From Pyrinomonas methylaliphatogenes (GTDB taxonomy: Bacteria > Acidobacteriota > Blastocatellia > Pyrinomonadales > Pyrinomonadaceae), in assembly GCF_000820845.2 (NCBI RefSeq), contig NZ_CBXV010000008.1, forward strand, positions 976,705-1,040,704: a stretch of DNA of 64,000 bases, in the 5' to 3' direction. A model generated the notes under the pieces. The model did no database searches, had not been told where the DNA came from, and saw only the letters and a list, made by a program, of their open reading frames with translations. The position numbers and the translations under genes were made by a program. Positions 1 to 64,000 of this stretch are shown piece by piece; position 1 is the first letter of the stretch; each line of letters opens with the position of its first letter.

Positions 1-188
1 CGAAGATCGACCACTGGCAGCATGTGCCCACGCACATCGATCACGCCGACCAGAAATTTCGGCGCGCGCGGCATGCGCACTGGCTCTTGATAGGCGAAGA
101 CTTCGGCGACCTCGCTCACGTCGAAAGCGAAATATTCATCGTCGAGACGGAAGATGACGAATTCTCGTAGCGCATCGTGAGCTTGCAT
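1..188 (-). CDS. CheW-domain chemotaxis adaptor, 5' part only
   Basis: The gene runs off the left edge; the first 62 codons are visible. The protein begins MQAHDALREFVIFRLDDEYF, continues FAFDVSEVAEV, and later has PRAPKFLVGVIDVRGHMLPV. These are the two diagnostic strands of a CheW fold (FxLxxxxFAxxxxxVxEV, then P.xxxGVIxxRGxxxPVxDL). CheW proteins couple chemoreceptors to the CheA kinase in the cytoplasm. The ATG at 188 is preceded by GGGGATC. No che neighbours are visible in the window, so it may be an isolated CheW or part of a cluster to the left. Confidence 0.85.
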   Translation of the reverse strand, partial: MQAHDALREFVIFRLDDEYFAFDVSEVAEVFAYQEPVRMPRAPKFLVGVIDVRGHMLPVVDL

Positions 189-245
189 CTTCGATCCCCA
201 AGACCTATCCGTAAGCTGCGTTCAGTCTCTTCGCCACAGGGCCTC

Positions 246-2240
246 TCAAGTTCGGTGAAACCCTTTCTCGATATCGCGAAGCGCCAAGCGCAAGATGATC
301 GGGCGCCCATGAGGGCAGGTCGTCGGCGAACTAGTCGTCAGAAGCTGATCGATCAGCCACCGCATCTTCTCCATCGTCAGCGGCGTATTGATCTTGATCG
401 CCGCGCGGCAGGCGAGCGCGGCGGCGAGGCGATCGCGTAAGTTCTCGCGCGCCGCGCCGCGCTTCTCCACATCGACGGCTTCGAGAGCTTCGAGCAGAAG
501 GTTGCGCGCTTCAGCCGGGGGCAGATCGGCGGGGACGGCGCGGATGGCGACGGTGCGCCCGGAAAGTCGCATCAAGGCGAACCCGATGGCTTCCAACTCA
601 TCGGCGATGGTCTCGAAGGCGGCGGCCTGCGCTGGCGTCAGGTCGAAGACTTCGGGCACGAGCAGTTGTTGCGATTCGATGGGGCGAGCCTCTTCACGCG
701 CGCGGTATTTGTCGAAAAGTATGCGTTCGTGGGCGACATGCTGATCGATGAGAAGCAAGCCTTCGGCATCGGTTGCGATGATGTAGCTGTCCTCCAACTG
801 GCCCAGTGGGCGAATATCCGAAGAGAGCGATCCCAGCTCGACTTCGCGGACGAGAGGCGAAACGGATGCGAGCGGCGGAAGCGCGGTCCGCTCCGCTCTG
901 ATCTCAAGCGTTGCGTCCATCTTTTCGGCCTTGTCGGTTGGCGCGCTGTGCCGCTCAAGCGCAGCGGGAGACGTCGTGGCCGACGCGCGAGCTTGCGCTT
1001 CGAAGCTTATGGCTTCGTGGCGGTCGGCGTTGAGCGGTCGGTCGGTGCGCGCGCCCACTACGATGTCACCGCCATGCGGCGCGGTCGGTTTATGATCTGC
1101 GTTGAGCGGTCGGTCGGGGCGGGCGAATTCGCGTTGGTGGCTTCGATCGAAGGCGATCCTCTCTTGCCTCAGTTGCGCGAACGGCGCGTTTCGGGATGGG
1201 GCGGGTTCGATCCGCGCCTCGCCAGGTGCGACCGCGAGCGGCACATATCCGGCGCCGTGGAGCGCGGCGCGCACGGCTTCGCGTATGGTTTCGGCCACCA
1301 ATTCGGGGCGGCGGAACCGCACCTCTATTTTTGCCGGATGGACGTTCACATCAACCTCATCGAATGGCACATCGAGGAAGAGGAGCGCTGCCGGATAAGT
1401 TCCGTGCGGCAGGATGGACCGGTAAGCTTCCGACAGGGCGCGCGCGATGAGCTTATCGCGCACGAAGCGCCCGTTGACGAAAAGATACTGCGCGTCGCGC
1501 GAGGTGCGCCGCTCTCTGGGCGCGGAGACGAAGCCGCGCACGAAGGCGCTTCCGCGCTCGCCGCCTTCGACGAGCAGCAGGTTTTCGATGAAATCAGCGC
1601 CGAAGATCTGGTACGCGCGTTCGCGCAAGTCGAGGGCTGGAGCGGCGCGCAGCGTTTCGCGTCCGTTGTTGATGAGCGTGAACTCGATCTCCGGGTGGGC
1701 CAGCGCGTAATGTGTGATGAGGTTCGTGAGATGGAAGCTTTCGGTCGCCTCTGAACGCAAGAACTTACGGCGCGCCGGGACGTTGAAGAAAAGATCGCGC
1801 ATGGTGATCGTCGTCCCGCGCGGGTGAGCGGCAGGTTCGACGTCGCGCAGCTTCCCGCCTTCGATCCGAACGCGCGTCCCATGCGGTTCATCGTCACACT
1901 TGGTCACGAGTTCGACGCGCGAAACGGCGGCGATCGAGGCCAGCGCTTCGCCGCGAAATCCGAGGGTGCGGATCTCGAAGAGATCTTCGAGCCGGCTGAT
2001 CTTCGATGTCGCGTGGCGTTCGAAGGCGAGGATAGCATCATCTCGCGCCATCCCTTCGCCATCATCGGCGACGCGCAATAGGCGACGCCCGCCGCCCTCG
2101 AAGTGGATCTCGATCCGTTTCGCTCCGGCATCGATCGAGTTTTCGACCAGTTCCTTGGCTACCGAGGCGGGACGCTCGATCACCTCACCGGCGGCGATCT
2201 GGTTGCTCAGTTGATCAGGAAGAACTTTGATCTTGCCCAT
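246..2240 (-). CDS. mutL: DNA mismatch repair protein MutL
   Basis: 664 aa, normal MutL length. The N-terminal GHKL ATPase is complete: QIAAGEVIERP, ELVENSIDAGA (catalytic Glu/Asn near residues 32-36), DDGEGM near 60 and GFRGEALASI near 95. A long low-complexity linker (about residues 340-480) joins the C-terminal dimerisation/endonuclease domain. That domain has DQHVAHERILFD near 499, ACRAAIK near 612 and CPHGRP near 642. The usual endonuclease motif is DQHA-x2-E-x4-E; here Ala is Val and the last Glu is Asp, so metal-dependent nicking is likely but not certain. MutL links mismatch recognition by MutS to strand incision; no mutS is in the window. The linker contains a duplicated DRPLNAD element (see repeat at 1027-1117). 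Confidence 0.96.
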   Translation of the reverse strand: MGKIKVLPDQLSNQIAAGEVIERPASVAKELVENSIDAGAKRIEIHFEGGGRRLLRVADDGEGMARDDAILAFERHATSKISRLEDLFEIRTLGFRGEALASIAAVSRVELVTKCDDEPHGTRVRIEGGKLRDVEPAAHPRGTTITMRDLFFNVPARRKFLRSEATESFHLTNLITHYALAHPEIEFTLINNGRETLRAAPALDLRERAYQIFGADFIENLLLVEGGERGSAFVRGFVSAPRERRTSRDAQYLFVNGRFVRDKLIARALSEAYRSILPHGTYPAALLFLDVPFDEVDVNVHPAKIEVRFRRPELVAETIREAVRAALHGAGYVPLAVAPGEARIEPAPSRNAPFAQLRQERIAFDRSHQREFARPDRPLNADHKPTAPHGGDIVVGARTDRPLNADRHEAISFEAQARASATTSPAALERHSAPTDKAEKMDATLEIRAERTALPPLASVSPLVREVELGSLSSDIRPLGQLEDSYIIATDAEGLLLIDQHVAHERILFDKYRAREEARPIESQQLLVPEVFDLTPAQAAAFETIADELEAIGFALMRLSGRTVAIRAVPADLPPAEARNLLLEALEAVDVEKRGAARENLRDRLAAALACRAAIKINTPLTMEKMRWLIDQLLTTSSPTTCPHGRPIILRLALRDIEKGFHRT
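1027..1117. repeat. 19-bp direct repeat inside the mutL linker
   Basis: Copies at 1027-1045 and 1099-1117 are identical over 19 bases, period 72. Because 72 is a multiple of three, the protein keeps frame and shows DRPLNAD twice, 24 residues apart, in the disordered linker of MutL. Similar two-copy repeats with comparable periods occur elsewhere in this window. Confidence 0.8.
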
Positions 2241-2316
2241 CTTTTGAGACCGTCGGAACCATTATCGCCGTTTCCGAGGCGCGGCGGAAGGCGGCTGAGA
2301 CGGATTCGCGAGAGAG

Positions 2317-4005
2317 CTAGAGATAGACGATCGAATGATCGCGCAGGTTCAAATCCACGGCTTCGTAAAGCCAATCGATGATGTATCGACCGTGTCGGGC
2401 GAGCAGCGATGTGATGTTGATCTTCCTCTCTTGAAGCGTCTTCTCCGGATAGAGCGAAGTGAACGCGCGTTCGATTTGACGATGGACTGCTTGGTCGCGC
2501 TCCATCTGCGCGCGATGGAAGCGTAGGCGCAGACCGCGCAGTTGATAGTTGATCTTTCTGCGCCCCGCATCGAGCGCGGCAGCTAAAGTCGGATCGAAAC
2601 GTTGTAGATGTTCGCGCAATTCATCGAGCGCGCGGTTGACCGTCTCATCCACTTGATCGAACTTCTGCGCCGTCTCGCGCCCCAAGTGTTCCTCGACGAC
2701 GCGCGCTACCACGGCATCGTGCCCGGCAAACAGATCCGTAAAATGGAGCCCATAGCGGGCGAGCGTGCGCGCGATGCGCCGTTCGACGACCGTCATGCTC
2801 GCGCGCGGTAGGATCGGCGTCGTCGGGCGCCCCAATATGCGGTAGACCTCCGAGGTTTGAGCGAAATAGGCGATCTCCGCCGCGCCGCCGAAATAGGCCA
2901 CCGTAGGCAGAAGGTAGTCTTGGACGACAGCGCGCAAGGTCACGTTCGGACTGAAGAGTTCGGGGTCACGCTTCGCCCAGGCGCTCAACTCTTCGAGCGA
3001 GTATTCGGCCTGCGCATCTTTGAGACAATAGCGATCGCCGCTGGCGCGTATGAGCGCATGGCGCGCCCCATTCAGGTGAAGGAAGAGCGGAAAAGAGTCG
3101 GATGAAACGAGCACTTGGGCATGGAAGCCCGATTCTTCGAGCTCTCGACTGCGCGCGACGAGCGCCGCCGCGATTTCTGGGGCGCGACTTGCCGCTTCAG
3201 CGTACAGCGGAGCGGCTAATCTCTTCAGGTGCGCTTCGAGCGGATCGAGGACGATCAGCCCGTAGTGGCCGAGGAGCGAAAGCATCATGCGGGCGAACGC
3301 TTCGCCATAACCGAACCCGGGCGCGTATGACGCGCGCAGCAACTGTTCGAGCGCGGGGGAGAATTCCGTCTTGGGGAGGATATCCAGCAGGCTTTCGATG
3401 AGCGCGTTGACCGATTGGTCCAGTCTGACCTCGCCGACCGGCGCGCCTTCACGATGTAGCGTCTCGGGAGCTCGAACGCTCGCCAGTCGCCCGTCACAGG
3501 CGATCACGCTGGCCGTCTGCACTTCAGCCCAATCGTGATCTTCGGTAGCGATCCAGAAGACGGGCACCGCCGCCACGCCGCGCCCGTTTAGACATTGGGC
3601 CAGTTTGATGGCCGAGAGCGCCTTGTAGATGGTGTAAAGCGGGCCGGTGAACAGACCGGCTTGTTGGCCTGAGACGACGGCGACCGTTTCGGCGTGGCGC
3701 AGACGCGCAATGTTGGCTAGGCTCTCTTGGGGCGCATCCCAACGCTTGTGCATCTCTTCGAGCGCATCGCAGAGCGCTTGGCGATCCACGACATAGGCGG
3801 CGAGGACTTCTCGAACGCGAGTTGCGACCTCGCAGTGGTGGCGCACCGCCGTCGGGTAGAAGCGCCGCAGACTCTCCGGATCGCGCAAGTAGGAGAGGAA
3901 GAGATGAGATTGGTGCGGAAGACGTTCGAAAGGCAGGGCTTCGACGCGCAATCCGACCTTCTCGGGCGAGCTGTAACACGCGCTTTCTGCTGTCGTACTC
4001 ACCAC
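2317..4005 (-). CDS. bshC: Bacillithiol biosynthesis cysteine-adding enzyme BshC
   Basis: 562 aa, close to the usual 530-560 aa. BshC is assigned the last step of bacillithiol synthesis, joining cysteine to glucosaminyl-malate. Family signatures visible are SGQQAGLFTGPLYTIYKALS near residue 118, PVFWIATEDHDWAEV near 152, and a long basic helical C-terminus typical of its coiled coil. It starts 65 bp downstream of mutL on the opposite-to-ypdA strand and is divergent from ypdA (4265). The pairing of a bacillithiol-making enzyme with the bacillithiol disulfide reductase family supports both calls. bshA and bshB are not in the window. Confidence 0.95.
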   Translation of the reverse strand: MVSTTAESACYSSPEKVGLRVEALPFERLPHQSHLFLSYLRDPESLRRFYPTAVRHHCEVATRVREVLAAYVVDRQALCDALEEMHKRWDAPQESLANIARLRHAETVAVVSGQQAGLFTGPLYTIYKALSAIKLAQCLNGRGVAAVPVFWIATEDHDWAEVQTASVIACDGRLASVRAPETLHREGAPVGEVRLDQSVNALIESLLDILPKTEFSPALEQLLRASYAPGFGYGEAFARMMLSLLGHYGLIVLDPLEAHLKRLAAPLYAEAASRAPEIAAALVARSRELEESGFHAQVLVSSDSFPLFLHLNGARHALIRASGDRYCLKDAQAEYSLEELSAWAKRDPELFSPNVTLRAVVQDYLLPTVAYFGGAAEIAYFAQTSEVYRILGRPTTPILPRASMTVVERRIARTLARYGLHFTDLFAGHDAVVARVVEEHLGRETAQKFDQVDETVNRALDELREHLQRFDPTLAAALDAGRRKINYQLRGLRLRFHRAQMERDQAVHRQIERAFTSLYPEKTLQERKINITSLLARHGRYIIDWLYEAVDLNLRDHSIVYL

Positions 4006-4186
4006 GCCTTTGCCCTTTCAGTCGACGAACAGAGCCGCATCGCGATTTTCGTGGACCGCTCTAGATGCGAAACGCCGCAAAACGAGCGGCGAAAACTTCA
4101 CGTGCTAGATTGGCGTCCGAGCGCGAAACATTATAGCGATTGTCGGCGATGGCGTGCAAACCTGCCTTGACGAAGTCGCAAGCGCA

Positions 4187-4218
4187 TTGCGATGATGTTA
4201 ATCTGTCGATCATCGCAA
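4187..4218. promoter_or_regulatory. Inverted repeat between bshC and ypdA (candidate operator)
   Basis: TTGCGATGAT at 4187-4196 and its exact complement ATCATCGCAA at 4209-4218 are separated by 12 bases. The centre is about 60 bp upstream of the ypdA start, in the 259-bp divergent spacer. No T-run follows, so an operator for a dimeric regulator is likelier than a terminator. The regulator is unknown. Confidence 0.5.
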
Positions 4219-4264
4219 CGCCAGATGTGGGTTCATCTGTTGAGCGCGATTTTCGCCTGAAGTT

Positions 4265-5266
4265 ATGGCCAACGTGCAAGATATGCTCGATCTTTTGATC
4301 ATCGGCGCCGGGCCGGCGGGCATCTCTGCGGCTGATATGGCGGCGCAAGAGGGATTGAACTACCTCGTCATCGAGAAGGGACTTATCGCCAACACGATCT
4401 ATCGTTATCCGATCGGTTTGACGGTCTTCTCCACTCCGGACGAACTCGAGATGCGGCCCAACACGCTGCACCCGTGCCGCGAAAAACCGACGCGCGAAGA
4501 GCTTTTGACGCACTACGTGCGTTTCGTGCTGGATCGCGATTTGCGCATCAATACTGAGGAGGAGGTCATTGCGCTCAAGCGCGAGGATGCCCATTTCCTC
4601 GTTCGGACGACGCGCGCCGAATACCGATCTGCGTGTGTGCTTGCGGCGATCGGCGCGATGGCCCATCCGCGGCGGCTCGGCGTCAAGGGCGAAGATCTAC
4701 CGAAGGTCCACCATCGCTTCGTCGAAGCTTTCCCCTACGTGCGAAAAGAAGCGCTCGTCGTGGGCGGCGGGAATTCTGCCGCCGAGGCCGCGCTCTTCCT
4801 CGCTGAGGCCGGAGCGCGCACGAAACTTGCGATCTGGCGCAGCGATTGGGAGAACCGCGATCCGAAGCGCGGCGCGATCAAACATTGGGTGCGCACGCCG
4901 CTCGAGCGGCAAATAGAGCTGGGCAATTTGGAGGTGCTGCTCTTCCGCGAAATCGCCGAAATTGGGGAAAAAGAGGTGCGCATCGTTCTCGAAGATGGCA
5001 CGGAGCGAACGATCGCCAACGATGTGGTCTTCGTCCTGATCGGAAGCGATGCCGATCTCAGCTTGTTGCGGCAGGTCGGAGTTGAAACCTATCGTTCGGG
5101 CTTGTGCGAAGTTCCCGTCTATGATCCGGAAAGTTTCGAGACGAATGTCGCGGGGCTATACGTCGCCGGACATTTCACGCTGGCCCGACACATCAAGGAA
5201 GCGATCGCCGTCCCGCGCCGGATCGTGCCGCTGATCGCGCGAAAGTTGCGGAGCGCAGCGCGTTAA
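4265..5266 (+). CDS. ypdA: YpdA-family bacillithiol disulfide reductase (FAD/NAD(P)H)
   Basis: 333 aa. An N-terminal dinucleotide motif IIGAGPAGISAADMA (about residues 11-25) binds FAD and a second, VVGGGNSAAEAALFLAEAG (about 163-181), binds NAD(P)H. The spacing and the lack of a CxxC pair fit the YpdA/Bdr family and not thioredoxin reductase. Family members reduce oxidised bacillithiol (BSSB) with NADPH. The ATG at 4265 was taken; MLDLLIIGAG at 4283 is an alternative. It is transcribed away from bshC, which strengthens the bacillithiol role. Confidence 0.9.
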   Translation: MANVQDMLDLLIIGAGPAGISAADMAAQEGLNYLVIEKGLIANTIYRYPIGLTVFSTPDELEMRPNTLHPCREKPTREELLTHYVRFVLDRDLRINTEEEVIALKREDAHFLVRTTRAEYRSACVLAAIGAMAHPRRLGVKGEDLPKVHHRFVEAFPYVRKEALVVGGGNSAAEAALFLAEAGARTKLAIWRSDWENRDPKRGAIKHWVRTPLERQIELGNLEVLLFREIAEIGEKEVRIVLEDGTERTIANDVVFVLIGSDADLSLLRQVGVETYRSGLCEVPVYDPESFETNVAGLYVAGHFTLARHIKEAIAVPRRIVPLIARKLRSAAR

Positions 5267-5282
5267 CATGTCAGCGGTGCGT

Positions 5283-6740
5283 TCACTCCGGTGTGGCTTT
5301 CAACCTTTCAGGATCCCACCGATAGATGCGCCGCTCGAAATAGGCCGTGTTCGAAAGGACGGCTGGACCGGCGGCGCGGAATCCGAAGACCGCATCTTCG
5401 ATGACCGATTGGCGCGAACGAACGGCGGCGAAGAAATTCTTGTGATGATCGAGATGATCGCTGTAACCTTGCGGCGCTGCATAAACCTCCGTCGTCCGCG
5501 CGGTGATCTCTTGCGAAAGCGATTCTGGATACTTCGCCCGATACTCTTTCAGGAATCGCTCCTGCACCGCTTGCGGGAATGTGTTGATCGTATAGCCGGG
5601 CTCGCGCAACTTAGGTGAACGGGCGAGCGTGACGCTATTGCCGCCGATGATTAGCGTCCCTTCGCTGCCGACGAACCTGAAACCTTCTTCGCCGCCGCCG
5701 CCGTCCATGAAGTTGACTTTGAGATTGAGGTTGAAGGCATCGTGCGTCTTCGCCTTCGGGTAATCGTAGATGCCGAGCATCACGTCGGGGACGTCGCGCC
5801 CATCCTTCCAATAGCGCAATCCACCTGTCGCCAGAATCCGTTCCGGCCCCAGACTGTCGAGGACGTAGTGGATGCCGCTGAACAGATGGACGAACAGGTC
5901 GCCTGGGATGCCGGTCCCGTAATCTCGATAATTGCGCCAGCGAAAGAGACGAACGGGGTCGAACGGTCGTTTCGGCGCTTTGCCCAAGAATCGATCCCAA
6001 TCGATATTCTGCGGCGAGGCGTCGGGCGGGATCGTATATTGCCAAGCGCCGATGGGCGTGTTGCGATTCCAGTAGGCTTCGATCAGCGTGATCGTCCCGA
6101 TCGCCCCTTGAGCGATCAGCTCTTTGGCTTTGCGATAGACGATCGAGGAGACGCGCTGGCTGCCGATTTGACAGATGCGTCCCGTCCTGTTCTGAGCTTC
6201 GATGATGCGCGCGCCCTCTTCGATGTCGTGAATCATCGGCTTTTCGAGATAGACATCCTTGCCGGCTTTCATCGCCTCGATCGCCATCTCGGCGTGCCAG
6301 TGGTCGGGCGTGGCGATAATCACGGCATCGACATCCGGGCGCGACAGGATCTCGCGATAATCGCGCGTCGTGAAGATCGGGCGTTTGCCGGTCGAAACGG
6401 TTGAGGCTCCCGCGCTCATGGCTTGCACCCTCTCCGTGCTCAGGGCGCTCTGTCCGGAGCCGAAGACTTCCTGCGCGCGAATGAGCCGTCCGTCGTAAAC
6501 ATCGGCGACGGCGACCAGTTCGACGCCGGGCACGCGCAGCGCGGTCATCGTGTTGGCGGTCCCCATCCCGCCCATGCCGATGGTCGCGATCTGTATGCGA
6601 TCGTTAGGCGAGATCTGCGGCGAAGCTTCTGGCGTCTGGTATTCGATTGGGAAGACTTTAGCCGCGCCGGTTGCAACTACCGTCCCGGCAGCGAGGCGGA
6701 GAAAATCGCGGCGAGATGATCTAGAGCGATCTCGGGTCAT
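5283..6740 (-). CDS. Tat-exported Gfo/Idh/MocA-family oxidoreductase
   Basis: 485 aa. The N-terminus carries a twin-arginine signal (SSRRDFLRLAAG, residues 8-19), so the folded enzyme is probably exported with its cofactor. The Rossmann motif IATIGMGGMGTANTMTAL is near residue 50 and VYLEKPM, the family's conserved Lys-Pro, near 161. The substrate is probably a sugar, inositol or related polyol, but it cannot be told from sequence. The start ATG at 6740 has a good ribosome site (GGAGGGG, 9 bases away). A second Tat oxidoreductase lies just upstream on the same strand, which suggests periplasmic sugar chemistry, but the 200-bp gap argues for separate transcription. Confidence 0.88.
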   Translation of the reverse strand: MTRDRSRSSRRDFLRLAAGTVVATGAAKVFPIEYQTPEASPQISPNDRIQIATIGMGGMGTANTMTALRVPGVELVAVADVYDGRLIRAQEVFGSGQSALSTERVQAMSAGASTVSTGKRPIFTTRDYREILSRPDVDAVIIATPDHWHAEMAIEAMKAGKDVYLEKPMIHDIEEGARIIEAQNRTGRICQIGSQRVSSIVYRKAKELIAQGAIGTITLIEAYWNRNTPIGAWQYTIPPDASPQNIDWDRFLGKAPKRPFDPVRLFRWRNYRDYGTGIPGDLFVHLFSGIHYVLDSLGPERILATGGLRYWKDGRDVPDVMLGIYDYPKAKTHDAFNLNLKVNFMDGGGGEEGFRFVGSEGTLIIGGNSVTLARSPKLREPGYTINTFPQAVQERFLKEYRAKYPESLSQEITARTTEVYAAPQGYSDHLDHHKNFFAAVRSRQSVIEDAVFGFRAAGPAVLSNTAYFERRIYRWDPERLKATPE

Positions 6741-6939
6741 AAGCTTTGTCCCCTCCGAGTTTGAGCTGGTTGAAAGCGGCGAAAAATCTGATTGCGGATC
6801 GCACCGAACATGGCATACAAGCGACGCACGATCGGTCCAGTCATGGAAGCGAAAGAGCGTCGCCCGTTATTGCGCTCTCGGGTTTCGAAAAGCTTGAGCC
6901 AGATTGCATCCGACTCAGCTCAAAGCGCGGCCTGTCGAT

Positions 6940-7917
6940 CTACGTCCAAGCTCGATAAAAGGCGATCTCCTGCCAAGCTTTCGCCGTGCGCTCTTCGAGT
7001 CGGGCTAGTTCCTCCGCGCTCAACGCTTGCGCATTCCGCGCGGCTTGGATGTTTTGCGCGAGTTGTTGCGGATTCTCGGCAGCGATGATGCACGCCGATA
7101 CGCCGGGTTGCGAGAGCACATAGCTGATCGCTTCGGTTATCGTGAGCAGTCCGGGGCGGAGCAAGCGTCCGTAAGCCGGGATCTTCATCGCCACTACGCC
7201 GACGCCACGTTCGCGCGCCGCGGGCAGCGCATGTTTGATGAATGGACGCGGATGGTGAACGTCAGCCGCGTTGAGCGCGATGAGCGTCACATCGAACGGG
7301 TAACGGCGAAGCCCCTCGGCGATCACCATCGGATCGTGATGTCCGGTGATGCCGCAAAACCGAATCAATCTTTGTCTCTTGGCCTCTTCGATCGCTTCGA
7401 TGGCGCCGCCGCGGCTCATCATCACATCGAGTTCTTCACGGAACGAGACATGATGCATCTGCCACAGGTCCAGATAATCCGTTTTGAGGCGACGCAAGGA
7501 GCGCTCGAGTTCGCGCCATGCGCCATCGCGCGTGCGTTGATCGGTCTTGCTCGAAAGAAAGATCTGCGTGCGGTAGGGCGGAAGGACGCGCCCCAGTTGT
7601 TCTTCGCTCGCGCCGTAGTTAGCTGCCGTGTCGAAGTAGCGAACGCCCAATTCGAGCGCCGCTTCGATCAAGCGGATCGCTTCCGCTTCGCGATCGGGTT
7701 TGCTGAGCGGAGTCTGCCCAGCGCCGCCTAGCCCGAAGATGGGAATGCTCACGCCCGTGCGACCGAGCTTGCGCGTGGGTATCGGCGAGGGCGGCAGACC
7801 GCGTTGCGCGTTCATTGGCGAAGATTCCGCGCTGCGAACGCAACCGATTTGCGCCAGCGCGGCCCCACCTGCGGCTAACTGGCGGATGAAGTCTCGCCGC
7901 GAAGTCTTGTGTGGCAT
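6940..7917 (-). CDS. Tat-exported aldo/keto reductase
   Basis: 325 aa from the ATG at 7917, chosen because GGGGAG stands just upstream and because the protein then begins MPHKTSRRDFIRQLAAGGAA, a Tat signal. The reading frame stays open further upstream but that part is unlikely to be translated. AKR signature residues are present: Asp and Tyr in YFDTAANYG, Lys in FLSSKTDQ, and His in DLWQMHH. An IGC at the end of the signal could be a weak lipobox. Family members reduce aldehydes or ketones with NADPH; the substrate here is unknown. Confidence 0.88.
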   Translation of the reverse strand: MPHKTSRRDFIRQLAAGGAALAQIGCVRSAESSPMNAQRGLPPSPIPTRKLGRTGVSIPIFGLGGAGQTPLSKPDREAEAIRLIEAALELGVRYFDTAANYGASEEQLGRVLPPYRTQIFLSSKTDQRTRDGAWRELERSLRRLKTDYLDLWQMHHVSFREELDVMMSRGGAIEAIEEAKRQRLIRFCGITGHHDPMVIAEGLRRYPFDVTLIALNAADVHHPRPFIKHALPAARERGVGVVAMKIPAYGRLLRPGLLTITEAISYVLSQPGVSACIIAAENPQQLAQNIQAARNAQALSAEELARLEERTAKAWQEIAFYRAWT

Positions 7918-8124
7918 CTTCTCTCCCCTCAACTGACTTCCGATCTGAAGGTCGAGTGCGGGAAAAGCTTGGCAAGATGAGCCGAAGTTGTCAACGTCTT
8001 CCGGCCATGCGGGAGGCTCGGAGGGCGGAGCCATTTGGCGAAGATTTTTAACGCATCATCGAAAGCGACGTCCTTCAAACTCATCTCGTTAATCTCGGAT
8101 CGGCTTGGCGGATCAAGGGCCCGT

Positions 8125-9390
8125 TCAAGCCGGTTTCGGCGCGCCCGTTCGCTCCATCGCGGCGCGCACGCAGCGGACGGTATCGCGCGCGATGAGCAGC
8201 TCTTCATCGGTTGGGATGACATATGCGGCAAGCTTCGCGCCGTCACGACTGATTAAGCCTTCGCGTCCGTTCTTGTGCGCGGCGTTCTTCTCCGGGTCCA
8301 GTTCCAGCCCGAACCATTCCAGCCCCTCGCAGATGCGGGCGCGTATTTCGGGCGAGTTCTCGCCGATCCCGCCCGTGAAGATCACGGCATCGGCTCCGCC
8401 CACCGCGGCTAGATACGCGCCGATGTACTTGCGCGCGCGGTAGCAGAAGATCTCGATCGCCAAGCGCGCGCGCCGATCGTTGTGTTCGCGCGCTTCATCG
8501 AGCAACTCGCGCATGTCATTCGTCAAACCTGAAATGCCGAGCAGGCCCGATTGTTTGTTGAGCAACATCTCCACTTCTTGCGTCGTCAAGCCTTCTTTGG
8601 CGGCGAGGAAATCGACGATGGCTGGATCTATATCGCCCGAACGTGTGCCCATCACCAATCCTTCGAGCGGCGTCAGACCCATCGAGGTGTCGAGCGACTG
8701 ACCGCGCTTGATCGCCGTCGCCGAACATCCGTTGCCGAGATGAAGCGAGATGACATTCGTCTCTTCACGCGCGATGCCGCGCAAAGTTCGGTAGCGGTAG
8801 GCGACGTAACGGTGTGAGGTTCCGTGAAATCCGTAGCGGCGAATGCGGTGGCGCCGATATAGCTGATACGGGATGGCGTAAAGATAAGCGTGTTCGGGCA
8901 GAGTTTGATGGAAGGCGGTGTCGAAGACGGCGACTTGCGGCACGCCCGGACCCAGACTTTCGCGCGCGGCGATGATGCCGCGAATATTGGCCGGATTGTG
9001 AAGCGGCGCAAGATCGATGCAATCCTCGATGCCGCGCAACACCTCATCCGTAATGATGACCGATTGAGTGAAACGTTCGCCGCCGTGCACGACGCGATGG
9101 CCCACGGCGTTGATATCGCCGACGCTATGGATCTCGCTGACGTTCGACTCCGGAGCGCAGGCCCAGCGAATGATCTGTTCGACTGCCGCGCGATGATCGC
9201 GCACCGGGGCCGTGAAACGTTGTGCGGGCTGCCCTTCGGCTTGAAAGGTGATGATGGCTTCGCCGCCGATCCGCTCGATCACGCCGCGCGCTAACTTCCG
9301 ATCCGCATCCTGCGCGATCAAATCGAGATCGGTCGCGATCAGTTGGAACTTGACGGAAGAGCTTCCGCAATTTAGCACGAGAACGTTCAT
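8125..9390 (-). CDS. ackA: Acetate kinase
   Basis: 421 aa from the ATG at 9390, where the protein starts [18 protein letters not shown], the family's ATP/acetate-binding N-terminus. Further signatures are [22 protein letters not shown] (catalytic Asp), [11 protein letters not shown] and [10 protein letters not shown]. It interconverts acetate plus ATP and acetyl phosphate in the cytoplasm. No phosphotransacetylase (Pta or PduL) adjoins it, so the acetyl-phosphate partner must be elsewhere. It is slightly longer than the usual 400 aa because of an insertion near residues 15-45. The amidohydrolase gene ends 57 bp upstream on the same strand. Confidence 0.96.
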
Positions 9391-9447
9391 CGCTGTAACA
9401 ACCTTTCCCGCGATCGCTCGCCCGTCGCAAGCGACGCGCCTCACATC

Positions 9448-10824
9448 TCAGCTGCGCAAACGGTTCGCCGCTTCGATGAGGCGCCTTCGCAGATCGTCTT
9501 CGTCTATCGTCAAAAGGCGCCCCTCGCGAAATATCTCCCGACCGGCGACGACCGTCAACCGCACATCGTTGGCTGAGGATGAGAAAACGATCGCCGCTTG
9601 CACGTCGTGAGTCGGCAACTGGTGCAGATGATCGAGCGCGATGACGGTGAAATCGGCCTCTTTACCCGCTTCGAGCGATCCCGTGCGATCATCGAGCCCG
9701 AGCGCGCGCGCGCCGCCGAGCGTCGCCGCGTGAAGCGCCTGCGCGGCTGAAACTCGATGACCGGTCCGATCATCGCCTGAGCTGTCTCCGTCGCTCGTGC
9801 CATCATAGCGCGAGACCAGAGCGGCAAAGCGTGCCTCTTCCAAAATGTCGCAGGTGTTGTTACTGGCGACCGAATCTGATCCGAGTCCGACTTTCACCCC
9901 GTGGCGAAGGAAGCGAGTGAAAGGCGCGCGGCCATGACCGAGTTTGGCGTTCGATTTCGGGCAGTGCGCGATGCGCGCGTCGAAAGAAGCGATGGTCGCG
10001 ATATCGGCATCGTCCGTGCGGATGCAGTGGGCCAATAACGGTCGCGCGCCGAGCACGCCGAGCCGCGCGAGATACTGGATGGTCGAAATGCCTGGGGCGC
10101 GCCATTCGATGCCGCGCCGCGCAAGCCCCTCGGCGAAGGGGCCGCGCCCGTAGAGCATAAGGTCGGTCTCCGCCTGCGATTCCGCCGCGTGCATCATCAT
10201 CGGTAGTTCGTTCTCTCTCGCATAGGTGGCGACCATTTCAAGGAGCGGGGCGCTCACCGTGTAAGGCGCGTGCGGCGAGAGGCCGAGAAGCACGCGCTCC
10301 GTCTCGAATTCACGTAGCGCGGCAATGCTCTCCTGCATCTTCGCGAACTGTTCGCGCGCCGTGCGCACGTCCGGGCCGAAGACCTCTTTGTAAACGATGC
10401 CACGCAACCCAACTTCCCGCAGTGCGTAGAAGCTCGCTTGGGCGACGTCGCTCGCGTCGCCCGTGCAAGTGACGCCGGCGCGCGCCGCTTCGGCAGCGCC
10501 GAGCAGCGCCGAGAGCTTCAGATCCTCTTCGGTCATCCGTTCGAGTCGCGTGATGGTGATGCGTCGCAACCACGCGAAGAAGTCGGCTTCATCCGCTTCG
10601 AGCGCGTTGCGCAGCAGGCTGAGTTCCAGATGCGAATGGGCGTTGATAAGTCCGGGCAGAATCGCCGCCCGGGCGAAATCTCGGATCGGAGCCTCCGGGA
10701 AGCGCTCGGTCAGATGGGCGCGCGCGCCGACAGCGATGATGCGCTCGCCTTCGACGGCGAGCGCGCCCGATTCGATCGGAGGCGAAGAGATGGGGAGCAC
10801 CCACTGCGCGGCATAGATGATCAT
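9448..10824 (-). CDS. Amidohydrolase-superfamily deaminase (ATZ/TRZ, MtaD-like)
   Basis: 458 aa from the ATG at 10824, preceded by GAGAGGGA. A metal-binding HxH (NAHSHLELSL) follows the first beta-sandwich; then MMHAAESQAE, LLAHCIRTDDADI, HCPKSNAKLGHG and GLGSDSVASNN supply the remaining His and Asp ligands. This pattern is that of the ATZ/TRZ branch: S-adenosylhomocysteine / methylthioadenosine deaminases, aminofutalosine deaminase and chlorohydrolases. Which purine-type substrate is used cannot be decided. Cytoplasmic. The codirectional ackA is probably coincidental. Confidence 0.85.
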   Translation of the reverse strand: MIIYAAQWVLPISSPPIESGALAVEGERIIAVGARAHLTERFPEAPIRDFARAAILPGLINAHSHLELSLLRNALEADEADFFAWLRRITITRLERMTEEDLKLSALLGAAEAARAGVTCTGDASDVAQASFYALREVGLRGIVYKEVFGPDVRTAREQFAKMQESIAALREFETERVLLGLSPHAPYTVSAPLLEMVATYARENELPMMMHAAESQAETDLMLYGRGPFAEGLARRGIEWRAPGISTIQYLARLGVLGARPLLAHCIRTDDADIATIASFDARIAHCPKSNAKLGHGRAPFTRFLRHGVKVGLGSDSVASNNTCDILEEARFAALVSRYDGTSDGDSSGDDRTGHRVSAAQALHAATLGGARALGLDDRTGSLEAGKEADFTVIALDHLHQLPTHDVQAAIVFSSSANDVRLTVVAGREIFREGRLLTIDEDDLRRRLIEAANRLRS

Positions 10825-10946
10825 CTTGGCGGTCCCTCTCAAAAAAGCTCGATGCGCATATGAGATTCAAGGGGATCTCTGCGCGAAGTCGCCCGCATAC
10901 GCTTCGCATAGCCTCGCCGATGAGTTCGGCGCTGGCCCGATCGCGC

Positions 10947-11618
10947 TCAACCTATCTCTTCGCGGCTCGACGTGCGCGTATCGGTGCCGAGTTCATGCAA
11001 ACGTTCGATCAAGCGGCTGTTGCCGTGCAGCGAGGTGATGACGCTGAAGTTGACTTCGTGCATGTCGTTACCTGAATCGCGGACGCTGAAATCCTCCAAC
11101 CGTAGCCCCTCTTGTTCGAGCAGATCGAGCAAGCGGCTCAGCGCAATCGCTGGCTCGCGCGTCTTGAAGGTGTATTCGTAAATGCGCCTTCGCCGGACCA
11201 CCGCTCGCTCCAAGGGGCGCAAGAGGACGAGCACGCCGATGACGAAGCCGGTGGCGAGCGCTGCCGGTCCGAACATCCCTTCGCCGATGGCGATCCCCAC
11301 GGCGGTGACGATGAAGATGGTCGCAGCTGTGGTCAAGCCCGTCACCGAACCGCGCGATTGCAGGATCACGCCTGCGCCGATGAAGCCGACTCCGGCGACG
11401 ACTTGTGCGACCAGACGGGCTGGATCCGTGTAGGGCGCGCCGCCGCTGATGTGGCGCGAAGTGATCATGAAGAGCGTCGCTCCCATGCAGATCAGCACGT
11501 TCGTGCGAAGGCCAGCGGGTTTGCGACTCAATTCGCGCTCCATGCCGATGGCCCCGCCGCAGATGATCGCAAAGAGCAACTTGATCCCGATCTGCACGAT
11601 GCTCAAATCAAAAATCAT
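10947..11618 (-). CDS. MgtC/SapB family membrane protein
   Basis: 223 aa. The N-terminal half has several membrane helices with the family signature GGAIGMERELSRKPAGLRTN and later GVGFIGAGVILQ. The C-terminal ~75 residues are a soluble ACT-like domain. MgtC proteins are linked to magnesium limitation and acid stress, and in pathogens inhibit the F-type ATPase; the role in a free-living bacterium is unclear. Its start overlaps the end of the MFS gene by 11 bp, so the two are cotranslated. Confidence 0.9.
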   Translation of the reverse strand: MIFDLSIVQIGIKLLFAIICGGAIGMERELSRKPAGLRTNVLICMGATLFMITSRHISGGAPYTDPARLVAQVVAGVGFIGAGVILQSRGSVTGLTTAATIFIVTAVGIAIGEGMFGPAALATGFVIGVLVLLRPLERAVVRRRRIYEYTFKTREPAIALSRLLDLLEQEGLRLEDFSVRDSGNDMHEVNFSVITSLHGNSRLIERLHELGTDTRTSSREEIG

Positions 11619-12921
11619 CGTTCGTCCTCAGATCATCGAAACGTCTTAACGGACCTCGCCTTTCGCGAGCGAGAAGAAACCACAGCGCACCGCTTACTGT
11701 TATCACAACTCCGGCGCTGGCCATAACCGGACGGATGCCGAGACGGTCGGCTGCCGCTCCCGCAACTAGCATCGAACCGAGCATGGCCAGCATCGCCAGC
11801 GTCTCGTGCGCGGCGAAGACGCGCCCACCGAAACGATCTTCGATCCTCTGCATCAAAAGCGTCTGTTGCGCGGTCCACCAAATGGCGTAGTTCACCTCAC
11901 GCACGACGAGGACGAGCGCCCCACTCCACAGATCCGGCATACAACTAAAAGCGATGAGGGCCGCGCCGTCAAGGGCGAGCGAGCGCCCGAGGCGCGCCGT
12001 CAAACTCGTCTGCGCGCTCAAGCGCCGGGCGATGATCGCGCCACAGACGCCACCGATTCCCATCGCCGCAAACAGCACGGAGATGCCGAAGTCGGTTGAA
12101 CTGTGGACCAATTGCCCAAAGCGCGCGCCGAAGACGCTGTAAAGCGCCCGCGCCGCGCCGTTGCCCAATCCCCAACCAGCCGTGACGATGAAGATGGCAG
12201 AGAGCATCCGCTCGCTTCGAACATAACGCCAGCCATCGCAAAGCTCAACGATCGAGCGGCGCAGCGCAAGCGTGACTTTGTCCTTCAAACCGAACGCGCG
12301 CGGCGTCGGCGCTTTCGAAGAGGTCGAAGATCGCGATGCGACATTTATGCGGCGGACGATGAGCGCCGAAAGCAGGAAGGAAATGGCATTGATGATGAAG
12401 ACCGTTTCGCGATTGAAAACGCTCGACAAGAAGCCGCCGAAAGCGGAACCGATAGCCAACGTCGCCGCCGTGGTCGAAGCCGAAAGCGCGTTGGCCGTCA
12501 ATATCTCTGCCGCGCTTCGGGCAAGTTGAGGGAGCAAGGCGCGCTTGGCGGCGTTAAAGAAAGCGGCGATCGAAAAGAGCGCGGCGCTGACCAAATACGC
12601 GAGCGCGAGCGAGCGAAGATAGATGGCCAAGATGAATCCCAATGCTAGCGCGGCCCGCACCAGATCCGCGCCGATCATCACGCGGCGCCTTTCGGCGCGA
12701 TCGACCGTTATGCCCGCGATCGGGCCGAAGAAGAAGAGCGGAAGATGGCGAGAGACGGCGTAGATGGCGATCGCCAAGCCCTCATGGGCTGGACCGGCGA
12801 GTTCGATGATGAGCGCCAGAACGGCGATGTTGTTCAACCAGTCGCCGATCTCCGAGATGACTTGCGCCGACCACAGATGGCGCAGGTTTGCATTGGCGAT
12901 CAGTAACTGCCGGTAGGTCAC
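11608..12921 (-). CDS. MFS transporter (macrolide-efflux/MFS_3 type)
   Basis: 437 aa with about 12 predicted membrane helices; starts MTYRQLLIANANLRHLWSAQ, typical of MFS_3 exporters (RxFRxLWxAQxISxxGD; here VISEIGDWLNNIA). DRAERRRVMIGADLVRAAL is the loop 2-3 motif A equivalent. Probably a drug or lipid exporter. The start codon is GTG within GTGA, overlapping the transglycosylase stop by 4 bp. Confidence 0.85.
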   Translation of the reverse strand: MTYRQLLIANANLRHLWSAQVISEIGDWLNNIAVLALIIELAGPAHEGLAIAIYAVSRHLPLFFFGPIAGITVDRAERRRVMIGADLVRAALALGFILAIYLRSLALAYLVSAALFSIAAFFNAAKRALLPQLARSAAEILTANALSASTTAATLAIGSAFGGFLSSVFNRETVFIINAISFLLSALIVRRINVASRSSTSSKAPTPRAFGLKDKVTLALRRSIVELCDGWRYVRSERMLSAIFIVTAGWGLGNGAARALYSVFGARFGQLVHSSTDFGISVLFAAMGIGGVCGAIIARRLSAQTSLTARLGRSLALDGAALIAFSCMPDLWSGALVLVVREVNYAIWWTAQQTLLMQRIEDRFGGRVFAAHETLAMLAMLGSMLVAGAAADRLGIRPVMASAGVVITVSGALWFLLARERRGPLRRFDDLRTNDDF

Positions 12922-13520
12922 CGGCTTCCCTCCGACCCTCTGATGGGCGTCGCTTGTTGTTTGCGGCGATTATAGCGTTCCAGGATCGAGGCCACGTAAG
13001 CGCGCGTTTTGGGGTAAGGGATGCGCGCTATGTACTCTTCGGTCGAAAGGGGGAGATCGCGCGGCAGGGCGCGATTCCATTCCGCGGCCCGGGTCGGACC
13101 GGCGTTATAAGCGGCCAAGATGCGCGGCAGCGGATCCGGGGAGTTGCGATACTCTTTGCTGATCTTTCCGAGATACCAGCAGCCAATCTGGATGTTGCGC
13201 TCAGGGTCGCGCAGGACGCGCACCGGATCGCGCGCCATTTCGCGGTCGAGTCCGCGCGCCCCAGTTTCGATCGCCCATTCATGCCCGACCGTCGGAGTGA
13301 TCTGCATCAATCCGATCTCGCCGGCGTCGCCTATCTGCCACGGACGAAAATATGTCTCTTCGTAGATGATGCTCCAGACGAGATCCGGATCGAGGCCGTA
13401 AGCCGCCGCTTGGCGCGCGATGATCGCGTCGAAGCGGTGCGTCCAGTAATGTTCGAAGGCGAAGAGCGCGATGGCGCTGGAGATGATGAGGAGGAGCGCG
13501 ACGAGGATAGGGCGTTTCAT
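12918..13520 (-). CDS. Membrane-anchored lytic transglycosylase (SLT domain)
   Basis: 200 aa from ATG 13520. An uncleaved or signal anchor helix (residues 4-22) precedes an SLT domain with catalytic Glu55 in IYEETYFRP, then GLMQITPTVG, NIQIGCWYL and ILAAYNAGP, the standard motif order of family-1 transglycosylases. It cleaves peptidoglycan between MurNAc and GlcNAc in the periplasm. The ATG lies two bases after the stop of the upstream 260-aa gene (TGATCATG), so translation is coupled. Confidence 0.92.
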   Translation of the reverse strand: MKRPILVALLLIISSAIALFAFEHYWTHRFDAIIARQAAAYGLDPDLVWSIIYEETYFRPWQIGDAGEIGLMQITPTVGHEWAIETGARGLDREMARDPVRVLRDPERNIQIGCWYLGKISKEYRNSPDPLPRILAAYNAGPTRAAEWNRALPRDLPLSTEEYIARIPYPKTRAYVASILERYNRRKQQATPIRGSEGSR

Positions 13521-13522
13521 GA

Positions 13523-14305
13523 TCAGTTTCGACGGCGAAGCGCTTGCCAGAAGAAGGTCGGTGAGCAGCTCCAATCGACGCCCTCGTAGCGCGAAAGGAG
13601 CGCGCGCCGATCAAGGACGTGCCCTTGCAACCAGACATCCGCCTCCAAGAAAGCGCCGATGCTGAGTTCGCCGCGAAGCGAGCGGCGGTTGATGAGGATC
13701 TCCAAACGAAGTTGTTCGAGATCGAGATGGACCCAGTAGAGCCGCCGTCCCGAGAGCGGATTGCGCAGTTCGCGAAAAGCGAGGACGCGACCGCTCACAT
13801 GCCAATCGTTCTCGTAGGTCGCGCGCTCCGGAGCGTACTCTTCGAGCTGCTCCCAACGAGCGCATCCCTTCGCGCCGACCCGCCCGCGATACGCTAGACC
13901 GCACAGCCCGACATGGAGCGTGTCGGCGCGAAACTCCTCGAAGCTCACCTCCGTGAAGTTCTGTAGTTCGAAGAGGACTTGCACTTCGGTGCCGTACAGA
14001 TAACCGTGGACCAGCGCCTCGCCCTCTTCGGCATACTCGGTGAGCGCCCAGGGGCTGATCGAGTGCGCATAACGCGCGCGGAAGCCCGGGCGACAATCGG
14101 CATAGAAGATCTCGCCGTCATCAGATTCATAGAGCATCGTCCAAACTTCCAACCCTTCGCCGAGTTTCCAACATCGCCCATGAAGGACCGCGCCGTGGCA
14201 TGGGAGATAGGTCGGTTCGCCCTGATCGCCCGCCCGCTCGACGAGGAGATTGAAATCCTTCTTGCTCGGCAGCTCTAACCCGATAGCTCTGAACGTCGCA
14301 TCCAT
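13523..14305 (-). CDS. Conserved-looking protein of unknown function
   Basis: 260 aa from the ATG at 14305 (a TTG two codons earlier is less likely). No signal peptide or membrane segment. It contains LYESDDGEIFYADCRPGF, ALVHGYLYGTEVQVLFELQ and SGRRLYWVHLDLEQLRLEIL; the Trp-, Tyr- and Glu-rich beta pattern looks like a soluble, mainly beta-strand protein. I do not recognise the family. It is the first gene of a tightly packed set with the transglycosylase, the MFS exporter and MgtC, so it may act with the cell envelope, but this is only context. Confidence 0.7.
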   Translation of the reverse strand: MDATFRAIGLELPSKKDFNLLVERAGDQGEPTYLPCHGAVLHGRCWKLGEGLEVWTMLYESDDGEIFYADCRPGFRARYAHSISPWALTEYAEEGEALVHGYLYGTEVQVLFELQNFTEVSFEEFRADTLHVGLCGLAYRGRVGAKGCARWEQLEEYAPERATYENDWHVSGRVLAFRELRNPLSGRRLYWVHLDLEQLRLEILINRRSLRGELSIGAFLEADVWLQGHVLDRRALLSRYEGVDWSCSPTFFWQALRRRN

Positions 14306-14411
14306 AATCAAACAATCAAGACAGCTTTACGATCGACAACATGAGATTCAGCGCGTCAGTTACTTTACTTCAGAAGGGTGATCAGATGGTAATCGAGCGG
14401 CGCCCTCTTCA

Positions 14412-14636
14412 TCAATTCGACGCGCGGCGTTGTTGACGTGGGGGAGTTTCGTTCGCCGCATCTGCCGCGCGCGGCGCGCGCACACGGAACCCGCGAATGT
14501 TGCGCTCTGGACCATAGGCCGGAGGTTCGCCCGAACGCACCATTTGCGCGAACAGCTCTACATCATAATCGGCCTCGCGCGACATCTCTTCGCGGATGCG
14601 ATGTAGGACCTCCAAAAATTTCGGCTTGCGATACAT
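14412..14636 (-). CDS. Small protein paired with PIN-domain gene (possible antitoxin)
   Basis: 74 aa, starting MYRKPKFLEVLHRIREEMSR with a clean ribosome site (GAAAGG, 5 bases upstream of ATG 14636). The first half is a charged amphipathic helix; the second half is Arg/Pro/Ala-rich and probably disordered. It begins 7 bp after the stop of the PIN-domain gene on the same strand, an order (toxin first) seen in some type II toxin-antitoxin pairs. Similar short proteins ending in a Q-M-V-R-S-G-E-P-P-like segment are often found next to PIN proteins. The antitoxin role is inferred. Confidence 0.6.
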   Translation of the reverse strand: MYRKPKFLEVLHRIREEMSREADYDVELFAQMVRSGEPPAYGPERNIRGFRVRAPRAADAANETPPRQQRRASN

Positions 14637-14643
14637 GATCCTT

Positions 14644-15132
14644 TCAAATCGCCGCCCGCCAATCGCCCTCAGTCGCCTCTGAAACCAGAAACTCCGGCGT
14701 GACGATCATCGGGACGAAGAATCCCGCCGTCGTGTTGAAGAGGCGAATGCGCGCTTGGCGTCGCACGTTGGCCAGATGACCGAAATTCCATGTCACAAGA
14801 TAATCTATCTTATGGTATGACGCGAAGGCGACGTGCATGGCATCGGCGATGTATTTGCGATGGAAGATGCCGCGTGAAACGTATCCGTCGGCGAGGATCG
14901 CGATCTCGTCCGTAAGCTCCAGCTGTTCGAGCGGCGCGACCAGCTTCAAGTAGGCCGTGCGATGCGGTTCCGGCACGCGCTCCAGCTCGCGCACGACCAA
15001 CGGCGAGATCACCGCGCGGTATTCCGCCATCTCGTGCTCCCACCAGCGGATCGTCAAGTCGCGACGAAACGGTTCGCCGTTATCGAGATAGGCGCCGATC
15101 ACCGATGTCTCAAGATATATGCTCTGTTTCAT
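14644..15132 (-). CDS. PIN-domain protein (VapC-like ribonuclease)
   Basis: 162 aa. PIN-fold acidic residues are visible: the N-terminal strand is IYLETSVIGAYL (Glu8 where most have Asp), Glu49 in SPLVVRELERV, Asp97 in YIADAMHVAFA, and the closing DYLVTWNFGHLAN. Such proteins are Mg2+-dependent RNases, usually toxins. The Asp-to-Glu change in the first strand is conservative and occurs in this subgroup. The start ATGA overlaps the stop of the TPR/retropepsin gene by 4 bp; the putative antitoxin follows after 7 bp. Confidence 0.85.
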   Translation of the reverse strand: MKQSIYLETSVIGAYLDNGEPFRRDLTIRWWEHEMAEYRAVISPLVVRELERVPEPHRTAYLKLVAPLEQLELTDEIAILADGYVSRGIFHRKYIADAMHVAFASYHKIDYLVTWNFGHLANVRRQARIRLFNTTAGFFVPMIVTPEFLVSEATEGDWRAAI

Positions 15133-16712
15133 CTTTCTTGACTCGGAGCGTTGCGTTTAGCTTCGCTGATCGGCTTCGCTTCGAGCGGCTCAAGCAACAC
15201 CGCCGGACGACGGAAATCGAAATAGACGCGGAAGTGGCGCAAGACGTTGCCGCCGATGATGCCCGTTTGCTCAAAGCCCGCCGTCTCGTTGATCGCGCTC
15301 ATATCCAGCACAACGGCGGAGACGTTCGGACGCGCATGCGCGCCTAGGTAGATGCTCGGCAGCAGAAGCAGCGGAACGTTCTCGGCCACGCCAGCCGCTC
15401 CGTAAACGATCATGCGCGTCTTTTGCGCGTAACGTTCCATCTCCTCGCGCTCGGCCAACTCTTCGGAGACGACGGAGATGCTGGCTCCGGTGTCGATGAT
15501 GAAATTGAGCGGCTTGTCGACTCCTTCGAGCTTCACCTGGCCGCTCCAGAAACCGCTCGACGTTGTGCGAATCGGGATCTCCGCGCGTAAGGGGGTGGCC
15601 TCTATGGTTTTCTCGTCATCGCGTTGATCGTCACGCTTGAAGTGAATCTCGCGCGTCGCGTAATCGACGATCGTCAGGTACTTCGACATGACCGAAAGGC
15701 CAATGTAGCCGTCGATCTTCTCCTGATCGTTATAAAAGCGACGGATATAAGTCGGGACGTTCTCGATGCGCGCCTCTCCGATCTGGATCGAGTTCAAGAA
15801 ACCGTAAACGATCTCAAAACGCCCCGGACCGCCGACGGCGCGAGCCATGCCGCCACGCGCGATCGGACGGATCCCTAACCGAGCAGCGGTTTGGTCAGAG
15901 ATGACGCACATGCCGGAGCCCGTGTCGAGCACAAAGCGGAAAGGATCGGTCCGATCGTTGACGCGCACTTCGATGATGGGACGATTATTCGCCAACTCGA
16001 AGGGCACCGTGGTGGTCACTGGACCAGAAACTTGATAGAGCGGACGTTGCGCGCCGAGGAAACGCAGGAAATCTATCAGACCGCGAATGCGCGCGCGCCG
16101 GTCTTCATCCGTGCGGGGCGCGACGCGCAAGAAACGCTCATATGCGTCGGCGGCTTCGTTGTAACGTTCCGAACGCGCGGCAGCTTGCGCAAGGCTAAAG
16201 ATGAAATCCGGATCGCGCGGCGCAAGGAAGACGGCGCGCCGCAGACCGCGCAAACTCGACTGTAGGCGATTCTCGTAGAAGTCGAGCATCGCCAGTCCGG
16301 CGACGGCCAGCGGATCGTTTTCGTTGAGCGAGTAAGCGTTGTGCAACGCCTCGCCGGAACGGGCGAAGTCGCCTGCTCCGAGCAGCGCCCAGCCGACCAA
16401 CGCCCAAGCGCGCGCCGAACTCGGATCGTTGCGCACGACGTGGAGCGCTTGCTCAAAAGCCTCTTGCAACTTCCTCTGCTTGAGAAGCGCAAGGCTCAAA
16501 CCAAGGCGCGCCGTCGCGTTGCTGCCGTCGCGTTCGACCAATTCGCGGTAGATCTTCTCCGCCGCGGCGAAATCCCCCTCAGTGATCGCGCGTTCGGCCC
16601 GTTTGTAACGGTCGTCGGCGGCAACGGAGGAGACGAGGAGGCAGAGAAGAGCGCCGATGGCGATCGCCATCGAGCCGTTCCCGTTCTTGGCGGTTGGACG
16701 CATAGAGAGCAT
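15129..16712 (-). CDS. Secreted TPR protein with two retropepsin-like aspartyl protease domains
   Basis: 527 aa. A signal peptide (SMAIAIGALLCLLVSSVAADD, residues 14-34 approximately) is followed by a tetratricopeptide region (about 35-190) with repeated EKIYRELVERDG-, AFEQALHVV- and ALHNAYSL-type helices. Two pepsin-like halves come next: FVLDTGSGMCVIS near residue 255 and FIIDTGASISVVS near 404, each with the DTG/S catalytic triplet. Tandem retropepsin domains in one chain could form an intramolecular dimer, as in pepsin. Exported; substrate unknown. It begins 10 bp after the ogg stop and overlaps the PIN gene by 4 bp, so the four genes look like one transcript. Confidence 0.88.
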   Translation of the reverse strand: MLSMRPTAKNGNGSMAIAIGALLCLLVSSVAADDRYKRAERAITEGDFAAAEKIYRELVERDGSNATARLGLSLALLKQRKLQEAFEQALHVVRNDPSSARAWALVGWALLGAGDFARSGEALHNAYSLNENDPLAVAGLAMLDFYENRLQSSLRGLRRAVFLAPRDPDFIFSLAQAAARSERYNEAADAYERFLRVAPRTDEDRRARIRGLIDFLRFLGAQRPLYQVSGPVTTTVPFELANNRPIIEVRVNDRTDPFRFVLDTGSGMCVISDQTAARLGIRPIARGGMARAVGGPGRFEIVYGFLNSIQIGEARIENVPTYIRRFYNDQEKIDGYIGLSVMSKYLTIVDYATREIHFKRDDQRDDEKTIEATPLRAEIPIRTTSSGFWSGQVKLEGVDKPLNFIIDTGASISVVSEELAEREEMERYAQKTRMIVYGAAGVAENVPLLLLPSIYLGAHARPNVSAVVLDMSAINETAGFEQTGIIGGNVLRHFRVYFDFRRPAVLLEPLEAKPISEAKRNAPSQER

Positions 16713-16722
16713 GGCCCATCCC

Positions 16723-17388
16723 TCACTTTAAGACTTCGCCCGTCTTCATGGACCAGAGGACAAGATCCAACTCATCGAAATCGATCTGGATCTCGTCGGC
16801 GAACCGTTTCAGTCTCCCTTCGACTTCCAAATATCGGGCGCGAGTCGTTGGCGGTGCCGCTGATTCGATTCGCCCTAGTTCAGCGAGGCTGCGCAGGATG
16901 TGTTTATCCAAAATGGCGTAACCGCGGAAACCTATGTTACGCAGGAAATGGCTCGCTTCCTTGTAGCCCAACCCCTTAATGCTACGCTCACGCGCCAGCC
17001 AGTCGCGCCGCGCCTGCGGATCGGCGAAGCTCGCTAACTTCTGGCGCAAGCGCAAGCCGCATGTTCGTTGCAGGTAATCGCGCGTCTCGATGACGTACCG
17101 CGCGCGCGCGCGCGGGTAGCGGTGTACGCCGCGCAAGGCGCTTGATAGCTCTTCGTGCGTGCCGTCGAGAAGATATGGGCGCACCGCTTCGATCGAGCGC
17201 AAACCCATCCGCGCCGAAGCGCCCGCCGTGAAGATGCAAAAGACCATCTCCTCCCAGAGCCTAGCGTCCGATCCTGATCGCCACACGTCGCTGAACTCCG
17301 CCAACCGCGCGCGGATCTCCGCGGCGCGTTGACGGTGAACTTCGAGTATGCGGGCGATCGTGACATTGGAAGCTTCTTCTCGTCGCAC
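16723..17388 (-). CDS. ogg: Archaeal-type 8-oxoguanine DNA glycosylase/AP lyase (Ogg2 family)
   Basis: 221 aa helix-hairpin-helix glycosylase. The motif IKGLGYKEASHFLRNIGF holds the catalytic Lys of the HhH, and GYAILDKHILR holds the catalytic Asp about 20 residues later; both are as in archaeal Ogg. The protein ends with a lysine (KTGEVLK), a feature reported to be functionally important in the Ogg2 family. It removes 8-oxoguanine and cuts the abasic site. The start is probably the GTG at 17388 but no strong ribosome site was seen. An (CG)8 run at 17099-17114 lies inside the gene. Confidence 0.9.
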   Translation of the reverse strand: MRREEASNVTIARILEVHRQRAAEIRARLAEFSDVWRSGSDARLWEEMVFCIFTAGASARMGLRSIEAVRPYLLDGTHEELSSALRGVHRYPRARARYVIETRDYLQRTCGLRLRQKLASFADPQARRDWLARERSIKGLGYKEASHFLRNIGFRGYAILDKHILRSLAELGRIESAAPPTTRARYLEVEGRLKRFADEIQIDFDELDLVLWSMKTGEVLK

Positions 17389-18043
17389 GATGTTTCATCG
17401 AGCGCTTTCTACGCTCAACTCGCTGAGTTAGATTGTAGGAGCCTGCTCTAAACCTTGTCAACGAACTTCTCCTGAGCGACTCATTTCACAAAGTTCGGAC
17501 GATCTGAGCGATAAAGGAGGTCAGCGGTGCGCCCGATCGGGCGCGGACTTGCAAGCGTCCGAAGGGTTCTCTCTTGAACCGATGGCAGATGTGGTCGATG
17601 GGAGGATCAAGAGGCGGTGGCATCAGAACTCGTCGAGCTGGTCGAAGTCGCTGGACCAGTAGGGGATCGCTCAGGAGATGAGGGCGGCGGCGCGATCGTC
17701 GAACAATCGCACACTACGCATAACGAGGCATCCCCTCCTCATCACCCTCGATCCTCTATCTCAAGAGAACGGCAGGATCGCCTGATCGGGACCAGCGCCT
17801 TTCATCCGCGCGCCACGTTCGCTGATTGTGAGGTCGGTCCAGACGGAGATGGTGTCGCGGGCGACGAGCTATCGTTACTAATGGGCCGATGGACGACCGG
17901 GCTCGAAGCGGAGAACGCGAGAGGGCCATGGTTCTGCCGAAGGGGCGGACCAAAACCACAGCATCGGCGGAAGATCCGTTCGATTTCAACGTTCGAGCTA
18001 GGCCGATGCCTTATGCGATCTGGAGCCTTTCGCGCCTTTAGAT
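17389..18043. other. 655-bp stretch without a convincing gene
   Basis: Between ogg and the secreted 167-aa gene. The open frames here have no family signature. Visible structure: an ideal ribosome site AAGGAGGT at 17514-17521, a 16-aa reading frame at 17527-17577, and the perfect palindrome GCGCCCGATCGGGCGC at 17529-17544. It may be gene debris, a regulatory leader, or a small RNA gene; the sequence alone does not decide. Confidence 0.5.
17527..17577 (+). CDS. Possible 16-codon leader peptide with optimal ribosome site
   Basis: GTG at 17527, 5 bases after AAGGAGGT, then 15 codons and TGA (protein MRPIGRGLASVRRVLS, four Arg). Its first codons overlap the perfect 16-bp palindrome at 17529-17544. 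A strong site, a tiny frame and a hairpin are what attenuation leaders look like, but no regulated gene follows on this strand for a long way. Low confidence. Confidence 0.25.
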   Translation: MRPIGRGLASVRRVLS

Positions 18044-18547
18044 CTAGGGATTGCGATGCGCTTCCTTGATCTCACGGCGCGCGTTGCGTTCGGCTTCACG
18101 AGCCTCTTTCTCGCTCACGCCCAGATCTTGAAGCGTCTGCCCTAGGCTCTTGCCGCTGCGCAATCCGGCCAAGATGGCTTCCGTCGTCACGTTGGGATGC
18201 TTAGCGCTCAAGTTCCGCGCGACGACGTTCGCCGCGATGAATTGTCCGAAGGTCAGATGAGGATTAAGCGCGCGTTCGGCTTGATATTTTTGCTCCAGTT
18301 CCTCGGGCGTCATATTCAACTTCTTCGCGATGCCGCGCGCTCGATCGCGATCCACGTCTCGAGCGGCCTTGTCGCTTCGTCCCGGCGACGCGGCGTTCGT
18401 TGGCCGTGACGGATTGGTCGTCGGAACGTTCCTCACTGGCCCTCGACCGATACCGCGACCGCGACCTTGTGACAGCGCTTGGATGCTCACAGCGGCTGTC
18501 AGCAGGCCAAGCAGCGCTACGCCCATCCAGATTTTGATGTGTCTCAT
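18044..18547 (-). CDS. Secreted/periplasmic protein of unknown function
   Basis: 167 aa. The signal sequence (HIKIWMGVALLGLLTAAVSI, residues 3-22) ends near ALSQG. A Gly/Arg/Pro/Ser-rich linker (25-65) leads into a charged helical C-terminal half that includes LNMTPEELEQKYQAER, FGQFIAANVVARNL and SGKSLGQTLQDLGVSEKEA; the last resembles short helical repeats in secreted acidobacterial proteins. No catalytic motif seen. The start has GGAAGGGAG directly before it, so the true start could be the second ATG at 18526. Confidence 0.7.
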   Translation of the reverse strand: MRHIKIWMGVALLGLLTAAVSIQALSQGRGRGIGRGPVRNVPTTNPSRPTNAASPGRSDKAARDVDRDRARGIAKKLNMTPEELEQKYQAERALNPHLTFGQFIAANVVARNLSAKHPNVTTEAILAGLRSGKSLGQTLQDLGVSEKEAREAERNARREIKEAHRNP

Positions 18548-18802
18548 CTCCCTTCCACCTCCGAATTAGTCGATCGAGCGCGCTCCGACGGCCTGAGACA
18601 TCGAAGCGCGCTCGCGCCGCCGCTCGTGCGAGCGCACGGCGCTTTGTGCCTTGGACGCTCATCGAGAGAACGGAGCAAAAATTGTACCGCTAGTCGCCAA
18701 GGGGCGAAAAATGGCCGCGCGCGCGTCGGCGGCGAAGCGAGTCGAGGTGATCGGTGTTTCAGAATGTGACAGGTAGGCGATCCTCTTTCCATCGCGCGGC
18801 GC

Positions 18803-20215
18803 TCAAGGTCGTTGGCGATGCGACGAATACCAGTGGACCGGCCATCCGAGCGCGATCAAGCCTAGTCCGATCAGCGAACGGAGCGGAGCCGTCAGCAACG
18901 TGCTTACCAGCAGCCAGACCGTCGCCAACAGAAAGAGCGCGGGGACGATCGGATAACCCCACGTGCGATAGGGGCGCGGGGCGTGCGGCAGGCGGCGACG
19001 CAACGCGAAGACGGCGCTCGTCGTCAAGCCGTAGAAGATCCATGAGCCGAAGATGACATAATCGGTCAGCGTGTCGAACGAACCGGAGAGCGTCAAGATG
19101 CTGGCCCAGACGGCTTGCGCGATGAGCGCGCCCGTCGGCACGCGGCTGCGGCTCGACAGTTTCGCCAAACTTTGGAAGAAGAGGCCATCGCGCGCCATCG
19201 CAAATGGCACTCGCGCGCCGGTCAGAATCGAGGTGTGAAGCGTGCCGACGGACGAAGCCATGAGCGCGGCGGCGATGAGCCCTGTGGCGAGCGATCCGAG
19301 AAAACGGCGCGTCACTTCGGTCGCAACCGAAGAATTCGGCGAAACGCTCGCCACTTCGGTTGGCGTGAGCACGTAGAAATAGGCCGCGTTGACGAAGACG
19401 TAAAGCAGGATGATGATGATCGTGCCGCCGATCAGCGCGAGCGGAATATTACGTTGTGGGTTTTTAATCTCACCCGCGACGAGCGTGATGTTGTTCCACC
19501 CATCATAACCCCAAAGCGCGCCGAGCATCGCGGCGCTGAATCCGGCTAGTCCCATGCGTGCCGTCTCTTCGACGCCGACGCATGTTCCGCCCATATCGCT
19601 CGCGCTGAAATGGGTCCAATCGCCCGGCGCGAGGAGGAAAGCGCCGAGTCCGACGCCGAGGACGAGCGTGATCTTGATGCCCGTGAGAAAGGTTGCGACC
19701 CGACCGCTAATCGCTACCGCCGCGCAGTTGATCAGCGTCATCAGCGCGATGATGCCGAGAGCGACAAGTTGAAGGGGGCCTAATGAGAACCTCCGTCCGA
19801 ACAGATCGAGCGAAAAGAGTTGATGATCGAGCGCGCCGCCGACGAGGACATTCAAAAAGATGGCGAACGCGACGGCGACCGAAGCCTGTGAACCGGTCTT
19901 GGCGATGAAGATCTGCATCCAGCCGTAAAGGAAAGCCAGACGCGACCCATAAGCTTCACGCAAGAAAACGTACTCGCCGCCCGCTTGCGGCATCATCGCG
20001 GCTAGCTCCGCGTAGGTGAGCGCGCCAGCTAAGCTGAGCAGTCCGGCGACGATCCACGCCGTAAGAACCAGGCCGGGCGTTCCAACGTTACAGGTCATGA
20101 CGCGGGCTTTCAAGAAGACGCCCGTGCCGATGACGTTGCCGACGACGATCGAAATCGCGGCGATGAGTCCGAGCCCGCGAATCAACGATGTCGGCACCGC
20201 GTTGCTGTCGCTCAT
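18803..20215 (-). CDS. APC-superfamily amino acid permease
   Basis: 470 aa from the ATG at 20215 (MSDSNAVPTSLIRGLGLIAA); an ATG at 20278 would overlap lysA and has a GAGGATC upstream, so it remains possible. About 12 membrane helices. Family signatures: VVGNVIGTGVFLKA in helix 1, the unwound GxG site for amino acid binding, and WGYDGWNNITLVAGEIKNPQRNIP in the helix 6-7 region. Likely a LAT/YfnA-type exchanger for amino acids. It follows lysA on the same strand and might move lysine or a precursor, which is inference from position. Confidence 0.9.
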   Translation of the reverse strand: MSDSNAVPTSLIRGLGLIAAISIVVGNVIGTGVFLKARVMTCNVGTPGLVLTAWIVAGLLSLAGALTYAELAAMMPQAGGEYVFLREAYGSRLAFLYGWMQIFIAKTGSQASVAVAFAIFLNVLVGGALDHQLFSLDLFGRRFSLGPLQLVALGIIALMTLINCAAVAISGRVATFLTGIKITLVLGVGLGAFLLAPGDWTHFSASDMGGTCVGVEETARMGLAGFSAAMLGALWGYDGWNNITLVAGEIKNPQRNIPLALIGGTIIIILLYVFVNAAYFYVLTPTEVASVSPNSSVATEVTRRFLGSLATGLIAAALMASSVGTLHTSILTGARVPFAMARDGLFFQSLAKLSSRSRVPTGALIAQAVWASILTLSGSFDTLTDYVIFGSWIFYGLTTSAVFALRRRLPHAPRPYRTWGYPIVPALFLLATVWLLVSTLLTAPLRSLIGLGLIALGWPVHWYSSHRQRP

Positions 20216-20264
20216 ATAATTGCCGCTCGAGTCAGAGGGATACAAAGAGCGTGAAGAGCCCGCT

Positions 20265-21683
20265 TCAATCGAGTTCATTCATCAACAGATCCTCGTAAGA
20301 GTCGCGCCGACGCACAAGGCGGGGACAGCCATCGTCGCGCACCATGACGATGGCCGGCAGCGGTCGTCCATTGTACGCAAACATCTGGGCGACGGTGTAC
20401 GCGCCAGCGTTGAGCAGAGCGAGCACCTCTCCCGGACGAACGTCGCGCGGCAAGAGGCGATAGTCTGGAAGGCGCCCTTGTCGCTCGATGTCGAAATAGA
20501 CATCGCCTGAATCGCACAGTGGGCCGGCGACCTTGTAAGGCATGTCGTGCGGCGCGTCGGCCCGCTCGGCGGAGATCAGGTGATAGTACCAGTGATAAGT
20601 GCTCATCGAGAGGAGCAGATTGAAACCGGCATCCGTCAGCAACCACGTGTCGCCCGTTTCCGGACGCCGTTTGACATTGCGCACGGTCGTCAACAGGACC
20701 CCAGCATCGGCGACGATGCTGCGCCCCGGTTCGAAGAGGAATGTGATGCGGTCGAGAAGGTGATCGGCTCGCGCGCGACGCGCCTCTTCTCGCGCAACGC
20801 GCATCACTTCACGCAGGACTTCTGCCGGATCAAGATCGGCCTCGAGCATCTCGCGTTCGTGCGCCGGCAGAGCATCAGCCTGCGAACGATCGCGCAGATA
20901 GTTGACGGGAAAGCCACCGCCGAGGTTGATGTGCTCGATCGCGTGGCAGGTCCTGTCGTAGATCTCGATCAGATGTCGCCACACGGCTTCGAAAGCGCGA
21001 GCGAAAGGCTCGACGTCGGGCGTTTGCGAACCGATGTGGATGTGTATGCCGCATAGGTGGACCAGTTCGGGACGGGCGAGAGCGCGCGCGAAAGCTTCGC
21101 TCACTTCGGCGGCTGAGATGCCGAACTTCGAGGTAAGCAGCGCCGTCTGCAATCCGGGATGGGAGCGCGTCTCGACTTCGGGCACGAGCCGCAGCGCAAT
21201 GCGCGCGCGCCGACCGAGCCTTTCGGCTGTTCTTTCGATCAGCTCGATTTCGTAGATCGAGTCAACGTTGATGGCGTAGATCCCGGCGACGATCGCTTCG
21301 CTGATCTCGGCTTCGGTCTTGCTCGTGCCGTTGAAGATGATCTGGTTCGGGCGAAAGCCTGCGCGCTGCGCTTTGTAAAGTTCACCGCCGCTGTTCACCT
21401 CGATATCGATCCCGGCGTCGCGCACGGCGCGCAGGATGGCCAACGTCGAGTTCGCTTTCGCGGCGTAACAGAACTTGACCGGACGCGCGATCTCCCGCGC
21501 GGCGCGCGTCAAGCGCTCGATGTTCCGTCGAATGCGCGATTCCGAAAAGACGAAAAGCGGCGTGTCGTGTTGGCGCGCGAGTTCGATCGCGTCAACCCCG
21601 TCGATGGCGAGGTGGCCGCGCTGCGGTTCAAGGTATCCGGCTATCGCCCATGCCGGGAACGAGGCGATTCGCTGCTCTATCAT
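20265..21683 (-). CDS. lysA: Diaminopimelate decarboxylase-type PLP enzyme
   Basis: 472 aa. Alanine-racemase-like barrel with the PLP lysine in FCYAAKANST near residue 77, IDIEVNSGGEL, HIHIGSQ, INLGGGFPV, FLFEPGRSIVADAG and the C-terminal CDSGD and NAGAYTVAQMFAYNG. The last two carry the interface Cys and Tyr of LysA. It converts meso-diaminopimelate to lysine. The length is 40-50 aa above average because of an insertion between residues 260 and 310. ATG 21683 has GAGGAAGTT upstream. Other substrates (ornithine/arginine-type) are less likely given the CDSGD motif. Confidence 0.9.
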   Translation of the reverse strand: MIEQRIASFPAWAIAGYLEPQRGHLAIDGVDAIELARQHDTPLFVFSESRIRRNIERLTRAAREIARPVKFCYAAKANSTLAILRAVRDAGIDIEVNSGGELYKAQRAGFRPNQIIFNGTSKTEAEISEAIVAGIYAINVDSIYEIELIERTAERLGRRARIALRLVPEVETRSHPGLQTALLTSKFGISAAEVSEAFARALARPELVHLCGIHIHIGSQTPDVEPFARAFEAVWRHLIEIYDRTCHAIEHINLGGGFPVNYLRDRSQADALPAHEREMLEADLDPAEVLREVMRVAREEARRARADHLLDRITFLFEPGRSIVADAGVLLTTVRNVKRRPETGDTWLLTDAGFNLLLSMSTYHWYYHLISAERADAPHDMPYKVAGPLCDSGDVYFDIERQGRLPDYRLLPRDVRPGEVLALLNAGAYTVAQMFAYNGRPLPAIVMVRDDGCPRLVRRRDSYEDLLMNELD

Positions 21684-21740
21684 AACTTCCTCAACGCGAT
21701 GGCGTTCTTACCCATGGAGGCGACGCGCGTTCATTCGAAA

Positions 21741-21818
21741 GGTCGAGCGCGGACGCTAGGCTGTCACGCTCATCACGATCCTGGTCCTTCGCGATATGTT
21801 CGGTCGAGCGTGGACGCT
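21741..21818. repeat. 17-bp imperfect direct repeat upstream of lysA and the aminotransferase
   Basis: GGTCGAGCGCGGACGCT at 21741-21757 recurs with one change at 21802-21818, period 61. It sits in the 222-bp divergent spacer between lysA and the class V aminotransferase and could be a duplicated regulator site or one of the short duplications seen elsewhere in the window. Confidence 0.55.
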
Positions 21819-21905
21819 GGACACCGGAGCAGATGCGAAGATAGTCTTGAAAGACTTGTGCGGTCAAGTCGTGAGCCGGAGTGGATCGACTTCTGGAGTG
21901 ATCGA

Positions 21906-23039
21906 ATGGCGAACGAGCGAATCATCGATTGGGAACTCATCCGACGCGATTTCCCGGTGACGGAACGCATGGCCTATCTGAACAGCGCCGCTGCTGGACC
22001 GATCGCGCGTCCGGTCGCTGAAGCGGCCATCGGTTTTTATCGCGATATGATGATGGGCGGCGACGCTCGCTGGGACGACTGGCGCGAAGAGGTGGAAAGG
22101 GCGCGCGCCAGCGTCGCACGATTGATCAACGCCGATCTGGATGAGGTCGCGTTTACGACGAACACTTCGACCGGAATGAACCTGATCGTCGATGCGCTCG
22201 CAGATGCGGGCGAGGTGATCTCGTGTGAACTCGAGTTTCCGACTTCCACCATCCCCTGGATGCATCGCGGCGTGCGCGTGCGCTTTGCCGAAACCGTCGA
22301 GGGACAGTTGCTGCCCGAAGCGATTCGCCGCGCGATGACAAGGCGAACCGGGATTATCGCGATCAGCCACGTGCAGTACTCGAACGGTTTTCGCGCCGAT
22401 CTCGAAGAGATCGGGAGGATCAAAGGTGATCACTGGTTGGTCGTCAACGCGAGTCAATCGGCGGGCGTTCTGCCGATCGACGTAAAGCGGATGCGCATCG
22501 ATGCGCTCTGCGCGACTGGCCACAAGTGGCTGTGCGCGGGTTATGGCGTCGGCTTCGTTTATCTCAGCCGTCGCCTCCTAGAGCGGACAAAACCGCATGC
22601 CATCAGTTGGATGAGCGTTCACGAACCGTTTGCGATGCGCAACGATCGTTTCCGCGTAAGGGGCGATGCGGCGGCGCGCGCCGAGGTCGGCTGTTCACAC
22701 TTTGCGGGCATCTTTGCGCTCGGCGCGGCGGCTGAATACATTCAGGCGATCGGCATCGAACGGATCGCGCAGCGGGCGCTGGCCCTGAACGAGCATCTGA
22801 CGCGCGAACTCGAGCGCGCCGGGTGGCGCGTCCTTTCGCCGCTCGGTGAGGCGCGCTCGGCAGAAACGCTCGTCGCCGCCGCCGATCCGCCGCGCGTCGT
22901 CGCGCACTTGAAAGAGCGCGGCATCGCTGTCACGGAAAAGCCGGAGGGTTTCCGCGTCGCGACGCATTTCTTCAATACGACGGGCGATATTACGCGGCTC
23001 ATCGCCGCGCTCGGTGAGACGTGGGCACAGGTCGTCTGA
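21906..23039 (+). CDS. Class V aminotransferase / cysteine desulfurase-like PLP enzyme
   Basis: 377 aa from ATG 21906 (GGAGTG upstream); the longer open frame before it overlaps lysA antisense and is not coding. Family signatures are YLNSAAAGPIARPVAEA, VAFTTNTSTGMNLIVDAL, IAISHVQYSNGFRADL, LVVNASQSAGVLPIDV and the PLP lysine in ATGHKWLCAGYG. The usual SufS C-terminal active-site Cys region is not evident, so aminotransferase, epimerase or kynureninase-like activity is likelier than desulfuration. It directly precedes the BMC shell genes (176-bp gap) on the same strand and is the only enzyme candidate in that locus, though it lacks an obvious N-terminal encapsulation peptide. Confidence 0.85.
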   Translation: MANERIIDWELIRRDFPVTERMAYLNSAAAGPIARPVAEAAIGFYRDMMMGGDARWDDWREEVERARASVARLINADLDEVAFTTNTSTGMNLIVDALADAGEVISCELEFPTSTIPWMHRGVRVRFAETVEGQLLPEAIRRAMTRRTGIIAISHVQYSNGFRADLEEIGRIKGDHWLVVNASQSAGVLPIDVKRMRIDALCATGHKWLCAGYGVGFVYLSRRLLERTKPHAISWMSVHEPFAMRNDRFRVRGDAAARAEVGCSHFAGIFALGAAAEYIQAIGIERIAQRALALNEHLTRELERAGWRVLSPLGEARSAETLVAAADPPRVVAHLKERGIAVTEKPEGFRVATHFFNTTGDITRLIAALGETWAQVV

Positions 23040-23127
23040 GGCGAGGGGCGGTCCGCGTTTTCAAGCTTTGACTCGCCGCCGGTCGCTCGCGGCGGAAGCG
23101 TAGGTTTCGCCGTTGGCGTTTCCGAGG

Positions 23128-23157
23128 TTGAGCTTTGACGCCCATTCGGATTAAATT
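23128..23157 (+). promoter_or_regulatory. Possible promoter of the microcompartment genes
   Basis: TTGAGC at 23128-23133 and TAAATT at 23152-23157 with an 18-base spacer, each 4 of 6 matches to sigma-70 consensus, about 60 bp before the first shell gene. If real, the shell genes have their own start besides read-through from the aminotransferase gene. Weak match. Confidence 0.3.
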
Positions 23158-23215
23158 CTGCAACGCGGCTGTCGAACTGCTTCGATCAAGATTCTGCTTC
23201 TGAGGAGATGAAGCT

Positions 23216-23503
23216 ATGGAAGCTCTCGGGATGATCGAAACCAAAGGATTGGTGGCGATGATCGAGGCTGCCGATGCGATGGTCAAGGCGGCCAACGTCA
23301 CGCTCGTCGGTTATGAGAAGATCGGCGCCGGATTCGTCACGGCGATCGTGCGCGGTGACGTGGCGGCGGTCAAAGCGGCGACGGATGCTGGCGCTGCCGC
23401 CGCACGAAGGGTCGGCGAGTTGGTCAGCGTGCACGTCATCCCGCGCCCGCACGCGAGCGTTGACGAGAATCTGCCCGTCAGCTTCAACTATCAAGGCGGA
23501 TGA
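23216..23503 (+). CDS. Microcompartment hexameric shell protein (BMC-H)
   Basis: 95 aa, the normal length of a single Pfam00936 BMC domain. It starts [20 protein letters not shown] and has the pore-side [20 protein letters not shown], followed by [20 protein letters not shown], as in PduA/EutM/CcmK. Six copies form a hexagonal tile with a central pore near the KIGAG loop. The ribosome site is GAGGAG. It overlaps the next gene by ATGA. It is the only BMC-domain protein in the window; no BMC-T gene is present. Confidence 0.95.
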
Positions 23504-23772
23504 TCATCGCACGAATACTCGGCACCGTCGTCTCGACGCAGAAGGATCCGAAGCTCGAAGGGCGCAAACTGCTCATCGTCCGTCCGCTCAATTTGGATGG
23601 ATCGGACGGGAGCGGTTATCTGGTCGCCGTCGATACGGTCGGTGCGGGCTTTCATGAGCGCGTGCTCGTCGTGTCGGGATCGAGCGCGCGCTTGGCGCAA
23701 GGCATGAAGGATACGCCGGTCGATGCGGCGATCATCGGCGTCATCGACACGGTCGATTTCATCAACGATTGA
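23500..23772 (+). CDS. Microcompartment pentameric vertex protein, paralogue 1 (EutN/CcmL, BMC-P)
   Basis: 90 aa. [19 protein letters not shown] opens the Pfam03319 beta barrel, then [29 protein letters not shown] and the closing [13 protein letters not shown]. Pentamers cap the twelve vertices of a BMC shell. It overlaps the hexamer gene by 4 bp and is followed by two more paralogues, so three different vertex types could be built. Confidence 0.95.
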
Positions 23773-23788
23773 TCCATCGCCGTGGGAG

Positions 23789-24073
23789 ATGCAGCTTGCG
23801 CGCGTCATCGGCACCGTGGTTTCGACGCAGAAGAACGATTCGCTCGAAGGGCGTAAACTGCTCATCATCCAATCGCTCGATGCGGACTTGCGCCCGCAAG
23901 GGAAACCGCTCGTCGCTTTGGATGCTGTCGGCGCCGGCATCGGCGAACTCGTCTTCTGGTGTCGCGGCAAGGAGGCGAGCTTCCCGTTCGAACGAGAAGA
24001 TACGCCGACCGATTGCACCATCGTCGGCATCGTCGATTCGCCCGCGCACGTCGTGAAAGGGAACGGAAGATGA
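23789..24073 (+). CDS. Microcompartment pentameric vertex protein, paralogue 2 (BMC-P)
   Basis: 94 aa from ATG 23789. [49 protein letters not shown] and DCTIVGIVDSPA show the whole EutN/CcmL barrel. The best purine run (GGGAG) touches the ATG, so initiation probably relies on coupling to paralogue 1, whose stop is 16 bp before. Its 5' part shares 41 identical bases with paralogue 3 (23798-23838 versus 24079-24119), which implies recent duplication or gene conversion. A tryptophan-cysteine pair (VFWCRG) is unusual at the barrel edge. Confidence 0.94.
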   Translation: MQLARVIGTVVSTQKNDSLEGRKLLIIQSLDADLRPQGKPLVALDAVGAGIGELVFWCRGKEASFPFEREDTPTDCTIVGIVDSPAHVVKGNGR

Positions 24074-24360
24074 TCATCGCGCGCGTCATCGGCACCGTGG
24101 TTTCGACGCAGAAGAACGAGCGCTATGCGAACGCGCGCATCATGCTCTGTCAGCCGATCACGCCCGAAGGCGAAGAGGTGGGAACGACGCTTCTGGCCCT
24201 TGATTCCGTCGATGCCGGGGTGGGCGATACGGTCCTCATCGTGCAGGAAGGGTGGAGCGCCTCCGTCGTGGCGACCGGGCGCCCAGGAGCGGCCATCGAT
24301 TCGGCGATCGTCGGCGTGATCGATCGGATCGATCTGTTGCCAGAGGAAGGGGCCTCATGA
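24070..24360 (+). CDS. Microcompartment pentameric vertex protein, paralogue 3 (BMC-P)
   Basis: 96 aa from ATG 24070, which overlaps the stop of paralogue 2 as [58 protein letters not shown] and SAIVGVIDRIDLL define the EutN/CcmL fold. The LEGRKLLI segment of the other two is replaced by YANARIMLC, so this paralogue has diverged at the outward loop. Next gene overlaps by ATGA. Confidence 0.94.
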   Translation: MIIARVIGTVVSTQKNERYANARIMLCQPITPEGEEVGTTLLALDSVDAGVGDTVLIVQEGWSASVVATGRPGAAIDSAIVGVIDRIDLLPEEGAS

Positions 24361-24713
24361 ACGATGAACGGGAGATTCGCGCGCTGGCCGAACGCATCGC
24401 TCGGAGGTTAGAGGGCGAGCCCGCAGCTCGAATGACGGAACTAGACGCCGTGCGCGCGGCGCTCGCCGAGATAGAACGTCGTTTGGCGCGTGTCGAATCG
24501 CAACTCGAAGCGTCAGCGCACAAAGCCCCGATCGAAGATCATCCCTCCGCGCCCATCTCCTCGTCCATCTCGCACCCGAGTCAAGAGAGGTTCGGCGTCG
24601 GCGAAGCCGTCGCCGAACTGGTTGATTATCTCGAACAGGAGAAGATCTGCAACCTGGAGCCGGGTAAAAAGCCCTGTGATCATTGCGCGATGTGCAGCGC
24701 GCGCGGGTTCTGA
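24357..24713 (+). CDS. Microcompartment-associated small protein: encapsulation-peptide-like helix plus four-Cys tail
   Basis: 118 aa. Residues 4-19 (EREIRALAERIARRLE) form an amphipathic helix like the encapsulation peptides that direct cargo into BMCs. A second charged helix (about 25-52), a Pro/Ser/His linker (53-78), a short helix (EAVAELVDYLEQEK) and a C-terminal C-x8-C-x2-C-x2-C cluster (KICN...PCDHCAMCSARGF) follow. The Cys spacing suits an iron-sulfur cluster or zinc. Last gene of the shell operon, coupled by ATGA; it ends 4 bp before the convergent lemA. Function unknown; inferred as cargo or an adaptor or electron carrier for the compartment. Confidence 0.8.
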   Translation: MNDEREIRALAERIARRLEGEPAARMTELDAVRAALAEIERRLARVESQLEASAHKAPIEDHPSAPISSSISHPSQERFGVGEAVAELVDYLEQEKICNLEPGKKPCDHCAMCSARGF

Positions 24714-24717
24714 ACGC

Positions 24718-25344
24718 TTAGCGGCTCTGCGCTGCATTGCTGTTCCGCCGTAGCGCGTTCGGATCGATGCGGGGGACTTGTCGCGCTCCTTCTTCCGCGC
24801 GGAAATAGGGCTCTTCCTTGAATCCGAAGAGGCTCGCCACCAAAACCATCGGGAACTGATTGCGCGTCGTGTTGTAATCCTGCACCGCGGCGTTGTAGTC
24901 CTGGCGCGCGACGGCGATTCGATTCTCGGTTCCGGCGATCTCATCCTGAAGCTTCAGAAAACTCTCGTTCGAACGGAGCGTCGGATAGTTTTCGACGAGC
25001 ACGAGGAGCCGCCCGAGCGCGGAGGTCAGGTTCTGGTTCGCTTGGATGATCTGCTCGCGCTGTTCGGGCGTGCGGTTCTGTGGATCGCCTTGCGTCGCGT
25101 TCAGTAGCTGCGAACGCGCTTGCGCGATCTGACCGAAGACCTCTTGTTCTTGAATGCCGGCCATCTGCGCCGCCGCGACCAAATTCGGGATCAGATCGGC
25201 GCGCCGTTGAATCTGCGTTTCGACGTTGGCCCAGCGGGCGCGCACGTTCTGCTGCTTTTCGACCAGCGTGTTGTAGCCACAACCGCTGTTGGCGATAGAG
25301 ATCAGCGTAATCGCTACCAGTAGCACGATGTGTCGTCTTTTCAT
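24718..25344 (-). CDS. LemA family lipoprotein
   Basis: 208 aa. Of two ATGs (25350 and 25344) the second is better placed behind the GGAGG ribosome site (7 bases versus touching). The signal peptide ends in a lipobox at SGC (Cys22). The LemA helical core follows: YNTLVEKQQNVRARWANVET, QRRADLIPNLVAAAQ, LTSALGRLLVLVENYPTLRS and YNAAVQDYNTTRNQFPMVLVASLFGFKEEPYF. LemA proteins are envelope helical-bundle proteins of uncertain role, often near TPM-domain proteins, as here (26268). Confidence 0.95.
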   Translation of the reverse strand: MKRRHIVLLVAITLISIANSGCGYNTLVEKQQNVRARWANVETQIQRRADLIPNLVAAAQMAGIQEQEVFGQIAQARSQLLNATQGDPQNRTPEQREQIIQANQNLTSALGRLLVLVENYPTLRSNESFLKLQDEIAGTENRIAVARQDYNAAVQDYNTTRNQFPMVLVASLFGFKEEPYFRAEEGARQVPRIDPNALRRNSNAAQSR

Positions 25345-25424
25345 CTTCATTCCTCCCTACCGAAGTCTGACTTGGGAAAAGGTCCTTCCGATCAGGCGCA
25401 GAGCGCGTGTCTCCTTCGCCAAGT

Positions 25425-26168
25425 TCAACCGTCATGGGTGGATTCATCCAGACGGTCGGTGAAGTCGATGAGACGCTCGATCTGCGCCAGATAAGCGGCG
25501 AAGAGTTGTTCAACTTCCGCTCGGTCGATCTCATCTGCGCCTCGTTCGCGAAGAGCGAGCAGGGCATCGAAAACGGCCCGGTCCAATGCTAAGCGCTCTG
25601 CGGCGAGCGCGATGAGGTCGCGTTTGGCGACGGGCGGCTTCCTCTCGCCGCTCAGCATCAAGGCGGGCGCTAGAAGGGCTATGACGCCCGGGAGACTTTC
25701 AATCATCAGTGCGCGCAAACGCTCAGGCGAGCTGGCCCCCGAAATGTAGCGGCGGCGCAGTTGGAGCAACTTGCCGCGTAACTCGTATTCGGTCTGATGT
25801 CTCAGATTCTCGTCAGAGATCGTCACGCCTTCGAACGGATCGACGCCATAAAGCACGCGCCGCGCATCCTCCATGTGATGAAATTCGATGGGGAAAACAT
25901 CGGCAGCCTCACGCAGTTCGTCGAGCGTGAAGTAGACGGGAGGCGAATATCCTAACCGTTGCCAGTTACGCACGGGTCCTTGAGCGAGTCGCAGATCGTC
26001 GAACGTAATGCGTCGCAGCACGACCAGCAGGTTGTAGTCCGATTGCTGCGGGATGTGATCGCCGACGGCGGCTGAGCCGTAAAGAACAACGGCGATCAGA
26101 TTCTGCCCATGCGTCTCGCACAGATCGTCGATCAGCGCGCGTAAGATGTTTTCGATTCGAGCGCTCAT
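25425..26168 (-). CDS. Nucleotidyltransferase-domain protein
   Basis: 247 aa. The NTP_transf signature AVVLYGSAAVGDHIPQQSDYN (G-S then D-x-N near residues 32-45) is present. One of the usual carboxylates is Asn (SDYNLLVVL instead of SDxD), which may weaken catalysis. The C-terminal ~120 residues are helical, like a HEPN/KNTase-C substrate domain. Substrate unknown. Ribosome site GGGGAAGG is part of the repeat at 26171-26206. Confidence 0.75.
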   Translation of the reverse strand: MSARIENILRALIDDLCETHGQNLIAVVLYGSAAVGDHIPQQSDYNLLVVLRRITFDDLRLAQGPVRNWQRLGYSPPVYFTLDELREAADVFPIEFHHMEDARRVLYGVDPFEGVTISDENLRHQTEYELRGKLLQLRRRYISGASSPERLRALMIESLPGVIALLAPALMLSGERKPPVAKRDLIALAAERLALDRAVFDALLALRERGADEIDRAEVEQLFAAYLAQIERLIDFTDRLDESTHDG

Positions 26169-26170
26169 CG

Positions 26171-26281
26171 GAGCCTTCCCCGAAGTGGATCTCTACCAAC
26201 TGCCACAGCTCATAATCCGCGTCGGCGATACGCGACTCTAGCGGCGAGCCTTCCCCGAAGTGAATCTCTACCAACTACCAC
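26171..26281. repeat. 36-bp direct repeat, 39-bp spacer, duplicating the 3' end of the TPM gene
   Basis: Copies at 26171-26206 and 26246-26281 match at 34 of 36 positions, period 75. The right-hand copy contains the last codons and stop of the TPM gene (stop 26268-26270); the left-hand copy is the ribosome site region of the nucleotidyltransferase. The 39-bp spacer is unrelated to both. Confidence 0.9.
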
Positions 26282-27092
26282 CAGCGCCGCCGCCGCCGAA
26301 ATCTCCGCCACCGCCGAAGCCGCCAAACCCCCCACCTCCGCCGAAACCGCCGCCGCCGCCCCACGTCCAACCGCGCGCGCCGCTGCGACCTGCGCGACCG
26401 CCGCTCAGGATCGAGCCCCAAATGAGCAGACTCAAACAGCCGCGCCCCGCCGGATTCGACATCAGGAGGAGAAACAAAAACAGGACGATAAAGAAGATGG
26501 CGCAGGCCGAGAGCGGGGAGACAGAAGGGGTCTGTTCCGCAGGCCGCTCCGCATGATAGGCCTGGCTTCGATCTATGCCCTCAAGATCGAACCCGCGCTT
26601 TTCTGCTAGCGTCGCGATGATCCCTTGAACGGCTATCATGATGCCTTCGCCGTAACGCCCTTCGCGAAAATAGGGGCGCATGCGCCGCCCGATCTCGCCG
26701 ACCAGTCCATCGGGAAGATCGCCTTCGAGATGGCGGCTCACCTGAATGAAATATTTTCGATCATCGACGGCGACAAGCAGGAGCAGCCCGTTCTTCTCCC
26801 CTTCGCTCGATCCGATCCCCCAACTGCGGGCCAGTTCAAGAGAATAATCGAAGATATCTTCGCCGCCAGTGGTCCGCACGGTGACGACGGCAAATTCGAT
26901 GTCAGCGCGCTCTTTCAGATTGCGCAACAGCGTTTCAAGCCGAGCGGCAGTTTGCGAGTCGATGACGCCCGCAAAGTCGTTCACGTATCCGACGGGCGCC
27001 GGAAAGGTAGACCCGCTGCGCTGCGCGCGGATGGCGATGGCAAAGCCGAACGCGGAGAGCCAAAGGAGCAGAAGGGGTCGAAGCGTGCGCAT
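26268..27092 (-). CDS. TPM-domain (YgcG-like) membrane protein with glycine-rich tail
   Basis: 274 aa. A signal peptide (residues 1-22) precedes a TPM domain: GYVNDFAGVIDSQTAARLE, IEFAVVTVRTTGGEDIFDYS, WGIGSSEGEKNGLLLLVAVD, and GRYGEGIMIAVQGII. One transmembrane helix (about CAIFFIVLFLFLLLMS) is followed by a very Gly/Phe/Trp-rich tail ending GGSW, typical of YgcG. It probably acts at the membrane with LemA, which lies two genes away. No strong ribosome site was seen. Confidence 0.9.
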   Translation of the reverse strand: MRTLRPLLLLWLSAFGFAIAIRAQRSGSTFPAPVGYVNDFAGVIDSQTAARLETLLRNLKERADIEFAVVTVRTTGGEDIFDYSLELARSWGIGSSEGEKNGLLLLVAVDDRKYFIQVSRHLEGDLPDGLVGEIGRRMRPYFREGRYGEGIMIAVQGIIATLAEKRGFDLEGIDRSQAYHAERPAEQTPSVSPLSACAIFFIVLFLFLLLMSNPAGRGCLSLLIWGSILSGGRAGRSGARGWTWGGGGGFGGGGGFGGFGGGGDFGGGGAGGSW

Positions 27093-27155
27093 CTGAGTCG
27101 CTCAAAATATACCAGTTGTGCCAAGAAGACGCACGGCCTAGGGGGACATCTCTAC

Positions 27156-27227
27156 CATGATGGAGTTCGTTTCGCGCGATCTCAGATGCCTCGCGCCATG
27201 AAGATCATGATAGAGTTCATTTCGCGC
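27156..27227. repeat. 22-bp imperfect direct repeat downstream of the ZIP gene
   Basis: CATGATGGAGTTCGTTTCGCGC at 27156-27177 is repeated with two changes at 27206-27227, period 50, 28-bp spacer. It lies in the 171-bp gap between the ZIP gene and the TPM gene. Confidence 0.7.
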
Positions 27228-27263
27228 AACAAGCTTCTCGTGAAACCTGCTGGACCGGCGCAT

Positions 27264-28040
27264 TCAATCCTCGATCATCAAATGTAGAAGATAGAAGAAC
27301 GCGACACCGATGAATACGACGACCGAGGTCAAAGGGTTCTTCTCCTCTAGATGATTGACCTCGGGGATCAAATCGCTCGCCGCGACATAGAGCGTCACAC
27401 CTGCCGAGAAGGGGAGCGCGTAGGCAACGAGCGGTTCGATATGGGCCTGCGCTATGGCAACGCTCATCACCCCGAGAAGAGTCGCTCCGCCGATCAGGAG
27501 CGTAGCCCAGCGCGCGCGTCGCATCTCGCGACCCGAGGCGAGCATGATCGAGGCGGCGGTGAACCCTTCGGGAACTTTGTGTAAGAGCACGGCGATGAAG
27601 ACCAGCAGTCCGACCTTGAAGTTGACGAGGAAAGCGGCGGCGATCGAGACGCCATCGAAGAGGGTGTGAATCGAAAGGCCGCCGATCGCCGCATAAGCGG
27701 CCGTCGGGCGCAAAAGTCGCTCCGGGTGGGTCTCGGCACCGAAGTGAAAATGCGGCGCGATGGTGTGCTCAAAAAGATGGATGAGCAGATAGCCCGCTAG
27801 TAACAGCGTTGTTGCATTTAAAACAGCGTGGTCGGATGATCTCCGAGCCCAAACCTCAACCGTCGCCGGGACGACCTCGATGAAGATCGCCGCGAGCATA
27901 AAGCCTGCGCCGAGCGCGATGAGAAAGCGGAGAAGGCGCGCGTTACGGGCAAGCGAAGCGGAGGAAGTGACAAGCAACCCGCCGATGACGTTAGCCGTGG
28001 CGAGCGCCAAACCGAAGAGGAAGAAGGTCGCGTAGTTCAT
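27264..28040 (-). CDS. ZIP family divalent metal transporter
   Basis: 258 aa with about 8 membrane helices. The metal-path signatures are GLSIHTLFDGVSIAAAF in helix 4 and VLLHKVPEGFTAASIML in helix 5 (His, Asp, Glu). A His-rich loop (HLFEHTIAPHFHFGAETH) lies between helices 3 and 4. Likely zinc or iron uptake. Divergent from the dcw cluster. Confidence 0.92.
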   Translation of the reverse strand: MNYATFFLFGLALATANVIGGLLVTSSASLARNARLLRFLIALGAGFMLAAIFIEVVPATVEVWARRSSDHAVLNATTLLLAGYLLIHLFEHTIAPHFHFGAETHPERLLRPTAAYAAIGGLSIHTLFDGVSIAAAFLVNFKVGLLVFIAVLLHKVPEGFTAASIMLASGREMRRARWATLLIGGATLLGVMSVAIAQAHIEPLVAYALPFSAGVTLYVAASDLIPEVNHLEEKNPLTSVVVFIGVAFFYLLHLMIED

Positions 28041-28171
28041 CCGTTTTTCGCTTCAGGGCGGAGGCTCCACTATACAGGAGAGGGACGGCGATTGACCAGA
28101 GGAGGTTTAAGCTGGCGGCGAGTACACCATTTCGTGCTTAAAATTTTCTTGGCGAGGGGCGAAAATTCCTC

Positions 28172-28201
28172 TTGACAGCGCTTAGAAGTCCGGCGTACTA
28201 T
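28172..28201 (+). promoter_or_regulatory. Sigma-70-type promoter of the dcw cluster
   Basis: TTGACA at 28172-28177 (perfect -35) and TACTAT at 28196-28201 (-10, 4 of 6) with an 18-base spacer. Transcription should start near 28208, giving a leader of about 110 bases to mraZ and placing the MraZ boxes at the start site. Confidence 0.75.
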
Positions 28202-28210
28202 GCGCGGCAG

Positions 28211-28240
28211 GTGGAAGAGAGTGGTCCAAAGTGGGCTAAC
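28211..28240 (+). promoter_or_regulatory. MraZ operator: three GTGG boxes with 10-bp phase
   Basis: GTGG occurs at 28211, 28221 and 28231, exactly one helical turn apart, immediately downstream of the -10 box. MraZ from other bacteria binds GTGG(G/T)-type boxes spaced by 10 bp before its own gene. The arrangement predicts autorepression of the whole cluster. Confidence 0.8.
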
Positions 28241-28316
28241 TTCCGCAGCTTGGGGCCAATTATTAAAGTTCTACTGGAAGTTTTAAGCAATCGCGGGCGA
28301 TGCGCGGCGAAACGCG

Positions 28317-28757
28317 ATGTTACGAGGCAGCTATACGGCGCGGATGGACTCCAAAGGGCGGCTCAAGGTGCCGACAGCGTTTCGTCGCCTCATCGAAGAA
28401 AAGTACGGGGTGGAGCTTTATGTGACCAGTTTGACGGGCGACGCGGCGCGCATCTATCCGTTGCCTGAGTGGGAGGCGATCGAGCAGCGTTTGGCGTTAT
28501 TGCCTTCGATGGATCCGGCGCGGCGCAAGTTTCTGGAGCGGACGAACTATTACGGGCAGCAGACGAGCATGGACGCGCAGGGGCGCGTGCTCATTCACCC
28601 GCTGTTACGCAAGAGCGCTAATTTGTGGGGCGAGGTTGCGGTGCTCGGTTATCTCAGTTATCTGGAGGTTTGGGATCGCGAGCGGTTCGAGCAAAAGCTC
28701 CTTGCCGAGCCTTACACGGCGGAGGACGAAGCGACGATCGCGAGGTTAGGGATCTAA
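28317..28757 (+). CDS. mraZ: Transcriptional regulator MraZ
   Basis: 146 aa. Two AbrB-like half domains each have the conserved DxxGR motif: [12 protein letters not shown] near residue 9 and [13 protein letters not shown] near 83. MraZ forms a ring that binds GTGG boxes and regulates the division/cell-wall cluster. First gene of that cluster; its operator lies 77-106 bp upstream. A 73-bp spacer with a strong hairpin separates it from rsmH. Confidence 0.96.
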
Positions 28758-28771
28758 TGGTTTCACGGAGC

Positions 28772-28818
28772 GCGATGGAGGGGAACGGGCCGGTGGAAGG
28801 TCAATTCCCCTCCATCGC
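28772..28818 (+). promoter_or_regulatory. Strong hairpin between mraZ and rsmH
   Basis: GCGATGGAGGGGAA at 28772-28785 pairs perfectly with TTCCCCTCCATCGC at 28805-28818: 14 bp, 19-base loop. No T-run follows, and the right arm ends 12 bases before the rsmH ATG. It could be an attenuator, an RNase-processing site or a device lowering rsmH translation. Confidence 0.7.
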
Positions 28819-28830
28819 CAGTGAAGAGTG

Positions 28831-29796
28831 ATGGAAGGGCCGCAGAGACGCGGTGAGATCTTTGAATCGGATCACGGGGCGAGCGATGGGGCGTCCGTGG
28901 GGGGCAGGGGCGCGCTGCATCGTCCCGTGTTGCTTCAGGAGACGCTTCGCGCGCTGGCTCCGGAAGGCGGCGGGTTGTTCTTCGATGCGACGATCGGTAC
29001 GGGCGGGCATGCCGAGGCCTTGCTCGAAGCGTCTCCTGATGTGCGCCTGATTGGCGTTGACCGCGATCGCGAGGCTTTGCGCGTGGCCGCCGAGAGGCTG
29101 CGGCGATTCGGCGACCGGGTTCATCTCGCACACGCCGATTTTCGCGATATCGCGCGCGTCGTTGAGGAGGCGGGGGGCGGCCAGTTAACGGGCATCCTCG
29201 TCGATTTGGGCGTCTCTTCGTTGCAGCTCGACGCGCCGGAACGCGGCTTCAGTTTTCGCTTCGATGCGCCGCTCGATATGCGCATGGATGTCGAAAGCGA
29301 TGCGGAGACGGCGGCGGAGCTTCTGGCCCGTTTATCCGAAGCGGAGATCGCGCGCATCCTCCGTGAGTATGGCGAAGAGCCGCGGGCGCAGCAGATCGCC
29401 AGAGCGATCGTCGAGCGGCGGCGGCGCGGAGAACCGGTGCGGACCACGGGGGACTTGGCCGCCTTGGTCGCAGAGGTCACGCGGCGCGGTCGCACGCGAA
29501 TCCATCCGGCGACGCGCACCTTTCAAGCTTTGCGCATCGCCGTCAACCGTGAGCTCGAGGGGTTGGACCAGTTCATCGAGCGCGCGGTCGCTCTTTTGGA
29601 GACGATGGGGCGATTGGTCATCATCAGCTTCCATTCGTTGGAGGACCGCATCGTCAAACGGGCCTTTCGCCGTCTCGCCAGTGAGGGGCGTGTTGAGCTT
29701 TTGACAAAGCGGCCCGTCGTCCCCACTTTCGAAGAGAAGGGCCGTAATCCGCGGGCGCGTAGCGCTAAACTTCGCGCGTTGCGCAAACTCTCATAG
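28831..29796 (+). CDS. rsmH: 16S rRNA (cytosine(1402)-N(4))-methyltransferase
   Basis: 321 aa from ATG 28831 (a GTG one codon before is also possible; the ribosome site, GAAGAG, is weak). RsmH motifs: LHRPVLLQETLRAL, FFDATIGTGGHAEALL (SAM site), LVDLGVSSLQLD, DMRMD, SFHSLEDRIVKRAF and NPRARSAKLRALRK. It methylates C1402 of 16S rRNA in the decoding centre. Second gene in the dcw order. Confidence 0.96.
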   Translation: MEGPQRRGEIFESDHGASDGASVGGRGALHRPVLLQETLRALAPEGGGLFFDATIGTGGHAEALLEASPDVRLIGVDRDREALRVAAERLRRFGDRVHLAHADFRDIARVVEEAGGGQLTGILVDLGVSSLQLDAPERGFSFRFDAPLDMRMDVESDAETAAELLARLSEAEIARILREYGEEPRAQQIARAIVERRRRGEPVRTTGDLAALVAEVTRRGRTRIHPATRTFQALRIAVNRELEGLDQFIERAVALLETMGRLVIISFHSLEDRIVKRAFRRLASEGRVELLTKRPVVPTFEEKGRNPRARSAKLRALRKLS

Positions 29797-29830
29797 GTTC
29801 TAAACGAAGCGGTTATAGGGAGTTTCAGCG

Positions 29831-30199
29831 GTGAGGGGAGTGTCGCCAGCCAAGCGAGAGAGGGTTGTTCGCCGAACATGGGACCGCCGCGCCTTCGCAC
29901 GTTTGGCTTGGCTGTTGATCGGCAGTTCGATATTGGTTGCGGGATTCGTTCATGCTGCGGCGCAGCATTTCGCCGCAGTGAGATTGGGGTATGAGGCGGA
30001 GTCTTTGCGGCGGGAGCGCGCGCGTTTGCTCGAAGAACGAAGGCAGCTACTGATCGCGCTCGAGCGCGCCGACTCGCCGCAGGCGATCGAGCGGGCGGCG
30101 CGCGCCCAAGGGTTAGAGCCAGCGCGCGCTTGGCAGGTCAACAGAGCGATAACGCACACCGCCCCCGCGCTAGGGGCGACCTCGACTTTCGGTCCTTGA
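29831..30199 (+). CDS. ftsL: FtsL-like cell division protein
   Basis: 122 aa from GTG 29831 (AGGGAG upstream). A short basic cytoplasmic part, one transmembrane helix (LAWLLIGSSILVAGFVHAAA, about 25-44) and a periplasmic coiled coil (EAESLRRERARLLEERRQLL) ending in an ERAARAQGLEPA motif match FtsL, which bridges FtsB/FtsQ to FtsWI. Identified by topology and position between rsmH and ftsI; sequence conservation of FtsL is always low. Confidence 0.85.
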   Translation: MRGVSPAKRERVVRRTWDRRAFARLAWLLIGSSILVAGFVHAAAQHFAAVRLGYEAESLRRERARLLEERRQLLIALERADSPQAIERAARAQGLEPARAWQVNRAITHTAPALGATSTFGP

Positions 30200-30274
30200 G
30201 ATGGGCTCGCTCAAGGCTCTGCGGATCATCGGGCTTCTCGCCAGCGGGCCTGTTCGACGTTTGTAGTGCGAGCG

Positions 30275-32308
30275 ATGGGCGTCACGCCAAAGCGGTATGT
30301 TATGTTCAGAGGCTCAGCAGCGCACCGCACATCCGAAGATTCTGTCGTCGCCGGGCGGCGCATGCGGATCGTGCTTGGCGCCTTCATCCTGTGGATGGGC
30401 GTAATCGCTGGGCGTTTGATCTATCTGCAGACATCGCGCCATGAGGAATTGGCTGCGCGCGCGCGCGCGCAACAACTCGTGCAGATCGAAATTGAGCCGT
30501 TACGCGGGACGATCATCGATCGTCAAGGGCGCGAGCTTGCGCGCAGCATCGAAACTGACTCCTTCTTCGCCGTCCCCGAAGAGATCGAGGATGTTCAAAC
30601 TGTAGCGCGGCGCCTCGCCCCCCTGCTTGGCACAGAGATTGGAGCGCTCGCTTCGCGTCTGGAGAGCGCGCGCGCCGAAGGGCGGCGTTTCGTCTGGCTC
30701 GCGCGCAAGCTCGATGCTGAACGCGCCGCTGCCGTGCGCGCGCTTGCGCTGCGTGGCGTCTATGAGCTCAAGGAGCCAAAGCGCTTCTACCCCAATGGCG
30801 CTTTGGCCGCCCATGTGCTCGGTTTCGTCAGCCTGGATGAGGAGGGATTGGCCGGGGTCGAGCGTTTTCACAACGCATCGCTGACCGGGGAAGAGGGGCG
30901 AATCTGGATCGAGCGTGATGCGCATCGTCGCTCTTACGAAAGCTTTGAGGTGGCGGCGCGCGAGGGCAATGAGATCGTCCTCACGCTGGACCAGACGATT
31001 CAACATTGGGCCGAGCAGGCTTTGCAAGAGGCGGTCGAAAGATCGCAAGCGCGCGCCGGAACGGCCATCGTGCTCGATCCCAAGACGGGCGAGATCCTCG
31101 CTCTTGCCAACGCGCCGACTTTCGATCCCAACGAGGCGCGCGCGCTTCCGCCCGATCGACTGCGCAACGAGGCGTTGCAGAACATCTACGAACCGGGCTC
31201 GACCTTCAAGATCGTCTCTTTCGCCGCTGCGCTCGAAGAAGGGTTAGCGCGGCCCGATGAAAGGATCGATTGTCAGATGGGCGCGATCGTCGTCGCCGGG
31301 CGCACCGTTCACGATCATCATCCGTTCGGCATCCTGACGCTTACCGAAGCGCTCGCCAAATCCTCCAACGTTGCGGCGATCAAATTGGGCTTGCGCGTCG
31401 GAAGCGCGCGCTTGTACGAGTACATCCGCCGCTTCGGTTTCGGCGCGAAGACGGGGGTTGAGCTGCCGGGCGAGACCGCCGGACTATTGCGCCCGGTTGA
31501 GCGTTGGCAGCCGAGTTCGATCGGCTCGATCGCCATCGGTCAAGAGATCGGCGTTACCCCGCTGCAAGTCGCCGCGGCTTTTGCCGCCGTAGCAAACGAC
31601 GGGGTGCGCGTCGCGCCGCATCTGGTGCGTGAAGTGCGCTCGGGCGATGGTGCGGTCGTCAAACGCGCGCAGCCCGAGGCGCGGCGCGTGATCAGCGCCG
31701 AAACTGCGCGCACCTTGCGCGGGATGCTCGAGATGGTCACGCTCAAGGGGACGGCCCGGCGCGCACAGCTCGACGGCTACACGGCGGCGGGTAAGACCGG
31801 GACGGCGCAGAAAGTCGATCCGCGAACGCACGCTTACTCGAAGACGAAATACGTCGCATCGTTCGTCGGATTTGCTCCCGCGTCGGATCCGCGAGTGGTC
31901 ATCATCGTCGTCATCGATGAACCGCGCGGCGCCTATCATGGCGGCGAAGTGGCGGCGCCGGTCTTTCGCGAAATCGCTGAGCGCGTGCTGCCCTACTTGG
32001 ATGTCGCGCCTGACGTCATCGGACCAAACCTCGCCGATCAAATGGGCGCGCGCCATTCGGAAGCGCGCGTGCCACAGGTCGCCATCGAACGAAGAGGCGA
32101 GATGGTTCTCGCCCATGCGCAAGGGGCAGGTTTTACGATGCCAGATCTACGCGGACAGAGTCTACGCGACGCGGCGCGCCTTTGCGCGCAGCTCGGCTTG
32201 TCTCTCGTCGCCGATGGCGAGGGGCGCGTGATCGCGCAGGAGCCGGAGGCGGGCGCTGCGGTGCGCGCTGGCGATACGGTGCGCGTCCTTTTCGCGCGCA
32301 GCGAATAG
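30275..32308 (+). CDS. ftsI: Division transpeptidase (penicillin-binding protein) with PASTA domain
   Basis: 677 aa from ATG 30275; GTG 30266 and ATG 30302 are alternatives and none has a clear ribosome site. One N-terminal anchor helix, the PBP dimer domain with RGTIIDRQGRELA, and the transpeptidase with SxxK (GSTFKIVS near residue 309), SxN (SSNVA near 363) and KTGT (GKTGTAQ near 507). A single PASTA domain closes the protein (TMPDLRGQSLRDAARLCAQL... to VRVLF). It cross-links septal peptidoglycan with FtsW. PASTA-bearing FtsI is typical outside Proteobacteria. Confidence 0.95.
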   Translation: MGVTPKRYVMFRGSAAHRTSEDSVVAGRRMRIVLGAFILWMGVIAGRLIYLQTSRHEELAARARAQQLVQIEIEPLRGTIIDRQGRELARSIETDSFFAVPEEIEDVQTVARRLAPLLGTEIGALASRLESARAEGRRFVWLARKLDAERAAAVRALALRGVYELKEPKRFYPNGALAAHVLGFVSLDEEGLAGVERFHNASLTGEEGRIWIERDAHRRSYESFEVAAREGNEIVLTLDQTIQHWAEQALQEAVERSQARAGTAIVLDPKTGEILALANAPTFDPNEARALPPDRLRNEALQNIYEPGSTFKIVSFAAALEEGLARPDERIDCQMGAIVVAGRTVHDHHPFGILTLTEALAKSSNVAAIKLGLRVGSARLYEYIRRFGFGAKTGVELPGETAGLLRPVERWQPSSIGSIAIGQEIGVTPLQVAAAFAAVANDGVRVAPHLVREVRSGDGAVVKRAQPEARRVISAETARTLRGMLEMVTLKGTARRAQLDGYTAAGKTGTAQKVDPRTHAYSKTKYVASFVGFAPASDPRVVIIVVIDEPRGAYHGGEVAAPVFREIAERVLPYLDVAPDVIGPNLADQMGARHSEARVPQVAIERRGEMVLAHAQGAGFTMPDLRGQSLRDAARLCAQLGLSLVADGEGRVIAQEPEAGAAVRAGDTVRVLFARSE

Positions 32309-32358
32309 GGGCGCTTCTGGTTTGCACGACTTCGCAAACTTCGTGGCGGGCACGATCC

Positions 32359-32562
32359 ATGGCTTACAACGCGCAGGATAAAACGGATCACGAGGAGTTA
32401 AAGCGGCGAATCAGCGATTGTCGCGCGCGCTTGCGGCGCGCGCGCGTCATGAGAAGGCGAGCGGAGGAGCGAATCGAGGCGCGGCTGATTAAGCGGTCGA
32501 TCGATGAAGAGCTTCGATGCGAAAACGGCGAGATGTTGATCGCCATTACCGTGCTACAGTGA
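32359..32562 (+). CDS. Small Arg-rich ORF in the place of murE
   Basis: 67 aa, ATG 32359, no good ribosome site. After MAYNAQDKTDHEELKRR the protein is a highly charged helix with many Arg and Glu. It lies in the 321-bp gap between ftsI and murF, where murE is normally found; nothing in it resembles MurE. It may be a real small coiled-coil protein or chance. Confidence 0.35.
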   Translation: MAYNAQDKTDHEELKRRISDCRARLRRARVMRRRAEERIEARLIKRSIDEELRCENGEMLIAITVLQ

Positions 32563-32629
32563 TGGGCGAGATCGATTCGGTCCATCGAGTCAGAGGCGTG
32601 GCGGATGACTTGAAACGAAGGGGAGCAAA

Positions 32630-34138
32630 GTGAGGCTCGACGAAGCAGCGCGATTGATGGGCGCGGACGCACCGCGCGATGCACCGCTCGATGTGGCGAT
32701 CGCCGGGTTCGCGGTCGATTCGCGCGCCATCGAACCGGGCCATCTCTTCTTCGCGCTGTCGCCGGAGGACTACCGCCGCCACTATTTCACGGCGACGAGT
32801 TTCACCGACGCTCATCGGTTCATCCCGGAAGCGTTCGCGCGCGGCGCCGTCGGCGCGGTCGCGCGGCGCGCGCGGGTTGTCGGCGACGGCGAACTTGAGC
32901 GTTTCGCCGATCGGTTGCTGCTCGTCGAAGACGTGATCGAAGCGTTGCAGAAGCTCGCGCATGGCGTCGTCCGTAACTGGGGCGGGCCAGTAGTCGCCAT
33001 CGCCGGAAGCGCTGGCAAGACGACGACCAAAGATCTGACAGCGCTCGTGTTGCAAACCGCCGGCAAGCGCGTCGTCAAAAGCATAAAGAACTTCAACAAC
33101 GAACTCGGCGTGCCGCTCTCCATCCTGCAGATGGAATCTGGCGGGCGCACGCCGAACGATTTCGATGTCGCCGTCATCGAGATGGGAACTTCGATGCCGG
33201 GGGAGCTGGAGCGTCTAGCGCAGATCGCGCCACCGAAGATCGCCGTCGAAGTTTGCGTCGGGCCGGAGCATCTTGAGTTTCTCGGCACGATTGAAGACGT
33301 GGCGCGCGAAGAGAGCGCTCTCGTGCGGCACATCCGTCCGGGCGGCGTCGCCATACTCAACGCCGATGACCCGTGGGTCATGTGGATGGCCCAGTTTCAT
33401 CGGGGGCCGCGCATGACCTTCGGCATCAGGGAGCGGGCCGATGTTTCGGCGACTGAGATCGAGGCGCTCGATCTGGATCGCCTGCGCTTCCGTCTGCAAA
33501 CGCCGCGCGGGCGCGTCTGGGCCGAACTCCCGTTGGCGGGACGGCATAATCTGTCGAACGCGCTGGCGGCGGCGGCGGTCGCCACTTGTTTCGAGATCGC
33601 GCCAGAGTTGATCGCCGAGGCTTTTGCGCGCGCGCGTCCGTCCGAGATGCGCGGCGAAATTTTGCGTTTCGCTCAGGGATTCACCGTGATCGACGACTCT
33701 TACAACTCGAACCCGGCTTCGCTGCTCGCCATGGCGCGCGCCGTTGCAGAGGCGGACGCCAAACGGCGCATCATCGTCGCCGGCGAGATGTTAGAGCTCG
33801 GGCCGAAAGCGGCTGAGCTGCATCGCGAGGCCGGGCGCGAGATCGCCGGACTGCCGATCGATGTTTTGTGGGGCGTGCGCGGACTGGCTGAAGAATTGGT
33901 TAGCGGGGCGCGCGCATCGGGCATGAAAGAAGCCCGCTTCTTCGCTTCAGTTGACGACGCGGCGCAAGCTCTGCGTGCCGAATTGCGTTCCGGCGATCTC
34001 GTTCTGATCAAAGGCTCGCGCGGCGTGCGAACCGATCGGATCGTCACGGCTTTGAAGGAGAGTTTCGCGTTGGAAGGCGAAGACGCATTGCATACGGATG
34101 GCGGCGCAAAGTGGCGGTTTGAATTGAAAGGCGAGTGA
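32630..34138 (+). CDS. murF: UDP-N-acetylmuramoyl-tripeptide--D-alanyl-D-alanine ligase
   Basis: 502 aa from GTG 32630, preceded by GGGGAG. Mur ligase order is complete: [20 protein letters not shown] loop [48 protein letters not shown], and [18 protein letters not shown]. It adds D-Ala-D-Ala to the UDP-MurNAc tripeptide. It follows ftsI directly because murE is missing from the cluster. GAGM in other MurF proteins is GEM (VAGEMLELG) here. Confidence 0.95.
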
Positions 34139-34148
34139 GCGGAAGGCG

Positions 34149-35282
34149 ATGTTCTACTACCTCTTTTATGAGTGGCTCTACCGCAGCCTGCAGGCGCATG
34201 AGGAGTCGTATTTCGTCAAGGCGCTCAACGTCTTTCAATACATCACGTTTCGCACGGCCTATGCTGCCGTGACGGCGTTGGTGCTTTCGCTTCTATTGGG
34301 CAAGCCCGTGATCAGATGGTTACGCGAATGGAACATCGGGCAGCAGATTCGCCAGGAAGGGCCACAGTGGCACATGTCGAAGCGGAACACGCCGACGATG
34401 GGCGGTGTGCTCATCATCGGTTCGGTCATCGTTTCGACTCTGCTGTGGGGGCGTTTAGATAAGCTTTACGTCTGGATCGCATTGGTGGCGACGACGCTCT
34501 TTGCGGCGATCGGCTTTTTGGATGACTACTTGAAGGTCAAGCGGCGTCAAAGCCTTGGGTTGACCGGGCGGCAGAAGCTGCTGGGACAGCTGCTCGTCGC
34601 CCTCTTGGTGTGGGGCGTACTCTACTGCTGTACGGAGTACACGTGGAACGTCAACGTGCCGTTCTTCAAGGCGACGGCCGATCCGAACCCGCGCACGAGC
34701 ATCAGTTACATCGGGCCTTATCTTTACCTGCCGTTTATCGTGCTCGTGTTGCTGGGCACGTCGAATGCGGTGAACTTGACCGATGGTCTGGATGGGCTGG
34801 CGATCAGCGTCACGTTCATCGCGATGGCCGCTTTGACGGCTTTCACCTATGTGACGGGGCACGCCGGGTTTGCCAGCTACTTAGGTTTGACGCACCGGCC
34901 CGAAGTCGCCGAGTTGACTGTCTTCTGCGGCGCGATGGCTGGCGCGAGTCTAGGGTTCCTGTGGTACAACGCGCCGCCTGCGGAAGTCTTCATGGGCGAT
35001 GTCGGCAGTCTCGCCATCGGCGGCGCGATCGGCACCGTGGCCGTATTGACCAAACAGGAGTTCATGCTCTTGATGGTCGGCGGCGTCTTCGTCATCGAAG
35101 CGCTTTCCGTGATGTTGCAGGTCTTTTCGTTTAAAACGACGCGGCGGCGCATCTTCAAAATGGCGCCGCTTCATCACCATTTCGAGATGCTCGGGTGGCG
35201 CGAATCGAAGGTCGTCTTTCGCTTTCTGATTCTGGCGATCCTCTTCGCGCTGCTTAGCCTTTCGACCTTGAAGTTGCGTTGA
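34149..35282 (+). CDS. mraY: Phospho-N-acetylmuramoyl-pentapeptide-transferase
   Basis: 377 aa, about 10 membrane helices. MraY signatures: [52 protein letters not shown] and the HHH motif [12 protein letters not shown]. It makes lipid I at the inner membrane. The insertion between helices around residues 160-185 is longer than in E. coli. Its stop overlaps the region of the murD start. Confidence 0.97.
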
Positions 35283-35284
35283 CG

Positions 35285-36670
35285 ATGGAGCTTGCGGGTA
35301 AAAAGGCGCTGGTCATCGGGGCCGGGCGGAGCGGCACGGCGGCGGCGCGTTTTCTCGCAGAGCGCGGCGCGCGCGTTGCGCTCAATGACCGCAAGCCGCT
35401 TGAAGAATGGAGCGCCGAGGCGCGCGCGCTCGAAAGCGCAGGCGTGAAGCTGTTTTCGGGCGATGTGCCGCAGTGGATGCTGGACCACGCGGATCTGCTC
35501 GTCGTCAGTCCGGGCGTGCCGACCAAGAGCATCGCGGTGCGCTATGCCGAACGGGCCGGCGTCGAGATCGTCGGCGAAGTCGAGCTCGCTTATCGTTTCT
35601 TACGCGGACGGTTGGTCGCCATCACGGGCACCAATGGCAAGACGACGACCACGGCGCTCGTCGGCCAATTGCTCGCAGACGCAGGGTTCCATGTGCAAGT
35701 GGGCGGCAACATCGGCACGCCGCTCATTTCGCTCGTCGAAACGTCGCGCGATGACGGCTGGACCGTCGCTGAAATCTCCAGCTTTCAGCTTGAGACGACC
35801 GACCTGTTTCATCCGCACGTGGCCGCCGTCTTGAACGTCACGCCGGACCACATGGATCGCTACGAGACGTTCAACGATTACGCCGCCGCTAAGCACCGCA
35901 TCTTCCGCCGGCAGACGGAAGATGATTGGGCCGTGCTCAACGCCGACGACGAAACGGTTTCATCGTGGGCATCGGGGCTCTGTGCGCGCGTCCTCTGGTT
36001 CAGCCGGCGGCGCGAAGTCGAGCGCGGGATCTTCTTGCGCGGAAGGACGCTGATCGCGCGCTTCGATGAGGGCGAAAGAGAGCTTCTGGCGGTGGACGAA
36101 TTGAGCTTGCGCGGCGCGCACAACGTCGAAAACGTGATGGCCGCTCTGTGCATGGGGCGCGCGTGCGGCGCACCTTTCGAGACGATGTGCGACACGGTGC
36201 GCCGTTTTCGCGGCGTCGAGCATCGTCTCGAACTGGTCGCCGAGATCGAAGGCGTCCGTTTCTATAACGATTCCAAGGCGACCAACGTCGATGCGGCGGT
36301 GAAGGCTTTCGAAGCCTTCAGCGAAGACGGTGGGCGCATCGTCGCCATCATGGGCGGGCGCGGCAAAGGCGCACCCTACGCGCCGCTTGCGCCGTTAATT
36401 GAGAGCCGAGCGCGCGCCCTTGTGCTCATCGGCGAAGATGCCGATCGCATCGCGCGAGAACTCGGGCCGTTTGCGCCAGCCGTCGAACGCGCCGCGGATA
36501 TGTGCGATGCGGTCGCACGCGCGTTTCGCCTAGCGCAGCCCGGCGACATAGTTTTGCTCGCTCCGGCGTGCGCCAGCTACGACATGTTCGCCGATTTCGA
36601 GGATCGCGGGCGGAAGTTCAAAGAGGCGGTGAGGGGGCTGATCGGGAAGGAATCCGTCGAGGCGCGCTGA
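35285..36670 (+). CDS. murD: UDP-N-acetylmuramoylalanine--D-glutamate ligase
   Basis: 461 aa from ATG 35285, two bases after the mraY stop. KKALVIGAGRSGTAAARFL is the UDP-binding Rossmann start, LVVSPGVP the next turn, and AITGTNGKTTTTALV the ATP loop; LNVTPDHMDRY, YNDSKATNVDA and GGRGKGAPYAPL follow. It adds D-Glu to UDP-MurNAc-L-Ala in the cytoplasm. Confidence 0.96.
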   Translation: MELAGKKALVIGAGRSGTAAARFLAERGARVALNDRKPLEEWSAEARALESAGVKLFSGDVPQWMLDHADLLVVSPGVPTKSIAVRYAERAGVEIVGEVELAYRFLRGRLVAITGTNGKTTTTALVGQLLADAGFHVQVGGNIGTPLISLVETSRDDGWTVAEISSFQLETTDLFHPHVAAVLNVTPDHMDRYETFNDYAAAKHRIFRRQTEDDWAVLNADDETVSSWASGLCARVLWFSRRREVERGIFLRGRTLIARFDEGERELLAVDELSLRGAHNVENVMAALCMGRACGAPFETMCDTVRRFRGVEHRLELVAEIEGVRFYNDSKATNVDAAVKAFEAFSEDGGRIVAIMGGRGKGAPYAPLAPLIESRARALVLIGEDADRIARELGPFAPAVERAADMCDAVARAFRLAQPGDIVLLAPACASYDMFADFEDRGRKFKEAVRGLIGKESVEAR

Positions 36671-36708
36671 ACTGGACCAGCGCGCTGGGCGTTTCGTGAG
36701 GATGGGCG

Positions 36709-37899
36709 ATGTCACGACGTTGGCAAGTAGATGAATGGCTGTTCGCCGCGGCAGTTGGCCTGACGCTCTTCGGCGTCGTGATGGTTTACAGCGCCTCGGC
36801 CTTCGTCGCGATGGAGGAACAGCACAACCCGGCCCACTATCTCTTGCGGCAGGGGTTGTGGGCGGCGATCGGTTTGAGCGTGATGATCGCCGCCATGCGG
36901 TTCGACTACGAGCATTTGAACGACGGGTTCATCGTTTACGGGGCGCTTCTGTTCGTCTGCGCGTTGCTTCTCGCCGTGTTCGCTTTCCCGCGCGTTAACG
37001 GCGCGCACCGCTGGATCAGGCTCTTCGGCTTTTCGGTGCAGCCGTCGGAGGTGGCGAAATTCGCGCTCGTCCTCTTTCTCGCTCATCGGTTCGGGCGCGG
37101 CGGGGAAGAAGGGTCTTTGAAAACTTTCGTCTCGGTTCTCGCCGTGACCGGCCTGTTGGCCCTTTTGATCGTCATCGAGCCGGATCTGGGAACGGCTTCG
37201 ATGCTGGTTGCGACGTGCTGGATCATCTGTTTCGCTGCCGGCGTGCGTTTGCGCTATCTCTTTGCGCTCCTCCTCCCGGCGGCGATCGGATTCACTCTGT
37301 TGTTGCTATTCGTCCCGTGGCGCATGCGGCGGTTAATGGCGTTTCTCGATCCGTGGGCCGATCCGCAAGGGGCGGGCTATCAGGTGGTCCAGTCGCTCAT
37401 CGGCATCGGTTCCGGCGGGATTCACGGTTTGGGGTTCGCGCAGGGGCGACAGAAGATGTTCTTCCTGCCTTTGGCCCATTCGGATTTCATCTTCGCCATC
37501 ATCGGCGAAGAATTAGGATTGGTCGGCGCGCTCGCGGTGTTGGCGGCTTTCGCGCTCTTCGGTTGGCGCGGCGTGCGTGCGGCGCTTCGCGCGCCAGATC
37601 GCTTCGGGATGCTGCTCGGGCTCGGCATCGTCGCGCAGGTTTTGACGCAAGCGCTCTTCAATATGAGCGTCGTTTTGGGGCTCGTCCCGACCAAGGGCAT
37701 CCCGTTGCCGTTCGTCTCTTACGGCGGCTCATCGCTCGTCCCGTTGCTCTTTTCGGTCGGCGTGCTGCTCAATATTTCGTCTCGAGCGCGCGGTCGCGCT
37801 GATCGTTACGGGCGTTTCGGCGAAGCTTGGGAAGTGGCCTCCGGTTCTTTGAAAACTCAACCGCGGATACCGTTGCGATGGCAGATCAGAGGGTCGTGA
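36709..37899 (+). CDS. ftsW: Division-specific SEDS glycosyltransferase FtsW
   Basis: 396 aa, about 10 membrane helices. SEDS signatures: FGVVMVYSASAF, QPSEVAKFALVLFLA, VIEPDLGTASML, GYQVVQSLIGIGSGGIHGLG, HSDFIFAIIGEELGLVG and LPFVSYGGSSL. It polymerises septal glycan from lipid II with FtsI. Position between murD and murG supports FtsW over RodA. A basic C-terminal tail extends into the cytoplasm. Confidence 0.95.
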   Translation: MSRRWQVDEWLFAAAVGLTLFGVVMVYSASAFVAMEEQHNPAHYLLRQGLWAAIGLSVMIAAMRFDYEHLNDGFIVYGALLFVCALLLAVFAFPRVNGAHRWIRLFGFSVQPSEVAKFALVLFLAHRFGRGGEEGSLKTFVSVLAVTGLLALLIVIEPDLGTASMLVATCWIICFAAGVRLRYLFALLLPAAIGFTLLLLFVPWRMRRLMAFLDPWADPQGAGYQVVQSLIGIGSGGIHGLGFAQGRQKMFFLPLAHSDFIFAIIGEELGLVGALAVLAAFALFGWRGVRAALRAPDRFGMLLGLGIVAQVLTQALFNMSVVLGLVPTKGIPLPFVSYGGSSLVPLLFSVGVLLNISSRARGRADRYGRFGEAWEVASGSLKTQPRIPLRWQIRGS

Positions 37900-37901
37900 G
37901 G

Positions 37902-38990
37902 ATGCGCGTCATGATCGCTGCCGGAGGGACGGGCGGACACATCTATCCGGGCATCGCGGTGGCGAAAGAGATCTTGCGGCGCGATCCGCGCGCCCGCATA
38001 CGTTTCGTCGGCACGCGCCGCGGGCTCGAAGCGCGCATCGTCGCGCACGCCGGATTCGATCTCGATTTCATCGAGATCGGCGGATTAAAGGCGGTCGGGC
38101 TCCGGGCGCGCGCGCGTAGCCTCTGGCAGTTGCCGTCGAGCTTTCTGGCGGCACGACGCTTGATCGCGGCTTTCGCCCCCGACGTCGTCATCGGCACGGG
38201 CGGATATGTGACCGGACCGGTGCTGCTTGCCGCGTGGTCGCGGCGCGTGCCGACGCTCGTGATGGAGTCGAACGCGCTGCCCGGCTGGACCAATCGAGTG
38301 CTGGCGCGCTTTGTGGATGCGGCGGCGGTGACGTTCGCGGAATCGCTTCGGTTCTTTCGCGGCAAAGGGGTGGTGACGGGCAATCCCGTGCGACCGGAGT
38401 TCTTTGACATTCCGCCGAAAAGGCGCGATCCTTCTCGTTTTTCGCTGCTCGTCTTCGGCGGCTCGCAAGGCGCGCGCGCGATCAATCAAGCGATGGTCGC
38501 CGCGCTCGATCGTCTGGCGGAAAGACGGGCAGTGCTGCGCATCAGGCATCAGACGGGCGACGCCGATTACGACTGGGTGCGCGCTGAATATGAACGCAAA
38601 GGGTGGCGCGATCGATGCGACATCAGGCGTTACATTGATGACATGGTGGCCGCTTTCGCCGAAGCCGATCTCATCATCTGTCGTGCCGGCGCGACGACGA
38701 CGGCGGAACTGGTCGCCGCTGGCAAAGCTGCGATCATGATCCCGTTTCCGTTCGCGGCGGACGATCATCAGCGGCGCAACGCCGAGGCGCTGGAAAAGGC
38801 GGGAGCCGCGCGGATGATCCTGCAGAAGGATTTGAGTGGCGAAAGTTTGGCGAATGAGATCGGCAAGTTGATGGACCATCCGGAGCGCATCACGGCGATG
38901 GAAGAGGCGAGCCGGAAGTTGGCGCGCCGCGACGCGGCGGCGCGGATAGTCGATTTGGTGGAGAGATTGATCAAAGAGCGCAAGGTTTGA
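37902..38990 (+). CDS. murG: UDP-GlcNAc: lipid I N-acetylglucosaminyltransferase
   Basis: 362 aa from ATG 37902, two bases after the ftsW stop; ATG 37911 (nine bases after GAGG) is almost as good, while ATG 37878 would overlap ftsW. GT28 signatures: [53 protein letters not shown], and [25 protein letters not shown]. It converts lipid I to lipid II on the inner face of the membrane. Confidence 0.96.
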
Positions 38991-39058
38991 TTTGGTCGGC
39001 CTCGTGTGATGAAGATAATTGTGCTAGAGACGGCCATCTTGATCGGGCGGTGAAAGAG

Positions 39059-40459
39059 ATGTTTCGGCGCATCCAACATGTGCATTTAGTTGGCGTTGGC
39101 GGGAGCGGGATGTCCGGCATCGCCGAGGTCTTGGTCAACTTAGGGTTTCGCGTCTCCGGCTCCGATTTGAAACGCTCGGAGGTGATCGAGCGTCTGGAAC
39201 GGTTGGGCGTGAAGTTCTACGAAGGGCACGCGCCGGAGCACGTCGGCGATGCGCAAGTCGTCGTTCGCTCGAGCGCCGTGCGCGACGACAACCCAGAGAT
39301 CGTCGAGGCGCGGCGTCGATTGATTCCGGTTATCCCGCGCGCCGAGATGCTCGCCGAGTTGATGCGCCTGAAGCCCCATACGGTGGCGGTCGCCGGATCG
39401 CACGGCAAGACGACGACCACTTCGATGATCGCGACGGTTCTCGGTCAAGCTGGGCTCGATCCGACGGTGATCGTCGGCGGCATCGTCAAAGCTTTCGGCT
39501 CGAACGCGCGGCTCGGTAAGAGCGATTTGATGGTCGTCGAAGCGGATGAAAGCGATCGTTCGTTCCTCTTACTGACGCCAACCATTGCCGTGGTGACGAA
39601 CATCGATCGCGAACACATGGATCACTACCGTGATATGGCTGACGTGCGCACTTGTTTCACCGATTTCGTCAACAAAGTGCCTTTCTACGGCGCGGTGGTG
39701 TTGTGTCTTGACGATCCGCACGTGCAGGCGATCATCCCGCAGGTCGAGCGGCGGCGCATTACCTACGGGTTGAGCGCGCAGGCCGACATCTCGGCCCATG
39801 CGATCCAGTTCAATGACCGTTTCGGTTCGCGTTTCGCCGTCTGGCGCAACGGCGTGCCGATGGGTGAAGTCGAATTGCGCGTGCCCGGACTACATAACGT
39901 CTACAATGCGCTCGCTGCTGTCGCCGTCGGCTTCGAGTGGGGCGTTCCCTTCGACGCCATCGCGCGTGCGCTCGGTGAATTCACCGGGGTCCAGCGGCGC
40001 TTCCAGTTCAAAGGCGAAGTCGCGGGCGTGCTCGTCGTCGATGATTATGGCCACCATCCGACCGAGATACGAGCGACGCTCAAGGCGGCGAAATCGGGAT
40101 CCGAAGGGCGCCGGATCGTCGTGCTCTTTCAACCGCATCGTTACACGCGCACGCATGATTTGATGGACGAATTCGCGCGTTCGTTCAACAACGCCGACGT
40201 GTTGCTCGTGACGGATATCTACGCGGCAGGCGAAGATCCAATCGAAGGCGTCACGGCGGAAGCGTTAACCGAAGCGATCAAACGTTTCGGTCATAAGGAC
40301 GCGCGCTATGTTGGGCCGCTCGATCTGGCCGCCGACGCTCTGCTCGAAGAGGTTCGCGAAGGCGATATGGTCATCACTTTAGGGGCGGGCAACGTCTATC
40401 GGGCCGGCGAACGTTTGCTTCAGATGTTGGAGGGGCGAAGTCGCCACCGCGCGCCTTGA
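39059..40459 (+). CDS. murC: UDP-N-acetylmuramate--L-alanine ligase
   Basis: 466 aa from ATG 39059, where the protein begins [20 protein letters not shown], the standard MurC start; the longer open frame upstream is not needed. [15 protein letters not shown] binds [41 protein letters not shown] and FQPHRYTRT complete the pattern. It adds the first amino acid, L-Ala. murB, often fused or adjacent, is absent. Confidence 0.96.
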
Positions 40460-40493
40460 GGCGCGACTTTCTGAGGAGGATGAGGGAGCAGCG

Positions 40494-41447
40494 TTGAGCG
40501 CATTGAGGGAACAGGTCGTCACATCGCGCGCGCGGAATGTTGCTCGCAGCGGCATGCCCGTCACGCAGCGCCCCGCGCGCCGGGCCAAGCGCGTGGCAAA
40601 CGGCGCGTCATGGGGGCGCCTGGCTATGGCGGTGCCGTGGTTGGGCAAAGCTCTGCTCGCTGTGAGCGCGGGGGTGCTTCTGTTCGCGACGTATAGGGCC
40701 ACAGCTTCTGCGACCATCTTTCAGCTTGCGCGCGTTGACGTTGAAGGAGGGGCGCGCACCCCGCGCGAAGAGATACAAGCCGTGGTGCGCCGCATCGTAG
40801 GGCGCGAAGGCGTATGGCGCGCGGATGTTTGGGCCATCAAAGGCGAATTGGAGAAGCTGCCATGGGTGCGCGAAGCGATCGTCTCGCGCGTGCTCCCTTC
40901 GACCGTGCGCGTGCGCATTCGCGAACGCGCGCCCTACGCTGTCGCGCGCACGTCGCAGGGGCGTCTTCTCTGGGTCGATGAGGAAGGCGCCCTTCTCGGT
41001 GAATTCGCTTCGTCAGATGAGATGCCGCCGTTTTTGATCCGCGGATTGGACGAAGCGCCAACGGAAGCTTCTCGGCGGACCAATCGCGAACGGCTCGCGC
41101 GTTATCGCGAGATGCTGAACGAGTGGAGAGCGCGTGGACTTGTCGAGCGCGTGAGCGAAGTCAACCTCGGCGATCTGCGCGATGTGCGCGCGCAGCTTGC
41201 GGGCGCCGATTCGGGGATCGAAGTCCGTCTGGGCGGACGCGACTTCGGGGCGCGATTAGAACGGGCGCTCAAGGCGCTCGCCGAGATGCGGCAAGCGGGG
41301 CGCGAGGTCGTCAGTTTGGACGCGACACAGGACCGGCGCGTCATCGTCGGTCTCGCTTCGGGAGCGCGATTGTCGGATGGCGCGTCCGCTGGACCGGTGA
41401 CGCCGCTGAGCGGAGCGAAAGGGGTGAATCGTCGGAGGGAGGATTGA
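40494..41447 (+). CDS. ftsQ: Cell division protein FtsQ (POTRA domain)
   Basis: 317 aa from TTG 40494, five bases after GAGGGAG; the ATG 14 bases before it runs into a stop. A basic, disordered cytoplasmic tail (1-45), one membrane helix (WLGKALLAVSAGVLLFATY) and a POTRA domain (FQLARVDVEGGARTPREEIQ ... LPWVREAIVSRVLPSTVRVRIRERAPYA) give the FtsQ topology. The beta domain carries RLLWVDEEGALLGEF. It joins FtsA/FtsZ to the late division proteins. ddl, frequent before ftsQ, is not present. Confidence 0.92.
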   Translation: MSALREQVVTSRARNVARSGMPVTQRPARRAKRVANGASWGRLAMAVPWLGKALLAVSAGVLLFATYRATASATIFQLARVDVEGGARTPREEIQAVVRRIVGREGVWRADVWAIKGELEKLPWVREAIVSRVLPSTVRVRIRERAPYAVARTSQGRLLWVDEEGALLGEFASSDEMPPFLIRGLDEAPTEASRRTNRERLARYREMLNEWRARGLVERVSEVNLGDLRDVRAQLAGADSGIEVRLGGRDFGARLERALKALAEMRQAGREVVSLDATQDRRVIVGLASGARLSDGASAGPVTPLSGAKGVNRRRED

Positions 41448-41453
41448 AGGCGC

Positions 41454-42719
41454 ATGGCGAAACGCGCGACACATACGGTAGGATTGGACATCGGCACTAG
41501 CCGCGTCTCGTGCATCATCGGCGAGATGAACGAGGCCACTGGATTACTCGAAATCGTCGGCATCGGCGAAGCCGAATCGCGTGGGCTTCGCAAAGGCGTC
41601 GTCGTCAATCCGGAGGCGGCGGTCGATGCCATCAGCCGCGCCGTCGAAGAGGCCGAACGCATGAGTGGACTTGAGGCAGAGGCCGTGACGATTAACCTCG
41701 CTGGAACGCACATCATGGGGTTGAACGGTCAAGCGGTGGTCGCCGTTTCAGGGCGTGACCGCGAGATCACCGCCGATGACGTGCGGCGCGCGATCGATTC
41801 GGCTTGCGCCGTCCAGCTTCCCGCCGGGCGCGAGATCGTTGACCGGTTGCCACAGGAGTTCATCGTCGATGATCAAGACGGTATCAACGATCCCGTCGGC
41901 ATGATCGGCGCGCGTCTCGCCGTCCGCGTGCACATCATCACCAGCCCCGTGACGGCGCGACAGAACGCCATCAACGCCGTCAATCGCGCCGGGTTGATCG
42001 TCGCCGACATGATCCTCAGTCAATTAGCTGCTGCGGAGGCTGCGCTGACCGAAGAGGAGAAGGAGTTCGGCGCCGCCTTGGTCTCGATCGGCGCGGAGAC
42101 GACCGGGTTGGTCATCTATCAGCGCGGCGCGGTCCAGCACACGGCCGTCTTCGCGTTGGGCGGCGCGCACTTTACCAACGATATCGCCTTCGGTTTGCGC
42201 ACGCCCGTGCCCGAAGCGGAGAAGATCAAACGCGCCTTCGGTTACGCTTCGAGCGCCAATCTCCACGAGGCGGAGCGCGGCGAGATGATCGAAGTCCCTT
42301 CCGTTGGCGGGCGGCCACCGCGCCAACTCTCGCGCCAGATACTTTGCGACATCCTGCAGCCGCGCGCTGAAGAGGTGCTGACGCACGTCGCCGATGAGAT
42401 CCGCGAAGCGGGATGGGAGAGGCAACTTTCAAGCGGCGTGGTCCTGACGGGCGGGGGCGCGATGCTCGGCGGCATGATAGAGATCGCCGAACAGGTCTTC
42501 GATGCGCCGGTGCGCTTGGGCTATCCGGAGCGGGATCGCTTCGGCGGACTCATCGAAGATATTCAATCTCCGGCGTGGACGACCGCCGCCGGATTGTGTT
42601 TAATCGCGCAGCGCGCGCTGGATCGCGAGATGCGCGCGGCCCATGCGCCGCGCCGCGGCGCGACTCGCCTGACGCATCTCGTCTCGCGGTTTCGCGATCG
42701 TTTCAGTGGCATTTTCTGA
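41454..42719 (+). CDS. ftsA: Cell division protein FtsA
   Basis: 421 aa actin-like ATPase. [20 protein letters not shown] is the phosphate-1 motif; the SHS2 (1C) domain follows (about residues 85-165); [15 protein letters not shown] is phosphate-2 and [16 protein letters not shown] the adenosine motif. The C-terminus ([16 protein letters not shown]) is the amphipathic membrane-targeting helix. It tethers FtsZ to the membrane; it starts 6 bp after ftsQ. Confidence 0.96.
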
Positions 42720-42860
42720 CAAGTTGTTGTATGCTGCCGCGCCAGCCAACACAAGATGTCGACCGCAACATATGGCTGTTCGCGGCTGGAGCGACCCAAG
42801 ATAAGGGATGATGAGATCGAAGACAAGGGGCAAGAATTCACAGGAGAGGGGATCGGAAAG

Positions 42861-43994
42861 ATGATGCCGGATGGTCGTCAACCGGATAGCGGAATCAATA
42901 TCTTCATCGATGATGAACCGCCACCGACGGGCGCGCGAATCAAGGTGATCGGTGTCGGCGGCGGCGGCTCGAACGCCGTCAATCGCATGATCGAGGCCGG
43001 GATCGAAGGGATCGAATTCCTCGTCGCCAACACCGACTTGCAAGCGCTCAAACGTTCGCGTGCGCCGATCAAGATTCAACTCGGCAGCAAGCTGACCAAG
43101 GGGTTGGGTGCCGGGGCTAACCCGGAGATCGGGCGTAACGCCGCGCTCGAAGATACCGAGAAGATCATCGAAGTTCTGGAGGGCGCCGATATGGTCTTCG
43201 TCACCGCCGGTTTGGGCGGCGGAACCGGCACGGGCGCGGCGCCGATCATCGCCAGTCTGGCGACGGAATTGAATGCGCTGACTGTCGCCGTCGTCACCAA
43301 GCCTTTTCATTTCGAGGGAAGGCGGCGGATGCAGCAAGCCGAGCAGGGGCTGCAGGAGTTGCGCGGTTGCGTCGATACGGTCATCACCATCCCGAACGAG
43401 AGGTTGCTGCATACGGTGGATCGCAGCATGTCGCTCACCGATGCTTTCAGAATGGCCGACGACGTGCTCCTTCAAGCGGTGCAGGGGATCAGCGACCTGA
43501 TCACCGTGCCGGGTTTGATCAATCTCGATTTCGCAGACGTGCGGGCGATCATGGCTGGGATGGGGATGGCGCTGATGGGGGCCGGACGCGCGCGCGGCGA
43601 AAATCGCGCGCTCGAAGCGACGCAGCAGGCGATCTCCTCGCCGCTTCTCGAAGAGGCGACCATTCAAGGGGCTAAAGGGGTGCTCATCAACATCACGGGC
43701 GGGCCCGATCTGACGCTTTATGAGGTCAATGAAGCCTCGTCGATCATCCGCGAGGCGGCGGATGAAGACGCGAACATCATCTTCGGTGCGGTCATCGACG
43801 AGAACATGCGCGATGAGATGAAGATCACCGTGATCGCGACCGGATTCGATAAGACGGCGGCTGATCTTGCGGGTCAATCGCAAGTGACGACTGCGCGATA
43901 TGCGGCGCGCGAGGAGATCCCGACCCGTTCGGTCGGCACGGCGCGCGCGGATGATTTGGATGTGCCGACCTTCATCCGCAAGAAAGCCGATTAG
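42861..43994 (+). CDS. ftsZ: Cell division protein FtsZ
   Basis: 377 aa from ATG 42861 (GAGGGGATCGGAAAG upstream). Tubulin-like GTPase: [34 protein letters not shown] (GGGTGTG loop), NERLL, and [20 protein letters not shown] (T7 loop). The C-terminal peptide [12 protein letters not shown] is the conserved FtsA-binding tail. The linker before it is short (about 35 aa). A 141-bp spacer separates it from ftsA, long enough for a private promoter. Last gene of the division cluster. Confidence 0.97.
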
Positions 43995-44049
43995 GTCGGG
44001 CGCCGAAAGACCCGTTCGGGAAAAATCTTCTCGAATCCCAAGTTGAGAC

Positions 44050-44078
44050 TTGCAAACTGCGTCGCGGTCATGTAGCAT
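44050..44078 (+). promoter_or_regulatory. Possible promoter of the hfq-like gene
   Basis: TTGCAA at 44050-44055 and TAGCAT at 44073-44078 separated by 17 bases, in the 250-bp gap after ftsZ. It would give a leader of about 160 bases to the hfq-like gene. Confidence 0.45.
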
Positions 44079-44244
44079 GTGATCAACTCTTAGAAAATAC
44101 TTCAAATCCATCGCGGGTAAAAATCTCGCCTAAATGCGGCCACGCTCGATGCTGATCGGCAAGACCGTGTGCGTTGAGCGCAGACTCGGCGCAGGAGAAC
44201 GGCATGACCGCAGGCAATTCCCGCAGCGGAGGTAGAAAAGGACT

Positions 44245-44673
44245 GTGAATCGTAAGTTGATCAGGCCAAGTCTAGCGGAGATCAAAGAACGCGAAGCGAT
44301 GCAACAACGCGAACGCGCTGCGCAGCGCAACACCATACCGCCACAGCAGCGCGCGGTTCAGCAACCCCAACCGACTCCGGCGACGGCCGTCGCCCCGGCG
44401 ATGCCGCAACCGCGCAAGCGCATCCCGCCGGTGGAGACCTTCGCCGAGGTCTTCTACTACAAGAAACAGATGGATGCCCACACGCCGATGGTGATCGTCT
44501 TGCAGGATGGAGAGGAGATCGAAGGCACGATCGAGTGGTATGATCGCGGCGCGATCAAGGTCAATCGCAAATCGGCGCCAAACCTTCTCCTGCTCAAACA
44601 CAACATCAAGTACATGTACAAGGCAGAGGAGCGCGCGACCGCTGACGATAAGGAGGCGGAGCAAGAGGAGTAG
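44245..44673 (+). CDS. hfq: Divergent Hfq-like RNA chaperone with N-terminal extension
   Basis: 142 aa from GTG 44245 (AAGGA and GGAGGT upstream). The Sm fold occupies about residues 70-128: [38 protein letters not shown] (Sm1), [14 protein letters not shown] (Sm2; compare the usual YKHAIS). An extra N-terminal, Gln/Pro/Arg-rich extension of about 65 residues and an acidic C-terminus ([10 protein letters not shown]) are unlike proteobacterial Hfq. Hfq rings bind small RNAs and mRNAs. The family call rests on the Sm1/Sm2 pattern; RNA binding is inferred. Confidence 0.75.
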
Positions 44674-44714
44674 CGCGAGAGCTTCGGCGTTTCCTCTCCT
44701 TACTCTTTTGGTCC

Positions 44715-45779
44715 ATGGCAGAAGCGCCGCGCAACATCGCCTCTTCGCCGAAGCCTATTTCGGCGAGGTTGCCGCGCATCGGCATCACGATGGGCGATCC
44801 GGCTGGGATCGGTCCAGAAGTGGTGCTCAAAGCGGTGGCCGAACCTGAAGTGCTGCGTCTTTGTACGCCCATCATCATCGGCGATGCGCAATGGTTGGCG
44901 CACACGGCGCGCACGCTCAATCTGCAATGCGGTTACGAGATCGTGCGTCGTGAAGAGCCTCTGCCCGATGAGCTGATCGGACCGGTCATTTATCATCTGG
45001 ACAACATCCATGGGCACATCGAGTGGGGACGGGAGTCGGATCTGGCCGGGCGCGCCGCGGCGCAGTATATCGAAGCCGCGGTCGAACTGTGTTTTGCCGG
45101 AGCGATAGACGCGATCGCGACGGCGCCGATCAATAAGCGCGCCCTCTTCCTCGGAGGCTATCGCTTTCCTGGACACACGGAATTCCTCGCCCATCTGACC
45201 GGGACGAAGGAATATGCGATGGCTTTCGTCGCGGCGAATCTGCGCGTCGTGTTGCTCTCAACGCACGTGCCCTTGGCTGAGGCGATTCGCTTGGTCGAGC
45301 GCGACCGCATCGTGCGCACCATTCATCTGACCCACCGTGAGATGCGGCGATGGGGGATCGAACGCCCGCGCATCGCCATGGCGGCGCTCAACCCGCATGG
45401 CGCGGAAGGCGGGCTGTTCGGCGTCGAAGAGGCGTCGGAGATCATGCCTGCCGTTGAGCATTGTCGGCAGGTGGAGGGGATCGATGTTTACGGTCCAATC
45501 TCCGCCGATACGGTCTTCTTGCGCGCCGCGCGTGGCGAATTCGATGTCGTCGTCGCTTGTTATCACGATCAGGCGATGATCCCGGTTAAGTGCCTCTCCT
45601 TCGGAGAGGCTGTCAACGTCACTTTGGGTCTGCCGTTCATCCGCACTTCGGTCGATCACGGCACGGCGTTCGACATCGCGGGAAGAGGCATCGCCGAACA
45701 TTCAAGCATGGTCGCGGCCATCACGCTGGCCGCGCAGCTTGTGCGGGCCGAGGGGTTAAGTCGGGCGGTTGGAGTTTGA
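44715..45779 (+). CDS. pdxA: 4-hydroxythreonine-4-phosphate dehydrogenase
   Basis: 354 aa. PdxA signatures: PRIGITMGDPAGIGPEVVLK, ATAPINKRAL, FPGHTEFLAHLTGT (metal His), ALNPHGAEGGLFG, YGPISADTVF and CYHDQAMIPVK (second metal His). It oxidises 4-phosphohydroxy-threonine in pyridoxal phosphate synthesis (DXP-dependent route). The neighbouring order hfq-like / pdxA / receiver protein is compact, with gaps of 41 and 59 bp. Confidence 0.95.
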   Translation: MAEAPRNIASSPKPISARLPRIGITMGDPAGIGPEVVLKAVAEPEVLRLCTPIIIGDAQWLAHTARTLNLQCGYEIVRREEPLPDELIGPVIYHLDNIHGHIEWGRESDLAGRAAAQYIEAAVELCFAGAIDAIATAPINKRALFLGGYRFPGHTEFLAHLTGTKEYAMAFVAANLRVVLLSTHVPLAEAIRLVERDRIVRTIHLTHREMRRWGIERPRIAMAALNPHGAEGGLFGVEEASEIMPAVEHCRQVEGIDVYGPISADTVFLRAARGEFDVVVACYHDQAMIPVKCLSFGEAVNVTLGLPFIRTSVDHGTAFDIAGRGIAEHSSMVAAITLAAQLVRAEGLSRAVGV

Positions 45780-45838
45780 GCGCCTGCCCCGCCGAGGATA
45801 GAATCTTCTGGAAAGCGCTGGATGGGGGATCGGGGAAG

Positions 45839-46243
45839 TTGAGCACTTCGGATTCGCAAGCGACTGCGCGCCGTATCCTCGTGGCGGATGATGATCCAGC
45901 CATTCTGCGTCTGGTGACCGCCGTCTTGCAAAAGGAAGGGTTCACCGTCGTGCAGGCGCGCGATGGGCGCGAGGCGTTCAAGATCCTGCAGACCGACGCC
46001 AATTTTGTGGCGGGCATCTTCGACGTGGTGATGCCGCACATCCAAGGGCCCGAGTTGCTGCGTTACATGCGCACGGAGAAGCGTCTGATGCGCATCCCCG
46101 TGATGATGATGACCGCCGAGCAGAACCCCAAGTTCTCATCGGAAAGCTTCGCCGCCGGAGCCGTCGTCTTCCTGCCCAAACCGTTCACCACGACGCAGCT
46201 TCAAACGATGCTTCGCCTGCTCATCAGCAAGGCGAAAACCTAA
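45839..46243 (+). CDS. Single-domain response regulator (CheY-like receiver)
   Basis: 134 aa, probably from TTG 45839 (GGGGAAG just before; there is no ATG in frame in the expected place). Receiver residues: acidic pocket VADDDP (17-19), phospho-acceptor Asp62 in GIFDVVMPHIQG, Thr92 in MMMTAEQ and Lys114 in VFLPKPF. There is no output domain, so it signals by protein contact. No histidine kinase is nearby. Confidence 0.85.
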   Translation: MSTSDSQATARRILVADDDPAILRLVTAVLQKEGFTVVQARDGREAFKILQTDANFVAGIFDVVMPHIQGPELLRYMRTEKRLMRIPVMMMTAEQNPKFSSESFAAGAVVFLPKPFTTTQLQTMLRLLISKAKT

Positions 46244-46661
46244 GGCGCGGCGGTCTCGAACGCAACCACTGTTCGTCAAAAATATAGAGCTGCAAATCAG
46301 CCTTATCAGAGGACGGTAACGCAACTCCTGTTCGTCAAATTGGAATCCCTTCCAACGCCTCTTCTCATGCGAAAGCGCGGTCAATAAAGGCGGAGATCCC
46401 TTCGCTCAGTGGTCCGATTCGCCGCGCCCCGGTGATGAGCGTTACGCAAGCGGATCGGACGTGGCGCGCCGTTATCTATCCGCGATCTCTACGAAGAACA
46501 GCTTCGACTCGCAACCGAAAGATCACCCGCGAGTCGGGATCTTCGAGGGGCGAGCGTCACGCGAGTTCGGTTTCGAGCCGTGAGGCGCGGGGCACGGAAG
46601 CGAGGCATGGCGATTGATAGACATCTCAGCCGTTGGTAAGATTCTGGCTGCGGTCGAGCAG
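46244..46661. other. Intergenic region before nadB, 418 bp
   Basis: No convincing gene. It contains the 22-bp direct repeat at 46259-46339. The remainder shows no clear promoter or hairpin that I can defend, and no known RNA family was recognised. If nadB starts at the TTG 46614, the region is 48 bp shorter. Confidence 0.5.
46259..46339. repeat. 22-bp direct repeat with 37-bp spacer
   Basis: Copies at 46259-46280 and 46318-46339 agree at 20 of 22 positions (AACGCAAC then two variable bases then CTGTTCGTCAAA-like), period 59. It starts 15 bp after the stop of the receiver gene. Confidence 0.75.
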
Positions 46662-48242
46662 ATGGCTCTCGTTACGGACTTCATCGTCATCGGAAGCGGC
46701 ATCGCCGGATTGCGCGCGGCGATAGAGATCGCGCGCGCCGGAGCGCAAGTTACGGTTCTTACCAAAGAGCGCGCCGAAGAATCGAATACGGAATACGCCC
46801 AAGGCGGCATCGCCGTCGCGCTCTCGGAAGATGACGAAGTGGAGTTGCATGAGGAAGACACGTTGCGCGCCGGAGCCGGGCTATGTGATCCAGAAGCAGT
46901 GCGCGTCCTCGTCGAAGATGGCGTGCGCTACATTCAGGAACTGATCGACTGGGGAGCCGAATTCGATCGCGAGGGCGGGCGTTTGGTCTTCACGCAAGAG
47001 GCGGCCCATTCCCGTCGGAGAATACTTCATGCGCATGGCGATTCGACGGGGCGCGAGATAGTGCGCACGCTGCTTGTGCGCGCGGGCGAGGAAGCGAACA
47101 TCATCTTTCTCCCGCATGCTGCGACGGAGTCGCTGATCGTCGCGGATGGGCGTTGTTGTGGCGTTCTGTTCCGCGATCCGTTGGTCCGCGCGCCGCGCGA
47201 GCTTCATGGGCGGGCGGTCATCCTCGCTTCGGGCGGCGCTGGACAGATCTATCAACACACGACCAATCCGGAAGTCGCCACCGGCGACGGGATGGCGATG
47301 GCTTATGAGGCGGGCGCCGAACTGGCCGACATGGAGTTCGTCCAGTTCCATCCGACAGCGTTGAGCATCGCCGGTGCGCCGCGTTTCCTTTTGTCGGAAG
47401 CGATGCGCGGCGAAGGCGGCGTGCTGCGAAACGTCGAGGGCGAGCGCTTCATGCCGCGTTATCACGAACGGGCTGAGCTTGCGCCGCGCGATATAGTCAG
47501 TCGCGCCATCGTCGCGGAGATGGACCGGACCGGCGCGCAGTTCGTCTATCTCGACATGACCGGTTTGGGGGAGCGTTTTTTGCGCCAGCGCTTCCCGAAG
47601 ATTTTCGAAACCTGTTTGCGCTATGGGCTGAACGTCGCGCGCGATCTCATCCCCGTCGCCCCGGCGGCCCACTATTTCATGGGCGGAGTGCGCACGGATC
47701 TCGATGGGCGCACGACGTTGCCCGGCCTTTATGCGGCGGGCGAAGTCGCATGCACGGGAGTGCACGGGGCGAACCGTTTAGCTTCGAACTCTTTGCTCGA
47801 AGGACTGGTCTTCGGAGCGCGCGCTGGGGGCGCTGCGGCGCGAGATTGGGCGCGCGGCGAACCTTCGATCTGCGGTCAAGTGAAGATGGAGGATGTGCGC
47901 GAGGCGCGCGGGCGAATGGGGTTCGCCGTGCGCAAGCGCGTGCGGCGTGTGATGTGGGAGCGCGTTGGCATCATTCGGACGCGCGAATCTCTGTTGCGCG
48001 CGCTCGATGAATTCGAGCGTATCGCGCAGGCGCAACTTAGCCGGGCGTCGCGCAATTTTCTGACCGTCGCGCAATTGGTCGCGCGCGCCGCGCTCTGGCG
48101 CGAAGAATCGCGCGGGGCGCACTTCCGACGCGATTTCCCGCACAGCGACGACCGTTGGCGCGCGCACTCGGTCCAGCGCAAGGGCGAAGCGGTGAAGACT
48201 GTAGAGACGATCGATTTCGGTGAGGCTAGGTCGAGAGCCTGA
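46662..48242 (+). CDS. nadB: L-aspartate oxidase
   Basis: 526 aa from ATG 46662 (MALVTDFIVIGSGIAGLRAA); a TTG at 46614 would add 16 residues. The FAD motif is followed by SNTEYAQGGIAVAL, AHSRRRILHAHGDSTGREIV, ASGGAGQIYQHTTNPEVATG, MEFVQFHPTAL, FLLSEAMRGEGGVLRN, and GLYAAGEVACTGVHGANRLASNSLLE. It oxidises aspartate to iminoaspartate, the substrate of NadA (encoded at 54695). The two nad genes are separated and on opposite strands. Confidence 0.95.
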   Translation: MALVTDFIVIGSGIAGLRAAIEIARAGAQVTVLTKERAEESNTEYAQGGIAVALSEDDEVELHEEDTLRAGAGLCDPEAVRVLVEDGVRYIQELIDWGAEFDREGGRLVFTQEAAHSRRRILHAHGDSTGREIVRTLLVRAGEEANIIFLPHAATESLIVADGRCCGVLFRDPLVRAPRELHGRAVILASGGAGQIYQHTTNPEVATGDGMAMAYEAGAELADMEFVQFHPTALSIAGAPRFLLSEAMRGEGGVLRNVEGERFMPRYHERAELAPRDIVSRAIVAEMDRTGAQFVYLDMTGLGERFLRQRFPKIFETCLRYGLNVARDLIPVAPAAHYFMGGVRTDLDGRTTLPGLYAAGEVACTGVHGANRLASNSLLEGLVFGARAGGAAARDWARGEPSICGQVKMEDVREARGRMGFAVRKRVRRVMWERVGIIRTRESLLRALDEFERIAQAQLSRASRNFLTVAQLVARAALWREESRGAHFRRDFPHSDDRWRAHSVQRKGEAVKTVETIDFGEARSRA

Positions 48243-48257
48243 AAGGCGGGTTCGGCG

Positions 48258-48986
48258 ATGGCCCATTTCCAAAATCTCCATAGCTGGGCGCTCTCGCCGC
48301 GCGAAGCGGTCGAACTACAGAGGAGCTTGCGCGGCAAGGTGCGGATCGAACCGCTCGGTCGAGAGATCGGCACGATCGCTGGAGCTGATATCTCCTTCGA
48401 TAAATTCTCTTCGACGGTCTACGCTGGGATCGTGGTTCTGCGTTTGCCGAGCCTAGAGGTGATCGAAGAAGTCGGCGTGCGTAGCGAAGCCCAGTTTCCT
48501 TATGTGCCGGGTTTGCTCTCTTTTCGCGAGACGCCGCCGTTGCTGGAGGCTTGGGCGAAGCTCAAGTGCGAGCCCGATGCGGTGATGCTCGATGGGCAGG
48601 GCATCGCTCATCCGCGACGGGTCGGCATCGCCTCGCATTTCGGTCTGATCGTGGATCGGCCTGCTTTGGGTTGCGCGAAATCGGTCCTCGTCGGTCGGTA
48701 TGTCGAGCCAGAGCGCGAGCCTGGGAGCTGGACGCCGCTGGTCCATCAGGGAGAGACGGTGGGCGCCGCTTTGCGAACCAAAGCGGGCGTGCAACCCGTC
48801 TTCGTCTCGCCGGGCCATCTGATCGACTTGCAGGGTGCGATCGCGTTGACGCTCCGCTGTTGCAAAGCATCGCGCGTGCCCGAGCCGACGCGACTCGCCC
48901 ATCTTTTGGTCAACGCCGTGCGGCGCGGCGAGCGCACGATCGATGAACTGGACCGGACGCCGCGACAGGATAGCTTGTTCGATTGA
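48258..48986 (+). CDS. nfi: Endonuclease V (deoxyinosine 3'-endonuclease)
   Basis: 242 aa. Catalytic carboxylates are in place: Asp44 in IAGADISFDK, Glu91 in PGLLSFRETPPLLE, Asp112 in VMLDGQGIAHPRRVGIASHFG. It also has the closing VFVSPGHLIDLQGAI and CCKASRVPEPTRLAH. It nicks DNA near deaminated adenine (hypoxanthine). It starts 15 bp after nadB and is likely cotranscribed. Confidence 0.95.
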   Translation: MAHFQNLHSWALSPREAVELQRSLRGKVRIEPLGREIGTIAGADISFDKFSSTVYAGIVVLRLPSLEVIEEVGVRSEAQFPYVPGLLSFRETPPLLEAWAKLKCEPDAVMLDGQGIAHPRRVGIASHFGLIVDRPALGCAKSVLVGRYVEPEREPGSWTPLVHQGETVGAALRTKAGVQPVFVSPGHLIDLQGAIALTLRCCKASRVPEPTRLAHLLVNAVRRGERTIDELDRTPRQDSLFD

Positions 48987-48992
48987 TCCCTC

Positions 48993-51485
48993 TCAACGGC
49001 TTTTAGCGCGCACCGGCTCGAGATCAGGCTCTTCCGTTGGCCGTTCGCGCCCGCCATCGCCGGATGTTGAAGCCGGAACCGGAGGCGGCGGGCTGGCGAC
49101 GAGCTTCTCGAGCGCCGCTTCTAGAACCTCATTGATGCGCGTCACCAAGACGAATTCGATCTCGCGTCGCACATCTTCGGGCACTTTCTCCAGATCAGCT
49201 TCGTTGCGCGCGGGCAGTATCACGCGCCGTATGCCAGCGCGATGAGCTGCGAGGACCTTCTCTTTGATGCCGCCGACTGGAAAGACCAAGCCGGAGAGCG
49301 TGATCTCCCCGGTCATCGCCGTATCGGAGCGGACGCGGCGGCCCGTGTAGAGCGAGGCGAGCGCCGTCGTGATCGCGACTCCCGCGCTCGGCCCATCTTT
49401 CGGGATCGCGCCGGCTGGGACGTGGATGTGAACGCCGTAGTTTTTGAACATCTCCGGATTGATGTCCCACTCGGCGGCGTGCGACCAGAGATAGGAGCGG
49501 GCCGCGCGGGCAGACTCTTGCATCACTTCGCCCAGTTGCCCGGTCAGGATCAGGCCAGATCCGCCCGGCAACAGCGTCGCTTCGATGAAGAGGATCTCGC
49601 CGCCCATCTCGGTCCAGGCTAGTCCTGTCGCGACGCCGACCGGCAACTCTTTGCGCGCCTCTTCGATGAAGAAGCGCGGCGCGCCCAGATAATCTTTGAC
49701 TTGCGCGGCGTCGACTTTGATTCTGTCCGCTTCGCCTTTAGCGATCTTCAAGGCGGCTTTGCGCGCGATCTGACCGATGGATCGCTCCAGTTGGCGCACG
49801 CCGGCTTCGCGCGTATAGCGCGCGATGATCAGTTGCAGGGCTTCGTCGGTGATTTCGAACTGGTCCGGTCGCAGTCCGTTCTCCTGCACCTGACGCGGGA
49901 CGAGATATCGTTTGGCGATCTGCAACTTCTCCTGTTCGCTGTAGCCGGCCAAGTAGATGATCTCCATGCGGTCGCGCAGCGGAGGCGGAATCGGGCCCAG
50001 TTGATTAGCCGTCGCGATGAAGAAGACTTTCGAGAGATCGAACGGCAGATCCAGATAGTGATCGCGAAAGCTGTAATTCTGTTGCGGATCGAGGATCTCG
50101 AGCAAAGCGGCTGCCGGATCGCCGCGGAAATCCATCCCGAGTTTATCTATTTCATCGAGCATCAGGACGGGATTATTTGTCCCCGCGCGGCGAATCGCTT
50201 GGATGATCCGTCCGGGCATCGCGCCGATGTAAGTGCGGCGATGGCCGCGCAGTTCCGCTTCATCGCGCACGCCGCCCAAGCTGATGCGTTCGAACTGGCG
50301 CCCCAGCGCGCGCGCGATCGAACGACCTAGGCTCGTCTTGCCGACGCCCGGCGGGCCGACGAAACAGAGAATAGGGCTCTTGGCATCCGGGCGCAGTTTG
50401 AGGACGGCGAGGAACTCGAGGATCCGTTCTTTGACATCTTCAAGTCCGTAGTGGTCTTCGTCCAGAATGCGGCGCGCCTCTTCGAGATCGAGTTTGTCGG
50501 GCGAGGATTTGCGCCAAGGCAGCTCGAGAATGTATTCGAGATAGGAGCGTATGACGTGATAGTCGGGCGCGGCGGACGGGAGCTTCTCCATGCGCCTTAG
50601 TTCGCGTTCGGCTTCGGCGCGGACCTCATCCGGAAGATCGGCCGTGGCGAGCCGCTCGCGCAGCATTTCGACCTCAGCTTTTTCTCCGCCTTCATCCTCG
50701 CCCAGCTCTTTCTGGATCGCCTTAAGCTGTTGCCGCAAGAAGTAGTCGCGTTGCGCTTTGGTCATCTCGCTTTGCGCTTCGGCGGCGATCTTGGTGCGAA
50801 GCTGTAGGATCTCGATCTCGCGCGCAAGATAGGTGTAGGTCAGATGAAGCAACTGGTCCACCGTCTGCGCCTCGAGCATCGCCTGCTCTTGCTCTTGGCC
50901 GAGATCGAGCACGGAGGCGAGGAAATAGGCGAGCTGGACGGGATCCTGAGTGCCGAGGATGATCGAGCGCACTTCAGGGGGAACCTGCGGCATCATCGCC
51001 AACGCCTGTTGGATGAGCGCGTTGATGTTGCGGCGTAACGCTTCGACTTCCGCCGCATCTTCGACCTTGAGCGCGGGCAGGATCTCGACTCGGGCGCGCA
51101 AGTAAGGCTGTTCGTGCACCCATCCGACGATGCGTATCCGTTCGAGCCCTTGAACGATGAGCTGAATGGTCTGCGAGCTCTCATCGCGCATCATGCGTTT
51201 GATGGTGACGAGCGTTCCCGTCTCGAAGAGATCGGCTGGACCGGCCTCGTGCTCGCCTGCGCTCGCTGGGCGCACGCCGAAACAGGCGAGAAGCTTCTCC
51301 TCGGTCGAAAGGGCCGCCTCGACGGCGGCGACCGAACGCGGGCGCCCGACCGTCAGCGGCACGACGGTCGCCGGAAAGAGCGTCGTGTTCTGGAGCGGCA
51401 GCACAGCCGCTTCGAAAGGAAGCGAGGCTGATCCGGGCGTGCTCGCATATCGCTCAGCTTCGTTGTAATCCGTCGTCTCAACCAT
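48993..51485 (-). CDS. lon: ATP-dependent protease La (Lon)
   Basis: 830 aa from ATG 51485 (GGGTGAAG upstream); an open frame continues 23 codons further but overlaps hsp20. LON N-domain ([18 protein letters not shown]), AAA+ module with Walker [15 protein letters not shown] near residue 378 and Walker [11 protein letters not shown], and the protease with Ser in [11 protein letters not shown] near 700 and Lys in [14 protein letters not shown] near 738. It degrades misfolded and regulatory proteins. It follows hsp20 after 34 bp. Confidence 0.97.
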
Positions 51486-51519
51486 CGTCTTCACCCTATC
51501 GTCTCGAATCCTCTCACCT

Positions 51520-51882
51520 TTAGCCGCAGCGCAAATTGAGTATGAGCAAGCCATCGCGATAATCGCGCTCGATCTCCGCCCCCTCGATCGGGCAAGGGAA
51601 GCGCAAAGTCTTCTCGAATCGGCTGTAGGTGATCTCCAGTTGATGACACAAGATGTTTTGCCGACACATGGTGTCGCGCCTCGAGCCGGAGATCCGCAAG
51701 ATCGAATCGCGAATCGTGATCTCTAGTTCATCGGGCCGAACTCCGGCGAGTTCGACTTTGACGATCCATCCGTCCGCAGTGCGATATACGTCTGCGGGCG
51801 GATGCCATTCCGCTCCGGTGACGGGGCGTTTCATCCGATTCGTCGGGACTAAGCGGAAAAAGTTCTCCGTTGACTTGCCCAT
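51520..51882 (-). CDS. Hsp20/alpha-crystallin small heat-shock protein
   Basis: 120 aa from ATG 51882, eight bases after AAGGAG; ATG 51888 is too near. ACD pattern: PPADVYRTADGWIVKVELAG, RPDELEITIRDSILRISGSR, SRFEKTLRFPCPIEGAEIE and GLLILNLR. The usual C-terminal I-x-I motif is missing because the protein ends at NLRCG, so assembly may be altered. Chaperone that holds unfolding proteins; placement before lon suggests shared heat control. Confidence 0.9.
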   Translation of the reverse strand: MGKSTENFFRLVPTNRMKRPVTGAEWHPPADVYRTADGWIVKVELAGVRPDELEITIRDSILRISGSRRDTMCRQNILCHQLEITYSRFEKTLRFPCPIEGAEIERDYRDGLLILNLRCG

Positions 51883-51987
51883 CTTCATCTCTCCTTCGCG
51901 CGGCGTTGAAGGTGTCGACGCGAGATCTTTAAGATACACAGCGGAAGAGGCGCAGGCAAACATCAAGAAACCTTCAGCGCGCTCTTT

Positions 51988-52554
51988 TCAATCGAAGAAG
52001 CGGCTCCAGAAGGAGTGGCCGCTCGAGATCTCTTCGAGCGCGTGTGCGAGTTCACGGTCCTCTTCGGTCTCCAGCGCGATATCGGCCATCGAGATGATGC
52101 CGCGTAGATTGCCATCCTGATCGACCACCGGGATACGGCGCACTTGCTTGTCGCCCATCTTGCGAATCACGTCAACGACGCGGTCATCGGGTTGCGCCGT
52201 GTGCACCTCTGTCGTCATAACCTCTTCGACGCGCGTGGTGCGCGGGTCTTTCCCCATCGCGATCGCGCGGATGACGATGTCGCGGTCGGTGATGAGACCG
52301 ACGAGTTTGCCATGGTTGCGCCCTTCACCTTTCGCCGCTTCTGCCGATTCGATCGCGACGGGATCGACGATCGGGATGATTCCCGTATCCTCTTCGAGCA
52401 TCCATTTGGCGATTTGTTCGAGCGTCGCGTCGCGCGTCGCGACCGTCACCTCGCGCGTCATGATATCGCGGCAAAGGATGTGTGTGCGCCGCCCCTCATA
52501 ACCGAAAGCATGATCTTGATCGTGATCCTCTCGTGCGCCCTTGCCTTTGGACAT
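51988..52554 (-). CDS. Tandem CBS-domain protein
   Basis: 188 aa. Two CBS domains: CRDIMTREVTVATRDATLEQ to LVGLITDRDIVIRAIA (about residues 28-100), and VEEVMTTEVHTAQPDDRVVD to LRGIISMADIALE (about 105-170). Such stand-alone pairs bind adenine nucleotides and sense energy status. Ribosome site GGAGGGATCTT. The neighbours hsp20 and lon suggest a stress group. Confidence 0.92.
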   Translation of the reverse strand: MSKGKGAREDHDQDHAFGYEGRRTHILCRDIMTREVTVATRDATLEQIAKWMLEEDTGIIPIVDPVAIESAEAAKGEGRNHGKLVGLITDRDIVIRAIAMGKDPRTTRVEEVMTTEVHTAQPDDRVVDVIRKMGDKQVRRIPVVDQDGNLRGIISMADIALETEEDRELAHALEEISSGHSFWSRFFD

Positions 52555-52577
52555 TTAAGATCCCTCCTTGCTCCTGC

Positions 52578-52664
52578 CGAGTGCTGTTAAGCTCCACAAG
52601 AGCGACTGGCTCGTGCGAGAGGCGGGCCGTCCGCTCCTTAAAGTCGCTGAGAGGGGAGCACTCG
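52578..52664 (-). promoter_or_regulatory. Imperfect long hairpin in the leader of the CBS gene
   Basis: Outer arms CGAGTGCT (52578-52585) and AGCACTCG (52657-52664), and inner arms AGCGACT (52601-52607) and AGTCGCT (52642-52648), are nested complements. Read on minus, the whole structure lies in the transcribed leader if the TATAAT at 52668-52673 is used. Could be a regulatory leader. Confidence 0.4.
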
Positions 52665-52667
52665 CCG

Positions 52668-52673
52668 ATTATA
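52668..52673 (-). promoter_or_regulatory. Perfect -10 box TATAAT for the CBS gene
   Basis: Reads TATAAT on the minus strand, preceded by CTTG. No clear TTGACA at 16-18 bases. Start would fall near 52661, giving a leader of about 107 bases. Confidence 0.4.
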
Positions 52674-52752
52674 CAAGGCTTTGGAAAAATTACCAGCGGC
52701 GCCTCTTCATCGCAAAAGATCCTTTACGCGATGCGCCGTTCGCTGGTGGAAT

Positions 52753-53724
52753 TCAAGGCCGAGCTTCGATTTCGACGGTCATTTGCACGGTCGCATAGAT
52801 CTCAAGGCGGCCAGGCTCGATCGGCGTTGACGCCTCCGCTGCGGGCATGCTCCGGCTGAGTTCATAACGCGGCAACGGGCGCACGACACCGCCCTCCTCC
52901 ACTTCGAGGATGCGGATGACCCGCCCGCCAAGAGAACGAGCGATAGCCTGCGCTTTGTCGAGAGCGGCGCGCGCCGCGTCGCTCAAAGCGCGTGCGCGTA
53001 CCTCGCGATCTTGACGCAGGGTGAAGCTCAGGCTGTCGATGTTGTTCGCCCCAGCGCGCGCGGCCTCATCGATGACGGCGCCGACTTTCGTCAGATCGTT
53101 CAAGGTGACGACGACCGCATTGCGCGCTACATATCCAGTGATCGTCGGCGGCACGTTCGGGCGATAGTCCATCTGCGGCTGGAGGCTATAGCCGCTCGTC
53201 TTGATCTCAGCTCCTGGACCGGCTACCGCTTCAACGGCGCGTTGTACAGCATCGCTGCGACGCGCGTTCTCCTGTTGGGCTTCGAGCGCGCTCTTGCTTT
53301 GCGTGACGACGGCGATGGTGACGATGGCCGTATCGGGTTGCGCTTGCACGGTGGCGTCGCCGTTGACCGTGACGCGCGTGAAACCGGATAACAGATCGCG
53401 AGAATCCGAATCGGTCGTCGGCTTCAACGTGCGCGCTTCAAAGGGCAGGCCCTCCTGAAATGTCGTTATCGCATCGGGGCGAAGCTGGCCCACCGCTTCG
53501 ACTGCGGTCCCTTCGCGAAACCATGTCTCACTTCGGAAGCGTTGGGCATTGAGCAACAAGAACTTCTGCTGCGCCGTGACGATCAACCACCCGCCCGGCT
53601 CGACCGTATGCGCTAGCTTCCCGCGCACCGTCGTCTCTTGGGCGAGGGCGGCAGCTGCAAGCAGAAAGGATAACGCGCTCATTTGCGCCAATCTCGCCAA
53701 AAGTCTCATCGCTTCTTGAATCAT
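52753..53724 (-). CDS. SIMPL-domain (DUF541) secreted protein
   Basis: 323 aa from ATG 53724 (AAGGAG, 6 bases). Signal peptide (residues 6-28, ending LAQ). A first domain (about 30-105) of beta type contains VRGKLAHTVEPGGWLIVTAQ. The SIMPL domain (about 115-320) has VTVNGDATVQAQPDTAIVTI, IKTSGYSLQPQMDY, GYVARNAVVVTLNDLTKVG and GANNIDSLSFTL. Periplasmic; the biochemical role of the family is not settled. The N-terminal domain makes it about 85 aa longer than the typical protein. Confidence 0.9.
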   Translation of the reverse strand: MIQEAMRLLARLAQMSALSFLLAAAALAQETTVRGKLAHTVEPGGWLIVTAQQKFLLLNAQRFRSETWFREGTAVEAVGQLRPDAITTFQEGLPFEARTLKPTTDSDSRDLLSGFTRVTVNGDATVQAQPDTAIVTIAVVTQSKSALEAQQENARRSDAVQRAVEAVAGPGAEIKTSGYSLQPQMDYRPNVPPTITGYVARNAVVVTLNDLTKVGAVIDEAARAGANNIDSLSFTLRQDREVRARALSDAARAALDKAQAIARSLGGRVIRILEVEEGGVVRPLPRYELSRSMPAAEASTPIEPGRLEIYATVQMTVEIEARP

Positions 53725-53868
53725 CTCGTGCTCCTTCGTCGCTCGGTGTTAATACCCTTGAACTTTGCAAGGACGCTCTGTTTGTAACACGTTCGAAGGA
53801 GAGAAGCGAGCTATGCGCACAAGGTTGCCCGCATATTCGACGATTTGTTAGGATGTCCATAACTTGCC

Positions 53869-54225
53869 ATGAAAGGTCTCGAAAGGCGGTTGATCAACTT
53901 CAAGAAGCCCGAACGCAAGGGCCGCCTCATCACGGTCGGGCGCGTTGAGGATTTGCCTGAAGGTCGCAGCGCTACGGTCGAGTTGAACGATGGGGCGGAG
54001 CTCGCCATTTACAACGTCGGAGGGAGATTTTACGCCATCGAGAATTTCTGTCCGCATAAGGGGGCGCCGCTCGCCGATGGTTTTCTACACGGGCGCATCG
54101 TCGAATGCTGTTTGCACGGCTGGCGCTTCGATGTCGGGACGGGCCAATGTTTGACGCGCCCGGGCTGCGACATCGAGACTTACGAAGTCATCATCGAAGA
54201 TGGGTTGATAAAGATCAAAGTGTGA
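53869..54225 (+). CDS. Rieske-type [2Fe-2S] ferredoxin
   Basis: 118 aa. Cluster ligands Cys61 and His63 in NFCPHKGAPLADG and Cys80 and His83 in VECCLHGWRFDVGTG. This matches the NirD / dioxygenase-ferredoxin class. A basic N-terminal tail (KGLERRLINFKKPERKG) is additional. Soluble electron carrier; the partner oxygenase or reductase is not nearby. The last codons and stop are duplicated 65 bp downstream (see 54202-54297). Confidence 0.92.
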   Translation: MKGLERRLINFKKPERKGRLITVGRVEDLPEGRSATVELNDGAELAIYNVGGRFYAIENFCPHKGAPLADGFLHGRIVECCLHGWRFDVGTGQCLTRPGCDIETYEVIIEDGLIKIKV

Positions 54226-54297
54226 TCAATGCCTGCGCCTGTCAACTTGACTTCACGGGCATGCGAGGGTTGATAAAGATCAACGTGTAATCAATGC
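54202..54297. repeat. 31-bp direct repeat, 34-bp spacer, duplicating the 3' end of the Rieske gene
   Basis: Copies at 54202-54232 and 54267-54297 match at 29 of 31 positions, period 65. The left copy includes the Rieske codons GLIKIKV and the stop; the right copy would read GLIKINV and a stop. Spacer 54233-54266 is unrelated. Confidence 0.92.
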
Positions 54298-54694
54298 GCC
54301 GTGGCAGATGGCTCGTTTGGAAAAACATAGGGCGATCGCATTGAAATCCGCTTGGGAAGTGACAGCGTAGAAGACTTGCCTTAAAGGATGGCAGAGCATG
54401 CCGCCGATTTACGCGCCTGATATTTCGCGACCAGCCGCCGCGCTTGTGGTTCGATGCCAAATCTTCTTGAATGAAGCCTCTTTGAAGCGGGTCCGCGAGT
54501 TGCGAGTTCTAGCGCTCGATGAACTAGGGGGCGGCAAGCTGAATCCTCTTGCTCAGCGCCTCCTCTGCCAAAGGTTGCTTCTTTCCTGAGGGAGCTGGGG
54601 GATCAAACGTTAGGCAGACTGCGCATCCCACCATTCCACCAGCGATCTGGTTTCGGTAGCTTGGGGGCAACCGGTAGGTAGACTGTCCCATAGG
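54226..54694. other. Intergenic region after the Rieske gene, 469 bp
   Basis: Contains the second copy of the 31-bp repeat and otherwise no gene that I can support. A weakly similar pair near 54608 and 54674 was seen. Both flanking genes end here (convergent), so promoters are not expected. Confidence 0.55.
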
Positions 54695-55732
54695 TCAATC
54701 GCCCTTCTGCTTGACTGGCGAAAGATGCTGGCTCATCTCGAGCATGCGTTGAACCGGACGGAGCGCGCGTCGCATGGTTTCTTCGTCAATCGTAATCTCC
54801 GGTCTTCGGTCACGCATGCAGAGGTAGAGCTTCTCCAGCGTGTTCAGACGCATGTACGGGCACAGCGCGCAACTGCAACCGGAGTTCGGTGGCGAGCAGA
54901 TGAACTCAGCATCGGGGCGCGCTTTCTTCATCTGGTGCAGGATGCCCGCTTCTGTTGCAACGATGAACTGTTTCTTCTCCGTGTGTTTCTCGACGTACTT
55001 CAAGAGCGCGAGCGTCGAGCCGACGAACTCCGCTTGTTGCAGCACGGCCTCTTCGCATTCGGGATGCGCGATGATCGCCGCTTCCGGATATTCGGCGCGT
55101 AGTTGCAGCAAGCGGCGCGCGTTGAACTGTTCGTGGACGATGCAGAAACCGGGCCAGAGGACCATCTTCCGCCCGGTCTGCTTTTCGACCCAGCGCCCCA
55201 AGTGCCTGTCTGGGCCGAAGACGATCGGTTTGTCGGGCGGGAGTTGACGGATGATGTCAACCGCGTTCGATGAGGTGACGATCACATCTGACAGCGCTTT
55301 CACCGCCGCCGAGGAGTTGATGTAGTTGACGACGATATGGTCGGGATACTGTTTCAACCACTCGGCATAAACATCTGCCGGGCAGCGATCGGCAAGCGAG
55401 CAACCGGCGTCAAGATCCGGCAGGTAGACCGGTTTATCCGGATTGAGGATTTTCGCCGTCTCGGCCATGAAGTGGACGCCGCAGAAGACTATGCAATCGG
55501 CATTGGTCTTCGCCGCAGCTTGCGCCAGAGCGAGCGAATCGCCGACGAAATCGGCCAGATCCTGAATAGCTTCGTCCTGATAGTAGTGGGCGAGGATGAC
55601 GGCGTTCATCTCCTCTTTGAGGCGCGAGATCTCCGCTTCGAGATCGAGCGACGGATCGATCGTCGCCAAGCGCGCCGACAGATCCATCTCTTGTCCGGCG
55701 TTTATGGCTGCGTTTGGTGCGCTGTTCTGCAT
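54695..55732 (-). CDS. nadA: Quinolinate synthase
   Basis: 345 aa. The three cysteines that hold the [4Fe-4S] cluster are seen in [30 protein letters not shown] and [41 protein letters not shown] and [13 protein letters not shown] are substrate-loop motifs. With dihydroxyacetone phosphate it condenses iminoaspartate (made by NadB) to quinolinate for NAD. The N-terminal 40 residues are slightly longer than average. Confidence 0.96.
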
Positions 55733-55831
55733 CGTGCTGTTCCCCGCAAAGCGCGATATTTTCGCTCAGGTTAATTTTAAGCGGTTTCGACCGGAGCGTC
55801 ATCCTTCGCCATTGACGCTCCGGCGCTCTTT

Positions 55832-57250
55832 CTAAGGATGCGTCATCTCTTCCGGTTTGACGTAACGATCGAACTCTTCGCCCGTCAGGATGCCGAGTTC
55901 GATCGCCGCTTCGCGCAAACTAATGCCCCGCTTGTGCGCGTGTTTGGCGATCTTCGCCGCGTTGTCATAGCCGATGTAAGGATTGAGCGCCGTCACCAGC
56001 ATGAGCGAATTGCGCACATGCTCGGCGATGCGCTCGCGGTTGAGTTCGATGCCGACGACGCAGTAATCGACGAAGTTGTGGCAGGCATCGCCGAGCAGCC
56101 GGATCGAGTGAAGTAGATTGTAGATCATCACGGGTTTGAAGACGTTCAGCTCGAAGTTGCCTTGCGATCCAGCAAAAACGATCGCCGCATTGTTGCCCAT
56201 GACTTGGACCGCGACCATGGTCATCGCCTCGCACTGCGTCGGATTGACCTTGCCGGGCATGATCGAAGAGCCGGGTTCATTCTCCGGCAAGATGAGCTCG
56301 CCCAGACCGGCGCGCGGCCCCGAAGCGAGCCAGCGTATGTCGTTAGCGATCTTCATCAGCGAGGCGGCGAGCGTCGCGAGCGCGCCGCTTGCGAAGACGA
56401 TCTCGTCGTGCGCCGAAAGCGCGGCGAATTTGTTCGGGTGAGAACGGAAGGGAAGCCCAGTGAGCTCGGCGATCTTGGCGGCGGCGCGTTCGGCGAATTC
56501 GGGATGCGTATTGAGTCCGGTGCCGACCGCCGTGCCGCCGATGGCCAGATCGTACAGCCCATCGAGCGTTTGCTTCAGGCGTTGCGCATCGCGTTCGAGC
56601 AGACTGGCCCAGCCGGACATCTCCTGTCCTACCGTGAGCGGCGTCGCGTCTTGCAAATGCGTGCGCCCGATCTTGACGACATCGGCGAACTCTCTGGCTT
56701 TGGTTTCGATCGCTCCGCGTAGCCGGTCCACTTCTGGGATCAGACGGTTCATCGCCTCTGCCGCCGCGATGTGCATCGCCGTCGGGAACGTATCGTTCGA
56801 CGATTGCGACATGTTCACATCGTCGTTCGGGTGGATCGGCTTTTTGCTTCCGAGTTGGCCGCCCGCAAGCTCGATCGCGCGATTGGCGATGACCTCATTG
56901 ACGTTCATGTTCGTCTGCGTGCCGCTGCCCGTTTGCCAAACGCGCAAAGGGAAATGCGCGTCGAGCTTTCCGGCGATCACTTCATCCGCCGCTTGCACGA
57001 TCAACCGCGCTTTCTCTTCGGGCAGCTTGCCGAGTTCAAGGTTGACGAGCGCGGCGGCCTTCTTCAGGATGCCGAACGCGCGGATGAGTTCGCGCGGCAT
57101 CAGATCGTCGCCGATGCTGAAATATTTGAGCGAGCGTTGAGTTTGCGCTCCCCAGTATTTATCCGCCGGGACTTCGATTTCCCCCATCGAATCGCGCTCG
57201 ATGCGCGTCCCACGTGTTTGCTCCTTCTTTTCGATCGCTTCCTGTGCCAT
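55832..57250 (-). CDS. fumC: Class II fumarate hydratase
   Basis: 472 aa. Superfamily signature [17 protein letters not shown] near residue 325, plus [36 protein letters not shown], and [16 protein letters not shown] (catalytic His). It hydrates fumarate to malate in the citric acid cycle. [10 protein letters not shown] separates fumarase from aspartase less clearly, but the C-terminal PEEMTHP and overall pattern favour fumarase. Monocistronic by spacing. Confidence 0.94.
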
Positions 57251-57367
57251 GGGCGAAGAATTTCCCTCGATCCGAAAATTTTTAACGCCGATGATTCAAT
57301 TTTACATTCTCATCCGACTCGGCGGCGAGCGCGTGACTCGCGTTCGGGCTTTTGACGTCACGCCTGA

Positions 57368-57466
57368 ACGTGATAAGCCTAGTTCGAGCCGCCTTCCGCA
57401 TCAGGTGACGCTACATGGGCAGATCACGGGTTGGACGTGATAAGCCTACTTCGAGCCGCCTTCCGC
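57368..57466. repeat. 32-bp direct repeat, 35-bp spacer, duplicating the 3' end of the rhodanese gene
   Basis: Copies at 57368-57399 and 57435-57466 differ at one of 32 positions, period 67. The right copy includes the last codons (GGSK) and TAG stop of the rhodanese gene on minus; the left copy repeats them, stop included, downstream. Confidence 0.93.
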
Positions 57467-57829
57467 TTCCGTCGGAAGTCCCGCTCGTTGCCAAGCTTTC
57501 CAGCCGCCGGCCAGCGAGTAGACGTTCTCGTAGCCCATGCGTTGCAGCGCGTCGGCGGCGAGCGCCGAACGGTAACCGCCGCCGCAGTAGAGGATCAATT
57601 CGGTCTTCTTGTCGGGTATGACGCGCTCGATGTCGCGTTCGATGATCCCTTTGCCGAGGTGGATCGCGCCCGCGGCATGTCCGCGCTCCCACTCGTGATC
57701 CTCGCGCACGTCGATCAAACGAGCTTGCGGGTTCTCCGCCAGCCGCTTCTGCGCCTCCTCGACGCTGATCTCACGCACGCGCGTTTTGGCTTCTGCGACC
57801 AGCTTCAAAAAACCCTCCGTATGTTCCAT
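57446..57829 (-). CDS. Single-domain rhodanese (sulfurtransferase)
   Basis: 127 aa. Active-site loop LILYCGGGYRSALAADAL with Cys82; ARLIDVREDHEWERGHAAGAIHLG is the CH2A motif. It moves sulfane sulfur from thiosulfate or persulfide donors, or regenerates protein persulfides; here the acceptor is unknown. It lies 24 bp after purL on the same strand and may be cotranscribed with it. Confidence 0.92.
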   Translation of the reverse strand: MEHTEGFLKLVAEAKTRVREISVEEAQKRLAENPQARLIDVREDHEWERGHAAGAIHLGKGIIERDIERVIPDKKTELILYCGGGYRSALAADALQRMGYENVYSLAGGWKAWQRAGLPTEAEGGSK

Positions 57830-57853
57830 GACGGCAACTCCTCAACTGAAGTG

Positions 57854-60193
57854 TCATTCGGCGGCGCCGACGAGCGTTTCCATTCGCATCGCATCCTTGA
57901 TCGCCGAGCGCCATATCTTCTCGAGTTCGCGCACGTCGCGCGCGATGACCTCTTGACCGTCAACCGAGATGCGCAACAATTGCCCGCCAACGCGACCGAT
58001 CATCGTCAGCGGGCAACGAAGCTCAGCCGCGATCTCCTCCATGCGTCCAAGGACGGCTTCGTCGAAGCTGACGACGATGCGCGAAGGCGTTTCGGCAAAG
58101 AGGCGCGCTGCCGTTTGCAGCGTCCCGCCGAGATCTATTTCGGCGCCGATCGCTTCGCGGTTGAGCGACGAAAAACACATCTCGGCGAGGGCAATGGCCA
58201 GCCCGCCTTCGGCGCAATCGTGCGCCGCGCGAAGCAGCCCTTCTTCGGCGGCGCGCAAGACAGTCTCCTGCACGGCCCGTTCGCGTTCCCAATCGATCTT
58301 CGGAACGTGCCCTTGCTGGACCAATCGCTGCGTGTCTATCTTCAAAACGGTAGCGGCGTACTCGCTGAGCGCGAGATCATCGCGCGTCTCTCCCAGTAGC
58401 GCGATGATCTCGCCTGCCTTCTTGAAGCCCGGCTGAATCACGCGGCGCACGTCTTCGATCAAGCCGACCATGCCGACCACCGGAGTGGGCCAGATGCCGC
58501 GCCCTTCTGTCTCGTTGTAGAAAGAGACGTTGCCGCTCACCACAGGTGTGCGAAGTTCGCGGCAGGCTTCGGCCATGCCGTCGATGACCTCCGAAAAAGA
58601 CCACATCACCTCGGGCCGTTCGGGCGAGGCGAAGTTCAGGCAGTTGGTGATGGCGATGGGTCTTGCGCCGACGCAGACGACGTTGCGCGCCGCTTCGGCG
58701 ACCACGAGCTTCGCCCCTTCGCGCGGATCGGCGGCGCACAGACGCCCGTTGCCGTCGAGCGACATGGCGAGCGCGCGGCGCGTCTCTTTGATGCGTATGA
58801 CGGCGGCGTCTGCTCCGGGCAGCACGACCGTGTTGGTGCGCACCATGTGATCGTACTGCTCGAAGACCCACTCTTTGGAAGCGATGTTGGGCGAAGCGAG
58901 CAACTTTTCGAGAGCCTCGTTGTAGTCGATGCCGGCTGCTTCTTCTGACCGGATGACCTCCTCGATTGATTGAGCGCCTTCCGCTCGCGTCGCCGTTTCG
59001 GCGAAGCTCTCCTGCGCGCGGGCCATTCGATCTTCGTCTCGTCCGGCGGGCGGTCTCAGCGGTCGTTGGTAACGCGGCGCATCGTCCGTCAAAGCTGTCA
59101 CGGGAATATCGGCGACCACTTCGCCGTGATGGCGGACCACAAGGCGTTTTGTATCCGTGACGCGACCGATGACGACCGCATCCAGCTCCCATTTGCGAAA
59201 GATGTCGATCACCTCGCGCTCGCGCCCTTTGTGCGCGACAAGAAGCATGCGCTCTTGGGATTCCGAAAGCATGATCTCGTAAGCGTTCATCCCTTGTTCG
59301 CGTTGCGGGACGAGATCGAGATCAAGCTCGATGCCGGTTCCAGCCCGCGCCGCCATCTCGCAGGAGCTAGAAGTGAGACCAGCCGCGCCCATGTCTTGGA
59401 TGCCGGCCACCGCGCCCGAACGCATCGCTTCGAGGCACGCTTCGAGAAGGAGCTTCTCCAGAAACGGATCGCCGACTTGAACTGTGGGCCGCTTCGATAG
59501 AGCCTCTTCATCGAATTCAGCCGAGGCCATCGTCGCGCCGTGGATGCCGTCGCGCCCCGTTTTGGCTCCGACGTAGAGGACGGGATTGCCGATGCCTGAA
59601 GCGCGCGCAAAGAAGATCTGATCGCGCCGGACCAGTCCGAGGGCGAAAGCGTTGACCAGCGGATTGAAGTTGTACACGTCGTCGAAGAAGACCTCGCCGC
59701 CGACCGTGGCGACCCCGAAACAGTTCCCGTAGTGGGCGATTCCGGCGACGACGCCAGCGAACAGCGCGCGATTGCGGCGTCCGTACTCGGGGTGGTCCAG
59801 TCTGCCGAAGCGGAGCGAGTTCATCGCGGCCACGGGGCGCGCGCCCATCGTGAAGACGTCTCGAAGGATGCCGCCGACGCCGGTCGCCGCGCCTTGAAAA
59901 GGTTCGATGAAGGATGGGTGGTTGTGCGATTCGATCTTGAAGGCGGCGCACCAGCCATCGCCGACGTCAACCACGCCGGCGTTCTCGCCCGGCGGCACGA
60001 TGACGCGCTCGCCCGCAGTCGGGAGTCGCTTCAAGTGAACGCGCGAGGATTTGTAGGAGCAATGCTCCGACCACATCACCGAGAAGATGCCGAGTTCGAC
60101 GAGATTGGGTTCGCGCCCCAAGAGACTTCGAATGCGCTCGTACTCTTCATCCGTCAGATTGTGCGCCGCGATGACTTCGGGTGTGACGTTCAT
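57854..60193 (-). CDS. purL: Phosphoribosylformylglycinamidine synthase, large catalytic subunit
   Basis: 779 aa, the short PurL that needs PurQ and PurS (both encoded at 62354-63303). Motifs: [21 protein letters not shown] near residue 40, [70 protein letters not shown] and, in the second half, [13 protein letters not shown] and [14 protein letters not shown]. It makes FGAM from FGAR in purine synthesis. Confidence 0.96.
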
Positions 60194-60461
60194 CGGTAGA
60201 TTGAGCTTCTTTAAGGAGTAAACGTGAGATTTTAAGTCGAAAAAACGGCCAAGACAACTCCGCTCAGCCGAAACGCATTTGCTTGTGGCGAAGAATTCGC
60301 TCGTTTTGATGCGTTCTCCGACCGAGTAAATGTTCCTTTCGCGGGATGATTACGGTGAGAAGTCGGATCGCTGGTTTCTCGAAGGCCGCCCGATCCAAAT
60401 TGATGAAGACCGGACTAACGATCGACTCACGTTGCCGCTTTGACGATCAAGGTGCGAAGCT

Positions 60462-61058
60462 TTATGGCTTCGCGTTCAAGGCCTTTTCGATCGCGGCTCG
60501 CAGTTCAGGCGGCTTGATGCGCCCGAAGCGCCTGTAGACCAAAGTGCCCTTGGCGTCGAAGAGGAAGGTGGCGGGAAGCGCGCCGCTCCATTCTTGATCG
60601 ACGACGGAGATGGCCATTTCCGGATCGACGACGTTCAGTAGATAAGTGGGCATCGTCGCGCCCATTTCGCGTAAGAACTGCGGAACGCCACGGTCGATGT
60701 CGCTTACGTCATCCAGCGAGATGGTGACGAAATCGAGCCCGCGCGAGCGATACTCGCGATCGATCGCGACGAGGTCGGGGAACTCTTCGCGGCAAGGTTC
60801 GCACCACGTGGCCCAGAAGTTAATCAATAGCGGGCGTTTGGCTTGTGCGGGTCGCCCGAGAAGCTCGCGTAGACCATTTGTATTGATCTCGCTCACCTTG
60901 ATGGGAGCGCTTTCGGTGGCGCGAGCGTCGCGCGTCGTTTCCCCTGAGCCATCTCGAGTTGAGCCCTGTTGAAAGCGTTCGGAGGATGTCGGACATCCCC
61001 CGAACGCGAAAGGCGAAAGGATCAATGTTAGCGTCAACGCCGTTGAGTAAATCTTCAT
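60462..61058 (-). CDS. TlpA-type thioredoxin lipoprotein
   Basis: 198 aa from ATG 61058 (a GTG one codon before is possible). Signal peptide with a lipobox-like FGGC (Cys22), a Ser/Thr/Arg linker (23-55), then a thioredoxin fold with the redox pair in WATWCEPCREEFPDL (Cys86, Cys89) and cis-Pro region SGALPATFLFDAKG. It would reduce periplasmic disulfides or act in cytochrome c maturation; target unknown. It follows the peroxiredoxin-like gene by 15 bp, so the two act together. Confidence 0.9.
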   Translation of the reverse strand: MKIYSTALTLTLILSPFAFGGCPTSSERFQQGSTRDGSGETTRDARATESAPIKVSEINTNGLRELLGRPAQAKRPLLINFWATWCEPCREEFPDLVAIDREYRSRGLDFVTISLDDVSDIDRGVPQFLREMGATMPTYLLNVVDPEMAISVVDQEWSGALPATFLFDAKGTLVYRRFGRIKPPELRAAIEKALNAKP

Positions 61059-61073
61059 CACTCACCCATGCCC

Positions 61074-61679
61074 CTATGAAGCGCGCTTGATGGTGCAGCC
61101 GAAGGCGCGCGCTTCGGTCTTAGCGACCTGTCGGCCAGCGAGGATCGCTTCGATCGCATCGCGCAGATCTTGCGACTGGACCTGCGATTCGTCGCGCGAG
61201 TTATCGATCCGCCCGTGATAGACCAGCTTGCCGCTTGCGTCGAAGAGGAAGGCTTCGGGCGTAACTTGCGCGCCCAGCCGATCGGCAAGTTTGTTCCCAT
61301 GATCTTTAAGGATCGTGAACTTCAGATTGTGTTCGGCGGCATGCCGCTTGACGACATCGACAGGTTCAGTCGCGTTCGCGTTGATCCCGATGACGGCGAT
61401 CCCACGCGCGCCGTAATCTTCAGCGAGCTTCTCCATCCGCGCGTTGTAAGCGTTTGAGACCGGGCATTGGGTTGAGATGAAGATCAGAACTGTCCCGTTC
61501 TTCCCGCGTAGCGAGCTGAGAGAGTGTTCTTTGCCATCGAGATCCGGAAGCCGAAAGTCCGGCATACTCTCGCCGATCTTGATGCCGGCTCTCATCGCGC
61601 CATCACCGCCTTGCCAGGCGACGACGGCGATGAATGAGAGGGCGAGAAGCAAAAGCGCAAGGGCGTAATTTCTCCTCAT
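61074..61679 (-). CDS. Peroxiredoxin-like (AhpC/TSA-fold) exported protein
   Basis: 201 aa. N-terminal membrane/signal helix (NYALALLLLALSFIAVVAW). Redoxin fold: MPDFRLPDLDGKEHSLSSLRG, then IFISTQCPVSNAYNARMEKL with one conserved Cys72, and VTPEAFLFDASGKLVYHGRID. The second Cys is in AFGCTIKR near the C-terminus. This matches the thiol-disulfide 'redoxin' family seen with TlpA proteins. Upstream partner of the TlpA gene. Confidence 0.9.
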   Translation of the reverse strand: MRRNYALALLLLALSFIAVVAWQGGDGAMRAGIKIGESMPDFRLPDLDGKEHSLSSLRGKNGTVLIFISTQCPVSNAYNARMEKLAEDYGARGIAVIGINANATEPVDVVKRHAAEHNLKFTILKDHGNKLADRLGAQVTPEAFLFDASGKLVYHGRIDNSRDESQVQSQDLRDAIEAILAGRQVAKTEARAFGCTIKRAS

Positions 61680-61851
61680 AGTCCAGAGCTCCTTTTCGGC
61701 AGAGTTTTTCGGAAGCGCGACTCACAGCTTAGCAGCAGAAGCAAGCCTATGACAAGCGTTTAAAGCCGCTCGAGTGAGGGCGGGGGAGAGGCAGTTGACG
61801 AACCGATCGGCCCAAACGCGCGGTTTTTGCCGAAGCTTAGAACGTCACGAT

Positions 61852-62325
61852 TCAGCGATCTGCGCCTTGATCGTTCAGAACCTTAAGCAGCGTGAAGCGC
61901 CACAGCATGCGCCGTTCTACTGCATCGTAAACGTAGCGCGCCTCGATGACACGCCACAGGCCCAGATATTGCCAGCGCCCGGCGGCGAGTTTGTTGAATA
62001 GCGGGACCGCTTGACCGCTTGCGATGGCATCGAGCAGGGCGCGATTGCCCGGCGATAGACGTTGGTCGCCGTGGCGCCCTTCGCCGGTGTAGATGATCTG
62101 ATCGGGCGTCGCGCCCCAAGCGTCCGGGTAGCAGGGCGTGTGACGCCCGAAGTCCGTGAGCAGCGAGATCAGGCGACCGCCCCTCTGATAGATGCCGCGG
62201 CGCGTGCGGTGAATGCGGTTTACCGCTTCCCAAGGGAGGGATGAGGCGGCGGCCAGTTCGCCGCGAGCGGTTGGCAGATCGGCGGCGACTTGCTGGTCCA
62301 TTTCCGGCGCTCGGGTTTCAGCCAT
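61852..62325 (-). CDS. SRA-like (YDG/ScoMcrA-type) domain protein
   Basis: 157 aa, no signal. The core RGIYQRGGRLISLLTDFGRH, PDQIIYTGEGRHGDQRLSPG, NRALLDAIASGQAVPLFNKL and WQYLGLWRVIEARYV follows the pattern seen in SRA-like domains that read modified cytosine in some restriction enzymes (YTGEG..GDQ....GNRA). No nuclease (HNH or PLD) part is attached. Role unknown: modification reader, PUA-like RNA binder, or regulator. It lies between the redoxin gene and purQ. Confidence 0.5.
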   Translation of the reverse strand: MAETRAPEMDQQVAADLPTARGELAAASSLPWEAVNRIHRTRRGIYQRGGRLISLLTDFGRHTPCYPDAWGATPDQIIYTGEGRHGDQRLSPGNRALLDAIASGQAVPLFNKLAAGRWQYLGLWRVIEARYVYDAVERRMLWRFTLLKVLNDQGADR

Positions 62326-62353
62326 CGCGATCTTCTAAGCCTTCAGGTCGAGT

Positions 62354-63058
62354 TCAGCTTTCGGCCATCTTTGCGATGGTCGTCGCAAGGGAGTTGAAGA
62401 TCGCCGATCCATCGCTCGATCCCAACAGATCTTCACAGGCCCTTTCCGGATGTGGCATCATGCCGAGCACGTTGCGCCCGCGGTTGCAGATGCCGGCGAT
62501 CGAGGCGCGCGATCCGTTCGGGTTGCTGGTATCGGTGAGGCGCCCGCGTTCATCGCAATAGCGGAAAATGATCCGCCCTTCGCGCTCAAGTTCGTCGAGC
62601 GTCGCATCGTCGCAGAAGTAGTTCCCTTCGGCGTGAGCGATCGGGAGGCGAAGGACCGCGCCTTGCTTGAGCATGTGCGTGAAGGGCGTGTCGCTGTTCT
62701 CGACGCGCACGTGAACATGGCGGCAGATGAAATGCAGATCGCGATTGCGCATGAGCGCTCCCGGAAGGAGTCCCGCTTCGCACAGGATCTGAAAGCCATT
62801 GCAGATGCCGAGCACGAATCGGCCATGCGCGGCGAACTTGCGCACCGATTGCATGACCGGCGAAAAGCGGGCGAGCGCGCCCGCGCGCAAATAGTCGCCG
62901 TAAGAGAAACCGCCCGGAATGATGATGGCATCGTAAGCGCTCAGGTCCGTCTCGCGGTGCCAAATGAAATCCACGGGCTGGCCCACATGTTTCGAGACGA
63001 CGTGATATGCGTCATGATCGCAGTTCGATCCGGGAAAGACGATGACTCCGAATTTCAT
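62354..63058 (-). CDS. purQ: FGAM synthase glutaminase subunit
   Basis: 234 aa class I glutamine amidotransferase. Nucleophile in [11 protein letters not shown] near residue 85, and the His-Glu pair in [12 protein letters not shown] near 210. It supplies ammonia to Pur[21 protein letters not shown] is a typical PurQ start. Overlaps purS by 4 bp. Confidence 0.96.
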
Positions 63059-63303
63059 GGCTCTTCGATCTCGATGCGGTAATCTTCGATAACTGGATTC
63101 GATAGCACTTCTCTTGCCAACCGTTCAGCCAGCGCACGCGCGCGCTCGGCGTCGAGCGTTTCCGCGAGCGCGATCTCAAAATATTTCCCTTGTCTGATGT
63201 CGGTGATGCCTTGCCAGCCCATCAGTTCGACCGAATGATGGATGGCTTTGCCTTGTGGGTCGAGGACGCTCGGTTTGAGCGTCACGTAGACTTTCGCCTT
63301 CAT
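63055..63303 (-). CDS. purS: FGAM synthase small subunit
   Basis: 82 aa. [34 protein letters not shown] and [13 protein letters not shown] match PurS, which bridges PurL and PurQ in the three-part enzyme. Starts with ATG 63303; its stop overlaps the purQ start (ATGA). Confidence 0.95.
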
Positions 63304-63468
63304 GCTTTTCGCCTCTCGCTGCGGTTTTCCGTTCGTCGCTATTGCGTAACGCTGATATTGTCGAATAAAATGGCGCCCGTTCCAAGCTGACCAAAGCCTC
63401 GCGACCGGGAACCGCCGTTTTCACCTCGCCGCAATGTGTATCGTTCTAGCTCGTAAGGAGGCGAGTCC

Positions 63469-63864
63469 ATGCAAAATCCGCAATACGACGGCCCTTTCGA
63501 GAGCCATGAAAGGTCGAGCACCGGACTTGAGCCAAACATCGTCGCGTTGCTTTGCTACATCTTGGCCCCTTTGACCGGTATCGTCTTCTACGTGGTGGAG
63601 AAGGAGAGCCGCTTCGTCCGCTATCACGCCATGCAGTCGATCCTCTTTGGCGTCGCGGCGATCGTCATCAGCATAGCTTACAACGTCCTTTCGATCATCG
63701 TCAGTTCCTTCTCTTGGGTTATCGGCATGCTCTTCGGGTTGGGCGGCCTGTTCTTGGCGCTCCTGTTCGTCGCCGCTTGGATCTATTGTCTGCTCAAGGC
63801 CTATCAGGGGCAGAGGTTCAAACTGCCCATCATCGGTGATGTGGCTGAGCAGTGGACGAGATGA
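63469..63864 (+). CDS. DUF4870-type small membrane protein
   Basis: 131 aa with about three membrane helices (NIVALLCYILAPLTGIVFYV, residues 23-42; SILFGVAAIVISIAYNVLSI; and WVIGMLFGLGGLFLALLFVA). The motif VVEKESRFVRYHAMQSILFG between the first two is typical of DUF4870. Excellent ribosome site (AAGGAGG). Function unknown. It lies on plus within the purine cluster on minus, an insertion relative to usual order. Confidence 0.85.
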   Translation: MQNPQYDGPFESHERSSTGLEPNIVALLCYILAPLTGIVFYVVEKESRFVRYHAMQSILFGVAAIVISIAYNVLSIIVSSFSWVIGMLFGLGGLFLALLFVAAWIYCLLKAYQGQRFKLPIIGDVAEQWTR

Positions 63865-63874
63865 TGCGCGCACG

Positions 63875-64000
63875 TCAACGGTCGAAGACACGGGCGAAGA
63901 TGCGATCGACGTTGCGGAGATAGGTGTCGAGCGAGAAGATCGCCTCTATCTCTTCGCGCGTCAAGCGAGACGTGATGTCGGCATCTTGTAGGACGCGCGA
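63875..64000 (-). CDS. purB: Adenylosuccinate lyase, C-terminal end
   Basis: 41 codons are visible before the right edge. The end ...LTREEIEAIFSLDTYLRNVD followed by RIFARVFDR matches the final helix of PurB. It converts SAICAR to AICAR and adenylosuccinate to AMP. Codirectional with purS, purQ and purL. Confidence 0.85.
   Translation of the reverse strand, partial: SRVLQDADITSRLTREEIEAIFSLDTYLRNVDRIFARVFDR

Follow-up and report, generated by a model that had tools for sequence, protein, structure and literature searches.

A conserved four-cysteine protein linked to the third pentamer gene of the ACI-type microcompartment in Pyrinomonas methylaliphatogenes

Introduction

A shell operon of a bacterial microcompartment (BMC) in Pyrinomonas methylaliphatogenes closes with a small gene whose product carries four cysteines near its C-terminus, raising the question of what such a protein contributes to the organelle. 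The window analyzed here is the whole stretch of 64,000 nucleotides on contig NZ_CBXV010000008.1, to which positions refer unless a locus is named. An earlier note, made from the letters alone, had described the product (Cys protein) as an N-terminal helix of the cargo-targeting type joined by a linker to a Cys cluster, and had considered it a luminal redox carrier or an adaptor tying an enzyme to the shell. As reported below, the Cys protein is a genuine and conserved component of an organelle type that is known yet unstudied; with regard to function, we infer that it is probably a metal or Fe-S redox part held inside the organelle.

Results and discussion

Shell operon and microcompartment type

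The reading frame of the Cys protein lies where the earlier note had placed it (ATG start, TGA stop, 118 residues). It comes last in a tight five-gene run, following BMC-H, BMC-P 1, BMC-P 2 and BMC-P 3 (Table 1); 4-bp gene overlaps occur within the run, including the one between the BMC-P 3 stop and the Cys protein start. Three convergent genes (24718-27092, - strand), presumed by eye to be LemA-like, nucleotidyltransferase-like and TPM-like, the one directly 3' of the Cys protein gene presumably being of the LemA type, recur beside the BMC operons of relatives; the downstream convergent gene clusters c7, c10 and c9 are present in 15, 14 and 14 of 23 stretches, respectively.

Table 1. Positions of the shell operon, the parts of the Cys protein and its long homologues (window positions unless a locus is given)
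Feature	Position	Strand	Evidence
BMC-H shell protein (EutM-type)	23216..23503	+	PF00936, E 4.4e-31; NCBIfam EutM model above cut-off
BMC-P 1	23500..23772	+	PF03319, E 2e-31
BMC-P 2	23789..24073	+	PF03319, E 1.2e-31
BMC-P 3, pentamer gene staying beside the Cys protein	24070..24360	+	PF03319, E 7.2e-23; adjacency
Cys protein (P0001), EP-type helix, coiled coil, four Cys	24357..24713	+	118-residue ORF; homologues
N-terminal amphipathic helix, residues 2-19, of encapsulation-peptide type (putative targeting)	24360..24413	+	AF2 pLDDT 80-83; moment 0.80, shuffle fraction 0.019
Coiled-coil-like helix, residues 22-54	24420..24518	+	AF2; alignments A1 and A2; weak PDB profile matches
Pro/Ser-rich disordered linker with HPS motif (residues 73-75)	24519..24596	+	AF2 low confidence
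Cys4 tail, C98-x8-C107-x2-C110-x2-C113-x3-G-F, reaching the C-terminus	24648..24710	+	Sequence; homologues
Long homologues with inserted domain	L091 9047-9772; L092 9445-10080; L226 95-682; L227 7972-8529; L228 8691-9245		Families f5, f8, f11

ACI loci were described by Sutter et al. 2021 (PMC8217296) from Acidobacteria, most of them in subdivisions 4 and 6, as comprising (i) a BMC-P triplet and a BMC-H, (ii) a class II aldolase (pfam00596) bearing a C-terminal encapsulation peptide (EP), (iii) a satellite aldehyde dehydrogenase (AldDh) and (iv) "several proteins of unknown function"; a hydroxyacid dehydrogenase (pfam00389/02826) belongs to the criteria given there, and a link to carbohydrate breakdown is proposed. 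The genes of the window together with the genome of P. methylaliphatogenes, a subdivision 4 species according to a published abstract, fit this type. BMC-P triplet and BMC-H are located in the window, the genome totalling three BMC-H and four BMC-P matches. The class II aldolase (G000:C2:156008-156784; PF00596, E 8.6e-50) is encoded on another contig (L088) together with a Rex-type regulator (domain pair PF06971, PF02629) and ends in GKISLTREELIQLLCEV, a C-terminal EP-like helix. The satellite locus (L054 9934-15306, i.e., G000:C8, about 299-304 kb) holds an AldDh (L054 12947-14713; PF00171, E 1.1e-23) beside one BMC-P and two BMC-H genes, as well as DUF711, ACT and zinc-ribbon proteins. PF02826 yields 14 genome matches (8 over cut-off), none of them beside the window operon, the satellite or the aldolase.

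Several features of these partner proteins deserve record in their own right. The ACI class II aldolase (L088 8988-9800) has a Cys motif of its own, ARCQxCGYL...C, directly ahead of the EP-like helix at its C-terminus, and a C-x2-C-x6-12-C pattern is found in 47 of 56 aldolases of the loci, some genomes being counted twice. In the AldDh, an EP-like helix is followed by an extra C-terminal segment, GEKIYINARTIITPAARDMG; segments of this kind occur in other BMC proteins. The presumed N-terminus of the ACT-domain protein in the satellite locus, MVDQDLIYRITRVIYENL, resembles an encapsulation peptide, and a DUF711/ACT pair is a puzzling element of a BMC locus.

Distribution and link to BMC-P 3

At E 0.1, a search with the protein itself matched 71 of 97 relatives, a number that certainly includes chance matches, while profile A1 was matched in 66 of the 97 at E 0.001 and in 36 of 396 genomes of an even draw of the phylum. 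Within the class, the A1 matches fall into families f1, f3, f5, f6 and f8; others lie in f22, a family of another class, whose two members were confirmed by eye. Profile A1 missed further divergent members in three f2 and three f11 genomes, which were found downstream of BMC-P 3 and with an f8 query, respectively.

BMC-P genes are present in 87 of the 97 relatives, among them 65 of the 66 genomes with the Cys protein. The remaining genome is an assembly of 81% completeness whose match lies at a contig start; it is also the only one of the 10 relatives lacking BMC-P to carry the Cys protein. No A1 match was obtained in 22 of the 87 BMC-P-bearing relatives: three of these possess the divergent f2 form, and two f1 contigs stop just after BMC-P 3. 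Another of the 22, an f1 genome, has intact sequence downstream of BMC-P 3 with no Cys protein, and none follows BMC-P 3 in six f4/f7 genomes and the other f2 genomes examined. The Cys protein is tied to the shell yet dispensable.

A pattern scan of 84,980 species genomes returned 55 stretches, of which 44 were confirmed as relatives and 11 were not. All 44 carry acidobacterial titles (Acidobacteria, Blastocatellia, Pyrinomonadaceae or Chloracidobacterium sp.), and this one scan, with 11 of its 55 stretches unconfirmed, revealed no homologue outside Acidobacteriota; since a single 8-residue pattern was used, divergent homologues could be missed.

The earlier note had called for homologues next to BMC genes and would have abandoned its reading had they lain mainly elsewhere. 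The opposite was found: a BMC-P 3 orthologue is located directly upstream on the same strand in 43 of the 44 named loci, and in the remaining one the contig starts 57 bp before the Cys protein gene. The same holds for 29 of 29 best-scoring relatives' loci, a set overlapping the 44. In the 38 of 44 loci measured, the two genes are spaced by a median of 12 nt (range -8 to 167 nt), the six others having doubtful starts or no pentamer. The full order of Rex, class II aldolase, BMC-H, three BMC-P and Cys protein is kept in 30 of the 44 named loci, and two more are missing only Rex; five f6 loci consist of just BMC-P 2, BMC-P 3 and Cys protein, and the other seven are mostly short or start inside the cluster. 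Two f22 genomes, from another class, likewise show aldolase, BMC-H, three BMC-P and Cys protein in order. Where other families have their shell genes split, it is BMC-P 3, usually along with BMC-P 2, that keeps its place next to the Cys protein, and not BMC-H. The enzyme accompanying the Cys protein family is the class II aldolase, encoded elsewhere in the Pyrinomonas genome.

Protein anatomy and N-terminal helix

The AF2 model of the Cys protein, built with 34 homologues, places four elements before the tail: the N-terminal helix, a coiled-coil-like helix that the earlier note had missed (pLDDT 74 for residues 21-30 and 95 for 31-50), the Pro/Ser-rich linker recognized in that note, which is disordered over about residues 55-80 (pLDDT blocks 65, 46 and 57), and a short helix at 81-95 (about 63). 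Within the linker, H73 and P74 are invariant in alignment A1 (20 rows), while alignment A2 (22 rows) keeps H but not P. The Cys tail has no confident fold (pLDDT blocks 55-63). Presence of the coiled-coil-like helix characterizes the window's family f1; it was not seen in f6 members, the minimal one of which (77 residues) is modelled with helices 3-19 and 39-55 and a tail of pLDDT 51-62. The common architecture is therefore terminal helix, linker, short helix and Cys tail. Outside the helices, both models have low confidence, and neither includes a ligand.

That the N-terminus forms an amphipathic helix, as first proposed, agrees with the model and with the hydrophobic moment; its targeting role is a prediction, and the moment is a weak measure. 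The best 14-residue moment within residues 2-21 (0.80) is reached by 1.9% of 5000 same-residue shuffles and by 0.7% of 278 background N-termini (longest ORFs, with noisy starts). The mean moment is 0.62 in 52 family members versus 0.36 in the background. The measure is weak because only 20 of the 52 members beat their own shuffles at 5%, and because the presumed EP helices of the aldolase (0.40) and AldDh (0.33) of the same genome score low, that of the ACT protein reaching 0.70. EP-bearing BMC cargo is defined by a terminal amphipathic helix of 15-20 residues and a flexible linker (PMC8217296). Helix and linker of the Cys protein match this definition, with the coiled-coil helix standing between them in f1. 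The N-terminus thus fits an encapsulation peptide, by which the protein may be targeted to the shell.

Known-family searches and the inserted domain

The failure of the earlier note to recognize a named family was borne out. P0001 gave matches only below curated cut-offs in Pfam (best E 0.016) and NCBIfam (best E 0.0083), and against PDB sequences the best E was 0.0085, with no stretch passing alone; PDB profile searches reached E 0.03 (A4) and 0.63 (A5), many matches being coiled coils. No BMC domain was found in P0001 (Pfam). Fe-S or ferredoxin families were matched neither by P0001 (Pfam, NCBIfam, PDB sequences) nor by five divergent members (Pfam).

Homologues of families f5, f8 and f11 contain about 100-150 extra residues between helix and Cys tail. 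Their tails are homologous to the family (hhalign probability 98.8, E 7.6e-17), the alignment of the pre-tail part to the coiled coil having little meaning. Among the components that Axen et al. 2014 (PMC4207490) list for EUT2 and GRM loci is a flavoprotein. By eye, the insert had been read as a PF02441 flavoprotein; this reading failed in hhalign (probability 0.5%, E 0.12), so that the insert remains unnamed. Pfam gave no match up to E 5 (f5 and f8 proteins only), and the f8 protein alone found nothing below E 0.29 among PDB sequences.

Conservation of the Cys4 tail and nature of its site

The C-x8-C-x2-C-x2-C spacing given in the earlier note is correct and belongs to a strongly conserved tail. 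Conservation was assessed on 52 proteins extracted by a four-Cys pattern (P0001, 8 from one locus set and 43 from named loci, with at least two duplicates from the two sources). The pattern was matched in 38 of 38 loci of one scan, and one of the 44 named loci was dropped, its helix being unrecognised; chosen starts are doubtful in L158, L174, L181 and L182. In all of these 52 pattern-selected proteins the chain ends five residues past the last Cys, with GF in 51 and GL in one, and first and second Cys are separated by 8 residues (43 proteins) or by 7 (9 proteins). Divergent members outside this set finish in GF, GY or GH. Given the conserved tail and fixed C-terminus, 24357-24713 is no chance ORF.

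The CxxCxxC core plus fourth Cys suggests a metal site, as judged from the sequence pattern. Its middle (third) Cys is replaced by Ser in three f2 and two f11 proteins and by Thr in one f11 protein, the other three Cys being kept. Ferredoxins of the [3Fe-4S] type lose the same core Cys, and this parallel favours Fe-S over zinc. Weighing against an Fe-S function of the tail are the host's lifestyle, strain K22T being an obligate aerobe (PMC4644332), and the unconfident models of the tail.

A somewhat unlikely alternative is a structural zinc tail, in which the four Cys would bind Zn and, with the Gly-Phe end, form an adaptor linking BMC-P 3 vertices to cargo bound through the helix or coiled coil, without any electron transfer. 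The gene's closer linkage to BMC-P 3 than to any enzyme speaks for this adaptor, as do the constant C-terminus of all 52 pattern-selected proteins and a tether-like build, with a coiled coil and a linker that connects the two ends. However, replacement of the third Cys in six proteins of two families, with the remaining Cys intact, is unusual for a Zn(Cys)4 site, and zinc-finger families were matched neither by P0001 (Pfam, NCBIfam) nor by five divergent members (Pfam).

A metal-free thiol/disulfide or persulfide device, serving inside the lumen to switch redox state or buffer thiols, would suit the aerobic host and the absence of confident tail structure from ligand-free models. It is nevertheless improbable: the regular CxxCxxC with a fourth Cys 7-8 residues earlier, found in 52 of 52 pattern-selected proteins, is more metal-like, and one Cys is replaceable.

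Hardly credible is the earlier idea that the Cys protein ties an enzyme to the shell, if the upstream class-V aminotransferase-like enzyme (about 21906-23039) was meant. That gene lies on the same strand, some 175 bp before the operon, but relatives of it are missing from 79 BMC-region loci at E 1e-10 (0/79; some loci cut by contig ends, some genomes included twice), and the gene upstream of BMC-H in relatives is usually the aldolase.

Proposed function

The reading preferred here, on which our confidence is evenly poised, is that of a conserved accessory cargo of the ACI organelle, luminal, tethered by its helix and bearing an Fe-S tail. Also counting against it are the dispensability of the family, the weak amphipathicity measure and the lack of an apparent PduT-like partner. 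The N-terminal helix would dock to the shell from inside or condense with other cargo, the coiled coil would make the protein an oligomer, and the disordered linker would give the Cys tail its reach. The tail may hold a [4Fe-4S] cluster, perhaps [3Fe-4S] in some lineages, and might pass electrons within the lumen, possibly at a vertex pentamer. The neighbourhood is redox-minded on account of the AldDh and the Rex-domain regulator. Rex senses NADH/NAD+, and one may speculate that the Cys protein helps to balance NAD(H) for the AldDh of the organelle.

The luminal redox carrier of the earlier note is thus a plausible reading. A more specific version, in which a soluble, helix-tethered Fe-S carrier inside the BMC docks on BMC-P 3 with its fixed Cys/Gly-Phe tail and serves as a route for electrons in or out, is rather unlikely. 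It would operate in an aerobic thermophile whose genome shows no PduT-type pore protein and no PduL match (0/1 for this genome; 2 of 14 control genomes positive), and in acidobacterial relatives, most of them uncultured. No tandem BMC protein of the PduT kind was found in the genome, its three BMC matches being single and apart; as only single-domain matches were found, no PduT-like partner is apparent. If the lumen does hold an Fe-S site, a tethered carrier could give electrons a way into or out of a microcompartment besides the shell pores, and engineered shells could be given metal sites by using the tail as a tag.

ACI organelles occur in a soil-abundant phylum and have been assigned no chemistry beyond the proposed carbohydrate breakdown. 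A strictly linked small Cys4 protein represents a molecular marker for this type, and this single 13-kDa protein, once purified, offers a direct way to learn whether there is an Fe-S redox site in the lumen. Among the literature matches listed, supplements aside, no paper is recognisable as dealing with the Cys protein.

Comparison with known systems

Bacterial-type ferredoxins combine a CxxCxxC core with a distant Cys, the second core Cys being replaced in some. The Cys protein shares core and distant Cys but differs in that the latter is located upstream, not downstream before a Pro, and in that no ferredoxin profile is matched. CDGSH (mitoNEET) proteins have a Pro-Cys-Asp string inside their Fe-S motif; this string is common to both, whereas the Cys protein has another spacing and no His ligand at that position.

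Within microcompartments, the closest likeness is to the ACI locus (PMC8217296), with its EP-bearing aldolase, BMC-P triplet, BMC-H and satellite AldDh. Neither the Cys protein nor its motif seems to be described in the text of that account, as distinct from its supplementary locus diagrams; the protein may be among the ACI "proteins of unknown function", perhaps drawn as an unnamed gene in the supplements. PduT, GrpU and PduS (PMC6325248) resemble the Cys protein as redox parts of microcompartments. According to Ferlez et al. 2019, a [4Fe-4S] cluster is bound in PduT by a single pore Cys from each subunit, and the protein may transfer electrons through the shell. However, PduT and GrpU are shell proteins and PduS is a flavin/Fe-S enzyme, as presented there, while the Cys protein lacks a BMC domain, possesses an EP-like helix and gathers its four Cys in one tail.
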